Source: Flavisphingopyxis soli | GTDB taxonomy: Bacteria > Pseudomonadota > Alphaproteobacteria > Sphingomonadales > Sphingomonadaceae | Direction of reading: 5' to 3' | Assembly: GCF_007995095.1 (NCBI RefSeq) | Contig: NZ_VOPY01000001.1 | Location: forward strand, 831,001-895,000 | Length of the DNA stretch: 64,000 nt | In this document: positions 1-64,000 of the stretch, one piece after another | How the letters are laid out: every line of letters starts with the position of its first letter | How positions within the stretch are numbered: the first letter of the stretch is position 1 | Program-made: the position numbers and the translations under genes | Notes under the pieces: generated by a model | What the model was told of the DNA's origin: nothing | The model's database searches: none | Seen by the model: only the letters and a program-made list of their open reading frames with translations

Positions 1-175
1 GGACATCCATGACGTGGCTCGACGACCGACCTGCGGGAAGCAGCGCGGCGGTTTCGGCGATCCCTGCCGCATCGACGTCGGCCAGCCCGACGAACCAGCC
101 TGCGCGCGCAAAACGTTGTGCGGTCGCGCGCCCGATGCCCGAACCGCCGCCGGTAATGAAAATTGCCTGTGCCAT
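1..175 (-). CDS. SDR-family oxidoreductase, N-terminal fragment
   Basis: The first 58 residues of a short-chain dehydrogenase/reductase; the rest lies off the left edge. Residues 2-20 show the Rossmann opening beta strand and the glycine-rich cofactor motif TGGGSGIG, followed by an acidic residue (ADVD) near position 34 where NAD(P) specificity is set. The ATG is read leftwards from position 175. The substrate cannot be predicted from this fragment. It is divergent from the secreted protein at 287. Confidence 0.85.
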   Translation of the reverse strand, partial: MAQAIFITGGGSGIGRATAQRFARAGWFVGLADVDAAGIAETAALLPAGRSSSHVMDV

Positions 176-286
176 GTCACCCTCCCTCGTCCTGCCGCGG
201 CATCTGCTGCGCGGTCAGGCGATGTTGGACATGGGGTCGGCGCTTTGGCATGTAAAGCGCGTCGAGAGCGGGAGACCTGTAAGCCG

Positions 287-832
287 ATGATTATCAAGCA
301 GATGCAATTGGCGGTCATGGCTCTGTTCGGCGCGCTGATGCTGTTCGTGCCGTCCGCCGCGCGGGCCGATGTCGCGGTGACATTCTACAGCCACGAATTC
401 GGCGACAGCTTCCCGCACGCGTTCATCGTCCTCAACGGCACGATCGATGCGACCGGCGAGGTGATCGACACCAATTACGGCTTCACCGCGAAGAACGTGT
501 CGCCCGCGATCCTGTTCGGATCGGTGATCGGCATCGTCGAAAGCGTCGAGCCCAAATATGTTGCGAGCAGCGATCCGCATTTCACCGTCCATCTCGACGA
601 TGCGGGCTATGCGCGGCTGATGGCCAAGGTCGTCGAATGGCGCGACCGGCCGCAGAAAAGCTATAATCTGAACAAGCGCAACTGCGTCCATTTCGCGATG
701 GAAGCGGCCGAGACGGTCGGCCTCAAGGTCAATCGCAAGAGCAGGTTCTTCAAGAAACCGCGATCGTTCCTCGAAGAGGTCGAAGCGCTCAATCCCGGGG
801 TCGAAACGGTCGCAACGGTCGCCGCCGAATAG
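287..832 (+). CDS. Secreted protein of unknown function
   Basis: A 181-residue protein starting at ATG 287. The first ~25 residues form a Sec signal peptide (short charged start, hydrophobic core, cleavage near SAARA-D), so it is probably periplasmic. The mature part has a motif NKRNCVHFAMEA about two thirds along. A Cys followed by His in such a setting recalls papain-like or NlpC/P60-like active sites, but I cannot assign a family and this resemblance is only suggestive. The frame is open upstream of 287, but that stretch is arginine/proline-rich antisense to the SDR gene, so I take ATG 287. Confidence 0.75.
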   Translation: MIIKQMQLAVMALFGALMLFVPSAARADVAVTFYSHEFGDSFPHAFIVLNGTIDATGEVIDTNYGFTAKNVSPAILFGSVIGIVESVEPKYVASSDPHFTVHLDDAGYARLMAKVVEWRDRPQKSYNLNKRNCVHFAMEAAETVGLKVNRKSRFFKKPRSFLEEVEALNPGVETVATVAAE

Positions 833-870
833 GCGCGCGACGGCGCGATGCCGTGCGCGCGCCCGTTGGC

Positions 871-2937
871 CTAACTGCCGCCCGCCACGCTCGTCGCAAG
901 GCCCGGCACGAAATCGGCGCCTTCGACGATCTTGCCGCTCGATTCGGACAGCGTTTTGCCGATCGGTTCGGCGCGTCCGCCCAGGCATTTGGCGAGGAAG
1001 TTCTCGGCGACCGCGTTGAACGCGATGTTGTTTTCGGGCTTGGCGAAGCCATGACCCTCGTCGGGGAACAGGACATAGGTGACCGGGATCCCGCGCGCCT
1101 TCATCGCGGCGACGATCTGGTCGCTTTCGGCCTGGTTGACGCGCGGATCGTTGGCGCCTTGCCCGATCAGCAGCGGACGGACGATATCGCCTGCCTTGTA
1201 GAGCGGCGAGCGGTCCTTGAGCATCGCCAGGCCGGCCTCGGTGCGCGGGTCGCCCATGCGCTGGTGGAACTGCTCGACCATCGCGGTCCAGTATGGCGGG
1301 ATCGTCTTCAAGAGCGTTTCGAGGTTCGACGGGCCGACGATATCGACACCGCAGGCGAACTGTTCGGGGGTGAAGGTCAGGCCGGCGAGCGTGGCATAGC
1401 CGCCATAGCTGCCGCCCATGATCGCGACCTTGTCGGGCGTCGTGACGCCCTGTGCCACGGCCCAGTCCATCGCGTCGATCAGGTCGTCCTGCATCTTGCG
1501 GCCCCATTCGAGGTCGCCCGCGCTGATGAAGTCCTTGCCGAGGCCGGTCGAGCCACGAAAATTGACGCTGAGCACCGCATAGCCGCGATTGGCGAGCCAT
1601 TGGTGTGCCGCGCTGAAGCCATAGCCGTCGCGGCCCCACGGTCCGCCATGGACGACCATGACCATCGGCACCGGCGCATTCGCCGTGCCGTCGCCGTCGG
1701 GATCGGCGGCCTTGGGCAGGCTGAGATAGCTGACGAGGTCGAGCCCGTCGCGCGACTTGATGACGACAGGGCGCTTGGCGACGAGCGGTGCGCCGACCAG
1801 TTCGGGACGCGAGGTATAGAGCTTGGTCAGCGTCTTTGCCTTGCGGTCGAACAGATAGGTCGAGGCGGGCTCGACGACGGGATCGTTGCCGACGATCCAC
1901 AGGCTGTCGTCCTCGGTCCGCGAGCTCACCCCGAACTCGCCTTCGAGCTGGCTATCGAGCCAATCGAGATCGGCACCGACAGCGGGATCGATCGCGGTCC
2001 ATTCGGGCTTGAGATAATTGATCGCATAGGCATCGATCACCCCGGTCCTGGGATTGCCCATCGCGCCGGCGATATCGGCCTTGTCGCTCTGGGCAATGAC
2101 GTGCTTGTCGCCGCTGGCGACATCCTGCGCGATCAGCGCGGCGGTGTTGCGACCGCGGCTGTCGATCCAGTACAGCGTCTTGCCGTCGTTGGTGAAGCCC
2201 GCCGGGTTGGTGGTCAGCGAATCGGCGAGCTCGGTCGAACCGAAGGGCTTGTCCTCGACCTTGCCATCGACGACGCGGAAATAGTCGACCCCGCCCGCCG
2301 CGTTGGGCCGCATCGCGAGCCTGAGGTTGAGGTTGTCGTCGGCAAGGAAGCCGGCATAGCCGTCACCCCTGATCACCTCGGTCAGCGTGCCGGTCGTCAG
2401 GTCGAGCCGATAGACATCGTGCCAGCGCGGGTCGCGGTTGTTGAGCCCGACGAGCACGGCGTCCTTGTATTTGTGCGACGTGCCGAGGAGCTGCGCGCGG
2501 GTTTTTTCGAACGGGGTCAGTGTGCGTTCGGCGCCGCTCGCGACGTCGATGCCGTACAGCAGGAAATTCTCGTCGCCGCCCTTGTCCTGGACATAGAGCA
2601 GGGTCTTGCCGTCGCCCGACCAGCCATAGCCGCGGATCGGCCGGTCGGTCGAATTGGTCATCGGTTTCGCGGCGTCGGGATTGCCGACCGGGGCGACGTA
2701 GATGTTGAGCACGTCGCCGCGCGGGGCGAGCCAGCTCAGCCACTTGCCGTCGGGCGACAATTGCGCGCTGGTCTTGGTCGGATTGCCGAACAGCGCCGCG
2801 CGCTCGATCAGCGGGACCGCCGCGGCCGGCTGCGGCGCGGCGACCATTGTCGGGGCGGTCTGTTGGTCCATGTTTGTGCATCCGGTCAAAAGGACGGAAC
2901 CGGCAAGCATGCTGGCGCCCAATAGAAGTGATTTCAT
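871..2937 (-). CDS. S9 prolyl-oligopeptidase-family lipoprotein peptidase
   Basis: A 688-residue acylaminoacyl-/dipeptidyl-peptidase-like serine hydrolase. It starts with a lipoprotein signal (lipobox LTGC near residue 20), so it is probably anchored in the envelope. Residues ~40-400 look like the seven-bladed propeller that gates S9 enzymes. The C-terminal alpha/beta hydrolase domain has VHGGPWG (oxyanion region), the nucleophile elbow GGSYGG with Ser510, a later Asp (GANDPR) and the catalytic His in DEGHGF. Expected role: trimming oligopeptides for uptake. A perfect palindrome overlapping a probable promoter sits just upstream, implying repressor control. Confidence 0.92.
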   Translation of the reverse strand: MKSLLLGASMLAGSVLLTGCTNMDQQTAPTMVAAPQPAAAVPLIERAALFGNPTKTSAQLSPDGKWLSWLAPRGDVLNIYVAPVGNPDAAKPMTNSTDRPIRGYGWSGDGKTLLYVQDKGGDENFLLYGIDVASGAERTLTPFEKTRAQLLGTSHKYKDAVLVGLNNRDPRWHDVYRLDLTTGTLTEVIRGDGYAGFLADDNLNLRLAMRPNAAGGVDYFRVVDGKVEDKPFGSTELADSLTTNPAGFTNDGKTLYWIDSRGRNTAALIAQDVASGDKHVIAQSDKADIAGAMGNPRTGVIDAYAINYLKPEWTAIDPAVGADLDWLDSQLEGEFGVSSRTEDDSLWIVGNDPVVEPASTYLFDRKAKTLTKLYTSRPELVGAPLVAKRPVVIKSRDGLDLVSYLSLPKAADPDGDGTANAPVPMVMVVHGGPWGRDGYGFSAAHQWLANRGYAVLSVNFRGSTGLGKDFISAGDLEWGRKMQDDLIDAMDWAVAQGVTTPDKVAIMGGSYGGYATLAGLTFTPEQFACGVDIVGPSNLETLLKTIPPYWTAMVEQFHQRMGDPRTEAGLAMLKDRSPLYKAGDIVRPLLIGQGANDPRVNQAESDQIVAAMKARGIPVTYVLFPDEGHGFAKPENNIAFNAVAENFLAKCLGGRAEPIGKTLSESSGKIVEGADFVPGLATSVAGGS

Positions 2938-2947
2938 AGCAATTCTC

Positions 2948-2990
2948 CCTGTGTATTATGTGCATAATACACAGGCACGTGACCTGTCAA
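2948..2990 (-). promoter_or_regulatory. Promoter with a 28-bp perfect palindrome before the S9 peptidase
   Basis: Positions 2948-2975 form a perfect inverted repeat: arms CCTGTGTATTATG and CATAATACACAGG around TG. It ends only ten bases from the peptidase start codon. On the minus strand a TTGACA (complement of 2985-2990) precedes it; TATTAT and ATTATG inside the palindrome are -10 candidates at 15-16 bp spacing. An AT-rich dyad covering the -10 and start point is typical of a repressor operator. Alternatively the RNA hairpin could mask the ribosome binding site. The regulator is not identified. Confidence 0.6.
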
Positions 2991-3047
2991 GTAAAGGGAA
3001 CTTTACAAGTGTTCTGAACCCACTTCAGGGGTGCTTTACGAGGGCGG

Positions 3048-3665
3048 CTAGATCGCCTCGATGCTGTAATGGTGCCAGGCGAAGATCGCCGCCGCGCCGC
3101 GATAGGGGCGCCAGGGCTCGGCCAGCGCGCGGCAGAGCTTCTCCGACGGGCGTTCGGTAAGGCCCATGACCTTGCCGACGTCGATCTGGACGGCAAGGTC
3201 GCCGGCGGGCCAGATGTCGCGCCGTCCCTCGGCGAACAGCAGGTAGATTTCGGCCGACCAGCGACCGATGCCCTTGACCTTGGTCAGCAGCGCGATCGCC
3301 TCCTCGTCGTCGGCGGGCAGGTCGTCGAAGGTGAGGTCGCCGGTCATGACGAGTTCGGCAAGGCTTCGCGCATAGCCCTGTTTCTGCCGGCTGAGCCCGC
3401 AGGCGCGTAGCGCATCGAAGTCCGACGCGGCGATCGCCTCGACCGGGCAGCCTTCGCCGAGATGCGCCTCGAGCTTGTTCCACACCGCGGTCGCCGCCTT
3501 GGCGCTGACCTGCTGGCCGACGATCGTGCGGAGCAGCGTTGCATAGCCCGGAGGACGGATCCGTGGCGGCGGATAGCCTGCCTCGGCAAGCGCGGGAGCG
3601 AAGCGCGGCTCGACGGCGACGAGCGCGTCGAGATCGGTCCGTATCTGCTTTGCCGTCAGTCCCAT
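3048..3665 (-). CDS. DNA-3-methyladenine glycosylase, AlkA/HhH-GPD type
   Basis: A 205-residue base-excision-repair glycosylase removing alkylated purines. The core (residues ~40-200) is the HhH-GPD fold: IVGQQVSAKAA at 48-58, a helix-hairpin-helix LTKVKGIGRWSAEIYLL at 127-143, and the catalytic aspartate in PAGDLAVQ (Asp156). There are no four Cys at the C terminus, so it is not an iron-sulfur EndoIII/MutY protein. It is shorter than E. coli AlkA because it lacks the N-terminal domain, as is usual for the alphaproteobacterial form. ATG 3665 is the only good in-frame start. Confidence 0.9.
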   Translation of the reverse strand: MGLTAKQIRTDLDALVAVEPRFAPALAEAGYPPPRIRPPGYATLLRTIVGQQVSAKAATAVWNKLEAHLGEGCPVEAIAASDFDALRACGLSRQKQGYARSLAELVMTGDLTFDDLPADDEEAIALLTKVKGIGRWSAEIYLLFAEGRRDIWPAGDLAVQIDVGKVMGLTERPSEKLCRALAEPWRPYRGAAAIFAWHHYSIEAI

Positions 3666-3748
3666 GCCGTCACCCCTTGATTTGCGTGGACGCGCACCAT
3701 AGGCGGGCCGCCAATGCCAAGCCATAGCCGCTACAGACAGGATAATTG

Positions 3749-4066
3749 ATGCCGACGATTTATGTGACCGACCGCGCGGGCAACGAGCGCGCCGTCGAAG
3801 CCAAGCCCGGCTATAGCGTGATGGAAACGATCCGCGATGCGGGCTTTGACGACTTGCTCGCGCTCTGCGGCGGCTGCTGTTCGTGCGCGACCTGCCATGT
3901 CGTTGTCGACGATGCCCAGCTGTCGCTGCTCCCCGCGATGAGCGAGGACGAGGACGATCTGCTCGATTCGTCCGACCACCGGACCGCGGGATCGCGGCTG
4001 TCATGCCAGATCGACGTGTCCGACGCGCTCGACGGCCTCAAGGTGACAATCGCCCCCGAAGACTGA
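3749..4066 (+). CDS. [2Fe-2S] ferredoxin, adrenodoxin/putidaredoxin type
   Basis: A 105-residue electron carrier. The cluster ligands are visible as C-x5-C-x2-C within [13 protein letters not shown] plus a fourth Cys in SCQI about 35 residues later, the vertebrate-type/putidaredoxin spacing. An extra Cys sits beside the second ligand. Acidic patches (SEDEDDLL) match the redox-partner interface in this family. In alphaproteobacteria such proteins serve P450s or Fe-S cluster assembly; no partner gene is adjacent. The codon before ATG 3749 is TTG, but ATG is preferred. Confidence 0.92.
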
Positions 4067-4077
4067 GCGCGCGGGGC

Positions 4078-4887
4078 TCAGTCGAGCTTGAGCAGCGCCT
4101 TGGGCGCGACCTTGGTCCCCGAGGTGATGTCCCAGACGAGCTGCTGACGCGCCCCCGCCCTGGCCGGGCCGTCGTTGGTGTTGTTGGTCAGGATCGCGGC
4201 GTCGGTGGTCAGCGTCAGCCGCCCCTCGGTGCGCGCATTGGCGTTGTCGCCGGGCGCATCGGGACCGAGCCCGCCCAATGCGCGCGCGCTCTGGTCGTCG
4301 GCGGTGGCGAGGCCGGGTCCGCCGATCTCGGCCGAGCCGTCGGCGCGGCGGTGGATGGCGATGATCGGCTTGATGATCTCGACCCCGGGGAAGATCGGCC
4401 AGACGAAATCGCGGTCGAGCCGGCCAGTCAGCGCATAATCGACCTCGAACACGCCGTCGCCCTTGTGGACGACCGATTTCCAGCCCTGTTCCTTTGACAG
4501 GCGTGCGGCAAAGGCGTCCATCGTCGCGGGGTCGGCAGGGTTGATCCCGCCGAACATCGCCGAGAACCGGGCCACGTTTTCAGCCTTCTTGGCCTGGGCC
4601 TCGTCCCATTCGGCCTTTTGTTCGGCGATTTCGTCGTCGCTGCAGCTGCGGTCTTCAAAGCTGTCTTCGTCGGTGCACTGCGCGACGAACTTTTCGTCGC
4701 TGTCGGCCTGCGCCTGGCGGATCAGTGCGGGCGACGTCGCGAACATCAGCTCGCCCTTATAGGCAAAGGTGAAGGCGCCGTTGCGCCCGACATCGATGGT
4801 CGAAGTGAATTTGCCGGGAACGATGAAACAGGCGGCCAAGGTGAGCGCAATCGCGATTGCGGCCAGAAACGTCACTCGATTGCGCAT
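4078..4887 (-). CDS. Putative lipoprotein, unknown function
   Basis: A 269-residue protein with a clear lipoprotein signal (hydrophobic stretch ending LAAC, lipid Cys ~20). It then has beta-rich sequence and a long charged helix (residues ~75-105, rich in E, K, A). No catalytic motif is seen. It converges with the ferredoxin gene with an 11-bp gap. I do not recognise the family; an envelope location is the only firm inference. Confidence 0.75.
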   Translation of the reverse strand: MRNRVTFLAAIAIALTLAACFIVPGKFTSTIDVGRNGAFTFAYKGELMFATSPALIRQAQADSDEKFVAQCTDEDSFEDRSCSDDEIAEQKAEWDEAQAKKAENVARFSAMFGGINPADPATMDAFAARLSKEQGWKSVVHKGDGVFEVDYALTGRLDRDFVWPIFPGVEIIKPIIAIHRRADGSAEIGGPGLATADDQSARALGGLGPDAPGDNANARTEGRLTLTTDAAILTNNTNDGPARAGARQQLVWDITSGTKVAPKALLKLD

Positions 4888-4908
4888 GATATTTCCCCCC
4901 GAAATTGG

Positions 4909-5673
4909 TTATCCCTTGGCGGTCGCCACCGCATAAAGCGCGATTGCTGCGGCGTTGGAGACGTTGAGGCTCTCCATCCGCGGGCTGATCGGCAGTTTGG
5001 CGAGCATGTCGCAATGCGCCATCGTGTTGTGGCGCATGCCTTCACCCTCGGCGCCGAGGATCAGCGCGATCCGCTTGCTGCCTTCGAGCGCGACCGAAAG
5101 CTCGGTATCGGCGGTGCCGGCGAGGCCGATGCGCCAATATTCGGCTTCGGCGATTTCCTCGAGCGCGCGGGCGAGATTGACGACGCGGACCCACGGCACG
5201 ATTTCGAGCGCACCCGAGGCCGAGCGCGCGATGACGCCCGATTCGGGCGGTGCATGGCGATCCTGCGTGACGACCGCGCAGGCGTCGAAGGCGGCGGCAG
5301 AGCGCAGCACCGCGCCGACATTGTGCGGATCGGTGACCTGGTCGAGAATGACGATCGGGCGGGGCCTGGCGGCGCTGTCGCCCGCCTCGCGGTCGAGCAC
5401 GTCGCCGAGCCAGATGTCTTCGAGTGGTTCGAACTCGGCGACGATCCCCTGGTGCGGCGTATCGCCGGGGATCAGCCGGGCAAGGTCGGCGACCTCGCTA
5501 TAGGTGATCGGCAGCGTCGCGGGCAGGTCGAGCGAGGCAAGCGCCTCGCGCGTGCCCCACAATTTGCGCACGCTGCGCGCCGGATTGGCGAGCGCGGCGA
5601 TGACGGGATGGCGGCCCCAGATACGGATCGGGGCGCCCTTCTTGACCTGATAGGTTTGCTTGCGACGTGACAT
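4909..5673 (-). CDS. rlmB: 23S rRNA (guanosine-2'-O-)-methyltransferase, TrmH/SpoU family
   Basis: A 254-residue SPOUT methyltransferase, the RlmB type that methylates the ribose of G2251 in 23S rRNA using SAM. An N-terminal substrate-binding domain (IWGRHPVIAALANP, residues ~16-29) precedes the knotted catalytic domain. That domain shows motif 1 (DPHNVGAVLRSAAAF), motif 2 (LGAEGEGM) and motif 3 (SLNVSNAAAIALY). ATG 5673 puts the start at MSRRKQTYQ; the frame stays open upstream but that part overlaps tRNA-Tyr and is not coding. RlmB rather than another family member is inferred from length and the N-terminal domain. Confidence 0.9.
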   Translation of the reverse strand: MSRRKQTYQVKKGAPIRIWGRHPVIAALANPARSVRKLWGTREALASLDLPATLPITYSEVADLARLIPGDTPHQGIVAEFEPLEDIWLGDVLDREAGDSAARPRPIVILDQVTDPHNVGAVLRSAAAFDACAVVTQDRHAPPESGVIARSASGALEIVPWVRVVNLARALEEIAEAEYWRIGLAGTADTELSVALEGSKRIALILGAEGEGMRHNTMAHCDMLAKLPISPRMESLNVSNAAAIALYAVATAKG

Positions 5674-5843
5674 GACGGGTTCTTTGCAACGCACGGGGGC
5701 GGTGAGGCAAGCGCGCATTCGCCTTGCGACCGGTTTGACGGCATTGACACGCCACGGCGCTTTCTCCATTGGGGCGCCTGCACGCCCGGCGCCGGGGTTA
5801 ATATTCCGGCGCAAGCACGGTGGTTTCACCGCTGCGAACATCT

Positions 5844-5930
5844 GGACAGGTGGCCGAGTGGTTAAAGGCAGCAGACTGTAAATCTGCCCGGGTTTCCCGT
5901 ACGCTGGTTCGAATCCAGCCCTGTCCACCA
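5844..5930 (+). tRNA. tRNA-Tyr (GTA)
   Basis: An 87-nt class II tRNA with encoded CCA. The acceptor stem GGACAGG pairs with CCTGTCC before A-CCA. The anticodon loop is CTGTAAA with anticodon GTA. A variable arm and a GGTTCGAATCC T-loop follow. It is followed at once by a long hairpin and two repeat units. Confidence 0.97.
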
Positions 5931-5968
5931 TCATTCAAAACCAGTCCGGGGGACTGATTTTGAATGAT
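5930..5968 (+). terminator. Long hairpin abutting the CCA of tRNA-Tyr
   Basis: The last base of the tRNA starts a hairpin with 18-base arms (5930-5947 and 5951-5968), one C/A mismatch and loop GGG. It could end the tRNA transcript or guide 3' processing, although there is no uridine run after it. An equivalent hairpin follows tRNA-Leu at 17,781-17,819. Confidence 0.55.
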
Positions 5969-6081
5969 CCCGAGAAGCGAAGTCTTCAAGGGTCAGGCGT
6001 CTCCCCACACGCAACTTCGCCCGTCCGGGGGACGAAAATATCGATGATCCCGAGAGGCGAAGCCTTCGCGGGTCAGGCGTC
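5944..6081 (+). repeat. Two tandem repeat units after tRNA-Tyr
   Basis: Two ~58-bp units (5944-6001 and 6023-6081) each start GTCCGGGGGAC, pass through GATGATCCCGAG and (A/G)GCGAAG, and end GGGTCAGGCGTC. The first GTCC...GGAC core is the tip of the hairpin beside the tRNA. The same GTCCGGGGGAC core opens two units beside tRNA-Leu. The 6082-6206 remainder is AT-richer and I see no gene in it. Confidence 0.7.
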
Positions 6082-6206
6082 CCACCAGGCATATTGGTGG
6101 CCCATCGCACATCCGCCGATAGAGTGACGTCGCCTCTTAGCTATCCGAAATAACCAACAATAAATTAACGATAAAAATCGTCTGGTTTCAGATGAAACCA
6201 TCGCGT

Positions 6207-6578
6207 TCAGAACAGGCGCGATCCGTTCGGAACGCGGGTATCGGGTGCGAACAGGTCGACGTTGCCGTCGGCATCGGCGAACCCCAGCGTGAGCACTTCG
6301 GAGATCGCCGGGCCGGTCTGGCGCGGAGCGAAATTGACGACTGCCGCGACCTGTCGTCCGATCAGGTCGGCGGGCGCATAGTTGGCCGCGATCTGCGCGC
6401 AGCTCTTCTTCTCCCCGACGCCGGCACCGAAATCGATCCGCAGCTTGAGCGATGGCTTGCGTGCTTCGGGAAAGGCTTCGGCGGCGACGATCGTGCCGAC
6501 GCGAATGTCGGCGGCGAGGAAATCGTCGAAGCCGATCTGGGGTGCGGCGGGCGCGTCGGGATCGTGCGTCAGGTGCAC
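6207..6578 (-). CDS. tRNA-binding-domain protein, CsaA/Trbp111 type
   Basis: A 123-residue protein consisting almost entirely of an EMAP/Trbp111-like OB-fold tRNA-binding domain. Visible signatures are FLAADIRVGTIVAAE near the N terminus, the strand LKLRIDFG, and the region QIAANYAPADLIGRQVAAVVNF. Family members bind tRNA structure or act as chaperones. It lies one base beyond the pccA stop codon and so may be the last gene of the propionyl-CoA operon, without an obvious role in that pathway. Confidence 0.88.
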   Translation of the reverse strand: MHLTHDPDAPAAPQIGFDDFLAADIRVGTIVAAEAFPEARKPSLKLRIDFGAGVGEKKSCAQIAANYAPADLIGRQVAAVVNFAPRQTGPAISEVLTLGFADADGNVDLFAPDTRVPNGSRLF

Positions 6579-6579
6579 G

Positions 6580-8657
<2,078 letters not shown>

Positions 8658-8658
<1 letters not shown>

Positions 8659-8897
8659 TATTTATCGTCCGAAGTTGGAGCTTTGCGAAGGGCAATCCAA
8701 GCGAGCACTAAAGTCGAAATCATGAAGAGCGCTGATATTGGGACCAAAACCTGACCCTGCGGCGCCATACACTCGGCCCAGAGATTGCCGAAACCTTTAC
8801 AATGATCGCCCGCCGTGTGCATCCACGCGTAGGCGGTCAGTGAAAAACACGCCCATGCTATTAACAGCGCAACGATCACGATAAATCGTTGGATCAC
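8658..8897 (-). CDS. Small two-helix membrane protein in the pcc operon
   Basis: A 79-residue protein starting at GTG 8897. It has two hydrophobic helices (residues ~6-26 and ~52-70) separated by a loop with two Cys and one His ([14 protein letters not shown]). Its GTG overlaps the bioB stop by four bases and its stop overlaps the pccA start by one, so it is translationally coupled on both sides. I do not recognise it. Its base composition is less GC-rich than its neighbours, which could mean recent acquisition. Confidence 0.75.
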
Positions 8898-9898
8898 TCC
8901 GCCGCCTCCAGCTCCGCGCGCATCGGCTCTGCGCTTTCCATCGCGCGCAATCCCAGCTTGGCGAGCAGCGCGGCGTCGGCGCTGTCGCCGCGGTTGCCGG
9001 TGGTGAGCAGCTTGTCGCCGGTGAAGATGCTGTTGGCGCCCGCAAGGAAGCACAGCGCCTGCGTCGCCTCGCTCATGCTTTCCCGGCCCGCGCTGAGGCG
9101 GACCATCGATTTGGGCATGGTGATCCGCGCGACCGCGACGGTGCGGACGAACTCGATATCGTCGATCTTGGCGAGCGGCGTGTCGGCGAGCATGTCGCCC
9201 AAAGGCGTGCCTTTCACGGGAACGAGCGCGTTGACCGGCACGCTTTCGGGGTGACGCGGCAGCGTCGCGAGCGCGTGGACGAAGCCGACGCGGTCGGACC
9301 GCGTCTCGCCCATGCCGACGATCCCGCCGCTGCACACCGCCATCCCCGCATCGCGGACATGACCGAGCGTATCGAGCCGATCCTGAAAGGTCCGCGTCGT
9401 GATGATGTCGCCATAATGTTCGGGCGAGGTGTCGATATTGTGGTTGTAGTAATCGAGGCCCGCCTCGGCGAGGCGCCGTGCCTGGTGCGGCTCGATCATG
9501 CCCAGGGTCATGCAGGTTTCCATGCCGAGGGCGCGCACGCCCGAGATCATCGATACGATCGCGTCCATGTCGCGATCCTTGAGCTCGCGCCACGCGGCGC
9601 CCATGCAGAACCGCTGCGATCCCGCCGTCTTCGCCTCGCGCGCGGCGATCATCACCGCATCGACGTCGATCAGTTTCTCGGCCTTGAGCCCGGTATTGTG
9701 ATGCGCCGACTGCGAGCAATAGCCGCAATCCTCGGCGCAGCCGCCGGTCTTGATGCTGAGCAGCGTGCACAGCTGGATCTCGCCGGGCGTGTGGTGTTCG
9801 CGGTGCGTCTCGGCGGCGCGAAAGACGAGCTCGGCGAAGGGCAGGTCGAACAATGCCGCGATCTCGTCGCGGGTCCAGTCGGTGCGGGGCTGGGTCAC
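8894..9898 (-). CDS. bioB: Biotin synthase
   Basis: A 334-residue radical-SAM enzyme that inserts sulfur into dethiobiotin. The 4Fe-4S cluster motif C-x3-C-x2-C is at Cys54, Cys58 and Cys61 ([12 protein letters not shown]). [18 protein letters not shown] and the Arg-containing strand VRLSAGRE match the family, including ligands for the sacrificial 2Fe-2S cluster. Other bio genes are absent here. Its location between the mutase and pccA genes suggests it is expressed to supply the biotin that PccA needs. ATGA overlap with the upstream mutase gene. Confidence 0.96.
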
Positions 9899-12141
9899 TC
9901 GGCAGATTCCTTTTTCGGCGGCAAATTATGCCCCATCAGTTGTAGCAAATCGGCAGCGGCTTCGACGATGTTGGTGCCGGGGCCATAGATGCCGGTGACG
10001 CCCGCCTTGCGCAATGCGGCGTAATCCTTGGGCGGGATGACGCCGCCGGCGAAGACCTTGATGTCGGCGCGGTCGGCGTCCTTGAGCAGCCGGATCAGCT
10101 CGGGGATCAGCGTCATGTGTCCCGCCGCGAGGCTCGAACAGCCGATCGCATCGACGTCGCGGGCGAGCGCGAGGTCGCGGGCTTCCTCCGGCGTCTGGAA
10201 CAGCGGGCCGGGGACGATGTCGAAGCCCATGTCGGCAAAGGCCGAGGCGACGACATTGGCGCCGCGGTCGTGGCCGTCCTGGCCGAGTTTCGCGATCATC
10301 ACGCGCGGCGGGCGGCCGCGCCGGTCGGCGATGGCGGCGACCGCATCGACGATCCGCGCGAAATCGGCGTCGCCTTCATACGCCTTGCCGTAGATGCCGG
10401 TAACGGGGACGGGGACGGTGTCGTAGCGGCCGAAGGCAGCCTCCATCGCCGCCGACATCTCGCCGAGCGTGCAGCGCGCGCGGGCGGCTTCGACACACAA
10501 AGCGAGGAGGTTGGTTTCGATTCCTCCGGGTTGCGCGTCGCCCAAATCCCGCTCGGGCTGAGCCTGTCGAAGCCCCTGCGCTGACGGCCCTTCGACAGGC
10601 TCAGGGCGAGCGGAAAGGGGGGCGTGCTTTGCTCCAAGCGTGATCGCCTTCAGCGCCGCCTGCGCCTGGCCCTCATCGCGCTCGGCGCGCGTCTGTTCGA
10701 GCCGCCGGATCTGGTCGGCGCGGACCTTGGCATTGTCGATGTCGAGCGTGTCCATGTCGGCCTCTTCGCCGAGCCGGTATTTGTTGACCCCGACGATCAC
10801 CGCGTCGCCCTTGTCGACCGCCGCCTGTTTCGCCGCGGCGGCTTCCTCGATGCGCTGCTTGGGCATGCCGCTCTCGACCGCGTGGACCATGCCGCCAAGG
10901 CCCTCGACCTCCTCGATCAGCGCCCAGGCCTCGTCGGCAAGCGCCTTGGTCAGCGCCTCGACATAGTAACTGCCGCCGAGCGGATCGACGACGTTGGTCA
11001 TGCCCGTCTCTTCGGCGAGGATCAGCTGCGTGTTGCGCGCGATCCTTGCGGAAAAATCGGTCGGCAGCGCGACCGCCTCGTCGAGGCTGTTGGTGTGGAG
11101 CGACTGCGTCCCGCCAAAGGTCGCCGCCATTGCCTCGATCGTCGTGCGGATGACGTTGTTGTACGGGTCCTGCTCGGTCAGCGACACGCCGCTGGTCTGG
11201 CAGTGTGTGCGCAGCATCTGGCTGCGCGCATTCCCGCCGAATCCGGCGATGATCTTCGACCAGAGCGTGCGCGCCGCGCGCAGCTTGGCGACCTCCATGA
11301 AGAAGTTCATGCCGATGCCGAAAAAGAAGCTCAATCGCCCGGCAAAGGCGTCGATATCGAGCCCGCGCTCCTGCGCCGCGCGGACGTACGCCATGCCGTC
11401 GGCGAGCGTGAAGGCGAGCTCCTGCACCGCCGTCGCCCCGGCTTCGTGCATGTGATAGCCCGAAATCGAGATCGAATTGAAACGCGGCATGTGCTCGGAC
11501 GTGTAGGCGATGATGTCGGCCACGATCCGCATGCTGGGTTCGGGCGGATAGATATATGTGTTGCGGACCATGAACTCCTTCAGGATGTCGTTCTGGATCG
11601 TGCCCGAAAGCCGGTCCTGCGAAACCCCCTGTTCCTCGGCGGCGACGATGTAGAAGGCGAGGCACGGCAGCACCGCGCCGTTCATCGTCATGCTGACGCT
11701 CATCGTGTCGAGCGGAATGCCGTCGAACAGGATCTTCATGTCGGCGAGCGTGTCGATCGCGACCCCCGCCTTGCCGACATCGCCGACGACGCGGGGATGG
11801 TCGCTGTCGTAACCGCGGTGCGTCGCGAGATCGAACGCGATGCTCAGCCCCTTCTGCCCCGCGGCCAGGTTACGGCGATAGAAGGCGTTCGACTCCTCGG
11901 CGGTCGAAAAGCCGGCGTACTGCCGGATCGTCCACGGCCGCCCGGCATACATGCTCGCCTTCACGCCGCGCGTATAGGGCGCGAAACCGGGCATCCCGGG
12001 GTCGATATTCTCGGTGTCGGCGGCGCTGTAGAGCGGCTTGACCGCGATCCCCTCGGGCGTCTGCCAGGTCAGGTCGCGGCCCTTCACCTCGCTGTCGGCA
12101 AGCGCGGTCCAGTCGGAGAGGGTGGGGGTTTTTTCGGTCAT
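9895..12141 (-). CDS. Methylmalonyl-CoA mutase, B12-dependent
   Basis: A 748-residue single-chain mutase that rearranges (R)-methylmalonyl-CoA to succinyl-CoA. The N-terminal TIM barrel binds the CoA ester ([38 protein letters not shown]). The C-terminal Rossmann-like domain binds adenosylcobalamin through DxHxxG, seen as GQDGHDRG with His624 as cobalt ligand. Residues ~510-531, in the linker between the domains, are encoded by an inserted palindromic repeat. It starts the second transcriptional block of the pathway, with bioB overlapping its 3' end by four bases. Confidence 0.96.
10549..10613. repeat. Palindromic element inserted in frame in the mutase gene
   Basis: The same element as in pccA with arm order reversed: 10,549-10,572 and 10,590-10,613, matching at 22 of 24 positions around a 17-bp centre. 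On the coding strand it gives ARPEPVEG, a short linker and LRQAQPER. The LRQAQPER arm is read in the same frame as in pccA, while the other arm is read in a different frame. It lies in the inter-domain linker, away from active-site residues. Confidence 0.85.
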
Positions 12142-12304
12142 GCGATCACTCTCCTCACCCCTGCAAAGGGGAGAGGATACGCAGCCTTGGCCGATAGGCC
12201 TAGGCGAAGTTGGAGAGGGGGGCGGATGAGCGAGAGGCCGATACCCCTCTCCCAGCTGCGACTAGGCGGCGGAGCCGCCAAGTCTGCGCAACCAGTGACC
12301 GCAC
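12142..12304. other. Gene-free stretch with hairpins upstream of the mutase gene
   Basis: No gene is seen. Short inverted repeats are visible: CTCTCC...CCCCT facing AGGGG...AGAG at 12,148-12,176; GGAGAGGGG at 12,210-12,218 facing CCCCTCTCC at 12,244-12,252; and GGCGGC-GGA-GCCGCC near 12,265-12,279. They look like fragments of intergenic repeat elements and may also hold the mutase promoter, which I cannot place. Confidence 0.4.
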
Positions 12305-12364
12305 CTCGGGTCGACGATGCCCCCGGCATCGTCGAAAAATACCCGGGGAGTATTTTGACCCGAG
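12305..12364. repeat. 60-bp element able to fold as a three-way junction
   Basis: An outer 8-bp stem (CTCGGGTC 12,305-12,312 with GACCCGAG 12,357-12,364) encloses two perfect hairpins. The first has 9-bp arms (GACGATGCC/GGCATCGTC, 12,313-12,333). The second has 7-bp arms (AAAATAC/GTATTTT, 12,336-12,356). It lies between the epimerase and mutase genes. It resembles a mobile palindromic unit rather than a terminator. Confidence 0.65.
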
Positions 12365-12412
12365 ATGCGATCACTCCCCTCAAGAGGGGCGAGGGAGCAG
12401 GCGCGCAATCCA

Positions 12413-12823
12413 TCATTTCGGCGTTTCCATGATTTCCGTCAACACGCCGCCCATGTCGCGCGGGTGGAGGAAGAAGATCGGGGTGCCGTGCGCGCCGATC
12501 CGCGTGGGGCCGAGGATGCGCATGCCCTCTCCCTCGAACTCGGCGCGCGCTTGCGTGATATCGGGGACTTCGAAACACAGATGATGCTGTCCGCCCGCCG
12601 GGTTCTTGGCGATGAACCCCGCGATCGGGCTATCGGCACCGAGCGGTTCGATCAGCTCGATCTGGCAATTCGGCGTATCGACGAAGCACACTTTCACCCC
12701 CTGTTCGGGCATGTCGAAGGGCTCGTGGATCGTCGTCGCGCCCATGACATCGCGCCAGAAGGCGATGCTGTCGGGGATCGACGGCGTTGCGACACCGATA
12801 TGGTTGAGACGGCCGAGTTTCAT
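12413..12823 (-). CDS. mce: Methylmalonyl-CoA epimerase
   Basis: A 136-residue vicinal-oxygen-chelate (glyoxalase-fold) enzyme interconverting (S)- and (R)-methylmalonyl-CoA, linking the carboxylase product to the mutase. Metal ligands are visible: His8 (LNHIGVAT), the second-half His in GQHHLCFEV, and the C-terminal Glu in LTEIME. Two beta-alpha-beta-beta-beta modules fit the length. Its start overlaps the 3' end of the small membrane gene upstream by four bases. Confidence 0.94.
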   Translation of the reverse strand: MKLGRLNHIGVATPSIPDSIAFWRDVMGATTIHEPFDMPEQGVKVCFVDTPNCQIELIEPLGADSPIAGFIAKNPAGGQHHLCFEVPDITQARAEFEGEGMRILGPTRIGAHGTPIFFLHPRDMGGVLTEIMETPK

Positions 12824-13116
12824 AGGTCTATCTTTGTTATAGCTAAGACGATTACGGGAGCGAAAATTAGAAGTGGCGTAAGGAAAACGTTATTAAGAAT
12901 TGCACGGCGACGCTCTTTCATGACCTGCTCGTGCTTATCTTCGTAAGCCCATGGATTTTCGGTGTAGTTGGTGATCCATCCGTCTTTGACGATATCATCT
13001 TTAGCTTCCCAACGTGTCCGCTCCGTCCTGTAGGCGCGTACGCTTTGCCAGACTGCGGAGATTAGCAAGACTAAGCTGATCCCGATTTGCCATTCGTCAA
13101 AGGGGGATATTGTCAT
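12820..13116 (-). CDS. Small two-helix membrane protein between pccB and mce
   Basis: A 98-residue protein with hydrophobic helices at about residues 10-25 and 75-93. A charged middle carries aromatic residues ([18 protein letters not shown]). It is overlapped by 20 bases by pccB upstream and by four bases by mce downstream. It is clearly AT-richer than its neighbours. I do not recognise it. Like the 79-residue protein beside bioB, it is a membrane gene wedged into the propionyl-CoA cluster. Confidence 0.75.
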
Positions 13117-14629
13117 GCTTCTTCCACGGATTTTCCAACTGCTTGTTGCGCAATTTCCTTAGCCCCAGCGCCACGCGCCGTCTTGTCGAGTGCGGCACGA
13201 TGACCTCGTCGATAAATCCCTTGCTCGCCGCGACGAAGGGGTTGGCGAAGCGGTCTTCGTATTCCTTCGTTTTTTCGGCGATCTTCTCCGCATTGCCCGC
13301 GTCTGATCTGAAGATGATCTCGACCGCGCCCTTGGCTCCCATCACCGCGATTTCGGCGGTCGGCCAGGCGTAGTTTAGGTCGCCGCGCAGATGCTTGCTC
13401 GCCATCACGTCGTACGCGCCGCCATAGGCCTTGCGCGTGATGACGGTGATCTTGGGCACGGTCGCCTCGGCATAGGCGAACAGCAATTTGGCGCCATGCT
13501 TGATGATGCCGCCAAGCTCCTGGCTGGTGCCGGGCAGGAATCCCGGGACATCGACGAAGGTCAGGATCGGGATCTCGAACGCGTCGCAGAAGCGCACGAA
13601 CCGCGCCGCCTTCTTCGACGAATTGATGTCGAGACAGCCCGCGAGGACCATCGGCTGGTTGGCGACGACGCCGACCGTGCGCCCCTCGATGCGGCCGAAA
13701 CCGACGATGATGTTGCCCGCATGCGCCGGCTGGATTTCGAAGAAATCGCCCTCGTCGAGCGTCTTCCTGATCACCTCGTGCATGTCGTACGGCTGGTTGG
13801 CGTTATCGGGGATCAGCGTGTCGAGGCCCATTTCAAGCCGATCCCACGGATCGTCGGTCGGGCGCTCGGGGACCTCTGAGCGGTTGCTCTCGGGCAAATA
13901 ATCGAAGAAGTCGCGCGCCGCGAGCAGCGCCTCGATATCGTTCTCGAACGCGACATCGGCGACGCCCGACTTGGTCGTGTGCGTCACCGCACCGCCCAGT
14001 TCCTCCTGCGTCACGACCTCGTTGGTCACCGTTTTCACCACATCGGGGCCGGTGACGAACATGTAGCTCGAATCCTTCACCATGAAGATGAAGTCGGTCA
14101 TCGCGGGGCTGTAGACCGCGCCGCCCGCGCACGGGCCCATGATCAGGCTCAATTGCGGGATCACGCCCGACGCGAGCACGTTGCGCTGGAACACCTCGGC
14201 ATAGCCGCCTAGCGACGCAACGCCCTCCTGGATGCGCGCGCCGCCGCTGTCGTTGAGGCCGATGACCGGCGCACCGACCTTCATCGCATTGTCCATCACC
14301 TTGCAGATTTTTGTCGCATGGCGTTCGCTCAATGAACCGCCGAAGACGGTGAAATCCTGCGAATAGACATAGACGAGCCGGCCGTTGATCGTGCCCGATC
14401 CGGTGACGACGCCGTCGCCGGGGATTTTCTGCGTTTCCATCCCGAAATCGACGCAATTGTGCTCGACGTACATGTCGAGCTCCTCGAAGCTGCCTTCGTC
14501 GAGCAGCACCGCGAGCCGTTCGCGCGCGGTCAGCTTGCCCTTGGCGTGCTGCGCGTCGATGCGTTTCTGCCCGCCGCCCATCCGTGCGGCGGCGCGCTTC
14601 GCCTCGAGCCGGTCGATGATGTCGTTCAT
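13097..14629 (-). CDS. pccB: Propionyl-CoA carboxylase beta subunit (carboxyltransferase)
   Basis: A 510-residue carboxyltransferase with the two crotonase-like halves typical of the family. It transfers CO2 from biotin on PccA to propionyl-CoA. The first oxyanion region is seen in [20 protein letters not shown] and [12 protein letters not shown]. The second is seen in [24 protein letters not shown] and the conserved stretch [15 protein letters not shown]. Length is normal. It is the first gene of the cluster; its 3' end overlaps the small membrane gene by 20 bases. Confidence 0.96.
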
Positions 14630-14668
14630 AGTATCCCCTTTGCGCGCCCGCTAAAGCGCATCGCGCGG

Positions 14669-15091
14669 CTATTGGTCAATGGTCACCGTGCCGGGATGGT
14701 GGCGGTCGAGGTGGCGCGTGACGATCTTCAGATTGCGGCTGTTCGAACGGAAGGCGAAATCGAACACGTCGCCGACCAGCGGGACGAAGCCGAGCACGGT
14801 ATCGATGCCGAGATTGCCCGCCATACGCGCGAGCTTCCATTTCGGCAGGCCGAGATTGCGCGCTTCCCAGATGAGGTAGGCGCCCATCGCGCCGGTGATC
14901 AGGTCGCCGACGACCGGGATCAGGCCGACGACGGCGTCGAGGCCGATCGGGCGGCCGAGCCCGGGGATGACGATGCTGCGCTCAAGGATCATTTCAAGCG
15001 CCTCGATGCGCTTGCGGATCGCCTTGGGGTCGCGCGTATCGACGTTGAGTGCGGCGGCGAGCGAATCGAGCCGGTTGTCTGGTTCACGCAT
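14669..15091 (-). CDS. DUF4112 domain protein
   Basis: A 140-residue protein with the glycine- and hydrophobic-rich DUF4112 pattern: IPGLGRPIGLDAVVGLIPVVGDLI followed by a similar second copy, LGIDTVLGFVPLVGDVFDFAFRSN. These suggest paired membrane-associated hairpins. Function is unknown in the family. It lies 18 bases upstream-to-downstream of the solute-binding lipoprotein gene and may be co-transcribed with it. Confidence 0.85.
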   Translation of the reverse strand: MREPDNRLDSLAAALNVDTRDPKAIRKRIEALEMILERSIVIPGLGRPIGLDAVVGLIPVVGDLITGAMGAYLIWEARNLGLPKWKLARMAGNLGIDTVLGFVPLVGDVFDFAFRSNSRNLKIVTRHLDRHHPGTVTIDQ

Positions 15092-15109
15092 GCTGGGATC
15101 TCCCGTTCT

Positions 15110-16579
15110 TCACTGCGGCCTGGGCGCCAGCTGGGCCAGCGAATGGCGCGCGCGGATGTTCCCACGATAGCCGTCGAGCCGCTGTGCGACCAGCGCCCAG
15201 CGCAACGGCGTGGCGATCGGCACATAGGGGACGAAGCCGGTCAGGTCGGCGTCGATCTCGGCGAGCAGCGCGTTGCGATCGACGATATCGGCGGTGGCAT
15301 CGGCGCGCGCGATCTTGGCCTCGATCTCGGCATCGCAGATGACATCGCCGTCGCACGACAGCCGGTGCGCGAGCCACAGCGGGTTATCCGACGGGGCGAC
15401 CTGGTCGATCAACCTGAGATCGGCGTCGGCGAACAAGGCGACGCGCTTCGCGACGAGCCCGATCGCGGCAAGGTCGGCCTCGATCGATGCGAACAGGATA
15501 CGCGAACCGGCACCGTCGGGCAGGGCGATGCGCACCGTGACCGGCGCTCCGCCCGCGGCGCGCCAGGCGGCGACCGTCCGGCGCGCCTCGATCCGCCGGT
15601 TGGCCATCGGCGAATCACTCCACAGCGGCAGGACCGGAGCGATGACCGGCGGCGTGTCGGCATAGCTCGGGCGCAGCGCCAGCTGCGGCTGCCAGCCCTC
15701 GATGCCGAAGGCGCCGACGATCGCGTCGCGGTCGATTGCCTTGGCGATTGCAGAGCGGTTCTGGCTCGCGGCGAAAAACCCGCGCTCGTTGACGAAGGCG
15801 AGGCCGAACAGGCCGTGCGCGGGATCGATGATCAGCTGCTTGGTATCGATGCCCGAGGCGAGGACGTAGGGAAAATCCTGGTAACGCCCGCCCAGCACCG
15901 CATCGGCGGCGCCGAGGCCGAAGCGCGCGAGTGCGGTATCGGGCGCGTTGATCGCAACGTCGATCAGCGCGACGGGGGGAAGGTCGTCTTCGCTCGCGGA
16001 CGCGCCCAACCTCTCGGGCGCCCACGACAGCAACCAGTGGCCGCCGACCGCGGTCGCGCGCATCGGTCCCCAGCCACGGCGCTTGGACGCGATCGCGAAT
16101 TCGGGCTGGGCGAGCAGGTCGAGCAGGTCCGATTCGGGCTGGCCCAGCCGGATCTCGATGACGTTGTCGGTCATCGCGCGAATCGATTCGATCGCGAATA
16201 CCTCGCCCGACAGGCGGTTGCGGCTGGCCTTGGCGATGCGCCGGGTCAGGATATTCGCGACGTCCTTGGCGGTCACCTCGCGACCGTCGTTCCAGTGCGC
16301 TGGACCGATGCGAAAGATGTAGCTCAGCCCGTCGTTGGTGACGGTCCACGCCTCGGCCAGCCCCTGTTCGATCTTGCCGTCGGAATCGTATCCGACCAGT
16401 CCCTGCGACAGTGCGGGCAGCAGCAATCGGTCGCCATCGTCGAGCCGGTCGGTCGTCGGATCGGCGATCCTGAGCGATCCGCCGATCAGCGCGACCTGCG
16501 CGGCATCCTCGCTCGACGGCGCGCTGCAGCTGGCCAGCGCAACGCCGAGGGCAAGAAAGGGGGCAAGGGATGCGCGCAT
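15110..16579 (-). CDS. Solute-binding lipoprotein, peptide/nickel ABC type (SBP family 5)
   Basis: A 489-residue extracellular solute-binding protein. ATG 16,579 gives a lipoprotein signal ending LASC (Cys ~18). The family 5 signature appears as YIFRIGPAHWNDGREVTAKDVA, and the two-lobe fold fits the length. No permease or ATPase of the Opp/Dpp type is adjacent, so it is an orphan here; some such proteins act as peptide receptors for transporters encoded elsewhere. The frame extends upstream but without a credible start. Confidence 0.85.
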   Translation of the reverse strand: MRASLAPFLALGVALASCSAPSSEDAAQVALIGGSLRIADPTTDRLDDGDRLLLPALSQGLVGYDSDGKIEQGLAEAWTVTNDGLSYIFRIGPAHWNDGREVTAKDVANILTRRIAKASRNRLSGEVFAIESIRAMTDNVIEIRLGQPESDLLDLLAQPEFAIASKRRGWGPMRATAVGGHWLLSWAPERLGASASEDDLPPVALIDVAINAPDTALARFGLGAADAVLGGRYQDFPYVLASGIDTKQLIIDPAHGLFGLAFVNERGFFAASQNRSAIAKAIDRDAIVGAFGIEGWQPQLALRPSYADTPPVIAPVLPLWSDSPMANRRIEARRTVAAWRAAGGAPVTVRIALPDGAGSRILFASIEADLAAIGLVAKRVALFADADLRLIDQVAPSDNPLWLAHRLSCDGDVICDAEIEAKIARADATADIVDRNALLAEIDADLTGFVPYVPIATPLRWALVAQRLDGYRGNIRARHSLAQLAPRPQ

Positions 16580-16641
16580 AAGCGGGCGATACACATTCGT
16601 AGGCGGCGGCGCACTAGCGAAGCATGAAGGCGCGGGTGCGC

Positions 16642-17580
16642 TCATGGCCCCGGCGTCGCGGCGCCTGTGCCCGCCGCAATATGGCGCGGCCGCATTGCGA
16701 CCAAGAGCGGTCGCTCGACGCAGAGATAGGCGATCACCCCGGCACCAAGACCGGCAATTGCCAGCGCAGGCCATGGCAGGCGTCCGGCGAGGAGCAGGAT
16801 CGGGACATAATGGAACAGGTAGATCGAATAGCTTGCGTCGCCGACGAAATGCAGCACGCGAACGTCGGCGATCCGGTTCTTCTGCTCATAGGCGATCATT
16901 CCCGCCATCGTCATCGCCAGCGGCAGGCCCGCCGAGAACGGCCTGACTTCTCCGCTGTCGGGCAGGAACACGCAAAATATGAACAGGAGCAGGCCGGTCG
17001 GCGCGAGCCAGGTCGGCAAGGTCCGTCCTGCCACCACCCACGAGCCGATCGCGACGCCGAACAGGAACTCCAGCAGGAGCGGATGCGTCGCATCGTTGAG
17101 GACCGGGATCGCCGGCCGCCCGATGACGAAGCCATAGGCCACCAGCGCCAGCAGCAAGATCGGCAGGAGCACCGGTCGGCGCAGCCAGAGCGTCAGGCCG
17201 AACAGCAGGTAAAAGATCGCTTCGAAGACGAGCGTCCACCCCACGCCCCATGATACGATCCCGTAGCCGGTCTCGAGATCATAGGGGATCAGCAGTGCCG
17301 AGGAGAGCCAGTCGAGCGGATCGCCGCGACCGACCCCCGCGAGCCATACGACGAACAGGGCGACCCACCAGATCGGCAGGACCCGTTTGGCGCGCTTGGT
17401 GAGAAATTTCGCCACGCCGATATCGCGACCCGATGTCGAAACGACCATGACGAAGCCCGAAATGACGAAGAACAGGTCGACGCCATAGCCCAGCACATGC
17501 TCGTAGGGCGGATGCGCGGCGTGTTTGAACACGACCGCCGTCGCCGCCAGACCGCGCAGATATTGGACGCTCTTGTACAT
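16642..17580 (-). CDS. Membrane acyltransferase, OafA/ExoZ family (acyltransferase 3)
   Basis: A 312-residue multi-pass membrane protein. The N-terminal motif QYLRGLAATAVVFKHA has the Arg and His characteristic of acyltransferase 3 enzymes that O-acylate surface polysaccharides. It is followed by YGVDLFFVISGFVM and about ten hydrophobic helices. No polysaccharide genes adjoin it, so the acceptor is unknown. Confidence 0.9.
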   Translation of the reverse strand: MYKSVQYLRGLAATAVVFKHAAHPPYEHVLGYGVDLFFVISGFVMVVSTSGRDIGVAKFLTKRAKRVLPIWWVALFVVWLAGVGRGDPLDWLSSALLIPYDLETGYGIVSWGVGWTLVFEAIFYLLFGLTLWLRRPVLLPILLLALVAYGFVIGRPAIPVLNDATHPLLLEFLFGVAIGSWVVAGRTLPTWLAPTGLLLFIFCVFLPDSGEVRPFSAGLPLAMTMAGMIAYEQKNRIADVRVLHFVGDASYSIYLFHYVPILLLAGRLPWPALAIAGLGAGVIAYLCVERPLLVAMRPRHIAAGTGAATPGP

Positions 17581-17688
17581 GGTTCGTGCCGCGTCCCGAT
17601 GCGAGGTTCGTCCGGTACCGCGGACAGGGGGAGGTCTTGCCTAGGCGCTTATGCGGGAGGTCGACAATCCTGTTCGCCAGACGAGGAC

Positions 17689-17805
17689 ACCCCTTCGGGC
17701 GCTTTGCTCCCTGTGGGAGTTTTCAAAAACAGTCCCCCGGACAGGATTCACACCCCTTCGGTCGCTGCGCTCCCTTCGCGAGTTTTGAAATCCTGTCCCC
17801 CGGAC
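17689..17805 (-). repeat. Two tandem repeat units after tRNA-Leu
   Basis: Two 54-bp units (17,752-17,805 next to the tRNA, and 17,689-17,742). Read on the minus strand, each begins GTCCGGGGGAC, continues through an A/T-rich run with TTTTGAAA or TTTCAAAA, and ends CCGAAGGGGT. The opening GTCCGGGGGAC is identical to that of the two units after tRNA-Tyr, but the remainder differs in sequence. Confidence 0.7.
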
Positions 17806-17819
17806 AGGATTTCAAAACT
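17781..17819 (-). terminator. Perfect hairpin abutting the CCA of tRNA-Leu
   Basis: A perfect inverted repeat with 18-base arms (17,781-17,798 and 17,802-17,819) and a three-base loop begins at the last base of tRNA-Leu. Its position and loop core match the hairpin after tRNA-Tyr. Termination or 3'-end processing are the likely roles; no clear T-run follows. Confidence 0.6.
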
Positions 17820-17904
17820 GGTGCGGGCGGCGGGACTTGAACCCGCACTTCCAGTTGGAAAACGGATTTTAAGTCCGCTGCGTCTACCATTCCGCCACGC
17901 CCGC
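17819..17904 (-). tRNA. tRNA-Leu (TAA)
   Basis: An 86-nt class II tRNA on the minus strand with encoded CCA (complement of 17,819-17,821). Acceptor GCGGGCG pairs with CGCCCGC. The anticodon is TAA within ACTTAAAAT, with a long variable arm and T-loop GGTTCAAGTCC. Confidence 0.97.
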
Positions 17905-17996
17905 GCGCCGGGCCAGCAAAGCCGGATCGCGCGGCGCGGGTCAAGTCCCTCATGGGGGCTGTCATGCGGCCCGGCCAATCCCTATGTAGCATCGTC

Positions 17997-18965
17997 ATGA
18001 CCCAGCCAGCCCCCGACACCCCCGCAACCCCCGCGCTCGCCATATCCGGTCTCGCCAAAACCTATGCCAGCGGCGTTGTCGCGCTGCACGCGGTCGACCT
18101 GACCGTCGCGCGCGGGGAGATTTTCGCGCTGCTCGGCCCCAATGGCGCGGGCAAGACGACACTGATCAATGCGGTCTGCGGGATCGTCACACCGTCGGGG
18201 GGCAGCGCGCACGCGCTCGGCCACGACACCCGCACCGACTATCGTTCCGCCCGCCGCCTGATCGGGCTGGTGCCGCAGGAACTGCACACCGACGCGTTCG
18301 AGACGGTCCTCGCGACCGTCAGCTTCAGTCGCAAGCTGTTCGGCCGGTCGCGCGACGATGCATTCATCGAGAAACTGCTCCGCGACCTGACCCTGTGGGA
18401 CAAGCGCGATGCCAAGATCATGGAGCTGTCGGGCGGCATGAAGCGCCGCGTGATGATCGCCAAGGCGCTCTCCCACGAACCCGAACTGCTGTTCCTCGAC
18501 GAGCCGACCGCCGGCGTCGACGTCGACCTGCGCCGCGACATGTGGGAAATGGTTCGGGGCTTGCGCGAACGTGGCGTCACCATCGTCCTCACCACGCATT
18601 ATATCGAGGAGGCCGAGGAGATGGCCGACCGCGTCGGCGTGATCGCCAAGGGGCGGCTGATCATCGTCGAGGAAACGCGGACATTGATGAAGAAGCTCGG
18701 GCGCAAGACGCTGACGCTCAACCTGGCCCAGCCGCTCGGCGCGATTCCCGAAGCGCTCGCCAACTGGAACCTCGCGCTTGCCGGCGATGGGCACGAATTG
18801 GTCTATGAATTCGACACCCAGGCCGAGGCGACCGGCGTGCCGTCGCTGCTGCGCGCGATGAGCGACCTCGATATCGGCTTCAAGGACCTCAACACCAAAC
18901 AGAGCAGCCTCGAGGATATCTTCGTCGATCTTGTCCACGAAAGCGCTGCGGAGAAGCACCCATGA
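17997..18965 (+). CDS. ABC-2 type exporter, ATP-binding subunit
   Basis: A 322-residue ATPase. Walker [10 protein letters not shown] (residues ~44-52), signature LSGGMKRR, Walker [13 protein letters not shown] and the H-loop [11 protein letters not shown] are all intact. The C-terminal ~90 residues form the extension seen in drug/antibiotic/Nod-factor exporter ATPases (CcmA/NodI-like). It is translationally coupled to the permease (ATGA at 18,962). The substrate is not predictable. Confidence 0.92.
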
Positions 18966-19723
18966 ACCTGCTCGGCGTATGGGCGATCTATCGCTTCGAA
19001 ATGGCGCGCTTCGGTCGGACCTTCTGGACCAGCCTGGTCGTGCCCGTCATCACCACCAGCCTCTATTTCATCGTCTTCGGATCGGCGATCGGCAGCCGCA
19101 TGACCGAAATCGGCGGCGTGCCATACGGCGCGTTCATCGTGCCCGGGCTGATCCTGCTGTCGATGTTCACCGAAAGCATCGGCAACGCCAGTTTCGGCAT
19201 CTACATGCCCAAATGGGCGGGGACGATCTACGAAATCCTCTCGGCGCCGATCAGCCCGCTTGAGACCGTGATCGCCTATGTCGGCGCGGCGGCGACCAAA
19301 TCGGTCATCGTCGGGCTCGTCATCTTCGCCACCGCGCACCTGTTCGTCGACCTGCCCGTCGCGCATCCGTTTGCGATGTTCGCCTTCCTCATCCTGATGG
19401 CGGTGACCTTCTGCCTGTTCGGTTTCCTGATCGGCATCTGGGCGCAGAGTTTCGAGCAGTTGCAGGTCATCCCGCTGCTCGTCGTCTATCCGCTGACCTT
19501 TCTCGGCGGCGCGTTCTACTCGATCAAGATGCTCCCGCCGCTGTGGCAGACGGTGACGCTGTTCAACCCCGTCGTCTACTTGATCAGCGGCTTTCGCTGG
19601 ACCTTCTTCGGCAAGGGCGACGTGACGATGGCGGCGAGCATCGGCGCACTCGCGCTGTTCCTCGGCCTGTGCCTCGCCATCGTCATCTGGATGTTCCGGA
19701 CGGGATACCGGCTGAAAAGCTGA
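18962..19723 (+). CDS. ABC-2 type exporter, permease subunit
   Basis: A 253-residue integral membrane protein with about six hydrophobic helices and the ABC-2 signature region ([20 protein letters not shown] preceding [12 protein letters not shown]). It is paired with the upstream ATPase and starts within its stop codon. It resembles NodJ/YadH-type permeases exporting lipids, glycans or drugs. Confidence 0.92.
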
Positions 19724-19751
19724 TGGCGGCCATCCGCCGCATCCCTCCACC

Positions 19752-19886
19752 CGTCATTGCGAGCGGCAGAGCCGCGCGGCAATCTCCCGCGAGGATGACT
19801 TAGCCCTACACGCAAGGTCGGTCTCGACGGCTAGGGTTTCAGCTTCGCTGAGATTGCGTCGTCGCCTTCGGCTCCTCGCAATGACG
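19752..19886. repeat. CGTCATTGCGAG palindromic repeat element
   Basis: A 135-bp element whose ends are inverted copies (CGTCATTGCGAG at 19,752 and CTCGCAATGACG ending 19,886). An internal pair is GCGGCAATCTC and GAGATTGCG. This type of dispersed, non-coding palindromic repeat is common in many proteobacterial genomes. It fills most of the gap between the convergent exporter and ihfB genes; no gene is seen in it. Confidence 0.75.
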
Positions 19887-19912
19887 CAAAGAATTCGACC
19901 GGGCGCGAAAGT

Positions 19913-20194
19913 CTAGCTGACGTTGAGCCGCTCGCGCATCGCCTTGCCGGCCTTGAAGAAGGGCACGCGCTTGGCGGGGACGTCGACCGATTCACCGGTA
20001 CGCGGGTTGCGACCGACGCGCGCCTTGCGATCGCGGGTCGAGAACGCGCCGAAGCCACGCAGTTCGACGCGGCCGCCAGCGGCGAGCTGGGCAATGATGT
20101 CCTCGAAGAAGATATCGACGATCTGTTCGACCTCGGCGTGACGGAGGTCGGTGTTGTCGTCGGCCAGCATTTGAACAAGTTCAGACCGGATCAT
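19913..20194 (-). CDS. ihfB: Integration host factor beta subunit
   Basis: A 93-residue HU/IHF-family DNA-bending protein. It has the family arm ([30 protein letters not shown]) and the DNA-intercalating proline in RNPRTGE. It lies directly downstream of rpsA, the usual place for ihfB (himD), which separates it from ihfA and HU. ATG 20,194 gives the standard start [11 protein letters not shown] would also be available for the prophage integrase. Confidence 0.93.
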
Positions 20195-20292
20195 AAGGTT
20201 GCTTCCCAAGCCCTGATATGACGCAACCATGCCATAATGGACCGATTGATGCAAATTAAGACCATCGAAAATTATCGCCTAAGATCAAATGA

Positions 20293-20324
20293 AAACGCCC
20301 GAAGCTTTCGCTCCGGGCGTTTTT
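20293..20324 (-). terminator. Intrinsic terminator downstream of rpsA
   Basis: A GC-rich hairpin (ACGCCCG...CGGGCGT with inner AGC/GCT and a short loop) is flanked by AAAA on the left and TTTTT on the right, so it could act in both directions. It sits 20 bases past the rpsA stop. Confidence 0.85.
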
Positions 20325-20343
20325 CGTTAGCTTTCCGTAACGA

Positions 20344-22047
20344 TCAGTCGGTTTTCTTCGACTTGAGCGCTTCGCCGAGAATATCGCCGAGCGAGGCACC
20401 CGAGTCGGTCGAACCGTACTGCGCCACGGCCTTTTTCTCTTCGTCGATCTGCATCGCCTTGATCGAGAAATTGGGTTTCTTCGAACGGTCGAATCCGATG
20501 ACCATCGCATCGAGCTTCTGGCCGACCTGGAACCGGTCGGGACGCTGCTCGTCGCGATCGCGGCCGAGATCGGCGCGCTTGATGAAGCCCGTCGCGCCGT
20601 CTTCGCCGGCCTGAACCTCGAGCCCGCCATCGCGCACTTCGAGGATGGTGACGGTGACGACTTCGCTCTTCTTGGGACCGGTGCCGACGCCGCCGACTGC
20701 CGGAGCACCCTTTTCGAGCTGCTTCATGCCGAGCGAGATACGCTCCTTTTCGTCATCGATGTCGAGCACGACGGCCTTGACCATCTCGCCCTTGCGATGA
20801 AGCGCGAGCGCGTCCTCGCCCGAGATGCCCCAGGCGATGTCGGACATGTGGACCATGCCGTCGACGTCGCCGTCGAGACCGATGAACAGGCCGAACTCGG
20901 TGGCGTTCTTGACTTCGCCTTCGACGGTCGAACCGATCGGGTATTTCTCGGCGAAATCGGCCCAGGGGTTCGACTGTGCCTGCTTGAGGCCGAGCGAGAT
21001 GCGGCGCTTGTCCGAATCGACCTCGAGGACGAGAACTTCGACCTCCTGGCTGGTCGAGACGATCTTGCCGGGGTGGACGTTCTTCTTGGTCCAGCTCATT
21101 TCCGAGACGTGGACAAGGCCCTCGATACCTGCTTCGAGCTCGACGAACGCACCGTATTCGGTGATGTTCGTGACGCGGCCCGACAGCTTGGCGCCGACCG
21201 GATACTTGGCCTCTGCGCCTTCCCACGGATCGCTCTCGAGCTGCTTCATGCCGAGGCTGATGCGCTGCGTTTCGCGGTTGATGCGGATGATCTGCACCTT
21301 GACCGTGTCACCGATGTTGATGACCTCGCTCGGGTGGTTGATCCGCTTGTAGCTCATGTCGGTGACATGGAGCAGGCCGTCGATGCCGCCGAGATCGACG
21401 AACGCGCCGTAATCGGTGATGTTCTTGACGACGCCTTCGATGACCGCACCTTCGGTGAGGTTCTGGATCAGGCCCGAACGCTGTTCGGCGCGGGTTTCTT
21501 CAAGCACCGCGCGACGCGACACGACAATGTTGCCGCGGCGACGATCCATCTTGAGGATCTGGAAGGGCTGGGGAATGTCCATCAGCGGGGTGACGTCGCG
21601 CACGGGGCGGATATCGACCTGCGAACCAGGAAGGAAGGCCACGGCGCCGCCGAGGTCGACGGTGAAGCCGCCCTTGACGCGGCCGAAGATGACGCCCTCG
21701 ACGCGTTTTTCTTCGCCGAACTCGCTCTCGAGCTTGTCCCATGCGGCTTCGCGGCGTGCGCGGTCGCGCGACAGCATCGCTTCGCCCTGCGCGTTCTCGA
21801 CGCGATCGACATAGACTTCGACTTCGTCGCCGACCTTGAGCGTCGACGGCTGGCCCGGCGCGGAGAATTCGCGCAAGCTGACGCGGCCTTCGGATTTCAG
21901 GCCGACGTCGATGATCGCGAGATCGTTTTCGATCGCGGTGACGGTGCCCTTGACGACGCGACCTTCGAAGCTTTCGTCTTCGCCGCCGAGATGTTCATTG
22001 AGGAGAGCCGCGAAATCGTCGCGGGTCGGGTTTGCCTTAGTGGCCAT
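20344..22047 (-). CDS. rpsA: 30S ribosomal protein S1
   Basis: A 567-residue S1 protein with a series of about six OB-fold S1 RNA-binding repeats. Recognisable cores include GAFVDLGGIDGLLHVTDMSY and GAFVELEAGIEGLVHVSEMSW. The C-terminal ~40 residues are a charged tail. The start MATKANPTRDDF at 22,047 is followed by a normal first domain. The ~220-bp leader up to cmk holds no other gene and is where S1 autoregulation would be expected. Confidence 0.96.
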   Translation of the reverse strand: MATKANPTRDDFAALLNEHLGGEDESFEGRVVKGTVTAIENDLAIIDVGLKSEGRVSLREFSAPGQPSTLKVGDEVEVYVDRVENAQGEAMLSRDRARREAAWDKLESEFGEEKRVEGVIFGRVKGGFTVDLGGAVAFLPGSQVDIRPVRDVTPLMDIPQPFQILKMDRRRGNIVVSRRAVLEETRAEQRSGLIQNLTEGAVIEGVVKNITDYGAFVDLGGIDGLLHVTDMSYKRINHPSEVINIGDTVKVQIIRINRETQRISLGMKQLESDPWEGAEAKYPVGAKLSGRVTNITEYGAFVELEAGIEGLVHVSEMSWTKKNVHPGKIVSTSQEVEVLVLEVDSDKRRISLGLKQAQSNPWADFAEKYPIGSTVEGEVKNATEFGLFIGLDGDVDGMVHMSDIAWGISGEDALALHRKGEMVKAVVLDIDDEKERISLGMKQLEKGAPAVGGVGTGPKKSEVVTVTILEVRDGGLEVQAGEDGATGFIKRADLGRDRDEQRPDRFQVGQKLDAMVIGFDRSKKPNFSIKAMQIDEEKKAVAQYGSTDSGASLGDILGEALKSKKTD

Positions 22048-22270
22048 GTGTGAGAGTGTCCTAATCGTTCGTTTGTCCGGCCATCGGGACAAGTCCCGAG
22101 GTCTGAGGGCCAGAGATTCCCCGACGACCCCATGCCGCCGAAGAGCCGGTCACGCGATCATGGAGGAAGAGGCCCGGAAAGCGACAAATCGCGCCATGGC
22201 GAACAAACCGACCTCCCTTGCGGGGGGCGTGGGTCCATCGTTGCCATGTCGCTTGACCGGTTGGCCCAGT

Positions 22271-22915
22271 CTATTCGACGCCGCTCGTCCGCTTGGCGGA
22301 GAGCGCCTCGTCCACCAGGACAATCGCCTGCTCGACGGCGCGCTCTATAGTGAGATCGCTCGTATCGAGCAAGAGCGCATCGTCGGCGCGCGTCAGCGGG
22401 GCGGTCGCGCGACCGCTGTCGCGTGCGTCGCGCGCGGCAAGATCGGCGGCGATCGCGGCGAGCGTCACATCCTCGCCGCGGCCGAGCATCTCGGCATGGC
22501 GGCGCGCGGCGCGCGCGGCGACGCTGGCGGTGACGAACAATTTGGCGTCGGCGTGCGGGGCGATGACGGTGCCGATGTCGCGCCCGTCGAGCACCGCGCC
22601 GCCGCTCTGGTTGGCGAAATCCTGCTGGCGCTTCAACAGCGCCGCGCGCACCGCGGGATGTTTCGAAACGCGGCTGGCGAGCCCGCCGACGTCCTCGCTG
22701 CGCAGCGCCGGATCGGTCAGCAGCCTGTCGGCAAAATCGGTCGCGCGCGCCGCCTCGTCCTCGGCATCGGGATCGAGGCCGAGCGCGGCGCACTGTGCCC
22801 CGACCGCGCGATAGAGCAGCCCGGTATCGAGCAGCGGCAGCCGGTAATGCGCCGCGAGCGCCCGGGCGATCGTCCCCTTGCCGCTGGCGGTCGGTCCGTC
22901 GACGGCGATGATCAT
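22271..22915 (-). CDS. cmk: Cytidylate kinase
   Basis: A 214-residue P-loop kinase phosphorylating CMP and dCMP. The P-loop GPTASGKGT (residues 7-15), the DTGLLYRAVG substrate region and LDGRDIGTVIAP are intact. It stands between aroA and rpsA, the conserved alphaproteobacterial order. Its ATG overlaps the stop of the small membrane gene upstream by one base. Confidence 0.95.
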   Translation of the reverse strand: MIIAVDGPTASGKGTIARALAAHYRLPLLDTGLLYRAVGAQCAALGLDPDAEDEAARATDFADRLLTDPALRSEDVGGLASRVSKHPAVRAALLKRQQDFANQSGGAVLDGRDIGTVIAPHADAKLFVTASVAARAARRHAEMLGRGEDVTLAAIAADLAARDARDSGRATAPLTRADDALLLDTSDLTIERAVEQAIVLVDEALSAKRTSGVE

Positions 22916-23190
22916 CAGCGCGTTTCGGCAGGCCGCGAACGGCGGCGGCTCAGCGCGCCGACGATGCCGTAGAGCGCGATGGCCATCCAGACGAACTCGA
23001 GGACGAGCGTCGGCAGGTTGTAATTCACCGTCAGCGAGATCGCGAGCAGTGCGGCACCGACGAAGTTGACGATGTTGAACAGCAGCTTGTTCATCTGCTT
23101 GGCCGAATTGGCATAAGCGAAGGCGGCGACGATGCAGAAGCTGCCGGCAAAGCCGATCAGGTCAGCGGCGAACGGGGTGATGATGCTCAT
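22915..23190 (-). CDS. Small membrane protein, CBU_0592-like
   Basis: A 91-residue protein with three hydrophobic helices (residues ~8-25, ~33-52, ~60-80), resembling the CBU_0592 family of unknown function. It is coupled by four bases to aroA and by one base to cmk, so it is part of that operon. Confidence 0.8.
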   Translation of the reverse strand: MSIITPFAADLIGFAGSFCIVAAFAYANSAKQMNKLLFNIVNFVGAALLAISLTVNYNLPTLVLEFVWMAIALYGIVGALSRRRSRPAETR

Positions 23191-24560
23191 GCCCCGGCCT
23201 GTAGGCGTTCGATGAGGGGCACGAAAGACGGAAAGCTCGTCGCGACACTCGCCATGTCGTCGATCGTCACCCCGTCGCGGCTGACGAGGCCGGCGACCGC
23301 CATGCTCATCGCGATACGGTGGTCGTGATTTGCGGCGATCGTGGCACCGCCGGGCAGGGGCGCGCCGCCGCTGCCGTCGATGATCATGTCGTCGCCGTCG
23401 ATCCGCGCACTCGCCCCGCAGGCGGCCAGCGCTGCGGCCATCGCGCCCAACCGGTCGGCCTCCTTGTGGCGCAGCTCGCCAAGCCCGCGCGCGACGGTGT
23501 GCCCGTGCGCCATGCTCGCGGCGACGAACAGGATCGGGAATTCGTCGATCATGTCCGATGCCAGATCGGCCGCGATGTCGGTGCCGTGCAAGGCCGAATG
23601 GCTGGCGGTAATATCGGCGACCGGCTCACCGCCGACATCGCGTTGGTTGGCGAGGACGATATCGCCGCCCATCTCGCCCAGCACGCGCAGCAATCCGGCG
23701 CGGCGCGGATTGATCCCGACGCCGGTTACCGTGACGCGCGATTCCGGCACCAGCAGCGCGGCGACGATCGGGAAGGCGGCCGACGAGATATCGCCGGGCA
23801 CCGTCAGGTCGCATGGGCTGAGGTCGCGCCGGCCGGTGAGGATGATGGTGCGAACGCCGTCGCCATCGGTTTCGACCGCGATGTCGGCGCCGAATGCGGC
23901 AAGCATCCGTTCGGAATGATCGCGCGTCGCGACGGGTTCGATCACGCGCGTCGCGCCCGGCGTATTGAGCCCGGCGAGCAGCAGCGCCGACTTCACCTGC
24001 GCCGAGGCGATCGGCAGGCGATAGGCGAGGGGGATGGCGGGGGCGATCCCACGCACGCTGAGCGGCAGCCGCGTTCCCGGCGCGACGTCTATCGCGGCGC
24101 CCATGTCGGCGAGCGGCCCGGCGACGCGCGCCATCGGGCGGCGGCTGAGCGAGGCATCGCCGATGAAGGTCGCGCTGATTGCGTGGCTCGCGACCAGCCC
24201 CATCAGCAGTCGCGCCGAGGTGCCGCTGTTGCCCATGTCGAGCGCGCTGGCCGGTTGCATCAGCCCGCCGACGCCGACACCTTGGACGACCCAGTCATCG
24301 CCATCCTGTTCGATCCGCGCGCCCATTGCGCGCATCGCACCGATCGTCGCTGCGACGTCGCCGCTGTCGAGCAGGCCGCTGATCCGGCTGGTCCCGATTG
24401 CGAGCCCGGCAAGGATGATCGCGCGGTGCGAAATCGACTTGTCGCCCGGCGCGGCAATCGTGCCAAGAAGCGGCGGTGATGGCGCGAACCGGGTCGGGCG
24501 AGGCGTGTCGGCGGCGTGGGTGATGACGGCTTCCTGTGCTGGGCGAGGGTGCAGGGGCAA
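23187..24560 (-). CDS. aroA: 3-phosphoshikimate 1-carboxyvinyltransferase (EPSP synthase)
   Basis: A 457-residue shikimate-pathway enzyme joining PEP and shikimate-3-phosphate. The PGDKSISHRA phosphate-binding motif, the LDMGNSGTSARLLMG region, GDASLSRRPM and the late RHKEADRL and NHDHRIAMS motifs are all present. The glycine-to-alanine-sensitive NSGT loop reads NSGTSAR. The second inserted half (SSAAFPIVAAL) suggests a class II-like arrangement, but I would not press that. The start at 24,560 adds ~25 residues before the conserved core. Confidence 0.95.
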   Translation of the reverse strand: MPLHPRPAQEAVITHAADTPRPTRFAPSPPLLGTIAAPGDKSISHRAIILAGLAIGTSRISGLLDSGDVAATIGAMRAMGARIEQDGDDWVVQGVGVGGLMQPASALDMGNSGTSARLLMGLVASHAISATFIGDASLSRRPMARVAGPLADMGAAIDVAPGTRLPLSVRGIAPAIPLAYRLPIASAQVKSALLLAGLNTPGATRVIEPVATRDHSERMLAAFGADIAVETDGDGVRTIILTGRRDLSPCDLTVPGDISSAAFPIVAALLVPESRVTVTGVGINPRRAGLLRVLGEMGGDIVLANQRDVGGEPVADITASHSALHGTDIAADLASDMIDEFPILFVAASMAHGHTVARGLGELRHKEADRLGAMAAALAACGASARIDGDDMIIDGSGGAPLPGGATIAANHDHRIAMSMAVAGLVSRDGVTIDDMASVATSFPSFVPLIERLQAGA

Positions 24561-24699
24561 ATCGACGGCCCGCCCACGCGAAAGGGTTTTTGACAGCGGC
24601 CCCCGCTTCTGGCAAGGCGCACGCCAATTCGCGGCAGAGCGGCTCCCACGGGATCCGGGCGATGCCGCATCTCACCAAACTAGATGGAATCTTCTCGAC

Positions 24700-25038
24700 A
24701 TGGCGAAGGCGGAATGGGGCAGCAAGCGTACCTGCCCGAAATGCGGCACGCGGTTCTACGACCTCGGCAAGGACGACCCGGTCGTCTGCATCGAGTGCGA
24801 AAACACCTGGACGCCCGAGCCCGTCCTGAAGTCGAAGCAGACCATGCCCTATGATGCGAATCAGAAGGACAAGGAAGCCAAGGCCAAGGAAGAGAAAGAA
24901 AACGAGGTCGCCGACGACGATCTCGACATCGATGTCGATGAGGACGATGATTCGCCCGACAACGACGTCGATCTTGGCGGCGACGACGACCTTGGCGTGG
25001 TCAAGGGCAAGGGCGACGACGACAAGGAAGACACCTGA
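24700..25038 (+). CDS. TIGR02300-type zinc-ribbon protein with acidic tail
   Basis: A 112-residue protein. A Zn-ribbon with CPKCG and CIEC opens the sequence around the family stretch GTRFYDLGKDDPVVC. A Lys/Glu-rich stretch and a strongly acidic Asp-rich tail (~residues 65-112) follow. This family is essentially alphaproteobacterial and of unknown function. It is a single gene divergent from aroA, directly upstream of tRNA-Ala. Confidence 0.88.
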   Translation: MAKAEWGSKRTCPKCGTRFYDLGKDDPVVCIECENTWTPEPVLKSKQTMPYDANQKDKEAKAKEEKENEVADDDLDIDVDEDDDSPDNDVDLGGDDDLGVVKGKGDDDKEDT

Positions 25039-25145
25039 TTCGCTGATTGGCCATGCGCGGGGCGATGTGCCCCTTGCATGGCCGGATGCGCTCGCATAAA
25101 GGCGTGCGCCTGCCCGGCCGGAACCAGACCGGCGGGCGAAATGAT

Positions 25146-25221
25146 GGGGCCGTAGCTCAGCTGGGAGAGCGCTACACTGGCAGTGTAGAGGTCAGGGGTT
25201 CGATCCCCCTCGGCTCCACCA
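25146..25221 (+). tRNA. tRNA-Ala (GGC)
   Basis: A 76-nt tRNA with encoded CCA. Acceptor GGGGCCG pairs with CGGCTCC (one G-U). The anticodon loop is CTGGCAG with anticodon GGC, and the T-loop is GGTTCGATCCC. A phage integrase gene ends 28 bases downstream, so its 3' end is the probable attachment core. Confidence 0.97.
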
Positions 25222-25248
25222 ATTCAAACCCCTCAAATCCTTAGATAA

Positions 25249-26418
25249 TCAGTCGCGGCTCTTCGGGGTCGCGGTTTTGCTGCGCGGTAAAAACGCGGTA
25301 AACGCGCCGGGGGTGCGGTGTTCGATGTCGTCGATGATCGCCTCGGTCGCGGACAGCGCGAGGCCCAGATTTGCGGGGTCGGGCAGGGCGTAAAGGTCGG
25401 AAATGCTGGCCTTGTGATGGCCGAGCATGATCTCGCCCTGGCGCCAGCGTTCCTCGCCGATGCGTTTGCGCGCCAGGTGCGACACCGATCGTCGGAGCAG
25501 CTTCTCGCCGGTCTCGCCGCGGCGATAGATCCCGAGCTCTTCGATCATTGCCAGCCAGGCTTTGCGAATCGAGCCAACCTCCACATAGAAACCCTCGGTC
25601 GCGTCGAGATCGTCGCGCCATTGCCGCGCGACGGGAATCGTCGCGCGGTATTTCTTGGTCTGTCGCCGGCCGTGCGGGTTGAGCGCGAGGACGTTCGCCT
25701 CGGGAAACCACTGGCGGCGCTTTGGATCGGTCGAGATATCGTAGAGCGCGTCGGGCCGCGCCCAGGTGGCGACGCCGGCGCGCAAATAGCGGGCGAGATT
25801 CGCGCGCTCGGGCCGGGCGATGGCGTAGCGGAACAGCGAGGCGAGCTGCGCGATCGTCAGGCGCAACGTCGGCGACGCGTTGACCTCGGTCGACGGGATC
25901 GCCTTGAACCGCGCCGCCTCTCCCGGAAGAGCGTTGATCGCAGCGGCGAGCTGCGCAACGCTGGCCTCGATCGTCGACAGCGAGCGTTCGCGCTCAACGC
26001 CGGTGGGCGAGACGATCGGAACGCGCGCGTACCATTTGCGGAATCCCTCGACCCATTCCTCGTCGATCGAGCGGCAGAGAATCGCGGGATCGGTCCCGGC
26101 GACGTAGTCGATGACGGCGTCGAGGCGCGAGCAGATCGCGCCATAGGATGCCTTGTGCGTGCAGGTGACGCGATAGTCGGCGATCGCCTCGGTTACGAGC
26201 GTGCCGAGCCTTGGCGGGGCGGCGCCCCGGCTTTGGAGGTAGAGGCGGTCGAGCGCTTCGCTGGCTTCCCCCTCATCCGGCGAGCCCGCGCTAATGCTGC
26301 GCTCACGACTTCGGGCGGTATCGTACCAGGTGATGACGAGGTTGACGCGTCCGGGTCGCCGGTCGAGGCGATATCCTCCCCGGCTGTAGATTGGCGGCGC
26401 TCTCTTCGTTCCTGGCAT
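25249..26418 (-). CDS. int: Tyrosine recombinase, phage integrase
   Basis: A 389-residue site-specific recombinase. ATG 26,418 gives a basic N terminus (MPGTKRAPPIYSRGGYRLDRR). A core-binding helical domain spans ~100-200. The catalytic domain ends with LRRSVSHLARKRIG and then IMLGHHKASISDLYA, which supply the later Arg/His/Tyr positions: LGHHKAS corresponds to the HxxR-His box and Tyr in SDLYA to the nucleophile, slightly diverged from the textbook pattern. It lies beside tRNA-Ala and reads towards it. Its first 170 codons are overlapped by the small gene upstream. Confidence 0.85.
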   Translation of the reverse strand: MPGTKRAPPIYSRGGYRLDRRPGRVNLVITWYDTARSRERSISAGSPDEGEASEALDRLYLQSRGAAPPRLGTLVTEAIADYRVTCTHKASYGAICSRLDAVIDYVAGTDPAILCRSIDEEWVEGFRKWYARVPIVSPTGVERERSLSTIEASVAQLAAAINALPGEAARFKAIPSTEVNASPTLRLTIAQLASLFRYAIARPERANLARYLRAGVATWARPDALYDISTDPKRRQWFPEANVLALNPHGRRQTKKYRATIPVARQWRDDLDATEGFYVEVGSIRKAWLAMIEELGIYRRGETGEKLLRRSVSHLARKRIGEERWRQGEIMLGHHKASISDLYALPDPANLGLALSATEAIIDDIEHRTPGAFTAFLPRSKTATPKSRD

Positions 26419-26570
26419 TGCTTGCGGCGAATCTCGTCTGCTGCGTCGGCGAGCAAGCGTCCTACGCCGATTTCCATGAGCAGGTCCAGATCGGCGGCGG
26501 TGAGGTTCATCCCGCGGCCGGTGTCGACGCGCTTGAAGAATTTGCGCTCGAGTACGGGCAGGGCGGTCAT
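26193..26570 (-). CDS. Unknown prophage protein overlapping int
   Basis: A 125-residue frame starting MTALPVLERKFFKRVDTGRG. Its first ~65 residues are a plausible helical protein (LTAADLDLLMEIGVGRLLADAADEIRRKQCQERRERR). The rest is low-complexity Ser/Thr/Pro and overlaps the int coding sequence by 226 bases in another frame. The ATGA junction with the upstream gene supports translation of the start. Position beside int would suit an excisionase, but I see no HTH that proves it. Confidence 0.5.
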   Translation of the reverse strand: MTALPVLERKFFKRVDTGRGMNLTAADLDLLMEIGVGRLLADAADEIRRKQCQERRERRQSTAGEDIASTGDPDASTSSSPGTIPPEVVSAALARARRMRGKPAKRSTASTSKAGAPPRQGSARS

Positions 26571-26899
26571 GCGAACGCCGCCATCGACAGGTCGCGGGTG
26601 ACGCGCAAATGGGTCCACAGGCGGTGGAGGTTGCGCGAGCGGTCACGCAGCGCGGCGTCGGCGGGCGCGGCCTCGTGCCGGTCGAGCGCGGCGTCGTTGG
26701 CCAGCGATACCTCGGCGCGCATCGCCTCGATCGTGACCGCGGCGATGCCGCCCGGCTCGCCGACCTGCGCGACGTGGAAGGCGATCGCGCGCCAGATGGT
26801 GAGGCGTCGCGATATCTCAGCGTCGACCGGCTGCGGCAGGCGGGCGACGCTGTGCGCGCGGCGGCGATATTCGCCCGCGGCGATATCGGCGATGGTCAT
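26567..26899 (-). CDS. Unknown prophage protein
   Basis: A 110-residue helical protein (MTIADIAAGEYRRRA...). It is rich in Ala and Arg, with no recognisable motif. It is coupled by ATGA overlaps at both ends, as in the rest of the leftward operon. Confidence 0.65.
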   Translation of the reverse strand: MTIADIAAGEYRRRAHSVARLPQPVDAEISRRLTIWRAIAFHVAQVGEPGGIAAVTIEAMRAEVSLANDAALDRHEAAPADAALRDRSRNLHRLWTHLRVTRDLSMAAFA

Positions 26900-27981
26900 G
26901 CGCGCCTCGGCATGGCGTCGTGGGTGCGCCCGTCGAGCAGGCGGCCGGCGGCTTTCTTGCCGACGCGGCGCATGACGACGAAGCGGTCGCCATGAAAGCC
27001 GCGCCCGCCCTCGATATTCAGCCAGCGTGACTTGCCGCGGTCGACGTAATCGTTGGAATAATCGGCGCGCCAGTCGGGGTCGTCCCTCTCGCGATCGAGC
27101 GAAAGTTCCCAATCGCCCCATTGCTTGAAGAAAAACGGGACGTCGGCGGCGGCGCACTGGTCGCGCAGCGCGCGGGCCCAGTCGGGGTGCATGGGCCGCG
27201 CGCCGGGGCCGCTTTCGCCGCCTGCGACGATCCAGTCGATCGCTGGCTCGCCCACTATACCGGTCCAATCGCATGATGAGCAGCACTCTTGCTGCCCGGT
27301 CTCGGGATCTACCGGCGGCTGCGATCCCTCCATCTCCCAGTTTGGACACTCGACATCGCGGAACATGAGGCCCGACAGATCGACCGGCCCGAGCAGCGGT
27401 TCGCACGACAGCCAGCGGACGGCGGCGGGCGTGGCGAGAAGGTGCGGGATCCGCTCGTCGGCGCGCGCCTGGTCCTCGACGCTGGTGCCGAGCCAGACGT
27501 TGCTCGGCGGCAGCACTTCGCAATTGAACGGGTGATAGCCGAGTGTCCCGTCACCTAGAGGAGCTTGCACCGGTTTCCCGGCTTTGCGCCGTGACAAATA
27601 TTCGCACATCCGCTCGGGGCGCTTGGTCAGCAGCTGGAAGACGTGCTGGGGGCACAGCGCCATGACGGCGAACACGCGGTCGATCCATTCGTCGGGGACG
27701 TTTTCGTGGAACAGGTCGCCATGCGCGCAGACGAAGATCATGCGCGGGCGCTTCCAGCGCAGCGGGTCAGACAGCACCTTGTCGTTGAAGCGGACCTCTC
27801 CGGTCCAGACGGGACCAGCCTTCGTGTCCTGCGTCAGCCCGGCGCGCGAGGGGTGGTTCTTGAGCCGCGTTCCCGCCAGCTTCATCGCGTAGCAGTTGGT
27901 GCAGCCGGGCGATGTGACCGAGCATCCGTTGACGACGTTCCACGTTGCGTCGGTCCATTCGATCTTTGTGCCGTCGCTCAT
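26896..27981 (-). CDS. Phage Gp37/Gp68-family protein (DUF5131, three-Cys motif)
   Basis: A 361-residue member of the phage Gp37/Gp68 family. The N terminus carries the three-Cys motif: Cys20, Cys27 and Cys30 in CSVTSPGCTNCYAM, after the family opening KIEWTDATWN. Later conserved stretches are MIFVCAHGDLFHE, FQLLTKRPERM, NVWLGTSVEDQ, RWLSCEPLLGP and DWIVAGGESG. The Cys pattern and strand layout recall radical-SAM-like metal-binding TIM barrels; enzymatic function is unproven. Homologues often occur with a TcmP partner, but none is next to it here. It includes a second Cys cluster (QQECCSSCDW). Confidence 0.88.
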   Translation of the reverse strand: MSDGTKIEWTDATWNVVNGCSVTSPGCTNCYAMKLAGTRLKNHPSRAGLTQDTKAGPVWTGEVRFNDKVLSDPLRWKRPRMIFVCAHGDLFHENVPDEWIDRVFAVMALCPQHVFQLLTKRPERMCEYLSRRKAGKPVQAPLGDGTLGYHPFNCEVLPPSNVWLGTSVEDQARADERIPHLLATPAAVRWLSCEPLLGPVDLSGLMFRDVECPNWEMEGSQPPVDPETGQQECCSSCDWTGIVGEPAIDWIVAGGESGPGARPMHPDWARALRDQCAAADVPFFFKQWGDWELSLDRERDDPDWRADYSNDYVDRGKSRWLNIEGGRGFHGDRFVVMRRVGKKAAGRLLDGRTHDAMPRRA

Positions 27982-28379
27982 GCGGATTTCCTTTCTTCTT
28001 CCTCGCCCAAAGCAATGCTTTGGGCGACAGCCCGATCGATGCGCGCTACGGCGGCGAAGCCGGCGGCGATGGCGTTGATGTGTTTCATGCGGCAGCGCGC
28101 GATGCGCGCGGGATCCTCTCCGCCCGACAGGTCGAGCGCGTCGCCGGCGTAGGCGTATGCGACCTTTGCCAGCGCGTCGGCGGGGGCGGCATCATCGCGC
28201 GCGGCGGTGTGGCCGTGGCGGGTGACCTGGTCGATGCGTTTGGCGACGATTTCGGGGATCAGGTCGGCGACGTGCGCGAGCAGCGCGGCGAGCTCGCCCG
28301 CTTCGCCCAGGTCGAAGCGGCCCGCGCCCGCGAGCGGTGCGCGATCGGGCGCAAGGTCGATGCGGGCGGGGGCGGTCAT
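27978..28379 (-). CDS. Unknown prophage protein
   Basis: A 133-residue Ala-rich helical protein with a charged end (EEEERKSA). Its C-terminal coding region contains a short perfect palindrome (28,004-28,026) that recurs at the start of the primase-helicase gene. ATGA overlaps on both sides; no family recognised. Confidence 0.65.
   Translation of the reverse strand: MTAPARIDLAPDRAPLAGAGRFDLGEAGELAALLAHVADLIPEIVAKRIDQVTRHGHTAARDDAAPADALAKVAYAYAGDALDLSGGEDPARIARCRMKHINAIAAGFAAVARIDRAVAQSIALGEEEERKSA
28004..28026. repeat. Short palindrome, copy 1
   Basis: CGCCCAAAGC-AAT-GCTTTGGGCG, a perfect 10-bp dyad followed by CAGCCCGATCG. It is read in the 133-residue gene as AQSIALGE. A near-identical copy at 40,546-40,568 has the same downstream GCCCGATCG, and a shorter core occurs at 35,931-35,945. 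Confidence 0.7.
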
Positions 28380-29020
28380 GGGGTTGCCCCATCATTGCGC
28401 GATTTCGCTGCCCTCGCGCGGTGCTCGAGCCTGGCGATCTTCATGATCAGCGGCTTGAGCTCGGCGGGTGCATCATCGTAATTGCGGCCGAACCGACCGT
28501 TGAGGCGGGGCAGCATGCCGCGAGGGATGGCCTCCCAGTTCGTTGGATCGGTGTTCGCCTTGTCGCCATCGAGGCACTTGAGGACCATGCCGTCGGGCAC
28601 GGGGCCGTTCGCCCGTTCCCACAGCCAGCGGTGCTTGTGGACGTAGCGGCGCTCGTAACCGGCGTGCGGGTTCGTTTCGGCGACGCTGATCTCGACATAG
28701 CCGTCCTTCGACAGGCGTTCGTGGCCGAGATACTTGACGTTCGCGGGCAGGTGTCCGGGCTTGAAGCGGGTCGCCGCGCTGTTCGGGTGATAGGGCATCG
28801 GCTTGCCCTTGTTCGCCGGGATATGTCCGGGGTCGAAGCGCCCGTCGCGACCGGTCGCCCAGCCCTTGCGCGTGCACAGTGCCTTGACGTGATCGACGGT
28901 AATGTCGTCGCGACCAAAGCGCCTGACGAACTTGCGATGAAGGGCGCGCCGGGCGAGCGCGCAGTGCGCTTCGATCCAGGCGAGCTCGTCGGCGGTGTAG
29001 AGGATGCGCTGGCCCTTCAT
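28376..29020 (-). CDS. HNH endonuclease, homing/phage type
   Basis: A 214-residue protein. Residues ~125-170 carry the HNH_3-like core, YVHKHRWLWERANGPVPDGM...NTDPTNWEAI, with the His pair and Asn. The N-terminal part is helical and basic, with repeated FDPGHIPANKGKP / FKPGHLPANVKYL modules that resemble DNA-binding repeats of homing endonucleases. It is unlinked to the terminase, so a mobile or homing role is more likely than packaging. ATGA overlaps with neighbours. Confidence 0.85.
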   Translation of the reverse strand: MKGQRILYTADELAWIEAHCALARRALHRKFVRRFGRDDITVDHVKALCTRKGWATGRDGRFDPGHIPANKGKPMPYHPNSAATRFKPGHLPANVKYLGHERLSKDGYVEISVAETNPHAGYERRYVHKHRWLWERANGPVPDGMVLKCLDGDKANTDPTNWEAIPRGMLPRLNGRFGRNYDDAPAELKPLIMKIARLEHRARAAKSRNDGATP

Positions 29021-29259
29021 GACGCGGCCTGGTTGCCGATCATGGTCAGCTGCGGTTTGAAGCGGTCACCATGGTCGGCGAGGATTTTCACGGCCTTGAG
29101 CTGCAGCGCTGCGCCACCAATGATCTTGTCGGCGACGTCGACGATCGCGTCGGCGCGTTTCGACTCGATCTCGATCTGCTCGGCGGTCAGGTCCTCGTCG
29201 GACAGTCGTTCGATCTGGGCGAACAGGTGGTCGTTGAGGTCGGTGAGCTTGTTTTTCAT
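29017..29259 (-). CDS. Unknown small prophage protein
   Basis: An 80-residue, largely helical protein (MKNKLTDLNDHLFAQIERLSDEDL...). It resembles small phage proteins of unknown role encoded near HNH and early regulators. ATGA overlap on both sides. Confidence 0.7.
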   Translation of the reverse strand: MKNKLTDLNDHLFAQIERLSDEDLTAEQIEIESKRADAIVDVADKIIGGAALQLKAVKILADHGDRFKPQLTMIGNQAAS

Positions 29260-29435
29260 CTTGTGGCCTCGATTGCGGTGTGGAGCCGGGTCGCCATGCT
29301 CTCGAGCATCGCGGCGCGGGTTTCCTCGACGAGCAGACGGTCGATTTCGGCGACGCCGGCGGGAGTGATGGCGAGGTCGGCGGCGCGGGCGCGCGCGGCG
29401 ATGCGTTCGTGGAGCGAGGAAGCGGCGGCAGGCAT
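29256..29435 (-). CDS. Unknown small prophage protein
   Basis: A 59-residue helical peptide starting MPAAASSLHERIAARARAAD. ATG 29,435 has a strong AAGGGA ribosome binding site six bases ahead. A TTG at 29,450 that overlaps the previous stop is the alternative start (64 residues). Confidence 0.6.
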   Translation of the reverse strand: MPAAASSLHERIAARARAADLAITPAGVAEIDRLLVEETRAAMLESMATRLHTAIEATR

Positions 29436-29446
29436 TGGCGGTCCCT

Positions 29447-29617
29447 TCAAATGCTGGCGTTGTCGACGACCATCGCGAGGACGATCAGGGCGATGACGAG
29501 GGCGGTGAGCGCGAGGTCGCGGGCGCGGATCGGGCGCGGATCTTCGCAGCGGCGCGGCTGGGGCAGTTGGGCGTCGATGTCTTCGATCGACCAGTCGTTC
29601 TTCGACCAGTCCCTCAC
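29447..29617 (-). CDS. Small single-helix membrane protein
   Basis: A 56-residue protein from GTG 29,617 with a charged N-terminal half and a C-terminal hydrophobic helix (LALTALVIALIVLAMVV). The GTG overlaps the upstream stop (GTGA). Confidence 0.6.
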   Translation of the reverse strand: MRDWSKNDWSIEDIDAQLPQPRRCEDPRPIRARDLALTALVIALIVLAMVVDNASI

Positions 29618-29829
29618 GATGCGAGCCAGTCGATGAGGGCGAGCGTGGAGCCGCAGACCATGACGATCGCGGCGACGATGACGGAGAATGCCTGCAGGTC
29701 GAGCAGAGCTTCGTTGATCGCGGTGTGGCGATAGGTGCGCGCGCGTTCGGTGGCGACGGCGCGGCGCGAGCGGGCGAGGGCGATGCTGCGTTCGCCGGCG
29801 ATGAAGGCGGCGGGGGGCGGGCGCATCAT
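29614..29829 (-). CDS. Small single-helix membrane protein
   Basis: A 71-residue protein with a basic N-terminal half and a hydrophobic segment near residues 46-68 (FSVIVAAIVMVCGSTLALIDWL). ATGA overlap with the upstream gene. Function is not recognised; with its neighbour it forms a pair of tiny membrane genes in the leftward operon. Confidence 0.6.
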   Translation of the reverse strand: MMRPPPAAFIAGERSIALARSRRAVATERARTYRHTAINEALLDLQAFSVIVAAIVMVCGSTLALIDWLAS

Positions 29830-30086
29830 GCCGCGCTCGCGGTCGGGCAGCGACGGTCGATGGCGCGATCACGCGTGGCGGGGAGCAGGTCGGCGAGTGC
29901 GACGGTGCGGTTGACGCTGGCAGCGTCGGCGCGGCGTGCGCCGGGGAGCGGATCGCCGACGAGGACGGTCGCGCCGTCCTGCGCGCGGATGATGCGGATG
30001 CCGGGGCCGGTGTCGAAGGTGCCGTCGGCGCCGCGCTCTATCGCGTAGCTGCCGGGATGGGGGAAACTGGCATCGGTCTTGAGCAT
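29826..30086 (-). CDS. First gene of the leftward operon, unknown function
   Basis: An 86-residue protein (MLKTDASFPHPGSYAIERGADG...) probably expressed early. It starts 32 bases from the predicted -10 element of the leftward promoter. No family is recognised. Confidence 0.65.
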   Translation of the reverse strand: MLKTDASFPHPGSYAIERGADGTFDTGPGIRIIRAQDGATVLVGDPLPGARRADAASVNRTVALADLLPATRDRAIDRRCPTASAA

Positions 30087-30117
30087 GGAATCGCCTTTCG
30101 CTGATCGAATGGCGAAT

Positions 30118-30162
30118 GATTAGGGGTATCTATCCCCCTATGTCAAGGGGGACATTTACCCA
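30118..30162 (-). promoter_or_regulatory. Leftward early promoter with two repressor operators (OL-like)
   Basis: On the minus strand TTGACA (complement of 30,141-30,146) is followed after 17 bases by CTAATC (30,118-30,123). Two GGGG-N7-CCCC sites overlap it: site A 30,123-30,137 (exact) and site B 30,148-30,162 (last base A). Their centres are 25 bp apart. The same motif occurs three times next to the repressor gene, so this is read as the repressor-controlled promoter of the integrase operon. Confidence 0.7.
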
Positions 30163-30259
30163 GTGTCAATGGTCGGTGCAGCGACCGGGCAGCGCCTTTG
30201 CGATTGACAAACACGGTCGCTCGGGCTGTCTTCGGAAGGAACAACTGGAGGGGAACACA

Positions 30260-30739
30260 ATGAAAAACGCAATTTGGACGGCTTTCGCCGCAGTTATGCT
30301 TGCGGGGTGCGCGAATAGCGCTCTGATGGTCGAGGAACCGAACACCACCAGCTATCGAACCCAGTCGGCGACGGTCGAGTATGACAAGTCGACGGTGGCC
30401 GTCGACGCGGAAAACATCACGTACACGCAGCGTAAGATGGAAGAGGCGTTCTTCGGGGGCGACACGCCCCTGTTCGCGCGCGGCGACGGGATGACGGTTC
30501 GCTATCGCTATATCGGATTCGAGGAAGGCAGCCAGGTCGGGCGGTACCTTACGGCGGGGATCGCCGGCGGGTCGAAGATCGTGATGGAAGTGGACTTCGT
30601 CGGGCCTGACGGTCAGCTGCTGGCGCAAGTCCGGTCGGAAGGATCGGTGAGCGGCGGTTTCTTCGGCGGATCGAACAAGACGGGCATCGACAAGGCGGTC
30701 AAAAAGGCAGCGGACTATGCGTCTTCGCAGTTCAAATAG
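30260..30739 (+). CDS. DUF4410-like lipoprotein (moron)
   Basis: A 159-residue lipoprotein with lipobox LAGC, preceded by a good GGAGGGG ribosome binding site. The body contains the DUF4410-type end GFFGGSNKTGIDKAVKKAADY. It sits between the leftward promoter and the repressor, reading rightwards, which is typical of a gene expressed from the prophage to alter the host envelope. A TTGACA at 30,204 may belong to its own promoter, but the -10 is poor. Confidence 0.8.
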   Translation: MKNAIWTAFAAVMLAGCANSALMVEEPNTTSYRTQSATVEYDKSTVAVDAENITYTQRKMEEAFFGGDTPLFARGDGMTVRYRYIGFEEGSQVGRYLTAGIAGGSKIVMEVDFVGPDGQLLAQVRSEGSVSGGFFGGSNKTGIDKAVKKAADYASSQFK

Positions 30740-31151
30740 GGGGATGGCCTGCATTGCCGCTCTTGCCTTGAGTCTGGCGGCATGCGGGGTGCCCGAGGTG
30801 CCCGAAAGCAGCGATCAACAATCCGGGCCCGCGGCGGCGGAGCCTGCGTCGCTGTTCGCGAAGGCCAATGCGCGAGCGAGCGCGGATCCGCAACAGACCC
30901 TCATGCGCTATTGCATGGACAGGATCAGTTACTGGCGCGATCGCGGGATTGTCGAGCATGGCGGCGCGCGACCAGGCGTATCGCGATCGAACTGGCGCGG
31001 TCTGGACGACGAGGGAAGGCGCGACATCCTCGAGACGGCGGCGTGTATTCAGGCGAGCGGCCTGCCGGGCCCGGCACCGGGCGTGGTGGTTGTCGCCGGA
31101 TTTCCCGACGTGGTCCAGGAAGAGGCCGTCATCGAGGTCGCTTACGAATAA
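30717..31151 (+). CDS. Second moron lipoprotein, unknown family
   Basis: A 144-residue protein with a lipoprotein signal ending LAAC. ATG 30,717 overlaps the 3' end of the previous gene and gives a basic n-region (MRLRSSNRG); ATG 30,744 is possible but lacks spacing for a ribosome site. The mature part has two or three Cys (RYCMDR, AACIQ) and no known motif. It converges on the repressor gene 10 bp away. Confidence 0.7.
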   Translation: MRLRSSNRGMACIAALALSLAACGVPEVPESSDQQSGPAAAEPASLFAKANARASADPQQTLMRYCMDRISYWRDRGIVEHGGARPGVSRSNWRGLDDEGRRDILETAACIQASGLPGPAPGVVVVAGFPDVVQEEAVIEVAYE

Positions 31152-31160
31152 TCGGACGGA

Positions 31161-31895
31161 TCACCCGCCGAACAGGTCCACCGCGGGCATGATGCGATGC
31201 ATCCGCGCGATGCGAGTGCGGGCAACGCGAAAGATGCGGGCGGGATTGAACTGCTCGAGCTCGACGAAATTGCCGGTGATGCGGACCAGTCGCTTGACGA
31301 GGACGGTGACGACATCGTCGTCGGTCCCGTTGTTCAGCTGGACGACGACATAGTCGGCAGGTCGGACGGGCCGGTGCGGATCGACGATGCCCATGTCGCC
31401 ACGTTCAAAGCGGGGCTCCATCGAATCTCCCATGAAGTAGATTGCATAAGCCTCTCGGACGCCCTGAAGCGCAGGCGGGCGTGAGACCATGCGGATAACG
31501 TGGGTTGGTTCGAAGAGAGTCGTCTCGATCTCTACATCGCCGTTCGAATTGCTGGGGAAGGTCGCGCCGCCACAATGGCCGGTGCCGAGGATCGGTAGAT
31601 CCTGCCCGGGCCAGTCGCTGCCGAAATGGCGGTGCACGTCGCGTAGATCGACCTCCGATCGAACCATCTCGCGAACTTCTGTCTTTCCGAGAAGCCAGTC
31701 GGCCGAAACGTTCAGGTGCTTCGCGATCGCCTCCATGCGCTCGATGCGAGGCATGCCTTTACGCTTCACAAGGTTTGCGATCGCCTTGCTGTCGCTGCCA
31801 TCGGTAATCTGCATCGACAGCCAATAGGCGGTCTTACCCATTTCATCGAGACGCTCACCGATGCGTTTGGCCAGTATTTCCGCGCGTTTGGACAT
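31161..31895 (-). CDS. cI: CI-type prophage repressor, S24 peptidase family
   Basis: A 244-residue lysogeny repressor. Residues ~5-75 form an HTH DNA-binding domain. The C-terminal S24 domain has the nucleophile Ser158 (GDSME) and general base Lys201 (VLVKRL). The cleavage region GTGHCGGA puts a Cys108-Gly109 bond at the scissile position, as in some phage repressors, so RecA-stimulated self-cleavage on DNA damage is expected. Operator C directly abuts its start codon and a GATAAT -10 element places the start point at the ATG. Confidence 0.9.
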   Translation of the reverse strand: MSKRAEILAKRIGERLDEMGKTAYWLSMQITDGSDSKAIANLVKRKGMPRIERMEAIAKHLNVSADWLLGKTEVREMVRSEVDLRDVHRHFGSDWPGQDLPILGTGHCGGATFPSNSNGDVEIETTLFEPTHVIRMVSRPPALQGVREAYAIYFMGDSMEPRFERGDMGIVDPHRPVRPADYVVVQLNNGTDDDVVTVLVKRLVRITGNFVELEQFNPARIFRVARTRIARMHRIMPAVDLFGG

Positions 31896-31974
31896 GGGGG
31901 CATTATCCCCATTGCCGATGATTTCACCAGAGGGTAGCAATCCCCTTGACGACGGGGGACAAAGACCCCTAAAA
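31896..31974. promoter_or_regulatory. Repressor operators and divergent promoters (OR-like)
   Basis: Three sites of the form GGGG-N7-CCCC: C 31,896-31,910 (exact), D 31,931-31,945 (AGGG), E 31,955-31,969 (exact). D and E are 24 bp apart centre to centre. Rightward promoter: TTGACG 31,946-31,951, 17-base spacer, CTAAAA 31,969-31,974. Leftward repressor promoter: GATAAT (complement of 31,902-31,907) with a weak -35, so it may need activation. The geometry parallels lambda OR with PR and PRM. Confidence 0.75.
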
Positions 31975-32002
31975 GTCAGTCGACGAGTAGGGAGTGCGTT
32001 CA

Positions 32003-32323
32003 TTGGACCTGAAATCTCGATTGTTGCGCTGCGCCGACCTTTGGGCGCAGGAAACGGGGGATCCCGTGAGCCGAGCGGCGAAGATTGTCGCCAACCATGG
32101 AGGCTTTTTCGACCGCCTCGCCGGAGAGGGCGCATCTTGCACGACCAAGATGCTCGAAAAGTTCGCGCGCTTCCTCGTCGATCCGGCGAACTGGCCGGGT
32201 CCGGTGCCGCAGGAGGTGTGCGATTTCGCCCATGCTGTCGGGGTTAGCGCGCCGACAGCAACCGCGTCATCGGGAAAGCGCGAGGCGATTTCCCCGGCCG
32301 ATCATGCGCAGGTGACGGCATGA
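32003..32323 (+). CDS. Early protein at the Cro position
   Basis: A 106-residue protein, first gene of the rightward early transcript. TTG 32,003 has an AGGGAG site eight bases upstream; GTG 31,994 is the alternative. The sequence is helical (SRAAKIVANHGGFFDRLAGEG, MLEKFARFLVDPANW) and might hold a diverged HTH, but I cannot confirm Cro function. Confidence 0.7.
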   Translation: MDLKSRLLRCADLWAQETGDPVSRAAKIVANHGGFFDRLAGEGASCTTKMLEKFARFLVDPANWPGPVPQEVCDFAHAVGVSAPTATASSGKREAISPADHAQVTA

Positions 32324-32802
32324 GCGTGTCGCGGACGCTGTTCCACCGGCTGTGCGCGGCAACGCGCGAGATGCAGCGCGGGGTCGGCGGGATCGAGGCG
32401 GCAGCGGAGATCACGGGAAAGTCGAAATCGCAGCATGGCCGGTTCCAGTCGCCGCACGATTCCGACCTGCCGACGGTCGGCGATATCGCGATGATCGAGG
32501 ATATTTCGCGCGGCGATCCCGCGCATCCTGCGGTGACGCGGCTGCTGTGCCAGCTGGCGGGCGGGGTGTTCGTGCCGCTGCCGGCGCATGATGGCGACCT
32601 TCCAGGGCTGGCCGATTCGGTCGTCAGCCTGTCGTGCGAGCTGGGCGATGTCGCCAACGCGATCCGCGCGGGGCTGGCCGACGACCAGGTGTTGAGCGCG
32701 GTCGAGGCGGGCAAGGTGCGGCGCGAGCTCGACGACCTGATGCGGTGCTGTGCGGCGCTGGGGCAATTGCTCGACGCGCGGATCGCCGAGGGCGGACGAT
32801 GA
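32320..32802 (+). CDS. CII-like phage regulatory protein
   Basis: A 160-residue protein resembling the Phage_CII/CP76 family. The N-terminal part LFHRLCAATREMQRGVGGIEAAAEITGKSKSQHGRFQSP fits an HTH followed by the DLPTVGDIAMIEDISRG stretch. A helical C-terminal part could oligomerise. The start overlaps the upstream stop (ATGA). In P2-like phages such proteins set the lysogeny decision. Confidence 0.65.
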   Translation: MSVSRTLFHRLCAATREMQRGVGGIEAAAEITGKSKSQHGRFQSPHDSDLPTVGDIAMIEDISRGDPAHPAVTRLLCQLAGGVFVPLPAHDGDLPGLADSVVSLSCELGDVANAIRAGLADDQVLSAVEAGKVRRELDDLMRCCAALGQLLDARIAEGGR

Positions 32803-33395
32803 ACGGCGTGGCGCAGCGCGGACCTATCATAGTGGACGAGGTGCCGACGATTTCGATCGGGCCGCTGTCGATGGCGATCGAGGCAGGGGCGCTCGAGGCG
32901 TGGTGCGCGGCGGCGCAGGCTGGCGACGTGCTGGTCTATGCGCACGGGCCGGTGCTGCCGCGGACCGCTGCGGTCGTGACGCTGGCGCGCGAATATGCCG
33001 ATGCGGGACTGGTCACGCTTTCGTCGCAGAGAGTGGCGAAGGGTTTCGAGTGGAATGCGGTGCGGAGCAGGGTGCGCGCGGTCCGCGATATCAGCGACCG
33101 CCGGGCCGAAGACGCACTTGCGGCGCTGTCGCCGCCCGAAGAGGGATCGGTCGACGACATCATCCTGCGCGCGCTGAAGCGTGCGGCGAATTTCAACGCA
33201 CCGTGCCCATCGAATGCCGATCTGGCGCGGCTGGCGCGGCTCGATACGCCAGTGGCAGCGAGCGACGTGATCAAGCGGCTGAAGAAGCGCGGCGCGATCA
33301 CGGTGCTGGTGCCGGCGATGGGCGGTCGGGTCGTGACGATCGCGGCGACGGGCAAGCGGACGGCGCAGGGATCGACGCAGCGGGGGTCGGCATGA
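32799..33395 (+). CDS. Early protein with a probable C-terminal winged helix
   Basis: A 198-residue protein. Residues ~125-180 (AANFNAPCPSNADLARLARLDTPVAASDVIKRLKKRGAITV, read with a strand GRVVTIAATG) look like a winged-helix unit. The N-terminal half is uncharacterised. ATGA overlaps with both neighbours. Confidence 0.65.
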   Translation: MNGVAQRGPIIVDEVPTISIGPLSMAIEAGALEAWCAAAQAGDVLVYAHGPVLPRTAAVVTLAREYADAGLVTLSSQRVAKGFEWNAVRSRVRAVRDISDRRAEDALAALSPPEEGSVDDIILRALKRAANFNAPCPSNADLARLARLDTPVAASDVIKRLKKRGAITVLVPAMGGRVVTIAATGKRTAQGSTQRGSA

Positions 33396-33565
33396 AGTCC
33401 GGCACCAAATTGTTCATTCCGTCATCGCCGTTTCGCGGCGGGTTGGCGGCATTATCCGGGCGCGGGCAACCCACCCTCCTGCGACCGGTAGCGGGGGCGG
33501 GGGCGGAACATCCCCCCGTCCTGGACCCCGTCCCCGCGACCCTTTCACGAAAGGCGGCGCGATGA
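33392..33565 (+). CDS. Small early protein, unknown
   Basis: A 57-residue Pro/Arg-rich frame. Its content alone would not convince, but ATGA overlaps at both ends (33,392 and 33,562) fit the operon's coupling pattern and argue that ribosomes cross it. Confidence 0.45.
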   Translation: MKSGTKLFIPSSPFRGGLAALSGRGQPTLLRPVAGAGAEHPPVLDPVPATLSRKAAR

Positions 33566-34791
33566 GCAAGGCTCCCGACCTGGCCGACCGGATCGTCGCG
33601 ACATTGCGCGAGGCCAAGGCCGACGAGACGGCCGACCGGCGTACGCTGGCGAAGGCGCTGGGCGTGACGCTGAAGGATTTCGACGCGGCAGTGCGATCGC
33701 TGCGCTGGGCGGGGAAGGTCGAGATGGACGCGATCAGGCTTTCGCCGTCGATGCGTGCCGGGGGTTGCTCTCCTGCCCCGCGCGCAACTGGAGCGGCGGC
33801 GACGGCGGGTGGCGGTGCAGGGTCCGATGGCCCGGCCACGCCATCCGCCAAGCGGCGACGGCCAGCGCGCGACCTGGCGAGCGTCGGCGAGACGATCATC
33901 GCGACGGTGAAGGCGCGGGCGAAGCGCGGGCTGGCGATGCCGAACGATGTCGCGCTGGGAAAGACGTGCGGCGTCTCGTTCTCGACAGTGCGCGACGCGA
34001 TCGCGCGGATGGAGGGGCGCGGCGAGATGATCGTCGAGCGCCAGCCGCGCGGGCGCAAGGTGCGGATCGCGGCGTGCGGGGCGGAATTGCGGTCGGTGCG
34101 CTGGGTCGACGGGCGCGCGGGATCGCCCGAGCGCGAAGCCGCGGCCTATTCGGACCCGTTGCTCGCGGCGCGGGTCAAGGCGTGGCGCGCGCGCACCGGC
34201 TGGTCGCAGGAATCGTTCGTCCGCGCGCTGGCGCTGGCGGGCAACCGGCAGGGCGGGCAATCGCTCGAATCGCTGAGGCGGTTCGAGGCGACGGGCCGCG
34301 TGTTCGACCGAGGGTTCGGGCGTCGGCTGGAGCAGTTCATCGAGCAATATGCCGAGCCGGGCCCGTTCGCGGACTGGCAGGCGGCGCTGGCGCGCAGTGC
34401 GGTGGATGCAAAACAGGGCGAGGTCGCGGCGATCACCGAGCGGGTGGCGCGCGACCAGGCCGGGCGGCGCGAGCGTGTCCGCGGGCAACACATGGACGGA
34501 CGGCGGGCGGACATGATCCGGGCGCCGCACGAACCGGTCGATCGCGCCGACGAGGCGGCGGTCGCGGTGGCGCGGGCGAGCGGCCAGTCGCTGTCGTTCA
34601 GGATCCAGGCAGAATGCATGGAAAATGCGGCCGACCTGCGCCGCGCGCTGCAGCAGCGCTGGGACGGGGTGTGGCGGCGCGCCTGTGCGGGCGCGGCCAA
34701 GGCGGGGGTCAGCCCGCTGCAATACGCAGTGTCGCTGATCGAGATGGGTCTCGATTGCGCGGCCGAGGATCTTGCGGAGGAAGCGATATGA
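33562..34791 (+). CDS. Multi-domain DNA-binding protein, possible replication initiator
   Basis: A 409-residue protein. It has an N-terminal HTH-like region (DRRTLAKALGVTLKDFDAAVRSLRWAG), a low-complexity linker (~65-100), and a GntR-like winged helix (ALGKTCGVSFSTVRDAIARMEGRGEMIVERQPRGRKVRI, read over ~130-170). A further helical region follows (VKAWRARTGWSQESFVRALALAG). Two or three DNA-binding units in an early operon suggest an initiator or regulator. No experimental family is recognised. Confidence 0.6.
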   Translation: MSKAPDLADRIVATLREAKADETADRRTLAKALGVTLKDFDAAVRSLRWAGKVEMDAIRLSPSMRAGGCSPAPRATGAAATAGGGAGSDGPATPSAKRRRPARDLASVGETIIATVKARAKRGLAMPNDVALGKTCGVSFSTVRDAIARMEGRGEMIVERQPRGRKVRIAACGAELRSVRWVDGRAGSPEREAAAYSDPLLAARVKAWRARTGWSQESFVRALALAGNRQGGQSLESLRRFEATGRVFDRGFGRRLEQFIEQYAEPGPFADWQAALARSAVDAKQGEVAAITERVARDQAGRRERVRGQHMDGRRADMIRAPHEPVDRADEAAVAVARASGQSLSFRIQAECMENAADLRRALQQRWDGVWRRACAGAAKAGVSPLQYAVSLIEMGLDCAAEDLAEEAI

Positions 34792-35273
34792 AACTTGCCG
34801 GTCGATTGAACGAGATGCTCTGGACGCGGTGTTCGCGGCTGCGCGCATCGCGCGCGCCGGATTTCGTGATCGGGAACGACTATCTCCGTCGCTGGTGGGT
34901 TATCCCGCGCAACCGGCTGTTCAACATCTATCATCACGACGTGCTGCATAGCGACGAGGATCGCGCGTTGCACGATCATCCCTGGTGGAACGTCTCGATC
35001 GTCCTTGCCGGCGGTTATTTCGAGCATGTGATCGAGGCAGGCGGGATCAACCGCAAGGTCTGGCGCGGTCCCGGATCGATCGTCTTTCGCAGGGCGAAGG
35101 CGGCGCACCGGCTCGAGCTGCCGTTCGAAGGCGCCCGGGCGTTCACGCTGTTCATCACCGGACCGCGTATTCGCCAATGGGGCTTTCATTGCGCGCAGGC
35201 GGGTTGGCGCCACTGGAAGGACTTCACCAACGCCGACGACTACGGCCAGATCGGTCGCGGGTGCGGCGAATGA
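34788..35273 (+). CDS. Cupin-like early protein
   Basis: A 161-residue protein with cupin-type features: IYHHDVLHSDEDRALHDHPWWNVSIVLAGGYFEHV gives a His-rich metal-site pattern, then GPGSIVFRRAKAAHRLELP gives the second motif. A metal-binding double-stranded beta-helix is likely; the substrate is unknown. ATGA overlap with the upstream gene. Confidence 0.7.
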   Translation: MKLAGRLNEMLWTRCSRLRASRAPDFVIGNDYLRRWWVIPRNRLFNIYHHDVLHSDEDRALHDHPWWNVSIVLAGGYFEHVIEAGGINRKVWRGPGSIVFRRAKAAHRLELPFEGARAFTLFITGPRIRQWGFHCAQAGWRHWKDFTNADDYGQIGRGCGE

Positions 35274-35575
35274 GCGATGCTGCTGACATCATTGCCTTGG
35301 TCACGCCGTTGCTGAACGAAGAACAGAAAGCCGCGATATCGGACCTGTTCGAAGCGTTCGACGAAGCGATGGCCGAGGAACGGCAGGCCGAGCGGTTCGG
35401 CGTTGCGCTGGCGATGGCACCGATCCTCGACCGGTCGAAGGTGTCGTTCTTTGCCGATCATGTCGGGCCGGGCGACCGGATCGGCGCGGCCGAGGCGCGC
35501 GACTTCTTTCGCCGGGTCGAGGCGCGGGTCGAGGCGGTCTGCGCTGGGCTGCACCGGATCGAGGCGAGCGAATGA
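35270..35575 (+). CDS. Unknown early protein
   Basis: A 101-residue acidic, helical protein (MSDAADIIALVTPLLNEEQK...). It is coupled to the cupin-like gene by an ATGA overlap. No motif is seen. Confidence 0.65.
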   Translation: MSDAADIIALVTPLLNEEQKAAISDLFEAFDEAMAEERQAERFGVALAMAPILDRSKVSFFADHVGPGDRIGAAEARDFFRRVEARVEAVCAGLHRIEASE

Positions 35576-35644
35576 CGCGCGACCTGTTCCAGCTTTGTTC
35601 TTTTGCCTTGCGCGGGTCGTCGGGGTCGGCGCACAGGTTCGCGC

Positions 35645-35905
35645 ATGGCGAAATCCGAATCGATCCTGCCCGACTGGGCGACGACGCTCGACGGGCTGAT
35701 CGCGCGCGGCTCGACGGTGCGTGTCAGCTGCGACACGTGCGATGCTTGGGTCGATATCGACCTGGTCACGCTGCGCAGTCGGACGAGCGGGACATATTCG
35801 CTGGTCGACCGGCGTCCGCCATGCCGGATCACCGAGGGGTGCGCGGGACACAACCGCTTCCTGTTCGACGGTCGCGGGCGAATGGAGCTGCTCGCCAGCC
35901 GATAG
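35645..35905 (+). CDS. Small zinc-ribbon-like protein
   Basis: An 86-residue protein. A CDTC pair at residues ~31-34 and later CRITEGC form a plausible four-Cys metal site, around DLVTLRSRTSGTYSLVDRRPPC. ATG 35,645 is chosen because the sequence before it in this frame is Arg/Gly-rich and not protein-like. Confidence 0.65.
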   Translation: MAKSESILPDWATTLDGLIARGSTVRVSCDTCDAWVDIDLVTLRSRTSGTYSLVDRRPPCRITEGCAGHNRFLFDGRGRMELLASR

Positions 35906-35915
35906 GCGGTGCGGC

Positions 35916-36635
35916 GTGAGGTCTTTCGTTCAAAGTGGCACTTTGGCCGAGGATGGCGCTGTTCATCCGCTAGAGCCAGTGCGGATCGGTCGCGCCGAGC
36001 TATATTGCGGCGATGCCTATGAGCTGTTGCCAGCATTGGGTCGGTTCGATGCACTGGTGACCGACCCACCTTACGACTTCAAGGCCACTGGGGGGGGCGA
36101 GTTTCGCAAAGTGCGAGGCGGCATGGATCAGATCGTTGCCGAAGGATTAGACTGCGGCTTCGACATCAAAATTATCGACCCGCTCCAGTTCTCGTCGGTG
36201 ATCGTCTTTGCGCACAACGACCAGCTACACCGGCTTCTACCCCATCTTGCCGGAATGTTCCGGCGCTATGCCGTTTGTATCTGGCGCAAATCGAACCCGA
36301 TGCCGGTCGCAAATAGGCATTACCAGCCCGATCTGGAATTCTATGTTCACGCATGGCTGGAAGGCTTTCACCCGGACGGCGCGATGGTCGAGAAACGGCG
36401 TTCGTGGGACGGCAAGGCTGCTCCTCGGAAGGACTTCAACCACCCGACGGTCAAGCCGCTCGACCTGATGCGCAAGATCATAGTGAATACGGCTGGCAAC
36501 AGCGTATGCGACCCCTTCATGGGTACTGGCACGACGGGGGTCGCGGCGATCGAAAAAGGCCGTCGCTTCGTCGGCATCGAGCATAATCCAAGGCATTTCG
36601 AAACTGCTTGCCGACGAATCGAGGCAGCGGCGTGA
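35916..36635 (+). CDS. Orphan DNA (adenine-N6) methyltransferase
   Basis: A 239-residue SAM-dependent methyltransferase from GTG 35,916. Motif IV DPPY (TDPPYDF) comes first and motif I (DPFMGTGTTGVAAIEKGR) near the C terminus, the beta arrangement used by CcrM/HinfI-like enzymes. HPTVKPLDLM matches motif X. No restriction gene is adjacent, so protection against host restriction or replication timing is more likely than a restriction-modification system. Its N terminus overlaps a short palindrome (35,931-35,945). Confidence 0.9.
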   Translation: MRSFVQSGTLAEDGAVHPLEPVRIGRAELYCGDAYELLPALGRFDALVTDPPYDFKATGGGEFRKVRGGMDQIVAEGLDCGFDIKIIDPLQFSSVIVFAHNDQLHRLLPHLAGMFRRYAVCIWRKSNPMPVANRHYQPDLEFYVHAWLEGFHPDGAMVEKRRSWDGKAAPRKDFNHPTVKPLDLMRKIIVNTAGNSVCDPFMGTGTTGVAAIEKGRRFVGIEHNPRHFETACRRIEAAA

Positions 36636-36640
36636 GCGGT

Positions 36641-37198
36641 TTAGGCGATCTTTCCCGTGGCGAGGGCCTTGATGGCGTCGTTGAGCTTCTCGACGACCAG
36701 GATTCCCCTGCCATTCAGAGGCACGCGACCATCGGGTTGGCGGTTTTCGAACCACCAGCTCGACGTCATGCGCGGAGTCTGACTTTCGTGACCCTCAAGC
36801 AGGGCGTGAACATCTGCCAGCGCAAGCAATTCTCCGGGGGTCAGTCGCACCGCGCGTTCGATCATGAATTCGGCGCGCCGCTCTGCGTCGAGAATCGGGT
36901 GGACGGGATGACCATTCGGCGCCTCGTGGTCGGGTTCGCGAACCAGGCTACGCAAGAGCATCAGCGCATCGAGAACGGCGGCGCGCTCGTTCAACAACGC
37001 CAGTTTCGCTTGCCTGCGATCAAGCGTGAGTACTGCCCAGGCGACGATCGCGCCGCCCGCCACGTTGCCGGCGAAACCAAACCAGTCGCCCCCGTCGATG
37101 CCTGCCCGACCGATGGTCAGGACAAAGGCGCCGAGCAGCAATGCTCCCGCTATGAGGCCGCCCAGAAGGCCTTCGCCGATCCCTTTCCATCGCACCAT
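36641..37198 (-). CDS. Membrane protein next to the toxin-antitoxin genes
   Basis: A 185-residue protein with two N-terminal hydrophobic helices (LLGGLIAGALLLGAFVLTIG and FAGNVAGGAIVAWAVLTL) and a soluble C-terminal part. It is three bases downstream of the antitoxin and so probably co-transcribed. A link to the toxin-antitoxin pair is only positional. Confidence 0.7.
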   Translation of the reverse strand: MVRWKGIGEGLLGGLIAGALLLGAFVLTIGRAGIDGGDWFGFAGNVAGGAIVAWAVLTLDRRQAKLALLNERAAVLDALMLLRSLVREPDHEAPNGHPVHPILDAERRAEFMIERAVRLTPGELLALADVHALLEGHESQTPRMTSSWWFENRQPDGRVPLNGRGILVVEKLNDAIKALATGKIA

Positions 37199-37201
37199 CG
37201 T

Positions 37202-37798
37202 TCAATCCTCCTTGCCACGCGGCGACTTCTTGATGCGCGCGGCAGCGCTGGGGTCGATGAATTCACCGGTACGAGGGTGCCTTGCAGCGCGACTTTTGGC
37301 GTTGCCGGCGCGCAGGAAGCGGCCTTCGACGGCGTTCGCCTGGTCGAAGGCCCGCGCGATCTTGCGCTTGGTAATCTCGGCAGGATCGTCGGTCGGAGCA
37401 GGTTCGAGCGTCCAGCGCGGTGCATCGAGCGCCTTGGCGATCGCATCGAGCGTCTCGGCGCGGCCGCGACCGGGATCGAGCGCCTCGATCCGCGCAATGC
37501 CCGCCTGAGTGAGATCGGTCGCTCCGGCGAGATCGGCCTGGGTCATTTTGCGGTAGCGACGCCATGCAGCGATGGGGTGCCTGCCGCCTCGAATAGCGGC
37601 GTCGACTTCGGCGGGGATACCGCCGTCGGCGTCTATCGATGCGCGGCCGGCGTATGCGGCAGCGAGATCAGCGGCGTCTTCGGCGGCATCGAGCAGTGCC
37701 TGATATTCGGCGAGCGGGATGGTCACGTTGCCGTTGGCGTCGGGGGCGACCTTGCGGTCGAGCAGGGCGGCGATGTCGCCTTTGGTATCAATGGTCAT
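37202..37798 (-). CDS. XRE-family antitoxin
   Basis: A 198-residue protein. Residues ~75-115 are an XRE helix-turn-helix (WRRYRKMTQADLAGATDLTQAGIARIEALD). The N-terminal part (VTIPLAEYQALLDAAEDAADL) resembles antitoxin segments that bind a RelE-type toxin. The C-terminal end contains a short stretch (GNAKSRAARHPRTGEF) like tails of other XRE antitoxins. It lies 48 bases downstream of the toxin, the HigBA-type order. Confidence 0.8.
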   Translation of the reverse strand: MTIDTKGDIAALLDRKVAPDANGNVTIPLAEYQALLDAAEDAADLAAAYAGRASIDADGGIPAEVDAAIRGGRHPIAAWRRYRKMTQADLAGATDLTQAGIARIEALDPGRGRAETLDAIAKALDAPRWTLEPAPTDDPAEITKRKIARAFDQANAVEGRFLRAGNAKSRAARHPRTGEFIDPSAAARIKKSPRGKED

Positions 37799-37846
37799 AG
37801 TCAGTCTCCGGTCGTGGTGGGAAGTGTAGGACGGTCGTATCGTGGG

Positions 37847-38095
37847 TCAGTAAACCGACCCCCTTGCCCCGATGGCGGTAATGGAGAGCGTCATCCCGTC
37901 GTCGTCATAAATGACCCGCCAGTCGCCGACGCGAAGCCGGAAGGCGGTGGTCCCTTGAAGCCGCGTCACGTTGTTCGCGAGGCTGCCATCATCGAGAGCC
38001 AGCTGCTTAATCTTATCGTCTATCTTCTCCGCTTCATTGGCGGGGATTTTGGCGAGCGCCTTGCTGGCGGCTTTCGAGAGAATGACTGTTTTCAT
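37847..38095 (-). CDS. RelE/ParE-family toxin
   Basis: An 82-residue protein of RelE size. The end GDWRVIYDDDGMTLSITAIGARGSVY has the Arg and Tyr positions used by mRNA interferases, and LQGTTAFRLRVGDWRVIY is the family core. It likely cleaves mRNA at the ribosome and is neutralised by the adjacent XRE protein. Expression comes from a consensus promoter just upstream. Confidence 0.85.
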   Translation of the reverse strand: MKTVILSKAASKALAKIPANEAEKIDDKIKQLALDDGSLANNVTRLQGTTAFRLRVGDWRVIYDDDGMTLSITAIGARGSVY

Positions 38096-38101
38096 GCTCC
38101 G

Positions 38102-38156
38102 ATTATAACGAAATACAACAGGTGCGTCAATATTAAAACAACGGAATACAACAAGT
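38102..38156 (-). promoter_or_regulatory. Consensus promoter and repeated operator of the toxin-antitoxin operon
   Basis: On the minus strand TTGACG (38,125-38,130), 17 bases, TATAAT (38,102-38,107). Two direct repeats, CGAAATACAACAGGT at 38,109-38,123 in the spacer and CGGAATACAACAAGT at 38,142-38,156, are 33 bp apart. They are good candidates for binding by the XRE antitoxin. Confidence 0.75.
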
Positions 38157-38187
38157 ATTTCGCGCTGTTGAAGGGGGGTATGGCGCC

Positions 38188-39333
38188 ATGACGATTCCGC
38201 AGAGTTTTCTGGAGGAAATTCGCGCGCGGACGGTGCTTTCGGGGCTGGTTTCGGCGCGGGTCAAGATCGTGCGCAAGGGGCGCGAGTTCGAGGGGCTGTG
38301 CCCGTTCCACTCCGAAAAGACTCCGAGCTTCACGGTCAGCGACGAAAAGGGCTTCTATCACTGTTTCGGGTGCGGCGCGCATGGCGACGCGATCCGGTGG
38401 CTGACCGATGCGGGCGGGATGGGGTTCATCGACGCGGTGCGCCAGCTGTCCGAGGCTGCGGGGCTGACGATGCCAGAGCGATCGCCGGAGGCGGCGAAGC
38501 GCGAGGAGCGGCGGGCGGGATTGCTGCCGCTGCTCGAGGCGGCGCAGGCGTTTTATGCGGGGCAATTGGAGGCGTGCGGCGCGGCGCGCGAATATCTGGC
38601 GGAACGCGGCTGGGACGGGAAGGCGTGCGCGACATACGGCATCGGCTGGGCACCCGGCCGATCGCTGTCGGTGCGATCGGCGTTGGCGGGGGCCGACGAG
38701 GCAGAACTGCGTGCGGCAGGGCTGATCGCTGGCGAAAAAAACGAGGATTTCCTGTGGCAGCGGATCACTATCCCGGTGCGCGATGGGCGCGGACGGGTGA
38801 TCGGCTTCGCCGCGCGGAGCGTGGAAAACCCTTCGACAGGCCCAGGGCGAGCGGGAAGTGGGGTGGCGGGTCCGAAATACGTCAACTCGCCCGACGGACC
38901 GGTGTTCGACAAGGGGCGGACGTTGTTCAATCTTGACCGCGCGGCGGCGCTGGCGCGGCAAACGCGCCGGCTGGTCGTCGTCGAGGGTCAGTTCGATGCG
39001 TGGGCGCTCGACCGCGTCGGATTCGCGGCGGTCGCGCCGATGGGCAGCGCGTTGACCGAGGCGCAGATTGAGCGCGCCTGGCGCGTCTCCAACGTCCCCG
39101 TCCTGATGTTCGACGGCGATGCCGCGGGCCGCGCTGCGGCGGTGCGGGCGTGCGAGCGCGCGCTTGCCGGCGTCGGGCCAGGTCGGTCGTTGGCGATCGC
39201 GATGCTGCCCGAGGGCGAGGATCCCGACGGGCTGGCGCGCAAGGGATGCAAAAAGGCGCTGACGGCGGTGATCGACGCGGCGCGACCGCTCGACGAATTC
39301 CTGTTCGATGCGATTATGGGGGAAGCGGCGTGA
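38188..39333 (+). CDS. DnaG-type primase (CHC2 zinc finger and Toprim)
   Basis: A 381-residue protein matching the front half of bacterial DnaG. The CHC2 zinc finger (CPFHSEKTPSFTVSDEKGFYHCFGCG) is at residues ~37-62. The core with KYVNSPDGPVFDKGRTLFN and the Toprim fold (VVVEGQFDAW, MFDGDAAGRAA) are intact. The helicase-binding C-terminal domain of DnaG is missing. A half copy of the pccA-type palindromic element encodes a short loop before KYVNSP. It probably primes phage replication. Confidence 0.92.
   Translation: MTIPQSFLEEIRARTVLSGLVSARVKIVRKGREFEGLCPFHSEKTPSFTVSDEKGFYHCFGCGAHGDAIRWLTDAGGMGFIDAVRQLSEAAGLTMPERSPEAAKREERRAGLLPLLEAAQAFYAGQLEACGAAREYLAERGWDGKACATYGIGWAPGRSLSVRSALAGADEAELRAAGLIAGEKNEDFLWQRITIPVRDGRGRVIGFAARSVENPSTGPGRAGSGVAGPKYVNSPDGPVFDKGRTLFNLDRAAALARQTRRLVVVEGQFDAWALDRVGFAAVAPMGSALTEAQIERAWRVSNVPVLMFDGDAAGRAAAVRACERALAGVGPGRSLAIAMLPEGEDPDGLARKGCKKALTAVIDAARPLDEFLFDAIMGEAA
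38831..38854. repeat. Single arm of the pccA-type palindromic element
   Basis: A 24-bp match to one arm of the element at 7,486-7,557 and 10,549-10,613, with CCCAGG in place of CTCAGG. It encodes PSTGPGRAG in the primase gene, in yet another frame. No second arm is seen nearby. Confidence 0.6.
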
Positions 39334-39356
39334 TTCGGCCTATCAAACGAGGATAT

Positions 39357-40145
39357 TCACTGGCCCGGAGGGGGACTGTTGACGCGGCTCGCGATGAAAC
39401 TGTCATCAACAATGAGAACGGCGTCCCCACTTTCCGGCGTCACGACACTACCACGAATGACGACCGGAACATCGACGGGCACCTGCTGCCACTCGCCTAC
39501 GCCCCGATAAAGATTATATCTCTCACCGGATACCGCTGTAAAAACAATCTCAGATCCTACGACGTGTGCTGTTCCCATAAGCGTAGTATCTTGCGGCGCT
39601 CGCGCGAGCTGGGGATCGAATCCGCGAAGAATGACCAGCCGAACATTCCTAAATTCCGGCCCATATGCGTCGTTATTAAGAATTGCTTTGCCGGTTTGTC
39701 CGCGTCCCACGTCAGGTTCACGTTTCAGTATTTTTCGTCGAGAATTCTTATCAGAGCGGTTTCGTCTTGGAAGAAAATCCCCGCGATCGACACTTATCGT
39801 TCCAGTGCGTGTTACAATGTCCACTCGAACAACCGAGTAATTCTCCGCCATTATAGAGACCGAATCACTCAACGGGTTGGGGCGGTTCCAAGTCAGTCTA
39901 TCGGATATATCGACTCCAAATTTTATGATCGCTGCCAGCGCCGCCCCGTTGATCAGAACGTCGGCCCACACGCTGCCAGACCGAATTTCCGCGATCTCTA
40001 CGACAGTATTTCTTCCGAAATGGCTCCGAAGTCTCGCGAGTCGGTCAACCTCGATCAGAAATCGTGCGACGAGGCGAGCGGGAACGGCCTCATTCGTTTC
40101 GAAATAGAAGCCGATAGCGTTGTCGATCGAGATTTCGCGGCGCAT
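39357..40145 (-). CDS. Orphan leftward gene, unknown function
   Basis: A 262-residue protein from ATG 40,145, which has a strong AGAGGGGG ribosome site. The frame continues upstream, but that part is unlikely. The sequence (SIDNAIGFYFETNEAVPARLVARFLIEVDRL..., many beta-prone stretches) matches no family I know. The region is AT-richer than the rest of the prophage and transcribed against the replication operon, as expected of a moron. Confidence 0.7.
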   Translation of the reverse strand: MRREISIDNAIGFYFETNEAVPARLVARFLIEVDRLARLRSHFGRNTVVEIAEIRSGSVWADVLINGAALAAIIKFGVDISDRLTWNRPNPLSDSVSIMAENYSVVRVDIVTRTGTISVDRGDFLPRRNRSDKNSRRKILKREPDVGRGQTGKAILNNDAYGPEFRNVRLVILRGFDPQLARAPQDTTLMGTAHVVGSEIVFTAVSGERYNLYRGVGEWQQVPVDVPVVIRGSVVTPESGDAVLIVDDSFIASRVNSPPPGQ

Positions 40146-40242
40146 AATATTCCCCCTCTTGTAGCATCCAGCACGAACACTGCCGCGATGCAAACACCTC
40201 TAGTCAAATTACGACTTGGAATTGATAAAACAGGCGCGCAAC

Positions 40243-40527
40243 ATGGTAGGCATGCCATCTCTGAGCCTCATGACCTATCTGTTCTCTGTCGGGGTCTTGA
40301 TTGGAATCTCGCCTCATCGGATCGACGAGTATCAGTTCCCGCACGGATTGAGGGTCGCGATAATTGCGATCATCGGCCTCGGTTTCACACTAGAGACCTC
40401 AAGCTTTTACGGGTGGGCGGTGACTTGCTCCGCAGTTTTGGGAGTGTTTTTCATCGGCAAGGTGATCGGCGAGCCGATGGGCGAATACTACCGCGATTAT
40501 CGGGAGCGGCGCGACCGCGACAGCTAA
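40243..40527 (+). CDS. Small membrane protein, unknown
   Basis: A 94-residue protein (MVGMPSLSLMTYLFSVGV...) with two to three hydrophobic helices and a charged C-terminal tail (EYYRDYRERRDRDS). ATG 40,243 is taken as the start; ATG 40,252 is possible. Divergent from the orphan gene. Confidence 0.6.
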   Translation: MVGMPSLSLMTYLFSVGVLIGISPHRIDEYQFPHGLRVAIIAIIGLGFTLETSSFYGWAVTCSAVLGVFFIGKVIGEPMGEYYRDYRERRDRDS

Positions 40528-40540
40528 ATGAGCCGACAGC

Positions 40541-42670
40541 ATGATCGCCCAAAGCACCACTTTGGGCGAAGCCCGATCGCCGGAGGCCATCGCCGGTATC
40601 TGGTCCCGCCTCGACGGCCTTGCGCGATCGATCGGCGATGGCGAGACGCGGGCGCAGTATCTTGCCGCCTGGCGCACGCGGTTCGACGCGGCGTTTCCGA
40701 CCCCGGACCCCAGCATGGACGACGTTCCAATCGTTCCGGATGGAAGGCTGGCGGGCCTGACGGCCGAGGAAAGGGGGCGCGTCGCGTTGATCGGGGCAGC
40801 GTGGCTTGCGCGGGTCGCGGGCTTCGTCGACGGCGGTGACAATGACGCGGTGAAGCGCTTTGCCTGGGGTGTCGGGCAGCGCGTCGCGGCGGACATGGTC
40901 GGCGAAGAGGCGGCTATCGCCGCGCTCCTCGCGAAGCTCGAGCTCGAGGAGCTGCCGCGCGAGATTGCGCGATCGTTCGCGGCGGGGCAGCGCAAGGGTT
41001 TCGATCCGTGGCAGGTTGTCGTATCATTGCGCTGTGCCGCGCATCCGATGACCGACCTGGGCAATGCCGAGCGGTTTCGCGACCGGTATCTGGACGATTT
41101 CCGCTTCACGACGGCCAAGGGCTGGCTCGGCTGGGACGGGCGGCGCTGGCGCGTGCTCGACCAGGAGCAGGATTCGACGCCGGCCGAGGTGCAGGCGGCG
41201 GTGTTCGACACGATCCGGTCGATCCAGCACGAGGCGCGCTGCATTCGCGAGACGGGCTGGGGCGACGATACCGACCTGATCTACTGGATCGAAAAGGCCA
41301 AGGGGCATGGGCGCACCGAAGCGGCCGACCTCGGCATGAACCGGCTGGTCCACAAGGGTCGCAAGGTCGAGCCATTCGACACGATATTGGGCGCATGGGG
41401 CCGGTCGAGCGAGAGCGCGGGCAAGCTGGGCTGTATCGCCAACCTCGCCAAGCGCTGGCTGACGGTCGCGATTGAGGAATTCGACACCGATCCTTTCACG
41501 GTGAACGCACTCAACGGAACTCTTCGATTTGAGAGGATACGCGACGACGACGGCAAGTTCCGGGCGATCGTGCGGTTGCGCGAGCATCGGCGCGAGGACC
41601 TGAATACCAAGCTGGCGCCGGTCGAATACGATCCGCACGCCGAATGTCCCCTTTACGACGCGGTGATCGAGTGGGCGCAGCCCGACGCGGCGATGCGGCG
41701 ATACCTCCACCAGTGGGGCGGATATTCGGCGTGCGGCCATGTCGGCGAGCAGCAGCTGCAGTTCTGGTACGGGCGCGGGGCGAACGGCAAGTCGACGATC
41801 ATCGACGCATGGGCGGGCACGGTGGGCGATTATGCCGGCACGATCGGCATCGAGACCTTCCTCGACCAGGGGATCAAGAAACGCGGCGACCAGGCGACGC
41901 CCGACTTGGCGAAACTGGGAGGCGTGCGCATGCTGCGCGCGTCGGAGCCCGAGCGCGGGGCGAAGCTGAACGAGGCGCTGGTCAAGGCGGCGACGGGCGG
42001 CGAGCCAATGAGCGTGCGCGCGCTGCACAAGGGGTTTTTCGACCTCAACCCGCTGTTCAAGCTGACCATCGGGGGCAATTACCGGCCCGACGTGCCGGGC
42101 ACCGACGAGGGCATCTGGCGCCGCCTGAAGCTCGTCCCGTGGGACCAGCATCTGCCGGTCGGCGAGCGCGACAAGGACCTGCCCGGGAAGCTGAAGCTGG
42201 AGCGGGCAGGGATCCTCAACCGGCTGGTCGAGGGTTTGATCGACTGGATGGACCATGGATTGACCGAGCCCGACGCGGTGAAGGCCGCGACGGCCGCATA
42301 TCGCGACGATAGCGACCCGTTGGCCCGCTTCCTGCGCATGTGCACCGAGATGGACCCCGACAGCCGCGTGCAGAGCAGCGTGCTCTATGGCGTGTTCGTC
42401 GCCTGGGCGAAGGCCGCGGGCGAATATGAGTGGAAGAACAAGGGTTTTTCGCAGGCGATGCAGGCCAAGGGCTTCATCAAGAAGGCGTCGAACGGGATCC
42501 AGTGGATGGGATTGAAGCTGGTCCGGCAGGCCGACGACTTCCTCGACCACGAGGGCAATGTGCGGCGCATCGAGGAGGACGAGATCGACGCGATCGATGC
42601 GCCTCGCGCGCCGCCCGACGATGCGCCCGCGGCCCCCGACCCCCGCGATGGTGGAGGCTTCGATGATTGA
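40541..42670 (+). CDS. P4/D5-type primase-helicase (SF3 helicase)
   Basis: A 709-residue replication protein. The C-terminal part is a superfamily 3 helicase with Walker A GRGANGKST (residues 411-419), a following RMLRASEPERGAKLN (Walker B/B' region) and FKLTIGGNYRP, LVPWDQHLP (motif C and arginine finger region). The N-terminal half resembles D5/primpol-associated regions. With the separate CHC2-Toprim primase at 38,188, it would unwind and drive replication. A short palindrome (40,546-40,568) overlaps its first codons. Confidence 0.9.
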   Translation: MIAQSTTLGEARSPEAIAGIWSRLDGLARSIGDGETRAQYLAAWRTRFDAAFPTPDPSMDDVPIVPDGRLAGLTAEERGRVALIGAAWLARVAGFVDGGDNDAVKRFAWGVGQRVAADMVGEEAAIAALLAKLELEELPREIARSFAAGQRKGFDPWQVVVSLRCAAHPMTDLGNAERFRDRYLDDFRFTTAKGWLGWDGRRWRVLDQEQDSTPAEVQAAVFDTIRSIQHEARCIRETGWGDDTDLIYWIEKAKGHGRTEAADLGMNRLVHKGRKVEPFDTILGAWGRSSESAGKLGCIANLAKRWLTVAIEEFDTDPFTVNALNGTLRFERIRDDDGKFRAIVRLREHRREDLNTKLAPVEYDPHAECPLYDAVIEWAQPDAAMRRYLHQWGGYSACGHVGEQQLQFWYGRGANGKSTIIDAWAGTVGDYAGTIGIETFLDQGIKKRGDQATPDLAKLGGVRMLRASEPERGAKLNEALVKAATGGEPMSVRALHKGFFDLNPLFKLTIGGNYRPDVPGTDEGIWRRLKLVPWDQHLPVGERDKDLPGKLKLERAGILNRLVEGLIDWMDHGLTEPDAVKAATAAYRDDSDPLARFLRMCTEMDPDSRVQSSVLYGVFVAWAKAAGEYEWKNKGFSQAMQAKGFIKKASNGIQWMGLKLVRQADDFLDHEGNVRRIEEDEIDAIDAPRAPPDDAPAAPDPRDGGGFDD
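40546..40568. repeat. Short palindrome, copy 2
   Basis: CGCCCAAAG-CACCA-CTTTGGGCG followed by AAGCCCGATCG, almost the same as 28,004-28,026. It encodes AQSTTLGE at the N terminus of the helicase. Confidence 0.7.
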
Positions 42671-42957
42671 GGGAAGGTTCCATCCGGAAGGGTGGCGGAA
42701 GCTTTGCGGGAAGGGACGGGGCGCGGTTTCGTGCGGGTGTGGAATGGTTGGAAGGATTTGCGATATGTTTTCCCTCATATGTGCGCGCGCATGCTCAGGC
42801 ATGCGCGAGACAATAAACATGATAACCCTTCCAATCCTTCCAAAGGGATATGAAGAGAGTCATTATCCTTTAATTCTTATGGGGTTGGCGGATCGGCGAT
42901 GGTTCCGGCAAAGGTTCCATCTTCCTTCCGCCACCCTTCCGGTGATAGCATCGGGGC
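42671..42957. other. Putative phage replication origin
   Basis: A gene-free stretch after the helicase. It carries repeated GGAAGG motifs on one side and CCTTCC on the other, including an exact 18-bp inverted repeat (42,684-42,701 and 42,925-42,942). A GCGCATGC-TCAG-GCATGCGC dyad lies in the middle, with AT-rich patches around 42,765-42,780 and 42,815-42,875. Iterons, dyad and AT-rich DNA beside the helicase gene fit an origin. No function is shown. Confidence 0.5.
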
Positions 42958-43074
42958 ATGGACGCGGATCGAGAGCCCGTTTCGGAGCGCGCGTGGATCG
43001 GCTGGCTCGGCTGGGCAGCGATCGCGGTGCTGGTCGGCTGGCCGTTGCTGACGGCGCTGGGCCTGATCGGCTGA
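42958..43074 (+). CDS. 38-residue single-helix membrane protein
   Basis: A short frame from ATG 42,958, MDADREPVSERAWIGWLGWA then a hydrophobic helix (IAVLVGWPLLTALGLIG). No strong ribosome site is seen. Included because the composition is that of a real small membrane peptide and it fills the gap before the next gene. Confidence 0.4.
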   Translation: MDADREPVSERAWIGWLGWAAIAVLVGWPLLTALGLIG

Positions 43075-43096
43075 CGCCAGCTGCGCGGGTGGCAGC

Positions 43097-43570
43097 ATGA
43101 GCGTCGTCGCTGGTACCGCGGTCGATGGCGAGTGCGCCTTCCTGACCTATGACGATGTCGAGGCGGCGCTGGTCGAGGCGTGGCAGCTGTGGCGGCGATC
43201 GCCGGGTGGCGGGCGCTGGCCCTTCGCCGGTGACGGGCCTTGGCACCTGGCGACTGGTGACGTCCGCGCGGGCGATTACGATGCGCGCGGAGGCGACGGC
43301 GCATCGAGCGACGTCGCGGTGCGGCCGATGCCGCTGTCGCGCGGAGAGGTCAGCGAGCGCGACGTGGCGAGCGAGTGGCTGTCGATGATCCCCGACGAGG
43401 GCGACCGGCGTATAGTGTGCCTGGCGATCGCCGAGCTGGCGCGCGGGGCGAAGCGGGTGCCGTGGCGCAAGCTGCTCGCGCCGATGGGCCGCGCGCATGG
43501 TGCCGACGCGCTGCGCATGCGCTACACGCGGGCGATCGGGCGGCTGGCGATGGCGGTGAACGCGGGGTGA
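43097..43570 (+). CDS. Putative late transcriptional regulator (DUF6362-like)
   Basis: A 157-residue protein. The C-terminal half (SERDVASEWLSMIPDEGDRRIVCLAIAELARG...WRKLLAPMGRAHGADALRMRYTRAIGRLA) looks like a sigma-region-4-type HTH. This layout is seen in DUF6362-like proteins encoded just upstream of terminase genes in alphaproteobacterial phages. Activation of late genes is an inference from position. Confidence 0.6.
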   Translation: MSVVAGTAVDGECAFLTYDDVEAALVEAWQLWRRSPGGGRWPFAGDGPWHLATGDVRAGDYDARGGDGASSDVAVRPMPLSRGEVSERDVASEWLSMIPDEGDRRIVCLAIAELARGAKRVPWRKLLAPMGRAHGADALRMRYTRAIGRLAMAVNAG

Positions 43571-43604
43571 CCCCGGACGCGACGCGCGCCCGGGGTCGCG
43601 GCAC

Positions 43605-43895
43605 TCAACCGATCGGACACTCGTCGAGGCTGAGCAGGTTGTCGGTCGTGTCCTTGTCGGGATCGGTCCGCAGGAAGCGGGTCGTGCTGCCGCGGTAGTG
43701 ATAGGCCCGCACTTCGCGGACGTGACCGCCCTCTTCGGTGTAGAAGGTCCAGCCGTCATCGATCAGGTTAAGCATATCCTCCAGCGTGAAGCGGTAGAAC
43801 ATCCCGTTGGCCTCGAAGCCGAAATGAGTAATCGCCTCGTACCGGTTGTCGCGGGGCGTCTTGTTTATGCAGCGTATTCTGGCGCGTTTTGCCAT
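43605..43895 (-). CDS. DUF3892-domain protein
   Basis: A 96-residue protein matching the small DUF3892 pattern: IRCINKTPRDNRYEAITHFGF and later a Trp/Tyr-rich strand pair (WTFYTEEGGHVREVRAY). Function unknown. It is a leftward gene between the early and late regions. Confidence 0.8.
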   Translation of the reverse strand: MAKRARIRCINKTPRDNRYEAITHFGFEANGMFYRFTLEDMLNLIDDGWTFYTEEGGHVREVRAYHYRGSTTRFLRTDPDKDTTDNLLSLDECPIG

Positions 43896-44277
43896 CGTCG
43901 TCTTCCTTTGTTGTGCCAGGTTGACCGCCGCGACCGAAAAGCGCATTTTGCACATCGGCACCGATTGAGCGCTCAACCCGAGCATTCTTGCCATGGACCG
44001 GTCGGCGTTGCTGCGTCGGCCGGTCCGTTCACGTGAGGTCCCTCGCGGAAACTCACCATCGCAGTCTGCCTGATTTAAAAACGTACGCAAGGGTGAACAG
44101 GTAACCGACCATCAGTCGGGTGGTGGAAAGCCAAAACGCGCAGATAAACGCGGGTAGAAGCTGTCAACCCCCCAAAATGCTTCTAGGGTTTCTAGGGGTG
44201 GTGTTCACTAATCGGTCCGAATGGGGCTATACGAAGTCACACTGGCGGTGACGTACGAACGCGAAGGGGCAAGGCCG
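43896..44277. other. Intergenic region before the packaging genes
   Basis: No gene is seen. Features are a perfect 12-bp palindrome TTGAGCGCTCAA (43,965-43,976), a hairpin GGACCGG...CCGGTCC (43,995-44,026) and a TTCTAGGG direct repeat near 44,172-44,196. It may hold the late promoter or part of a cos/pac region, but neither can be identified by eye. The open frame from 44,221 joins the HNH gene but probably starts at 44,278. Confidence 0.45.
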
Positions 44278-44631
44278 ATGGGACGGCTGACCCGGTTGCC
44301 TTCTCGGATCGGAACGCTCGCCTCCTCCAAGATCAAGTCACCGACCGGGCGCGCCGAGATCGACGCGGCTCGCGACAAACTGCCCTGGCGGCGATGGTAC
44401 AAGACTGCGCGATGGCAGGCGCTGCGATGGCGCGCGCTGATCCGCGATGCGTTCACCTGCCAGATGTGCGGGCATGTCGGGCCGAGCCCCGAGATGGTCG
44501 CCGATCATCGCCGACCTCACAAGGGCGACGAGCGGCTGTTCTTCGACGAAGAGAACGTCTGGACGCTGTGCAAGACGCCTTGTCACGACAGCGTGAAGCA
44601 GCGCGAAGAGCGCGCTGCCCAGCGACGATAG
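44278..44631 (+). CDS. HNH endonuclease of the packaging module
   Basis: A 117-residue HNH protein. It has CQMCG then VADHRRPHKGDERLFFDEENVWTLCKTPCHDSVKQ, giving two zinc Cys pairs and the H-N-H residues. ATG 44,278 (MGRLTRLPSRIGTL) gives the usual phage N terminus; ATG 44,221 would add 19 residues. HNH proteins just upstream of terminase in HK97-like phages are needed for cos cleavage. Confidence 0.88.
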   Translation: MGRLTRLPSRIGTLASSKIKSPTGRAEIDAARDKLPWRRWYKTARWQALRWRALIRDAFTCQMCGHVGPSPEMVADHRRPHKGDERLFFDEENVWTLCKTPCHDSVKQREERAAQRR

Positions 44632-44698
44632 GGGGGGGTGAAAAGTCCACAGGGCCGGAGCGCCTAGACCTCCGTCCCTCCAACGCAGGGAATTTTTT

Positions 44699-45145
44699 TT
44701 GAGTGATTGGGATTTTGACCTGCTTGGTGATCGGATCCCGGAGGGGTTCGGTCGGCGCGGTCGGCCCCCGCATGTGCCGAGTGACGAAAACCGGCAGAAA
44801 GTCATACTGTTGGCGGCGTTCGACAAGAACGAGGAACAGATTGCCGCGGCGCTTTCGATCACGCCGCCTACGCTGAGGAAACATTATTTTCGCGAGCTGA
44901 AGTTCCGGCTGGAGTCGCGCCAGCGGCTCGAGGGGAAGCTGCTGCTCGCGCTGGTCCAGCAGGTCGAGGCGGGCAACGTGTCGGCGATCGATAAGCTGTG
45001 GAAGCGGCTCGACCGGCATGACCTGGCGCTGCCGGCGAAACGGCCGGTGCCGGCGAAGGCGAAGAAGCTCGGCAAGAAAGAGCAGTCGATCATTGATGCC
45101 CGCGAGGGCGCAAGCGATAGCGGATGGGGTCCCCTGATCCACTAG
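44699..45145 (+). CDS. Terminase small subunit-like protein
   Basis: A 148-residue protein from TTG 44,699, with an AGGGAA ribosome site six bases upstream. RRGRPPHVPSDENRQKVILLAAFDKNEEQIAAALSITPPTLRKHYF is a DNA-binding HTH of the sort that recognises the packaging site. The C terminus is basic. A run of eight T lies directly before the start codon. It overlaps terL by 22 bases. Confidence 0.75.
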   Translation: MSDWDFDLLGDRIPEGFGRRGRPPHVPSDENRQKVILLAAFDKNEEQIAAALSITPPTLRKHYFRELKFRLESRQRLEGKLLLALVQQVEAGNVSAIDKLWKRLDRHDLALPAKRPVPAKAKKLGKKEQSIIDAREGASDSGWGPLIH

Positions 45146-46839
45146 AGTGGGACTTCTCGTGCCCCGATTGGGAGCAGCGGTTGCGCGATCAGCGCTCGCT
45201 GCTGCCCGATCTGCCGCTCGATGAAGTCGAAGCGTCACGCGCGGTCTCGATCTTCGACCGGCTGCGCCTGCCGGACGTTCCGGGGCAACCGGCGTTCGCC
45301 GATGCTGCAGGCGACTGGGCGCGCGACATGGTCCGGGCGATCTTCGGGTCGCTGGTCGATGGCGAGCGGATGGTCCCCGAGCTGTTCGAGCTCGTGCCGA
45401 AGAAGAACGCGAAGACGACAAACGGCGCAGCGATCATGGTCGTCGCGCTGCTGATGAATTTGAGACCGAGGGCGGAGTTCGTCCTGGTTGGCCCGACGCA
45501 GGAGATCGCCGACCTGGCGTTCCAGCAAGCGTCGGGAATCATCGATGCGGATCCCGACGGGTATCTGCAGAAGCGGTTCCAGGTGCAGGAGCACGTCAAG
45601 ACGATCGTCGACCGGACGAACAACGCGCGGCTGAAGGTCAAGACGTTCGACCTGAAGGTGGCGACGGGCGCGAAGCCCGCGGGCGTGCTGATCGACGAGC
45701 TGCACCTGATGGCGGGCATGCCGCATGCGGCGCGCGTGATCGGGCAATTGCGGGGTGGCATGATCGCCAACCCGGAAGCGTTCCTGATCTTCATCACGAC
45801 GCAGTCGGACGAGCCGCCTGCCGGGGCGTTCAAGGCCGAGCTCGACTATGCGAGGGCTGTGCGCGACGGCCGCATTCCGCAGGGCCGCGTCCTGCCGATG
45901 CTGTACGAGTTTCCCGAGGCGATGCAGATCGCCGAGGAAAAGCCGTGGCGCGACCCGGCATGCTGGCCGATGGTGCTGCCCAACCTGGGGCGTTCGATTA
46001 CGGTCGACCGGCTGAAGAAGGAATTCAGGGCCGCGCGCGAAAAGGGCGAGGCCGAGGAACGGCGCTGGGCATCGCAGCACCTGAACATCGAGATCGGGCT
46101 GGCACTGCACAGCGATCGCTGGATCGGTGCCGACCTGTGGCCACGCGCGGTCGACGTGACGCTGAGCTATGCGGAGCTGATCGCGCGGAGCGAGGTCATC
46201 GTCGCGGGCATCGACGGGGGCGGGCTGGACGACCTTATGGGCCTCGGCCTGATCGGCCGGTGCCGGGAAACGAAGAACTGGCTGGGCTGGGGACACGCCT
46301 GGGCGCAGCCGGAAGTATTCGACAAGCGCAAGGAAATCGCGGCGCGGCTACAGGACTTCGCCGACGAAGGCGACCTGACGGTGTGCGAGGATCCGACCGA
46401 GGACATTCGTGGCCTGGCGGATATCATCGAGGAATTGAACACGCTGGGATTGTTGCCGGCGGAGAACGCGGTCGGGCTGGACCCGCAAGGGGTCGGCGCC
46501 CTGATCGACGAGCTGAGCGGTCGCGGCATAGCCGAAGCGCAGATGATCGGCATCGCACAAGGGTTTCGGCTCTCCTCCGCGGTGTGGGGCCTCGAGCGCA
46601 AGTTGAAGGACGGGACATTCGTCCATGCGCCCCAGGCGCTGATGAACTGGTGCGTCGGCAACGCGAAAACGGAGCAAAGGGGCAATGCGGTGCTGATCAC
46701 GAAACAGACGGCCGGAAAGGCCAAGATCGATCCGTTGATCGCGATGTTCAACGCGGTGTCGCTGATGGGCCGGAACCCGGTTGCGGAAGGGGACAATAAT
46801 GGCGGACTCGACAGGTACCTGGAGCGGTTGAGCGCCTGA
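45124..46839 (+). CDS. terL: Terminase large subunit
   Basis: A 571-residue HK97-type packaging motor. ATPase: Walker A-like PKKNAKT (LVPKKNAKTTNGAA) and Walker B VLIDELH. Nuclease: GIDGGGLDDLMGLG provides the first metal-binding Asp, with later acidic residues (VGLDPQGVG, KIDPLIAMFNAV). Length is normal. It follows the small subunit and precedes the portal. Confidence 0.93.
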   Translation: MGSPDPLEWDFSCPDWEQRLRDQRSLLPDLPLDEVEASRAVSIFDRLRLPDVPGQPAFADAAGDWARDMVRAIFGSLVDGERMVPELFELVPKKNAKTTNGAAIMVVALLMNLRPRAEFVLVGPTQEIADLAFQQASGIIDADPDGYLQKRFQVQEHVKTIVDRTNNARLKVKTFDLKVATGAKPAGVLIDELHLMAGMPHAARVIGQLRGGMIANPEAFLIFITTQSDEPPAGAFKAELDYARAVRDGRIPQGRVLPMLYEFPEAMQIAEEKPWRDPACWPMVLPNLGRSITVDRLKKEFRAAREKGEAEERRWASQHLNIEIGLALHSDRWIGADLWPRAVDVTLSYAELIARSEVIVAGIDGGGLDDLMGLGLIGRCRETKNWLGWGHAWAQPEVFDKRKEIAARLQDFADEGDLTVCEDPTEDIRGLADIIEELNTLGLLPAENAVGLDPQGVGALIDELSGRGIAEAQMIGIAQGFRLSSAVWGLERKLKDGTFVHAPQALMNWCVGNAKTEQRGNAVLITKQTAGKAKIDPLIAMFNAVSLMGRNPVAEGDNNGGLDRYLERLSA

Positions 46840-46840
46840 T

Positions 46841-48064
46841 ATGGGAATTGTCCGGCGCATGCTCGCCTTCACAGGTATATACCCCGACACGGGGTTCGAA
46901 GTGGCTTCGGCCTCCGGGCGCATGGGGAGCGACATGTCGCGCGCGAATATTTGCGTCGATGCGGAAACGGCGATGCGCTTCGCGGCATTCTTCGCCTGCG
47001 CGCGCATCCTCGCCTCGTCGATCGCGTCGCTATCTTTGCCGCTGTACGAGCGGATCGAAGGCGGGACGCGGCGCACGGCAAGCGAGCATCCGCTCTATGC
47101 GGTGTTGCACGATGCGCCGAATGCCGACCAGACTACGGTCGACTATTTCGAACAGATGGTCCTCGGCCTGTTGCTGGCTGGCGATCACTTTGCGCTCAAG
47201 CATCGAGGGACCTCGGGGCAACTGGTCGCGCTGGAACCGATCAAGGGCCGCGTCACCGTTGGCCGTGGCGATCGCGGGCAGCGACTGTATCGCTGGCACG
47301 AGGGGAGTTCCGAGGTCGAAAAAACCGAAGACGACGTGTTCCATGTCATGGGTTTCGGCGGGGGACCGCTGCGCGGATTGTCGGTGCTCGGAGCGGCACG
47401 CGAGACGTTGGGCCTGGGCATCGCTGCAGACCGATCTGCCGCGGGCATGTTCCGCAACGGGATGCGTCCGAGCGGAACGATCAATTACGACAAGTTCCTC
47501 GACGAGGAACAGTACGAGAGTGTCAAGCAGCGCATCGCCGATCATTTCACCGGCGCGGACAACCATGGCCGGCCGTTCATTCTCGAAGGCGGATTCAAAT
47601 GGGGGGCCGTCCAGATGAACGCGGACGACGCCCAGCTTCTGGAAAGCCGGAAATTCTCGATCGAGGAAATCTGCCGGTTCTTCGGCGTGCCTCCGTTCAT
47701 GATCGGGCACAGCGAGAAGTCGACCAGCTGGGGGACGGGGATCGAGCAGCAGCTGCTCGGGTTTCAGAAGTTCACGCTCGGGCCCTGGCTGAAACGCATC
47801 GAGAAGGCGATCGGGCGGCAATTGCTCAAGCCGGAGGAACGCAAGCGGTTCTTCGCGGAGTTCAACCTGGAGTCGCTGCTGCGCGCCGACACGGCCGCGC
47901 GATCGACTTTCTACAAGGAAATGACGGGCATCGGCGCGATGACGGTCAACGAGGTGCGCGCCAAGGAAAACCTGCCCCCCATCGAAGGCGGCGAAGTCGC
48001 GCGGATCCAGATGCAAAATGTACCACTGACCGATGCCGGCAAGGGAGTGACGACCAATGTTTGA
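46841..48064 (+). CDS. Portal protein, HK97 family
   Basis: A 407-residue portal. MRFAAFFACARILASSIASLSLPLYE, the stem region and the family stretch EEICRFFGVPPFMIGHSEKSTSWGTGIEQQ are diagnostic of HK97 gp3-type portals. It forms the dodecameric DNA gate where terminase docks. It starts one base after the terL stop and overlaps the protease gene by eight bases. Confidence 0.93.
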   Translation: MGIVRRMLAFTGIYPDTGFEVASASGRMGSDMSRANICVDAETAMRFAAFFACARILASSIASLSLPLYERIEGGTRRTASEHPLYAVLHDAPNADQTTVDYFEQMVLGLLLAGDHFALKHRGTSGQLVALEPIKGRVTVGRGDRGQRLYRWHEGSSEVEKTEDDVFHVMGFGGGPLRGLSVLGAARETLGLGIAADRSAAGMFRNGMRPSGTINYDKFLDEEQYESVKQRIADHFTGADNHGRPFILEGGFKWGAVQMNADDAQLLESRKFSIEEICRFFGVPPFMIGHSEKSTSWGTGIEQQLLGFQKFTLGPWLKRIEKAIGRQLLKPEERKRFFAEFNLESLLRADTAARSTFYKEMTGIGAMTVNEVRAKENLPPIEGGEVARIQMQNVPLTDAGKGVTTNV

Positions 48065-48752
48065 CACCAAGCGCAGGCTGAAAGTGCGGGACTTCGATCT
48101 CGACCTGAAGGCGGACGGCGTGGCCGAGGACGGCACCTTCACCGGATACGGTTCGGTTTTCGGTGTCGTCGACAGCTATAACGAGGTCGTGGCGCCAGGC
48201 GCGTTTGCGGACAGCTTGAAGGAGCTTCAGGCGAAGGGGCGCAAGATCCCGGTCCTGTGGCAGCACATGGAGCGCGAGCCGATCGGCGCCTATGATGAAG
48301 TCGTCGAGGACGGGCACGGATTGAAGGTCGCGGGACGGCTGCTGATCGACGGCGTCGCCCGCGCCAAGGAAGCGCAGCAGCTGATGCAGGCCGGCATCGT
48401 GAGCGGCCTGTCGATCGGATACTGGGTCCGCGAATCGAGCTTCGACGAAAAGACGAAAATCCGCACGCTCGAGCGGCTCGACCTGGTCGAGATATCGCTC
48501 GTGACCTTTCCCGCATGCGACGACGCGCGGATCGAAGCGGTCAAGATGAAGCTGGCGCATGGCCAGCTGCCCGAACTTCCCGAATTCGAAAAGTACCTGC
48601 GCGAGGCAGGCTTTTCCAAATCCCAGGCCGCAGCGGTTGCCAATCGCGGCCTGGGTCACCTGCTCCGGAGCGAGTCCGAGGGCGCGGCAGCCAGTGGTGC
48701 GGCGAAAGCCTTCACCAGTGCGGTAGCTGATTTCCAGCTGCCTTCCCTCTGA
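48057..48752 (+). CDS. Prohead protease, HK97 family (U35)
   Basis: A 231-residue serine protease. FTGYGSVFGVVDSYNEVVAPGAFADSL, LWQHMEREPIGAY (His) and GIVSGLSIGYWV (Ser) followed by LVEISLVTFPACDDA are the hallmark motifs. It removes the delta domain of the capsid protein during maturation. Confidence 0.93.
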   Translation: MFDTKRRLKVRDFDLDLKADGVAEDGTFTGYGSVFGVVDSYNEVVAPGAFADSLKELQAKGRKIPVLWQHMEREPIGAYDEVVEDGHGLKVAGRLLIDGVARAKEAQQLMQAGIVSGLSIGYWVRESSFDEKTKIRTLERLDLVEISLVTFPACDDARIEAVKMKLAHGQLPELPEFEKYLREAGFSKSQAAAVANRGLGHLLRSESEGAAASGAAKAFTSAVADFQLPSL

Positions 48753-48766
48753 AATTGGAGCGTAAA

Positions 48767-50119
48767 ATGAAACACCTCAGTTACATGATCATCGCGATCA
48801 TCGCGGTCGCCGCGATGATCTTCACGCCCGACGTTGCGATGGCAGCGACCGGCGCAGCAGCAGTCGGAGGCCTCGGATTCAAGTCGCTTGCGATGGCGGG
48901 CCTCGCCCTTCCCGCGGCTCGTGAATTCGGCCGCAAGAACGATGGCGGCGACGCGTCACCGACCACCGAAGCGGATCTCAAGACCGCGGCTGACACGCTG
49001 AAAAAGGCGACCGACGACGTCAAGGAATTCGCCACCCGCGCTGAGGCACGGCTGAAGGCCGGCGAGGATTTGTCGAAGGAAGCCAAGGCCGCTGCCGACA
49101 AGTTGCTGACCGAAGTCGAAGCGATCCGCGCGACGCATGATGCGCTCGAGCAGAAGCTTTCGCGCAGCCCCGGCACGCCCGAGCGGCAGAAGTCGTACGG
49201 CGAGCAGATCGTCGGTTCGGACGAGTACAAGGCGATGAAATCGGGCGGCAGCGGCGGTCGCATGAAGCTGTTGATGAAGGCGATCACGTCGGCCAGCACC
49301 GATGTCGAGCCGATGCGCGATCGCGAGACGGTGCAGATGCCGCGCCGCGGCCTTTTCGTTCGCGACCTGCTCGATGTCGTTCCGACCAGCTCGTCGTCGA
49401 TCGATTACATGCGCCAGTCGGTGCGCGACAACCAGTCGGCGCCGGTCGCCGAGAGCGCCGCCAAGCCGTATTCGAACTACGCCTGGGAAAAGGTGTCGGT
49501 TGCGGTGCGGACGATCGCTCACCTCGCCAAGCTGACACGCCAGGCGGTGGACGACGACGTCCAGCTGCAGGGCGAAGTCGACAGCGAAATGCGGTTCGGC
49601 CTGAGGCTGACCGAAGAAGCGCAGCTGTTGTTCGGCGACAATACGGGCGAAAACCTGAACGGCCTGGTGCCGCAGGCGACCGCCTATGCCGATCCGACCG
49701 GCGGAGCGATTACCGCGGAAACGCAGATCGATACGCTTCGGTTGGCAGCACTGCAGGCGGAGCTGTCGCTCTATCCGTCGGACGGCTTCGTGCTCAACCC
49801 GATCGACTGGGCGATCATCGAGCTGACCAAGACGACCGAGGGCGCGTACATCTTCGCGAACCCGACGGGTCTTGCCGGTCCGACGCTGTGGGGCAAGCCG
49901 GTGGTTGCGACTCCGGCGATGACCGAGGACAAGTTCCTCTCTGGCGGTTTCAAGCGTCAGCGGCTGTACGATCGCATGGACATCGAGGTGCTGATCGCCA
50001 GCGAAAATGCAGACGACTTCGAGAAGAACATGTACACGATGCGCGCCGAAGAGCGCCTTGCGCTGGCCGCGCGCACGCCGGCTGCGCTGATCTACGGCGA
50101 CTTCGGCCGCATTGTCTAA
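48767..50119 (+). CDS. Major capsid protein, HK97 family, with hydrophobic N terminus
   Basis: A 450-residue capsid protein. The mature HK97 fold occupies ~160-450 (RGLFVRDLLDVVPTSSSSIDYMR, LARLTRQ-like HLAKLTRQAVDDD, GFVLNPIDWAIIELTK, GKPVVATPAM). Residues ~60-130 are a helical delta/scaffold domain. Unusually, residues 1-55 form a signal-peptide-like helix ending AMA and a second hydrophobic stretch. ATG 48,767 has a TTGGAG ribosome site and is preferred to TTG 48,755. Confidence 0.9.
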   Translation: MKHLSYMIIAIIAVAAMIFTPDVAMAATGAAAVGGLGFKSLAMAGLALPAAREFGRKNDGGDASPTTEADLKTAADTLKKATDDVKEFATRAEARLKAGEDLSKEAKAAADKLLTEVEAIRATHDALEQKLSRSPGTPERQKSYGEQIVGSDEYKAMKSGGSGGRMKLLMKAITSASTDVEPMRDRETVQMPRRGLFVRDLLDVVPTSSSSIDYMRQSVRDNQSAPVAESAAKPYSNYAWEKVSVAVRTIAHLAKLTRQAVDDDVQLQGEVDSEMRFGLRLTEEAQLLFGDNTGENLNGLVPQATAYADPTGGAITAETQIDTLRLAALQAELSLYPSDGFVLNPIDWAIIELTKTTEGAYIFANPTGLAGPTLWGKPVVATPAMTEDKFLSGGFKRQRLYDRMDIEVLIASENADDFEKNMYTMRAEERLALAARTPAALIYGDFGRIV

Positions 50120-50140
50120 ACGACATAGCTAACTCGATCG

Positions 50141-50165
50141 GGCGGGGCTTCGGCCCCGCCTTTTC
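50141..50165 (+). terminator. Terminator after the capsid gene
   Basis: GGCGGGGC-TTCG-GCCCCGCC followed by TTTTC, an 8-bp GC stem with a stable tetraloop. It could reduce readthrough into the tail genes or stabilise capsid mRNA. A second weaker hairpin (CTCGAAC...GTTCGAG) follows. Confidence 0.88.
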
Positions 50166-50208
50166 TCGAACTCGCGCGGTCGCGCCGGTTCGAGAAGGGA
50201 GATTGATC

Positions 50209-50421
50209 ATGGCGAAATTCAAGGTGCTGCGCGAACACCGCGGCGACAAGCAGTATTCCGAGGGCGACACCCGCACGGCCGAGCCGAGCGTGGTCGCGCA
50301 CCTGGTCGATGCTGGTATTCTCGCGCCGGTCGACAGCGGAAAGAAGAAGCCTGCTGCCGCCAAGAAGGCGAAAACGCCGGGCAACAAGAAGGCCCCGACG
50401 CCCGACAACAAGGCGGTCTAA
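50209..50421 (+). CDS. Small protein with a Lys-rich tail, head region
   Basis: A 70-residue protein (MAKFKVLREHRGDKQYSEGDTRTAEPSVVAHLVDAGIL) with a flexible Lys/Ala/Pro tail. Many HK97-like phages have such a small gene after the capsid. AGGGAGA ribosome site eight bases ahead. Confidence 0.7.
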   Translation: MAKFKVLREHRGDKQYSEGDTRTAEPSVVAHLVDAGILAPVDSGKKKPAAAKKAKTPGNKKAPTPDNKAV

Positions 50422-50442
50422 GGCGGCAGCGCCGGTCACGAC

Positions 50443-51009
50443 ATGACGTTCACTCTCCAGAGCGAGCCGTTCGACGGTGAGGCCGTCCTGCCGCTGGACG
50501 ATGCGAAGGCGCATCTGCGTGTCCTCAACGGTGACGAGGACGCGTTGATCGCGGCGTTGCGCGATGCGGCGATCGACTGGGTCGAGCGGTACTGCGCGAT
50601 CTCGCTGTCGGCGCGGGCGTTCACCTATTCGGGTGACGGGTTCCCGGCGCGGTTCCGGTTGCCGTATGCTCCCGCGACCGACGTGACGGCGATCACGACG
50701 TTCGACACCAGCGGGGCGGCTGTCGCGATGGATCCGGCCGACTGGCAGTTCAGGGCCGGGCACCTTTACCCGGCGATCGGGAGCAGCTGGCCGTCGGTCC
50801 TGAACGGCGCCGGTTCGGTGACGGTGACGTTCACGGCGGGATACGCCAGCGCGGCCGACATTCCGCCCGCGATACTGTCGGCAGTGAAGCTGTTGACGGG
50901 GCATTTGTTCAAGCAGCGCGAGGCGACGATTTCGGGGCAGGTGGTGACCGAGGTGCCGTTCGGCGTCACGGCCCTGTTGGCGGCGTTTCGCACGCCGGTG
51001 ATCGGCTGA
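50443..51009 (+). CDS. Head-tail connector, gp6-like
   Basis: A 188-residue protein. LDDAKAHLRVLNGDEDALIAALRDAAIDWVERYC is the typical N-terminal helix pair of HK97 gp6/DUF connectors, and the C-terminal helix AILSAVKLLTGHLFKQRE fits. It joins the portal to the tail adaptor. Confidence 0.85.
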   Translation: MTFTLQSEPFDGEAVLPLDDAKAHLRVLNGDEDALIAALRDAAIDWVERYCAISLSARAFTYSGDGFPARFRLPYAPATDVTAITTFDTSGAAVAMDPADWQFRAGHLYPAIGSSWPSVLNGAGSVTVTFTAGYASAADIPPAILSAVKLLTGHLFKQREATISGQVVTEVPFGVTALLAAFRTPVIG

Positions 51010-51013
51010 CGCC

Positions 51014-51340
51014 ATGGATGCGGGAGAGCGGGACCGACTGATCGTGTTCCAGGCGGTGACAAGCGCAGAGAACGACTTCGGCGAGCCCGTGGGGACTGGA
51101 TTTGCCGAGGTCGGGCGCGAATGGGCCAAGATCACCTATGGCACGGGTTCGGAAAGGCGCGAGGCGGGTATCGAGGGCAATGACCTGCCAGCGACATTCC
51201 GCACGCTGCAGAACGCGATGACGAGATCCATCACGACGAAACACGTCATCTATTTCGACGGCGCGGTCTGGGACATCACCAGCGCGGTACCGTGGAAGCG
51301 CGAAGACATGGATTTTACCGCACAGAGGAGAGCTTTATGA
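51014..51340 (+). CDS. Head closure / head-tail adaptor protein
   Basis: A 108-residue protein whose opening MDAGERDRLIVFQAVTSAENDFGEP and beta-rich body with TTKHVIYFDGAVWDITSA match SPP1 gp16-type stoppers. Coupled to the next gene by ATGA. Confidence 0.85.
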   Translation: MDAGERDRLIVFQAVTSAENDFGEPVGTGFAEVGREWAKITYGTGSERREAGIEGNDLPATFRTLQNAMTRSITTKHVIYFDGAVWDITSAVPWKREDMDFTAQRRAL

Positions 51341-51636
51341 AGGTCCGGACATTGAAGCCGCACGGCAATGTTTTCGGCGCCCGCTACGCGAAGGCGGTGG
51401 GCGACGAATATGAGCATCCGCAGCCCGAAGCCGACATCGCGTTCGGCTATGTCGAGGACGCGACGTCGCCGGTCGATCTTGCCAAGATGGATGTCGCCGA
51501 GCTCCAGGAATTCGCGGCCAAGCGCACGATCCTCCTCCCTTCCGAGGGAGAAGGCACGGGCAAGGATGGCCGGGTCATCAAGGCCGACATGATTGCGACG
51601 ATCGAAGCGACCCTTGGGGTTCAGCAGGCAGGCTGA
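51337..51636 (+). CDS. Unknown structural-region protein
   Basis: A 99-residue protein starting MKVRTLKPHGNVFGARYAKA with a C-terminal LEM/HeH-like helix (DLAKMDVAELQEFAAKR). It starts inside the previous stop codon and has an AGAGGAG ribosome site. Confidence 0.7.
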   Translation: MKVRTLKPHGNVFGARYAKAVGDEYEHPQPEADIAFGYVEDATSPVDLAKMDVAELQEFAAKRTILLPSEGEGTGKDGRVIKADMIATIEATLGVQQAG

Positions 51637-52034
51637 TGCTCGATTTCTCGCTGAGCGGGATCGAGGAGGCGATCGCCAATATCAGGACCGTCGGCGCGGC
51701 GGTGAACGACGACAGCGTCGGTGAAAGCGCGCTGGCGGCGTTAGAGCCCGTCGCAGAGGATGCCCGGAGCCTGGCGCCCGTCGAAAGCGGTGACTTGCGC
51801 GACAGCATCGTGGTCAGCCTGACGCTGCCGGATGGTGGCGAGGCGTATTTCGACGGCAGGGCGGCGTTCGTCGGTCCGCTGACATCGAGCCAGTTCTATG
51901 CCTGGTTCGTGGAGATGGGGACAGTCAAGATGCGTGCCGAGCCGTTCCTGCTGCCGGCGATCGATGCCAACGAGGCGCTGGTGTTCGAAGTGCTCGGCGC
52001 AGGCGTCGGCCAGACGATCATGACCGCGGTCTGA
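51636..52034 (+). CDS. HK97 gp10-like tail component
   Basis: A 132-residue protein. APVESGDLRDSIVVSLTLPDG and QFYAWFVEMGTVKMRAEPFLLPAID are family signatures. It acts as a neck/tail-terminator partner. One-base overlap with the previous gene. Confidence 0.88.
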   Translation: MLDFSLSGIEEAIANIRTVGAAVNDDSVGESALAALEPVAEDARSLAPVESGDLRDSIVVSLTLPDGGEAYFDGRAAFVGPLTSSQFYAWFVEMGTVKMRAEPFLLPAIDANEALVFEVLGAGVGQTIMTAV

Positions 52035-52035
52035 C

Positions 52036-52455
52036 ATGGAAGAGGACCTGATTGCACGACTGCGCGCAGCCCCGGCGATAGCCGCGGTGGCGGGGGAATA
52101 TGACGGGCGCCCGACGGTCGACTGGATCGAGCGGCGATCGGATGCCAACGCTTCGTTTCCGGCATGCGTCCTGTCGATCGTCTCACCGGGGCGCGACTAC
52201 GACCAGGCGGGCCCGAGCGGCCTGCAGCAGCGGCGCGTGCGGTTCGAGTGCTTTGGATTAAGCTACGGTTCGGCGAAGCGGATGTCGCGCGCGATCATCG
52301 GGGTCATCGAGATGGCGCAGGTTGTCGGCGCGACGCGCTTCCACCGCGGCAAGCTGCAGTTCGAACGCGACATGCCGCCCGAGGACATCGGCGGCAACAT
52401 CAAGGTATTTCGCACCGTTCTCGATTTCTTCGTGCCCACTACCCCAACACAATAA
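52036..52455 (+). CDS. Tail completion protein, DUF3168-like
   Basis: A 139-residue protein. LIARLRAAPAIAAVAGEYDGRPTVDWIERR and VLSIVSPGRDYDQAGPSGLQQRRVRFECFG match DUF3168/tail-terminator proteins that cap the tail tube. Confidence 0.82.
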   Translation: MEEDLIARLRAAPAIAAVAGEYDGRPTVDWIERRSDANASFPACVLSIVSPGRDYDQAGPSGLQQRRVRFECFGLSYGSAKRMSRAIIGVIEMAQVVGATRFHRGKLQFERDMPPEDIGGNIKVFRTVLDFFVPTTPTQ

Positions 52456-52467
52456 AGGAGAATTATC

Positions 52468-52908
52468 ATGGCTGAAGGCGATGGCGTCCTGGCGGACGGA
52501 ACCGAGCTGTGGCTCACGAGCGGCGCACCGACGCCCCTGCTGACCAAGCTCAAGGGGCTGATGAGCGTCAACCGGCCCAATCTGTCGATCGCGAAGGAGG
52601 AATCGACCGATCACGACAGTGGCAAGGTCAAGACCTATATTCCCGGCCACGGCGATGTCGGCGAGCTCAAGGCAACGATCAAGTATGAGCCCGGCAGCGC
52701 GACCGACACGCTGATCCTCGAGCATCTGGCCAGCCGCGAGAAGCGTCCGTTCAAGATTGTGACGGTCGAGGAAGACGGGACGACGCAGGACAACACCGCA
52801 TCGATGTTCCTGACGTCCTACGAGCCCGACGATGCTCCGCTCGGCGGTATCCGCAAGGCGACGCTGACCGGCCAGCCCGGTCCGCTTAGCCAGGCGGCGA
52901 GCGTATAA
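52468..52908 (+). CDS. Major tail tube protein
   Basis: A 146-residue beta-rich protein with the tube-protein opening MAEGDGVLADGTELWLTSG and the long beta region ending TLTGQPGPLSQAA. A strong AAGGAG ribosome site is ahead. Its place before the G/GT gene supports the call. Confidence 0.85.
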   Translation: MAEGDGVLADGTELWLTSGAPTPLLTKLKGLMSVNRPNLSIAKEESTDHDSGKVKTYIPGHGDVGELKATIKYEPGSATDTLILEHLASREKRPFKIVTVEEDGTTQDNTASMFLTSYEPDDAPLGGIRKATLTGQPGPLSQAASV

Positions 52909-53348
52909 TGGGCAACGCGTTGGAAGGCAGCGCGCGGTTTACTTACGAGGGCCAGGATTATCTCCTGGTCCTCAATAACCGCGTCTGGATCGAGGCGGAG
53001 AACATCCTCGGCTATTCGATCCTCGATGTCGTCGAGGAGCTTCGCGTGGCGCTGGAAAATGGGCGCAATCCCAAGCTGGCGCACATGGCGGCGGTGGTGT
53101 GCGGTGGCCTGCGCCAGAACCATCCTGATATCAGCGAAGACGACGTTCTGGGCATGTTCTTCAGCGGCGATGCGGGCTTTCGCAACGCGGTGCTCGAGGC
53201 GATGCAGGGCGCGCAAATGCCGACGAGCGGCGCGGCAACGGCGAGCGCGGTGGGAAACGCGCAGAAGCGGAAAGCGCCGGGTGGGACTGGGAAGAAATCT
53301 TCGAACGCTGGTGCCAGGGCGGGTTCGCGCCAGACGCGTTCTGGATAG
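52908..53348 (+). CDS. Tail assembly chaperone G
   Basis: A 146-residue chaperone (FTYEGQDYLLVLNNRVWIEAENILGYSILDVVEELR). The 0-frame product ends in a Lys/Arg/Gly-rich tail that is likely the less important reading. A GGGAAAC slippery heptamer at 53,252 is exactly in phase for a -1 shift into the T frame, as in lambda. Confidence 0.85.
   Translation: MGNALEGSARFTYEGQDYLLVLNNRVWIEAENILGYSILDVVEELRVALENGRNPKLAHMAAVVCGGLRQNHPDISEDDVLGMFFSGDAGFRNAVLEAMQGAQMPTSGAATASAVGNAQKRKAPGGTGKKSSNAGARAGSRQTRSG
53252..53258 (+). promoter_or_regulatory. GGGAAAC slippery site for -1 frameshift
   Basis: G GGA AAC read in the frame of gene G (GGA at 53,253-53,255, AAC at 53,256-53,258). Slipping back one base lets translation continue in the T frame from 53,258. 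This heptamer is a classical slip site and its phase is correct. Confidence 0.88.
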
Positions 53349-53602
53349 CGACGCCGCGATCGACGATCCTAGCGCTGCGCGGGGTCAATGCGCGGATCGA
53401 AGGGGAAATACGGTTCCACCTGACGGGCGCATGGTTCGCCGGGCTGTTGTCGCAGATCGACCCCAATCACTATCCGACACTCGATAGCCTGACGGGAGAC
53501 AAGCAGGCTGTCGAGCAGCCTGCCGACGATCCGGCGGAGGCATCGCGCAATGCGCGGATGTGGGGCTTGGCGCTCAACCAGGTCAACGCAAACCAGAAAT
53601 AG
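53258..53602 (+). CDS. T extension of the G-T fusion chaperone, reached by -1 frameshift
   Basis: An open frame of 114 codons without its own start, reading RAEAESAGWDWEEIFERWCQGG and then FAPDAFWIATPRSTILALRG. The WDWEEIF...FWIATPR pattern is typical of the T part of tail chaperones. Fused to the first 117 residues of G it would give a 231-residue GT protein that guides tape-measure assembly. The frame ends at TAG 53,600-53,602, 14 bases before the tape measure start. Confidence 0.88.
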   Translation, partial: RAEAESAGWDWEEIFERWCQGGFAPDAFWIATPRSTILALRGVNARIEGEIRFHLTGAWFAGLLSQIDPNHYPTLDSLTGDKQAVEQPADDPAEASRNARMWGLALNQVNANQK

Positions 53603-53616
53603 GACAGGAATTCGCA

Positions 53617-56600
53617 ATGGCCGGCAGCATCGCCACGCTCAACGCCGCGCTACGTTGGGACCTGACCGATTTCGACCGCGGGACGGCGCATGTCGAGGGT
53701 GCATTCGGCAAGTTGCGCGCGTTCGCGGGCGGGGTAGCGGATGCCTGGGTATCGGCAGGCCAGCGAATGACGCTGGGGATCAGCGCACCGCTGGCGGCGC
53801 TGGGGGGCTTCAGCATCAAGGCTGCTTCGGATGCGCAGGAATTGCAGTCGGCGTACGATTACACGTTCGGCCGAATGGCGGATTCGATGAATGCCTGGGC
53901 CGTGACCACCGGTGACACGCTGGGTCGGTCAACGACGGAGATGAAGCAGTTCGCGCTCGCGTTCGGGCCCTTGCTGCAGCAGGCCGCACCGACAGAGGAA
54001 GCCGCGGCGAGCATGTCGCAAAGCTTCGCGCAGCTTGCGCAGGATGCATCGTCGTTCTTCAATGTCAGCCCGGATGAGGCGATGGAGCGAATTCGCGCTG
54101 GCCTGACGGGCGAGGCGGAGCCGTTGCGGCGGTTTGGCGTGTTCCTATCGGAAGCAGAGGTGAAGGCGAAGGGGCTCGAGCTGGGGCTGATCAAGGTTGG
54201 GCAGGAGCTCAACGAGCAAGGCAAGATCATGTCGCGCGCCGCGTTGATCGCCGACGGGCTGTCGGTGGCGCAAGGCGATGTCGAGCGGACGTCGGACAGT
54301 TTCGCCAACCGCGTACGTGCCCTCCGTTCGAACGTCCAAGAGCTCACCGAAGAAATCGGGCAGAAGCTATTGCCGATCGCAGAGCGTTTCGTCGGCTGGG
54401 CACAGGGCGCGGTCCAGTGGCTGTCGCAGCTGCCCCAGCCGGTCAAGGATCTGGCATTCAATTTTGCAGTCATGGCGGTGGCGGTAGGGCCTGCGATGCT
54501 GGTGCTTTCGACGCTGGCGAAACTCGTCCTACCGCTGTTGCTGGTAAGGATGGGGGGCGTGTTCCTGGCTATAAGCGCGGTGCTCAACCCACTCGGCACG
54601 GCGTTCGTCCTGCTCAGCAAATTCGCGTTGAGCTGGGAGGTCATCGGAGCAGTGTTGGGGCGGATTGCGCCGCTGTTCCTCCGTTTTCTAGGTCCTGTCG
54701 GGCTGGCAATCACGTTGATTTCCCTATTCGGCGACAAGATCGTCAAGGCGTTTGGTGATGCCTGGGCGCAGGCGCAGAAGGCGCTCGGACCTCCCCTGCA
54801 GGCGTTGATGGGCAAGGTGGGCCGACTGTTCGAATCGGTCGGACGCGCCTTCGACCTGCTCGCGGCGAGCAAGATCGGGCAGTTGTTTGGCGAGCTGATC
54901 GGGCTGATCGGCGACGTGATCTACTGGTTGATCCGCCTCGGCGGGCTGGAGGTCATCACGGCGATCCAGGGGATCATCGATCTGCTGGGGATATTGACCG
55001 ACTATGTCGCGGACAGCGTCGATGTCATTTCGTTGCTGATCGAAGGTAAGTGGGAGACCGCCTGGGAAAAGGCGAAGAACGCTGTCGCGCGGGCCGTCAT
55101 TTCGATTTCGAACAAGATCAAGGGACTGTTGCCCACCTTGTCATATGCACTCGGCCTGATCGGGGCGCTCCTCGGATATGAAGGCGAGGCGGGTAAACCC
55201 ATCATCGAAAAACCGCAAACGCAAGCCGAATTCCTCGCTGAGATAAAGGCTCGCACCGGTGGAAAAGGTGGGCGGGCGTTCTCGGGGGACGGAAAGGACT
55301 ATGCCCTGCCCGGAACACCCAAAAAATCGCGGACGGCGCGAGGGCGCGCGCATACGGGGCCAACGCAAGCAGAACTGGCGGCGCAGCGCGAGGAAATCCG
55401 CCTGTCGCAAGCGCTCGCGGTCGCGCGCGAGCGTGGCGAGTTCGAAGCCGAGCGGGCGATCCAGCGGCAGGTGGACCTCAATGGCCGGATCGACCAGTAC
55501 AAGCGCGCGGGGCTTGCCCTCGACCAGGCACGGCTGGCGGCGCAGAAGGACATGGCCGAGATCGACCAGGCGCGCGCAGTGGCCAATGCCAAAGCGATCG
55601 CGCAGGAAGAGCGCGCCCTGGACATCCAGCTGGCCGAGATGCGGGGTGATTATGCTCACCAGCGCGCGCTCGAGGACGAAGAGTTCATCGAGAAAAAGAT
55701 CCTGTTCTACCAGCAACAGGGCAAGGACCTGGTCGACGCCCAATTGCTCGCGCAGAGCGCGCTGGCACACCTGGAAGAAGCCCGTGCCGAGATTGTCGCG
55801 CGTCGGCTTGCCGATCAGGAGCGTGAACGCCAGATCGAACTGGCCCGGCTGCGTGGCGACGATCCGAACCGCATTGCAGCAATGGAGGCCGACCTTCGCC
55901 GGAGGGACCGCGTCGCGGAGCTGATGCGCGACGGCAAGTTGTCGGAGTCCGATGCCGTCGCCCAGGCGACGCGAGAGGGCCTCGATCGGGAACGGGCCTA
56001 CATCCAGGGAACATTCCGCGACACCATAAAGGCCGGTTTCCGTGCGGCGTTCGACGGCAATCTGGGCGATTTTTTCAAGACATGGCTGAAGGAAAGCATG
56101 TTCAATGCACTCAATAACGTGTTGAACCGGTTGGCAGATGGCCTGGCATCGATGCTGTCGCGAGCGTCCAGCGGCAGTTCGGGCGGTGGCGGAATCCTCG
56201 GTACGCTCTTCGGAGTTGCGACCTCGATTTTCGGTGCCGTATCCAGCAGTGGAGCGGGGATGAACACGGGAGGCAGCAACCCCTCGTCGCTATTGGCCGG
56301 AATGAACAACTCGCGGCCGGGCTTTGCCAGCGGCGGGTCGTTCCGGATCAAGGGATTTCCGGGGATCGACCGCAATACGCTGAGCCTGAACGGCAACCCG
56401 GTCGCGTCGGTCAGTTCGGGCGAGATCATGGACGTGCGGCGCGGCCAGCCAGCGAACGATGGCGGTGGCGGCGTGGTCGAGATCCGCCTGATGGACGAGA
56501 TGCTGGATGCGCGGATCGAAAGCGGATCGGTGCGGGTCGTGAGGGCAGCCTCGCCGGGGATCGCCGAGCAGGGCGCGATGCGGGCAATCGACATGCAGGT

Positions 56601-56625
56601 GCGAACGCACGGGCGGGCGGGCTGA
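53617..56625 (+). CDS. Tape measure protein
   Basis: A 1002-residue protein from ATG 53,617. The N-terminal helical region (residues ~1-260) has the phage tail tape measure pattern with AFGPLLQQAAPTEEAAASMSQ. Hydrophobic segments lie around 275-370. A long coiled coil rich in E/R/A/Q (~590-780) and a Gly/Ser-rich end follow. Tail length scales with it. Its ribosome site AGGACAGGA lies in the 3' end of the T frame. Confidence 0.93.
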   Translation: MAGSIATLNAALRWDLTDFDRGTAHVEGAFGKLRAFAGGVADAWVSAGQRMTLGISAPLAALGGFSIKAASDAQELQSAYDYTFGRMADSMNAWAVTTGDTLGRSTTEMKQFALAFGPLLQQAAPTEEAAASMSQSFAQLAQDASSFFNVSPDEAMERIRAGLTGEAEPLRRFGVFLSEAEVKAKGLELGLIKVGQELNEQGKIMSRAALIADGLSVAQGDVERTSDSFANRVRALRSNVQELTEEIGQKLLPIAERFVGWAQGAVQWLSQLPQPVKDLAFNFAVMAVAVGPAMLVLSTLAKLVLPLLLVRMGGVFLAISAVLNPLGTAFVLLSKFALSWEVIGAVLGRIAPLFLRFLGPVGLAITLISLFGDKIVKAFGDAWAQAQKALGPPLQALMGKVGRLFESVGRAFDLLAASKIGQLFGELIGLIGDVIYWLIRLGGLEVITAIQGIIDLLGILTDYVADSVDVISLLIEGKWETAWEKAKNAVARAVISISNKIKGLLPTLSYALGLIGALLGYEGEAGKPIIEKPQTQAEFLAEIKARTGGKGGRAFSGDGKDYALPGTPKKSRTARGRAHTGPTQAELAAQREEIRLSQALAVARERGEFEAERAIQRQVDLNGRIDQYKRAGLALDQARLAAQKDMAEIDQARAVANAKAIAQEERALDIQLAEMRGDYAHQRALEDEEFIEKKILFYQQQGKDLVDAQLLAQSALAHLEEARAEIVARRLADQERERQIELARLRGDDPNRIAAMEADLRRRDRVAELMRDGKLSESDAVAQATREGLDRERAYIQGTFRDTIKAGFRAAFDGNLGDFFKTWLKESMFNALNNVLNRLADGLASMLSRASSGSSGGGGILGTLFGVATSIFGAVSSSGAGMNTGGSNPSSLLAGMNNSRPGFASGGSFRIKGFPGIDRNTLSLNGNPVASVSSGEIMDVRRGQPANDGGGGVVEIRLMDEMLDARIESGSVRVVRAASPGIAEQGAMRAIDMQVRTHGRAG

Positions 56626-57323
56626 TGGCGTTGCTGCTGACCATGCCAGTCGCGGGAACAACGGCGCAGGAATTCGAACCCGAACGGTTCGACGCGATGT
56701 CGGGAGAGCGCAGCGGCCGGGTCGGGGGCGTCACGCTGGGTCGGCCATTGTGGAAGGCCAAATGGGGTTTCAACGCGAACCTGGAGCCGGCAGCGGCAGA
56801 GAATCTTCGCGCGTTCTTCGCACGGTTGCGGGGCGGGCAGCGCGCGTTCCTGACCCATGACCGGTCGCGCGCATTCCCGGCCGCCTATCCTGGCGGTTTC
56901 GGCGGAATGGTGAAGGCGGGCGGGGGCGCGTTCACGGGGGCATGTTCGGGTTGGTCGCAGGCGATCGACGCCAATGGCGATGCCGCGATCACGCTATCGG
57001 GGTTGCCAGCAAATTTTGCCCTGTCACTGAACGATTATATCGGCCTGAAATGGGATGCGGCGGGATCGTCCGCAGGGTCGTATGATCGCCGGGCGCTGGC
57101 GCGGGTGGTGGTGGCCACGGTGGGCAGCGGCGCGGGGGTGGCATCGGCGATCGTCGAGCCCCCGATCGATACGTTGGTCGTGCCGGCCGGAGCGGTCGCT
57201 TATCTCGACACACCGGCGTGCAGGATGAAGCTGCTGAGCGGCGAGAGCAGCCTTGGCGCGCTGGGAACGATGATGAAGATCGAAGGCGGGACGATCAGCG
57301 CGATCGAGGACCTGAGGCCGTGA
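56625..57323 (+). CDS. Minor tail protein
   Basis: A 232-residue beta-rich protein. The opening VAGTTAQEFEPERFDAMSGERSGRVGGVTLGRPLWKAKWGF and Gly-rich strands suit a distal-tail protein. It lies between the tape measure and the hub genes. Family not certain. Confidence 0.75.
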   Translation: MALLLTMPVAGTTAQEFEPERFDAMSGERSGRVGGVTLGRPLWKAKWGFNANLEPAAAENLRAFFARLRGGQRAFLTHDRSRAFPAAYPGGFGGMVKAGGGAFTGACSGWSQAIDANGDAAITLSGLPANFALSLNDYIGLKWDAAGSSAGSYDRRALARVVVATVGSGAGVASAIVEPPIDTLVVPAGAVAYLDTPACRMKLLSGESSLGALGTMMKIEGGTISAIEDLRP

Positions 57324-57970
57324 AGCTTTACAGCCCAGCGGCGATCGCCGCGCTCGAGGACGGGACGGCGATCGTCAGCGGCGCGGTGGACATCGCGTGC
57401 AGCCCGGTAATCCGCGTGTGGGGCGGGCACGGGGTGCTGACGCTGAACGGCAATGCATACCAGCCCCTGGGCGACCGCGCGCTGGCGCTGGTTGGCGGGG
57501 CGTCGCTGGGCGGGTCGGCGCAGAATTTGACGCTGACACTGAGCGGGATAGAACCAGACGTGCTCGAGCTGCTCGATGCGGACGAGGTGCGCGGGGCAGG
57601 CGTGGCATTCTGGACCCTGATCTTCGACGGGTCGGGGACGCAGCTGCTCGATGCGAAGGTGCACCAGCGCGGGCGGCTGGACCGTTTGCCGGTCAACGAG
57701 ACGTCGGGCGGCGAGGCGACGATCAGTGCGTTGGTGGAGAGCCCGGGCAGGGGGCTGGGGCGCCGCACGGGCCGGATGCGCACCGATGCCGACCAGCGTT
57801 TGATCAAGGCGACCGACGGGGGCATGCGGCTGGTGAGCTATGCTGGCGAAAAGCAGCTCTATTGGGGCGGGAAGAGGCCGGTCACCGCATCGGGGGTGGT
57901 CAATGGCGGGGCCGTAACGGGAACAGGGTCGCTCGCTCGAGACGTGGGCAAGATCGTCAACCGCTTATGA
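57320..57970 (+). CDS. Tail tip/hub protein
   Basis: A 216-residue protein from GTG 57,320 (GTGA overlap). Its beta-rich body and the end GLGRRTGRMRTDADQRLIKATDGGMRLV resemble tail hub proteins with a DUF2163-like role. The assignment rests on position as much as sequence. Confidence 0.7.
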   Translation: MKLYSPAAIAALEDGTAIVSGAVDIACSPVIRVWGGHGVLTLNGNAYQPLGDRALALVGGASLGGSAQNLTLTLSGIEPDVLELLDADEVRGAGVAFWTLIFDGSGTQLLDAKVHQRGRLDRLPVNETSGGEATISALVESPGRGLGRRTGRMRTDADQRLIKATDGGMRLVSYAGEKQLYWGGKRPVTASGVVNGGAVTGTGSLARDVGKIVNRL

Positions 57971-58368
57971 TGCGCGACCTCGCGGCGCTGGGCGCCTATC
58001 TCGAACAGTCGAAGCCGTTCGACTGGGACGGCAATTGCTGTGTCCTTTTCGCGCTGGGCGCAGTCCGCGCGCAGTTCGGTCGTGCGCCGGATATCGGTCA
58101 TCGATGGTCGACGGCGCGAGGCGCAGCGCGCGTCCTGAAGCGCGTTGGCGGCGTTGAAGCGGCGACAGACGCGATATTCGAACGGATCGCACCGGGACAG
58201 GCAATGCGCGGGGATATCGCCGGCTGCCCCGATCCGGATCTCGGCATTGCATTGCTGGTGATCGAGGGGATGACGCTGGCGGGGCCATGCGAGGGCGGAA
58301 CACGCCGCGTGCCGCGATCGATGATGACGATGGCGTGGCGCGCAGCGCCCGAGGCGCGCCATGAGTAA
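57967..58368 (+). CDS. Tail-associated protein, DUF6950/NlpC-P60-like
   Basis: A 133-residue protein. FDWDGNCCVLFALGAVRAQFG at residues ~18-38 is like the catalytic Cys region of cell-wall peptidases that sit at this locus in gene-transfer-agent and lambda-like tails. The His partner is not obvious, so activity is uncertain. ATGA overlap with the upstream gene. Confidence 0.7.
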   Translation: MMRDLAALGAYLEQSKPFDWDGNCCVLFALGAVRAQFGRAPDIGHRWSTARGAARVLKRVGGVEAATDAIFERIAPGQAMRGDIAGCPDPDLGIALLVIEGMTLAGPCEGGTRRVPRSMMTMAWRAAPEARHE

Positions 58369-61300
58369 GGTCCTAACGCTCGTCGCTTCGGCGGCGATGA
58401 TCGTGGTCGGCGTAATAACCGGCAACCCGGCGCTGATCGTCAACGGCGTGATGATGGCCGCATCGGCACTGATCAAGCCGTCGGGGAACGCCCAAAAGAC
58501 ACAGGAACGCCAGGCGCAGGAAACCAGCCTGTCGCTGGGCGAGCATCCGCGCACGGTCCTGTTCGGCGAGGCGGCGACCGGCGGCGGATTGCTCGATGCA
58601 TTCAACTATGGCGGTCAATACGGGACCGACTGGGAGGTCGTGCTCTATGCGCTGGCCGATCACGAATGCGAGTCGCTCGAGGGCATCTACGTCAACGACA
58701 AGTATGTGGCGTTTGCGGGTGACGGGACCGTTGCCGGCTATAACGGGCAGCTGTCGGTGTGGTGGTTGCCGGGCACGGAAACGCAGACGTGGCCCTCCAT
58801 CGTCACGGCGAACGGGCCGGGGTGGACCAACACCAGCAATTGCGCCGGGGTTTCCTGTGCGGTCGTCGCGTACAAGGCGGATGAGGCAGAGGTCGAGAAC
58901 CCGACCTGGTCGGGGCAGCGTCCGCGCATCCTGTTCCGGATGAAGGGCAAGAAGCTCTACAACCCCGCCAAGGACAGCACGCAGCCTGGCGGCGCGGGCG
59001 CGCATCGCTGGACGGTCCCGTCGACGTGGGAATGGGACGATAACGCGGCGGTCTGCCGGTACAATTACCAGCGCGGGATCTATGCGCTCGATCGCGTCGA
59101 CCAGCCCGACCAGCTGTTGATCGGGCGCGGCCTCAACGAAATCGAGGCGCCATCCGAGCGGACGATGGTTTGGGCCGCGCTGTGCGATGAGCCGGTCACG
59201 CTGAAGAACGGTGGGACCGAGAAGCGCTACACGGTCAACGGCACGATCGGGGCAGAGGAAAGCTTCCTCGATGCCGAGGAGAAGTTCGCAGCGGCGATGG
59301 GCGGCGTGATCGCGCAGCCCGAAGGTTCGATCGAAGTCGTGCCGGGTCATGCGCAGGCGGTGGTTGCAGAGATAACCGATCGCGACCTGCTCAACCTGGA
59401 AGAGGTCGAGGTCGAGCATTTCCGGGGCGAGGCAGACCCCGAATGGAAGAACATGGTGGTTCCGCGCTATGTCGAGGCAGACCAGAAATGGGCGGTGCAC
59501 ACCGCGCCGATCCGGCGGGTTTACGCGGACGTCATCGAAGACGGCGGGCCAAGAGAGTATCCGCTGCCGCTCGATCTCGTGACTTCGAACACACAGGCGC
59601 AGCGTTGCGGCGAAATCGCGAGACGACTGGGACGGCTGCTGAAAACGGGCAAGATACCACTCCCTGCCCGCTTCGTCGGGTTGGAAGAGGGTGACTGGAT
59701 CGGCTGGACCTCGGCACGGCATTTCGGCGGCGCTCGCGTCGTGTTCCGGATCGATTCCTATGCGCGTACCGACAAGTGGCAGATGAAGCTGGCGCTGCGC
59801 CAGATCTCGTCCAGCATTTACGACTGGAATCCAGCGGTCGACGAGATCAACCCCGGGTCGGTAGCGAACGACAATGCCGTTCCTCCGGTCCTTGCCGCGC
59901 CATCGCCGGGTTCGTGGGCACTCAATGCCGGGGAGGTGTCCGCAAACGGCGTCACCCAGCCCGCGCTGGTCATAGTTGGCGAAGCGGACAATTTCTACGC
60001 GAGCGCGATCAAGTTCGAATACCGCAAGGTGGGCGTCGTCGAATGGAACGATGCAGGTCTATCTCCGCGCAGCACGACGCGGCGGACAATTCCAGGCGTG
60101 ACAAGCGGCGAGGATTACCAGGTTGCGGTCAGTTATGTCGTAGCCGGCGAGCCGGGGCCGCGGCTTATCCTCGGGCCATTGACCACCGGAGCGTTGGCAC
60201 CCGCCTTTGACGATATCGGGGGTGATATCTCGCTCACCGACGGTCGCGTGACCGGCAAGCTTCCCCCAGCCAAGGCGGACGATGGGCTGATCAACACCAA
60301 CATCGGCGTATCCACCACGACCGGCGCGATTTCCGGCATCGGAACCGGCAACGGCAAGATACTCGATAATTTCAGGATCGGCCTGCAACCCAATGGCGTC
60401 GGCGTCGTGCGGCTTACGCGCGCGGGCCTGACCGATGTGGATGCTACGGTTTCGGTCAAGTTCGGCGCGACGGGGCAGGTCTATCGCGACGACGGGGCAA
60501 CGCGGGCGACCGATGCGCTGGTTGTCACATCGGTTGGGCAGGCTGCGACCGTGTTCGGGCAATCGCCCTGGGTCACAGACACGACGATCACGCCTGGAAC
60601 CGTTACCGCGCGCACCCAATATCTCAACGGGTCGGGCAACCTGGACACTCTATCGCGGATCACCGATCGAAAGCTAACCCTCCTGTTTCGCGCCGACGGC
60701 TCCACTGCCGTTACCGAGGCGGCGGTTGTCACGTCTCAAGGCCAGGCCGCGACGATATACGCTCAAGGCACGTTCGCGACGAAATCATCGGCCGCATGGG
60801 GCGTCGAGATTACCGGCCGCCCACTCTCCCGAATGTTCGACAACTTGCTCGATATGGCAAATTGGAGAATTGGTGCGACTCATGCGGCCAGCGGCGATCA
60901 ATTTTATCACCCCTCATGGGCATCCTTTAACTCGTTTGTCAGCGCGATCGGGCCGGATGGCGCGACCGAAACCATATTGCGTAGTGTCCAGGTTAGCGGC
61001 GGCTCCTACTCGGCGGGCGGAACGACCGGAGCCTTTGTCGATGGCGAGGACGGGTTCGACCCAAAGAAACCGCTCCTATCGGCTTTCTTTTATCGGAACC
61101 CCGCCGCCAATAACGCTGGTCAAGAGACGTATGGATATTTCGGACCCGCATTAGATACTGTCGGAACGGGCGTTAAAACCTTGGCCGGCGTGACTGACGG
61201 CAACCCGTATTTCTTCGACTCTATCCGCTTCCCCAATGGAGCATCGTCGTTCGGCTCGGGCGTTGTTGCCGATAAGTGGTATTTATGGATCGGGCTTGTT

Positions 61301-62476
61301 CATGGCTCTGCTTATGCGGGCAGCTATTCGGGCGTCACTGGCATCTATGACCCCGCGACCGGAGCAAAACTTCTCTCCGGCACAGAGTTTAAGCATGACG
61401 CCGCCGCCACAAAAGCAGGGATGCGCTTTTTTCCTTGGAATCCGACTGACGGTCATCGCGCAGAATATACGCGTCCAGTCGTTTGGCAGGGAGACGATCC
61501 GGCTGGCTATCTCCGGCGCCTGATCGCCACGGTCGGCGCGCGGCTCGGCGCGGGCGGCAATCTGTTGCTCGAGGACGGCGTGACGCGCGGCACGAACGCG
61601 GGCCTCGTTACCGCGCAGGGTCAGGCCGCGACGATCTACGGCCAGGCCGCTACCGCGACCAGTTCGGATTTTTCCGCGGTCACTGGCACGACCAAGCCAG
61701 AAACCTACGCCGACGTAAACAAGACGATTACGGATGGTCCGGCAGCGATCGAAGTCCAGTATGCCTCGGACGGCTCGACGACCGAATTGCCGGTTTCGCA
61801 GATATACAAGCTGACCCCATCGAACGGGTCGGCATACACCAGCGGCGTCACGTGGGCAGTTGCGGTCATCACCGGGACTATCACGGCGAGCATGAGCGGC
61901 ACGGGCAGCGGGGCGCTGTCGATACCGACATTCGGGAGCAATGAGGCCGTCCTGCTTATCACGGCGGCCTATGGCGGGCGCAGCTACCCTTTCACAGTCA
62001 AGGTAGCCAAGAAAACTGCCAGCGCAGGTTCGCCTGGCGGTGGCGGAACTGGCGGCACGCTCGCAAGCGCAACGACGTTTATCACGTTTTCTACCACGAC
62101 GGCAGCGGCTGTCACCGGCGATCTGACTGTCACGACGGGCGGCACATCGGTTGCTCTGACCGCCGCAAACCTGACGCTCAAGGGGGCCAAGTCATCACCA
62201 TCCGGCACCTGGGATTGCGCGTTCAAGTGGCAGTGGTGGAACGGCACCGCATGGGCCGATGTCGCTACCGAGGTCAATTCCAGCCCTGACCCGACCGTCG
62301 ATTACGACGCCGGATCGGGGTTGTACACCAACTGGAACACCGGATCGGTGACGTGCAACGCGACCAAGACCGGGCTGACCGCCGGGACATCGCAGAAGTT
62401 CCGGCTGATGGCCCGTATTACCGGCGGGGCGAGCAAATCGATCAACATCACCGGCGAAGCGAGCGCGCAGGGATGA
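58361..62476 (+). CDS. Tail tip/host specificity protein J-like, with swapped receptor module
   Basis: A 1371-residue tail tip protein. The first ~500 residues match the J-type hub (LSLGEHPRTVLFGEAATGGGLL, FRGEADPEWKNMVVPRYVEAD). Then come fibronectin-like strands (~520-650). Three copies of a ~25-residue linker (VVTSxGQAATxxxQ) follow at codons from about 60,521, 60,721 and 61,601. Between copies two and three is a ~270-residue module of AT-richer sequence, the probable receptor-binding part. The end is two Ig-like beta domains. Confidence 0.9.
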   Translation: MSKVLTLVASAAMIVVGVITGNPALIVNGVMMAASALIKPSGNAQKTQERQAQETSLSLGEHPRTVLFGEAATGGGLLDAFNYGGQYGTDWEVVLYALADHECESLEGIYVNDKYVAFAGDGTVAGYNGQLSVWWLPGTETQTWPSIVTANGPGWTNTSNCAGVSCAVVAYKADEAEVENPTWSGQRPRILFRMKGKKLYNPAKDSTQPGGAGAHRWTVPSTWEWDDNAAVCRYNYQRGIYALDRVDQPDQLLIGRGLNEIEAPSERTMVWAALCDEPVTLKNGGTEKRYTVNGTIGAEESFLDAEEKFAAAMGGVIAQPEGSIEVVPGHAQAVVAEITDRDLLNLEEVEVEHFRGEADPEWKNMVVPRYVEADQKWAVHTAPIRRVYADVIEDGGPREYPLPLDLVTSNTQAQRCGEIARRLGRLLKTGKIPLPARFVGLEEGDWIGWTSARHFGGARVVFRIDSYARTDKWQMKLALRQISSSIYDWNPAVDEINPGSVANDNAVPPVLAAPSPGSWALNAGEVSANGVTQPALVIVGEADNFYASAIKFEYRKVGVVEWNDAGLSPRSTTRRTIPGVTSGEDYQVAVSYVVAGEPGPRLILGPLTTGALAPAFDDIGGDISLTDGRVTGKLPPAKADDGLINTNIGVSTTTGAISGIGTGNGKILDNFRIGLQPNGVGVVRLTRAGLTDVDATVSVKFGATGQVYRDDGATRATDALVVTSVGQAATVFGQSPWVTDTTITPGTVTARTQYLNGSGNLDTLSRITDRKLTLLFRADGSTAVTEAAVVTSQGQAATIYAQGTFATKSSAAWGVEITGRPLSRMFDNLLDMANWRIGATHAASGDQFYHPSWASFNSFVSAIGPDGATETILRSVQVSGGSYSAGGTTGAFVDGEDGFDPKKPLLSAFFYRNPAANNAGQETYGYFGPALDTVGTGVKTLAGVTDGNPYFFDSIRFPNGASSFGSGVVADKWYLWIGLVHGSAYAGSYSGVTGIYDPATGAKLLSGTEFKHDAAATKAGMRFFPWNPTDGHRAEYTRPVVWQGDDPAGYLRRLIATVGARLGAGGNLLLEDGVTRGTNAGLVTAQGQAATIYGQAATATSSDFSAVTGTTKPETYADVNKTITDGPAAIEVQYASDGSTTELPVSQIYKLTPSNGSAYTSGVTWAVAVITGTITASMSGTGSGALSIPTFGSNEAVLLITAAYGGRSYPFTVKVAKKTASAGSPGGGGTGGTLASATTFITFSTTTAAAVTGDLTVTTGGTSVALTAANLTLKGAKSSPSGTWDCAFKWQWWNGTAWADVATEVNSSPDPTVDYDAGSGLYTNWNTGSVTCNATKTGLTAGTSQKFRLMARITGGASKSINITGEASAQG

Positions 62477-62757
62477 CCCACACGATCCAATGCCCCGAAA
62501 CCGGGGAGATTCAGGTCGTCGGGAATCTCGACGGTTACGAGGGCTGGACGGTCATTTGCAGCGGCAAGACCATGCCGAGCGAAGATCATGTTCTCGATCC
62601 GGTGAAAAAGAAGTGGACCAAATGCCCGAAGCGCCGCGCGGCTCGAGAGCGCCGCGTCGCCGCCCGCGATCATGACGCGATGCTGGCACGCATCGAAGAA
62701 CTCGAAGCCAAAGTCGAAAACCTGATGGCGGCAACCGATGCCACGCCACGCCCATAA
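62473..62757 (+). CDS. Small protein after the tail tip gene
   Basis: A 94-residue protein with CPETGE and CSGK...CPKR Cys residues (possible zinc site) and a C-terminal coiled coil (HDAMLARIEELEAKVENLM). ATGA overlap with the tail tip gene. Function unknown. Confidence 0.65.
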   Translation: MTHTIQCPETGEIQVVGNLDGYEGWTVICSGKTMPSEDHVLDPVKKKWTKCPKRRAARERRVAARDHDAMLARIEELEAKVENLMAATDATPRP

Positions 62758-62782
62758 ATCGAAGAAGCGAAAGGATTACACG

Positions 62783-63202
62783 ATGGACTATCCAGCCAAC
62801 CACGAAGAGGCCAACATGGTCATTCAGTCGTTCATCGCGGACGGCGGACTGGCCGAACAGCCCGTCGAACTGCGCGACATGATCCTGACCGCGAGCGGCA
62901 AGATCGGCCTCACCGACAAGCTCCCCGCGATCGCCGAGATCGTGTTCGCGCGCAAAAGCGATGCGACACAGGCGGCGAAGATACTGGCCGCGCAACTGGC
63001 CCGCTATGTCCAGTGGCAGGGCTGGTCAACCAACGAAGGTGGCAGCGCGCGGTTCGAGGCAATCTACGGCGCGATGATGCGCGTCGGCGGGTTCGCAGCG
63101 CCGAGCGGGACGGAATGGCCCGTTGCTGGCGACGACCCGGCGCCATCGCAGCTTTACGCACCCGATCCGGTCCCAGCGCCAGAGCCCGCGCCAGCACCGT
63201 AA
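62783..63202 (+). CDS. Unknown protein with Pro/Ala tail
   Basis: A 139-residue protein from ATG 62,783, with AAAGGA eight bases ahead. ATG 62,738 is less likely because it overlaps the previous gene and gives a basic stub. Helical body (NHEEANMVIQSFIADGGLAEQPVELRDMI) and a tail of Pro/Ala repeats. Confidence 0.65.
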   Translation: MDYPANHEEANMVIQSFIADGGLAEQPVELRDMILTASGKIGLTDKLPAIAEIVFARKSDATQAAKILAAQLARYVQWQGWSTNEGGSARFEAIYGAMMRVGGFAAPSGTEWPVAGDDPAPSQLYAPDPVPAPEPAPAP

Positions 63203-63241
63203 CGCCCGACGAAAGGAATTTCCGATGCTCTCCACTCCCCC

Positions 63242-63754
63242 ATGCCCGAGCATGGGCCGGAGCCGGTCGTGTTGACCTCCGCGCCCACGCTCACCCTGCT
63301 CGCCCAGTTCATCATCGGCGTGCGCGTCACCTACCTCCTGCTCGCCGCGATCGCCCTATTCATGTGCATCCCCTCGATTGTCCGCGTTGCGACCCAAAGG
63401 TTCGTCATCGGCGACTGGCCGCTCGTCCTGGTCGGCGGTTTTGCCGCGGGCGGGCTGGTGTTCCAGTTGCGGACATTCATCACCGGCACGGGAGACTTTT
63501 CGAGCATCTGGACATTCGTGTCGCTGTGCATCCTCATTTCCACGGTGGGCGTGTTCCTGATGGTCCGCAAGCGACTGCAGTATTTCGCGCAAAAAGCGCG
63601 CCGATGGCTGCCTTACGAGGACCATATCGACGCTCTGGTCGATTTCTGCATCCTCGACACGGTGGAGGGCACAGGCGAGGCACAATTTTTTAGCGACATG
63701 ATGCGCGAGCGCGCGATCAGCATACTCGCCAAGCGTCGGGCGCAGGGCAAATGA
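63242..63754 (+). CDS. Multi-helix membrane protein at the lysis position
   Basis: A 170-residue protein with four hydrophobic helices (residues ~14-33, ~36-52, ~60-78, ~88-108) and a soluble C-terminal part. It may be a holin-like or accessory lysis protein. The ribosome site nearby (AAAGGA) suits ATG 63,225 in another frame, which gives only a 16-residue peptide; start assignment is therefore uncertain. Confidence 0.6.
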   Translation: MPEHGPEPVVLTSAPTLTLLAQFIIGVRVTYLLLAAIALFMCIPSIVRVATQRFVIGDWPLVLVGGFAAGGLVFQLRTFITGTGDFSSIWTFVSLCILISTVGVFLMVRKRLQYFAQKARRWLPYEDHIDALVDFCILDTVEGTGEAQFFSDMMRERAISILAKRRAQGK

Positions 63755-64000
63755 CGCGCCTGTGGGATGGGATTTTGCCGCCCTGGGCGCAAGTCGTCAG
63801 CGTGATCGGCGCTGTTTTGGTGTTCGTCGCGGCGATGTACCGCACGTTGCGTGACACCGACACCAAGCGCCACGAAGTCGACGTCGACGCCGAAACCAAG
63901 CGGATCGAGATCGCGACCAAGTTCTATGTCGATACCTTCGATCGCCAGCGGACCGCGTTGACGCTCGCGCACTCAGACATCGAGCGGATGCGGCAGGAAT
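63751..64000 (+). CDS. Membrane-anchored coiled-coil protein, holin/spanin candidate, partial
   Basis: The first 83 residues, starting inside the previous stop codon. A hydrophobic helix (VVSVIGAVLVFVAAMYRTL) near residues 15-33 is followed by a charged coiled coil (DTDTKRHEVDVDAETKRIEIATKFY). This recalls small phage inner-membrane lysis proteins; the gene runs off the edge. Confidence 0.55.
   Translation, partial: MTRLWDGILPPWAQVVSVIGAVLVFVAAMYRTLRDTDTKRHEVDVDAETKRIEIATKFYVDTFDRQRTALTLAHSDIERMRQE

Follow-up and report, generated by a model that had tools for sequence, protein, structure and literature searches.

Five putative CI operator sites of a lambda-like prophage switch in Flavisphingopyxis soli and their layout in related prophages

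The prophage and its repressor region

We analysed a stretch of 64,000 nucleotides of Flavisphingopyxis soli (GCF_007995095.1, contig NZ_VOPY01000001.1, positions 831,001 to 895,000), hereafter the window; positions are those of the window unless stated otherwise. The assembly, to which the genome-wide counts refer, comprises 2.59 Mb in 4 contigs. A 45-bp repeat of the 3' end of tRNA-Ala lies at 25177-25221, with its second copy past the window edge, at positions 896947-896991 of the same contig. The prophage enclosed by the two copies measures about 40.8 kb. A CI protein 100% identical to that of the window and all five operator sites described below are also present on an IMG/VR contig (39,940 bp).

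The gene at 31161-31895 (minus strand) encodes a CI repressor of 244 aa, for which family matches, a profile and a structural model indicate an HTH and an S24 peptidase domain. By profile, the HTH matches SinR, 434 and P22 c2. The first Foldseek match of the model is the lambda repressor (3bdn), and its C-terminal domain aligns with 1f39 with a TM of 0.65 of the target. The Ser158 and Lys201 dyad is present, with a Cys-Gly in the cleavage region, i.e. this is an HTH + S24 repressor with a Ser-Lys dyad as found in a lambda-type switch. In an alignment of CI proteins from 23 loci (near-duplicates counted), Ser158 was conserved in all 23, and residue 201 was Lys in 7 out of 22 (window included) and Gly in 15 out of 22, the L100 sequence ending short. 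Many relatives therefore look unable to self-cleave, whereas the window CI looks able to do so. A search with this single protein found no close relatives in genome contigs and only the same prophage in viral contigs, and a DNA search of phages was empty. CI matches were detected in 32 of 197 related genomes (own included), mostly in the C-terminal domain only.

Divergently from cI, the position of cro is occupied by a gene at 32003-32323 (plus strand; start TTG 32003 or GTG 31994) that belongs to phrog_7669, a family of 'unknown function'. It is followed by a CII-like regulator (32320-32802, plus strand; phrog_101 match). The phrog_7669 protein is modelled (pLDDT 83.5) with five helices, arranged in an HTH-like order. 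No Pfam match and no PDB sequence match were obtained at E 1, its profile resembled the CI alignment weakly (hhalign E 0.008, probability 5%), and the Foldseek matches shown were mostly HTH proteins, none of them significant (best E 0.48). This protein had no match in the 193 other related genomes (194 searched, own included). We propose that the divergent first gene probably encodes a Cro-like antagonist.

On the other side of cI, two short genes convergent with it (ORFs, 30260-31151, plus strand) separate it from the left operator cluster (OL), and the first ORF on the PL side (29826-30086), where a lambda-type switch would have an N-type antiterminator, gave no match in family searches. Further away, a large ORF (25249-26646, minus strand) lies beside attL, in the position of an integrase; no Pfam, PHROG or NCBIfam family was assigned to it at the limits used. 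Next to it, a DUF5131 protein (26896-27981, minus strand) matches the PADLOC defence candidates PDC-M41B and PDC-M30B. At 37202-38095 (minus strand), an HTH protein adjoins a ParE-type toxin, likely forming a toxin-antitoxin pair within the prophage.

Operator sites and promoters

The original prediction described five GGGG-N7-CCCC sites in two clusters flanking cI. We recovered the exact sites at 30123, 31896 and 31955, those with one mismatch at 30148 and 31931, and, in this register, the spacings of 25 (A-B) and 24 (D-E). The sites are thus present as described, but a better unit, learned from relatives, is 16 bp long, with two half-sites of four bases around eight (4-N8-4). In this register, A, D and E are perfect, B pairs at 3 out of 4 arm positions and C is better read as N7. 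The left cluster comprises operator A (30123-30138; GGGGTATCTATCCCCC, TAGGGG/CCCCTA), within the PL spacer, and operator B (30147-30162; GGGGGACATTTACCCA), just upstream of the PL -35. The right cluster comprises operator C (O3; 31896-31910; GGGGGCATTATCCCC), which abuts the cI start codon, operator D (O2; 31931-31946; AGGGTAGCAATCCCCT), centred about 43 bp from the cI start, and operator E (O1; 31954-31969; GGGGGACAAAGACCCC), within the PR spacer.

The two early promoter sequences proposed with these sites were also recovered. The predicted PL (30118-30146, minus strand) has a -35 TTGACA (30146-30141), a 17-bp spacer and a -10 CTAATC (30123-30118); the predicted PR (31946-31974, plus strand) has a -35 TTGACG (31946-31951), a 17-bp spacer and a -10 CTAAAA (31969-31974). 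Their cores are near copies of each other, forming a 31-nt inverted repeat (81%) that is the longest in the 2.5-kb region, and in each, one operator occupies the spacer (A, E) and another directly precedes the -35 (B, D). As judged from sequence, the repressor gene is flanked by operator clusters on both early promoters, as in a lambda-type switch. PL would drive the leftward genes towards attL. The predicted -10 of PRM (GATAAT, 31907-31902, minus strand) lies inside operator C and ends 6 nt before the cI ATG (31895), so the cI mRNA is predicted to be leaderless. None of PL, PR and PRM was picked up by a generic scan for the sigma-70 consensus.

Then, we investigated how far such sites are expected by chance. 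The bare motif is frequent elsewhere, an outcome that the original prediction had named as counting against it: with at most one mismatch, GGGG-N7-CCCC occurs 48 times in the 64-kb window, against 47.9 in shuffles. The exact motif occurs six times, those outside the network being at 25059, 25195 (tRNA) and 30456 (small gene). The clustered, promoter-embedded form is not frequent. The best inverted-repeat motif of the two intergenic stretches (271 bp) is GGGA-N5-TCCC, the inner core of the operator sites, with 5 sites when one mismatch is allowed. None of 300 shuffles gave five clustered sites and 7 gave four. Two further patterns were written after the sites had been seen: DGGG-N6-TCCCC, with 29 occurrences in the 2.59-Mb genome against 20 for the reversed control, 5 of the 29 falling within 1.85 kb here, and the composite TTGAC-N3-GGGGG-N7-CCCCTAA, which fits PL (0 mismatches) and PR and has no other match in the window within 3 mismatches (0.07 expected). 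In a leave-one-out PWM, A ranked 2, B 2, C 5 and E 6 among 63,985 positions, outscored by sister sites only, plus one tRNA site for E; D was the weakest (rank 57). A sixth perfect GGGG-N8-CCCC, GGGGGCGACACGCCCC, lies at 30455-30470 inside the first gene of the cI-OL gap. We take it as a probable chance occurrence in a coding gene, its GC-rich centre being unlike those of the operators.

Layout in related prophages

A search with a profile of three CI proteins (window, Aurantimonas phage AmM-1 and Rhizobium phage RR1-A) matched 31 viral loci, this prophage among them. Eight of them (L089, L090, L093, L096-L099, L101) were dropped because their match was without all or most of the HTH. The other 23 loci gave 16 CI representatives with <70% identity, this prophage included, the start codons being picked by hand. 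The comparison with related prophages, proposed as a check on the sites, revealed the same operator layout with other letters among these 16 representatives (15 relatives). The shared plan is that of three 16-bp operators (4-N8-4, with a degenerate middle) between cI and the divergent gene. All 16 representatives place the -35 of PR 54-57 bp away from the cI start. Half-site letters vary (GGGG, GCGG, GCGT, GCGC, GCGA) and the geometry is nearly constant.

Perfect 4-N8-4 sites were found at O1 in 11, at O3 in 10 and at O2 in 3 of the 16 representatives, when shuffles gave about 1 each (maxima 5, 4 and 4). The summed symmetry, with the best offset per site, was 77 for O1, 71 for O3 and 58 for O2. 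In 1000 control draws the mean was 49.1 and the highest value 62, so that O2 is within the control range. As plain counts, a -10-like hexamer (at least 4/6 matches) ends 6-7 nt before cI in 14 out of 16, and in 13 out of 16 the distance from the beginning of the PR -35 to an ATG is 35-37 nt, which fits a leaderless divergent transcript. Measured from the same point, the divergent gene begins at 57 nt in the window and L072 and at 42 in L073. It belongs to phrog_7669 in all 12 aligned members; 4 of the 16 representatives are outside the alignment.

Using a strict rule based on the half-site of each prophage itself, set after an exploratory look, we found an OL pair beyond cI in 8 of the 16 representatives, this prophage included, and none in the other 8 (L083 and L100 were searched in part). 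All 8 pairs have TTGAC between the sites, and tests with foreign half-sites gave 0 out of 98. The two sites are 29-30 bp apart in seven of the pairs and 24 in the window. In L072, the closest relative (44% identity), G-rich sites occupy O2, O3 and OL, and the O1 site is imperfect. L072 fails the strict rule, and site-TTGACG-site is visible there by eye.

A first out-of-sample test failed. From 385 genomes, 145 matched; we took the best 30 loci, dropped our own, excluded 3 whose match was without the HTH and tested 26. Positions are unsure for L112 and L134 (cut by a contig edge) and L106 (start misplaced). GTCAA was found in 7 out of 26 (shuffle mean 1.55), O1 in 2 (L113 and L118; shuffle mean 0.065), O3 in none and both O1 and O3 in none (shuffle mean 0.01). 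Other anchor positions gave O1 in 71 and both in 6 out of 1968. Inspected by eye after the fact, most of these loci proved to have another HTH type, the layout being seen in L113 and L117 and partially in L106. The failure of this broader test indicates that the layout belongs to a prophage subfamily and not to S24 repressors at large. By eye, L108-L110 are CI-like with a similar HTH, and have no divergent TTGAC promoter and no layout; they are possibly host-adopted relatives.

A second held-out set was found through the divergent gene, with a plan drawn up for alignment A2 and carried out with alignment A4. From 48 loci, 13 on training contigs and 2 without room were removed, and the remaining 33 gave 18 unique upstreams. 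The anchor had been widened to TTGA[CT] beforehand, and the script allowed it to lie 20-75 nt away. The anchor was found in 18 out of 18 (shuffle mean 3.9), O1 in 11 (0.11), O3 in 12 (0.19) and both operators in 7 (0.003). Seven of these upstreams share at least 0.70 identity with one from the training set; in the remaining 11 (<0.70 identity), O1 was found in 6, O3 in 7 and both in 4. All 18 loci have a divergent ORF of at least 150 aa that begins 64-109 nt away. Taken together, the two held-out outcomes indicate that the layout goes with the prophage subfamily carrying the phrog_7669 gene.

We also compared half-site letters with the repressor sequences, testing six protein regions. Half-site differences correlated with the recognition region (Mantel r 0.34, p 0.002), with helix 2 (r 0.32, p 0.005) and with the C-terminal domain (r 0.24, p 0.028); the whole HTH gave p 0.057, and neither the N-terminus nor the stretch after the helix showed a correlation. 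As the C-terminal domain correlates too and the whole HTH misses 0.05, shared descent may be the cause, and we read this co-variation as a pattern, not as proof. The G-rich group (window, L072, L073) has a basic KRK/RRK run after the recognition helix, and the window CI is without the Arg present there in 13 out of 16.

The proposed switch, rival explanations and known systems

The position of the sites on PL, PR and PRM, the 16 representatives, the held-out set and the annotation of phage 16-3 (see below) all argue strongly for an operator function towards the adjacent CI, as originally predicted. We are highly confident that A-E serve the prophage CI repressor as its operators in a lambda-like switch; the sites are very probably genuine operators, with predicted binding. 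CI dimers bound to OR (E and D) and OL (A and B) would lie across the spacers of PR and PL and the flanks of their -35 elements, where these sites are, and so switch both early operons off. CI on D would probably activate PRM, whereas CI on C, i.e. on the PRM -10 and the cI start codon, would shut PRM off at high CI concentration. RecA-stimulated self-cleavage of CI (Ser158/Lys201, Cys-Gly) would then release both promoters. The same geometry, with other half-site letters, recurs in a subfamily of prophages.

Another protein could be the main ligand of these operators, namely the divergent phrog_7669 product, in which case CI would be a second ligand or would be missing from some of the sites. 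Its gene adjoins the sites in every aligned member, the second held-out set was found through this type of gene and its model has an HTH-like helix order. The absence of Pfam and PDB matches and the weak hhalign and Foldseek scores speak against it, as does the presence of C and O3 on the cI promoter, where CI autoregulation needs them. We regard shared operators of this kind as unlikely. A chance origin, from the G-runs and C-runs of a GC-rich genome beside promoters, is favoured by the background level of the bare motif. The composite pattern moreover occurs in 4 viral contigs (one being this prophage) and 17 genome contigs, and at the 20 loci other than our own no CI homologue was found in the DNA examined (best phmmer E about 0.5), so that we rejected these loci as operators. 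Among them, L043 and L045 have a promising context in common; L045 turned out to be an unrelated promoter belonging to another gene, and a stop codon accounts for part of its resemblance. Chance would not readily give the clustering absent from 300 shuffles, the 5 of 29 genome-wide tight matches gathered here or relatives that keep the geometry with other letters, and is very improbable.

The sites might also be those of a host regulator (LexA or another) exploited by the prophage. S24 repressors and LexA are related folds and, according to the available part of PMC9437464, some phages employ host LexA. However, half-sites differ between prophages, each set lying next to its own CI, and a fixed host regulator would not give rise to such variation; this explanation is therefore disfavoured and deserves very little credence. 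We thus retain the CI operators and compare them with known switches.

Lambda has two operator regions, three right-hand sites, a spacing of 23-25 bp and a leaderless cI. The window shares the first three of these features and the CI fold, and is predicted to share the leaderless cI. For the cooperative binding, OL-OR looping and PRM activation from OR2 of lambda-type switches, the agreement is limited to the positions of the sites. It differs from lambda in its 16-bp 4-N8-4 sites with other letters, in the only two left-hand sites found, in the position of C on the PRM -10, 35 bp from D, and in the cro-position protein, which is of another family.

AmM-1 and RR1-A are distant full-length CI relatives (28% identity). 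They share the layout of the window, their O3, with TATAAT inside, preceding the cI start and their O1 lying inside the PR spacer, but their half-sites are GCGG and GCGT and a Gly replaces the S24 Lys201. The stretches of their records that we examined carry no operator features. The record of Rhizobium phage 16-3 (NC_011103), on whose annotation our statements on its operators rest, has OL1, OL2, OR1 and OR2. Counted from the c start, OR2 (-73..-60) and OR1 (-47..-34) lie on either side of the Pr -35 (-54..-49), and the Pc -10 spans -12..-7. Placed against Pc, Pr and the start codon, these operators agree in position with those of the window within about 3 bp, the Pc -10 likewise ends 6 nt before the start and the OL pair is just beyond c. 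The C repressor is homologous over HTH + S24 by the A3 profile, whose first row is the window CI (model 4-222, 157 bits); the window CI alone matched it only over residues 133-238 (37%). Phage 16-3 differs in having four operators (ACAA-N4/6-TTGT), with half-sites ACAA..TTGT and lengths of 14 and 12 bp, instead of five G-rich 4-N8-4 sites; no operator is annotated on the Pc -10 (no O3); its OL sites start 17 bp apart; and its divergent ORF p069 is unmatched by the phrog_7669-type alignment. By these sequence comparisons, the window CI groups with the AmM-1/RR1-A type repressors, 16-3 being a more distant homologue.

According to the parts of two published reports available to us, in silico work did not find operators for Brucella phage BiPBO1 (PMC4729917) or for phiLM21-like Sinorhizobium prophages, which had been searched against lambda and 16-3 operators (PMC12429752). 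The own repressor of phiLM21 looks, by eye, unlike the window CI family, with no 4-N8-4 site upstream. A description of the present layout was not found in the available parts of the literature searched (including PMC4729917, PMC12429752, PMC3694467, PMC9437464, PMC13345283 and PMC10460002). The predicted switch is of a known lysogeny type and is unlike 16-3 in operator letters, length and number. For a subfamily of such alphaproteobacterial prophages, early promoters and operators are predicted by a simple rule: locate a TTGAC 54-57 bp away from the cI start, and look for 4-N8-4 sites on either side of it and at the start codon. From the comparison set, a protein of unknown function also emerges as a candidate Cro.

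A wider reading, to which we give about even chances, is that of a modular switch, in which a fixed geometry (three right operators, often two left, PR -35 at 54-57 bp from the cI start, and starts of cI and of the divergent gene usually placed for leaderless mRNAs) would accommodate swappable half-sites of 16-bp operators, read by a co-varying helix, with phrog_7669 as a new Cro family. If this is true, a change of helix and half-site letters would convert one immunity group into another with the promoters left in place, and the window would represent one specificity class. In the comparison set, many natural recognition helices are paired with many half-sites in a near-fixed geometry, which makes it a direct data set on the HTH recognition code.

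Finally, the gap between cI and OL differs between prophages. Several other relatives have OL close behind cI, the first or only site being at about +750 to +850, and extra ORFs are found in this gap in the window (the two genes at 30260-31151, plus strand) and in L072 (3245-3973, minus strand). These ORFs are mutually unrelated and gave no family match at the cut-off; the first gap gene of the window (30260-30739) weakly resembles lipoprotein/DUF4410, below this cut-off. A TTGACA at 30205 could serve the gap genes of the window independently of CI. The gap is possibly a cargo slot, of which lambda rexAB is an example.
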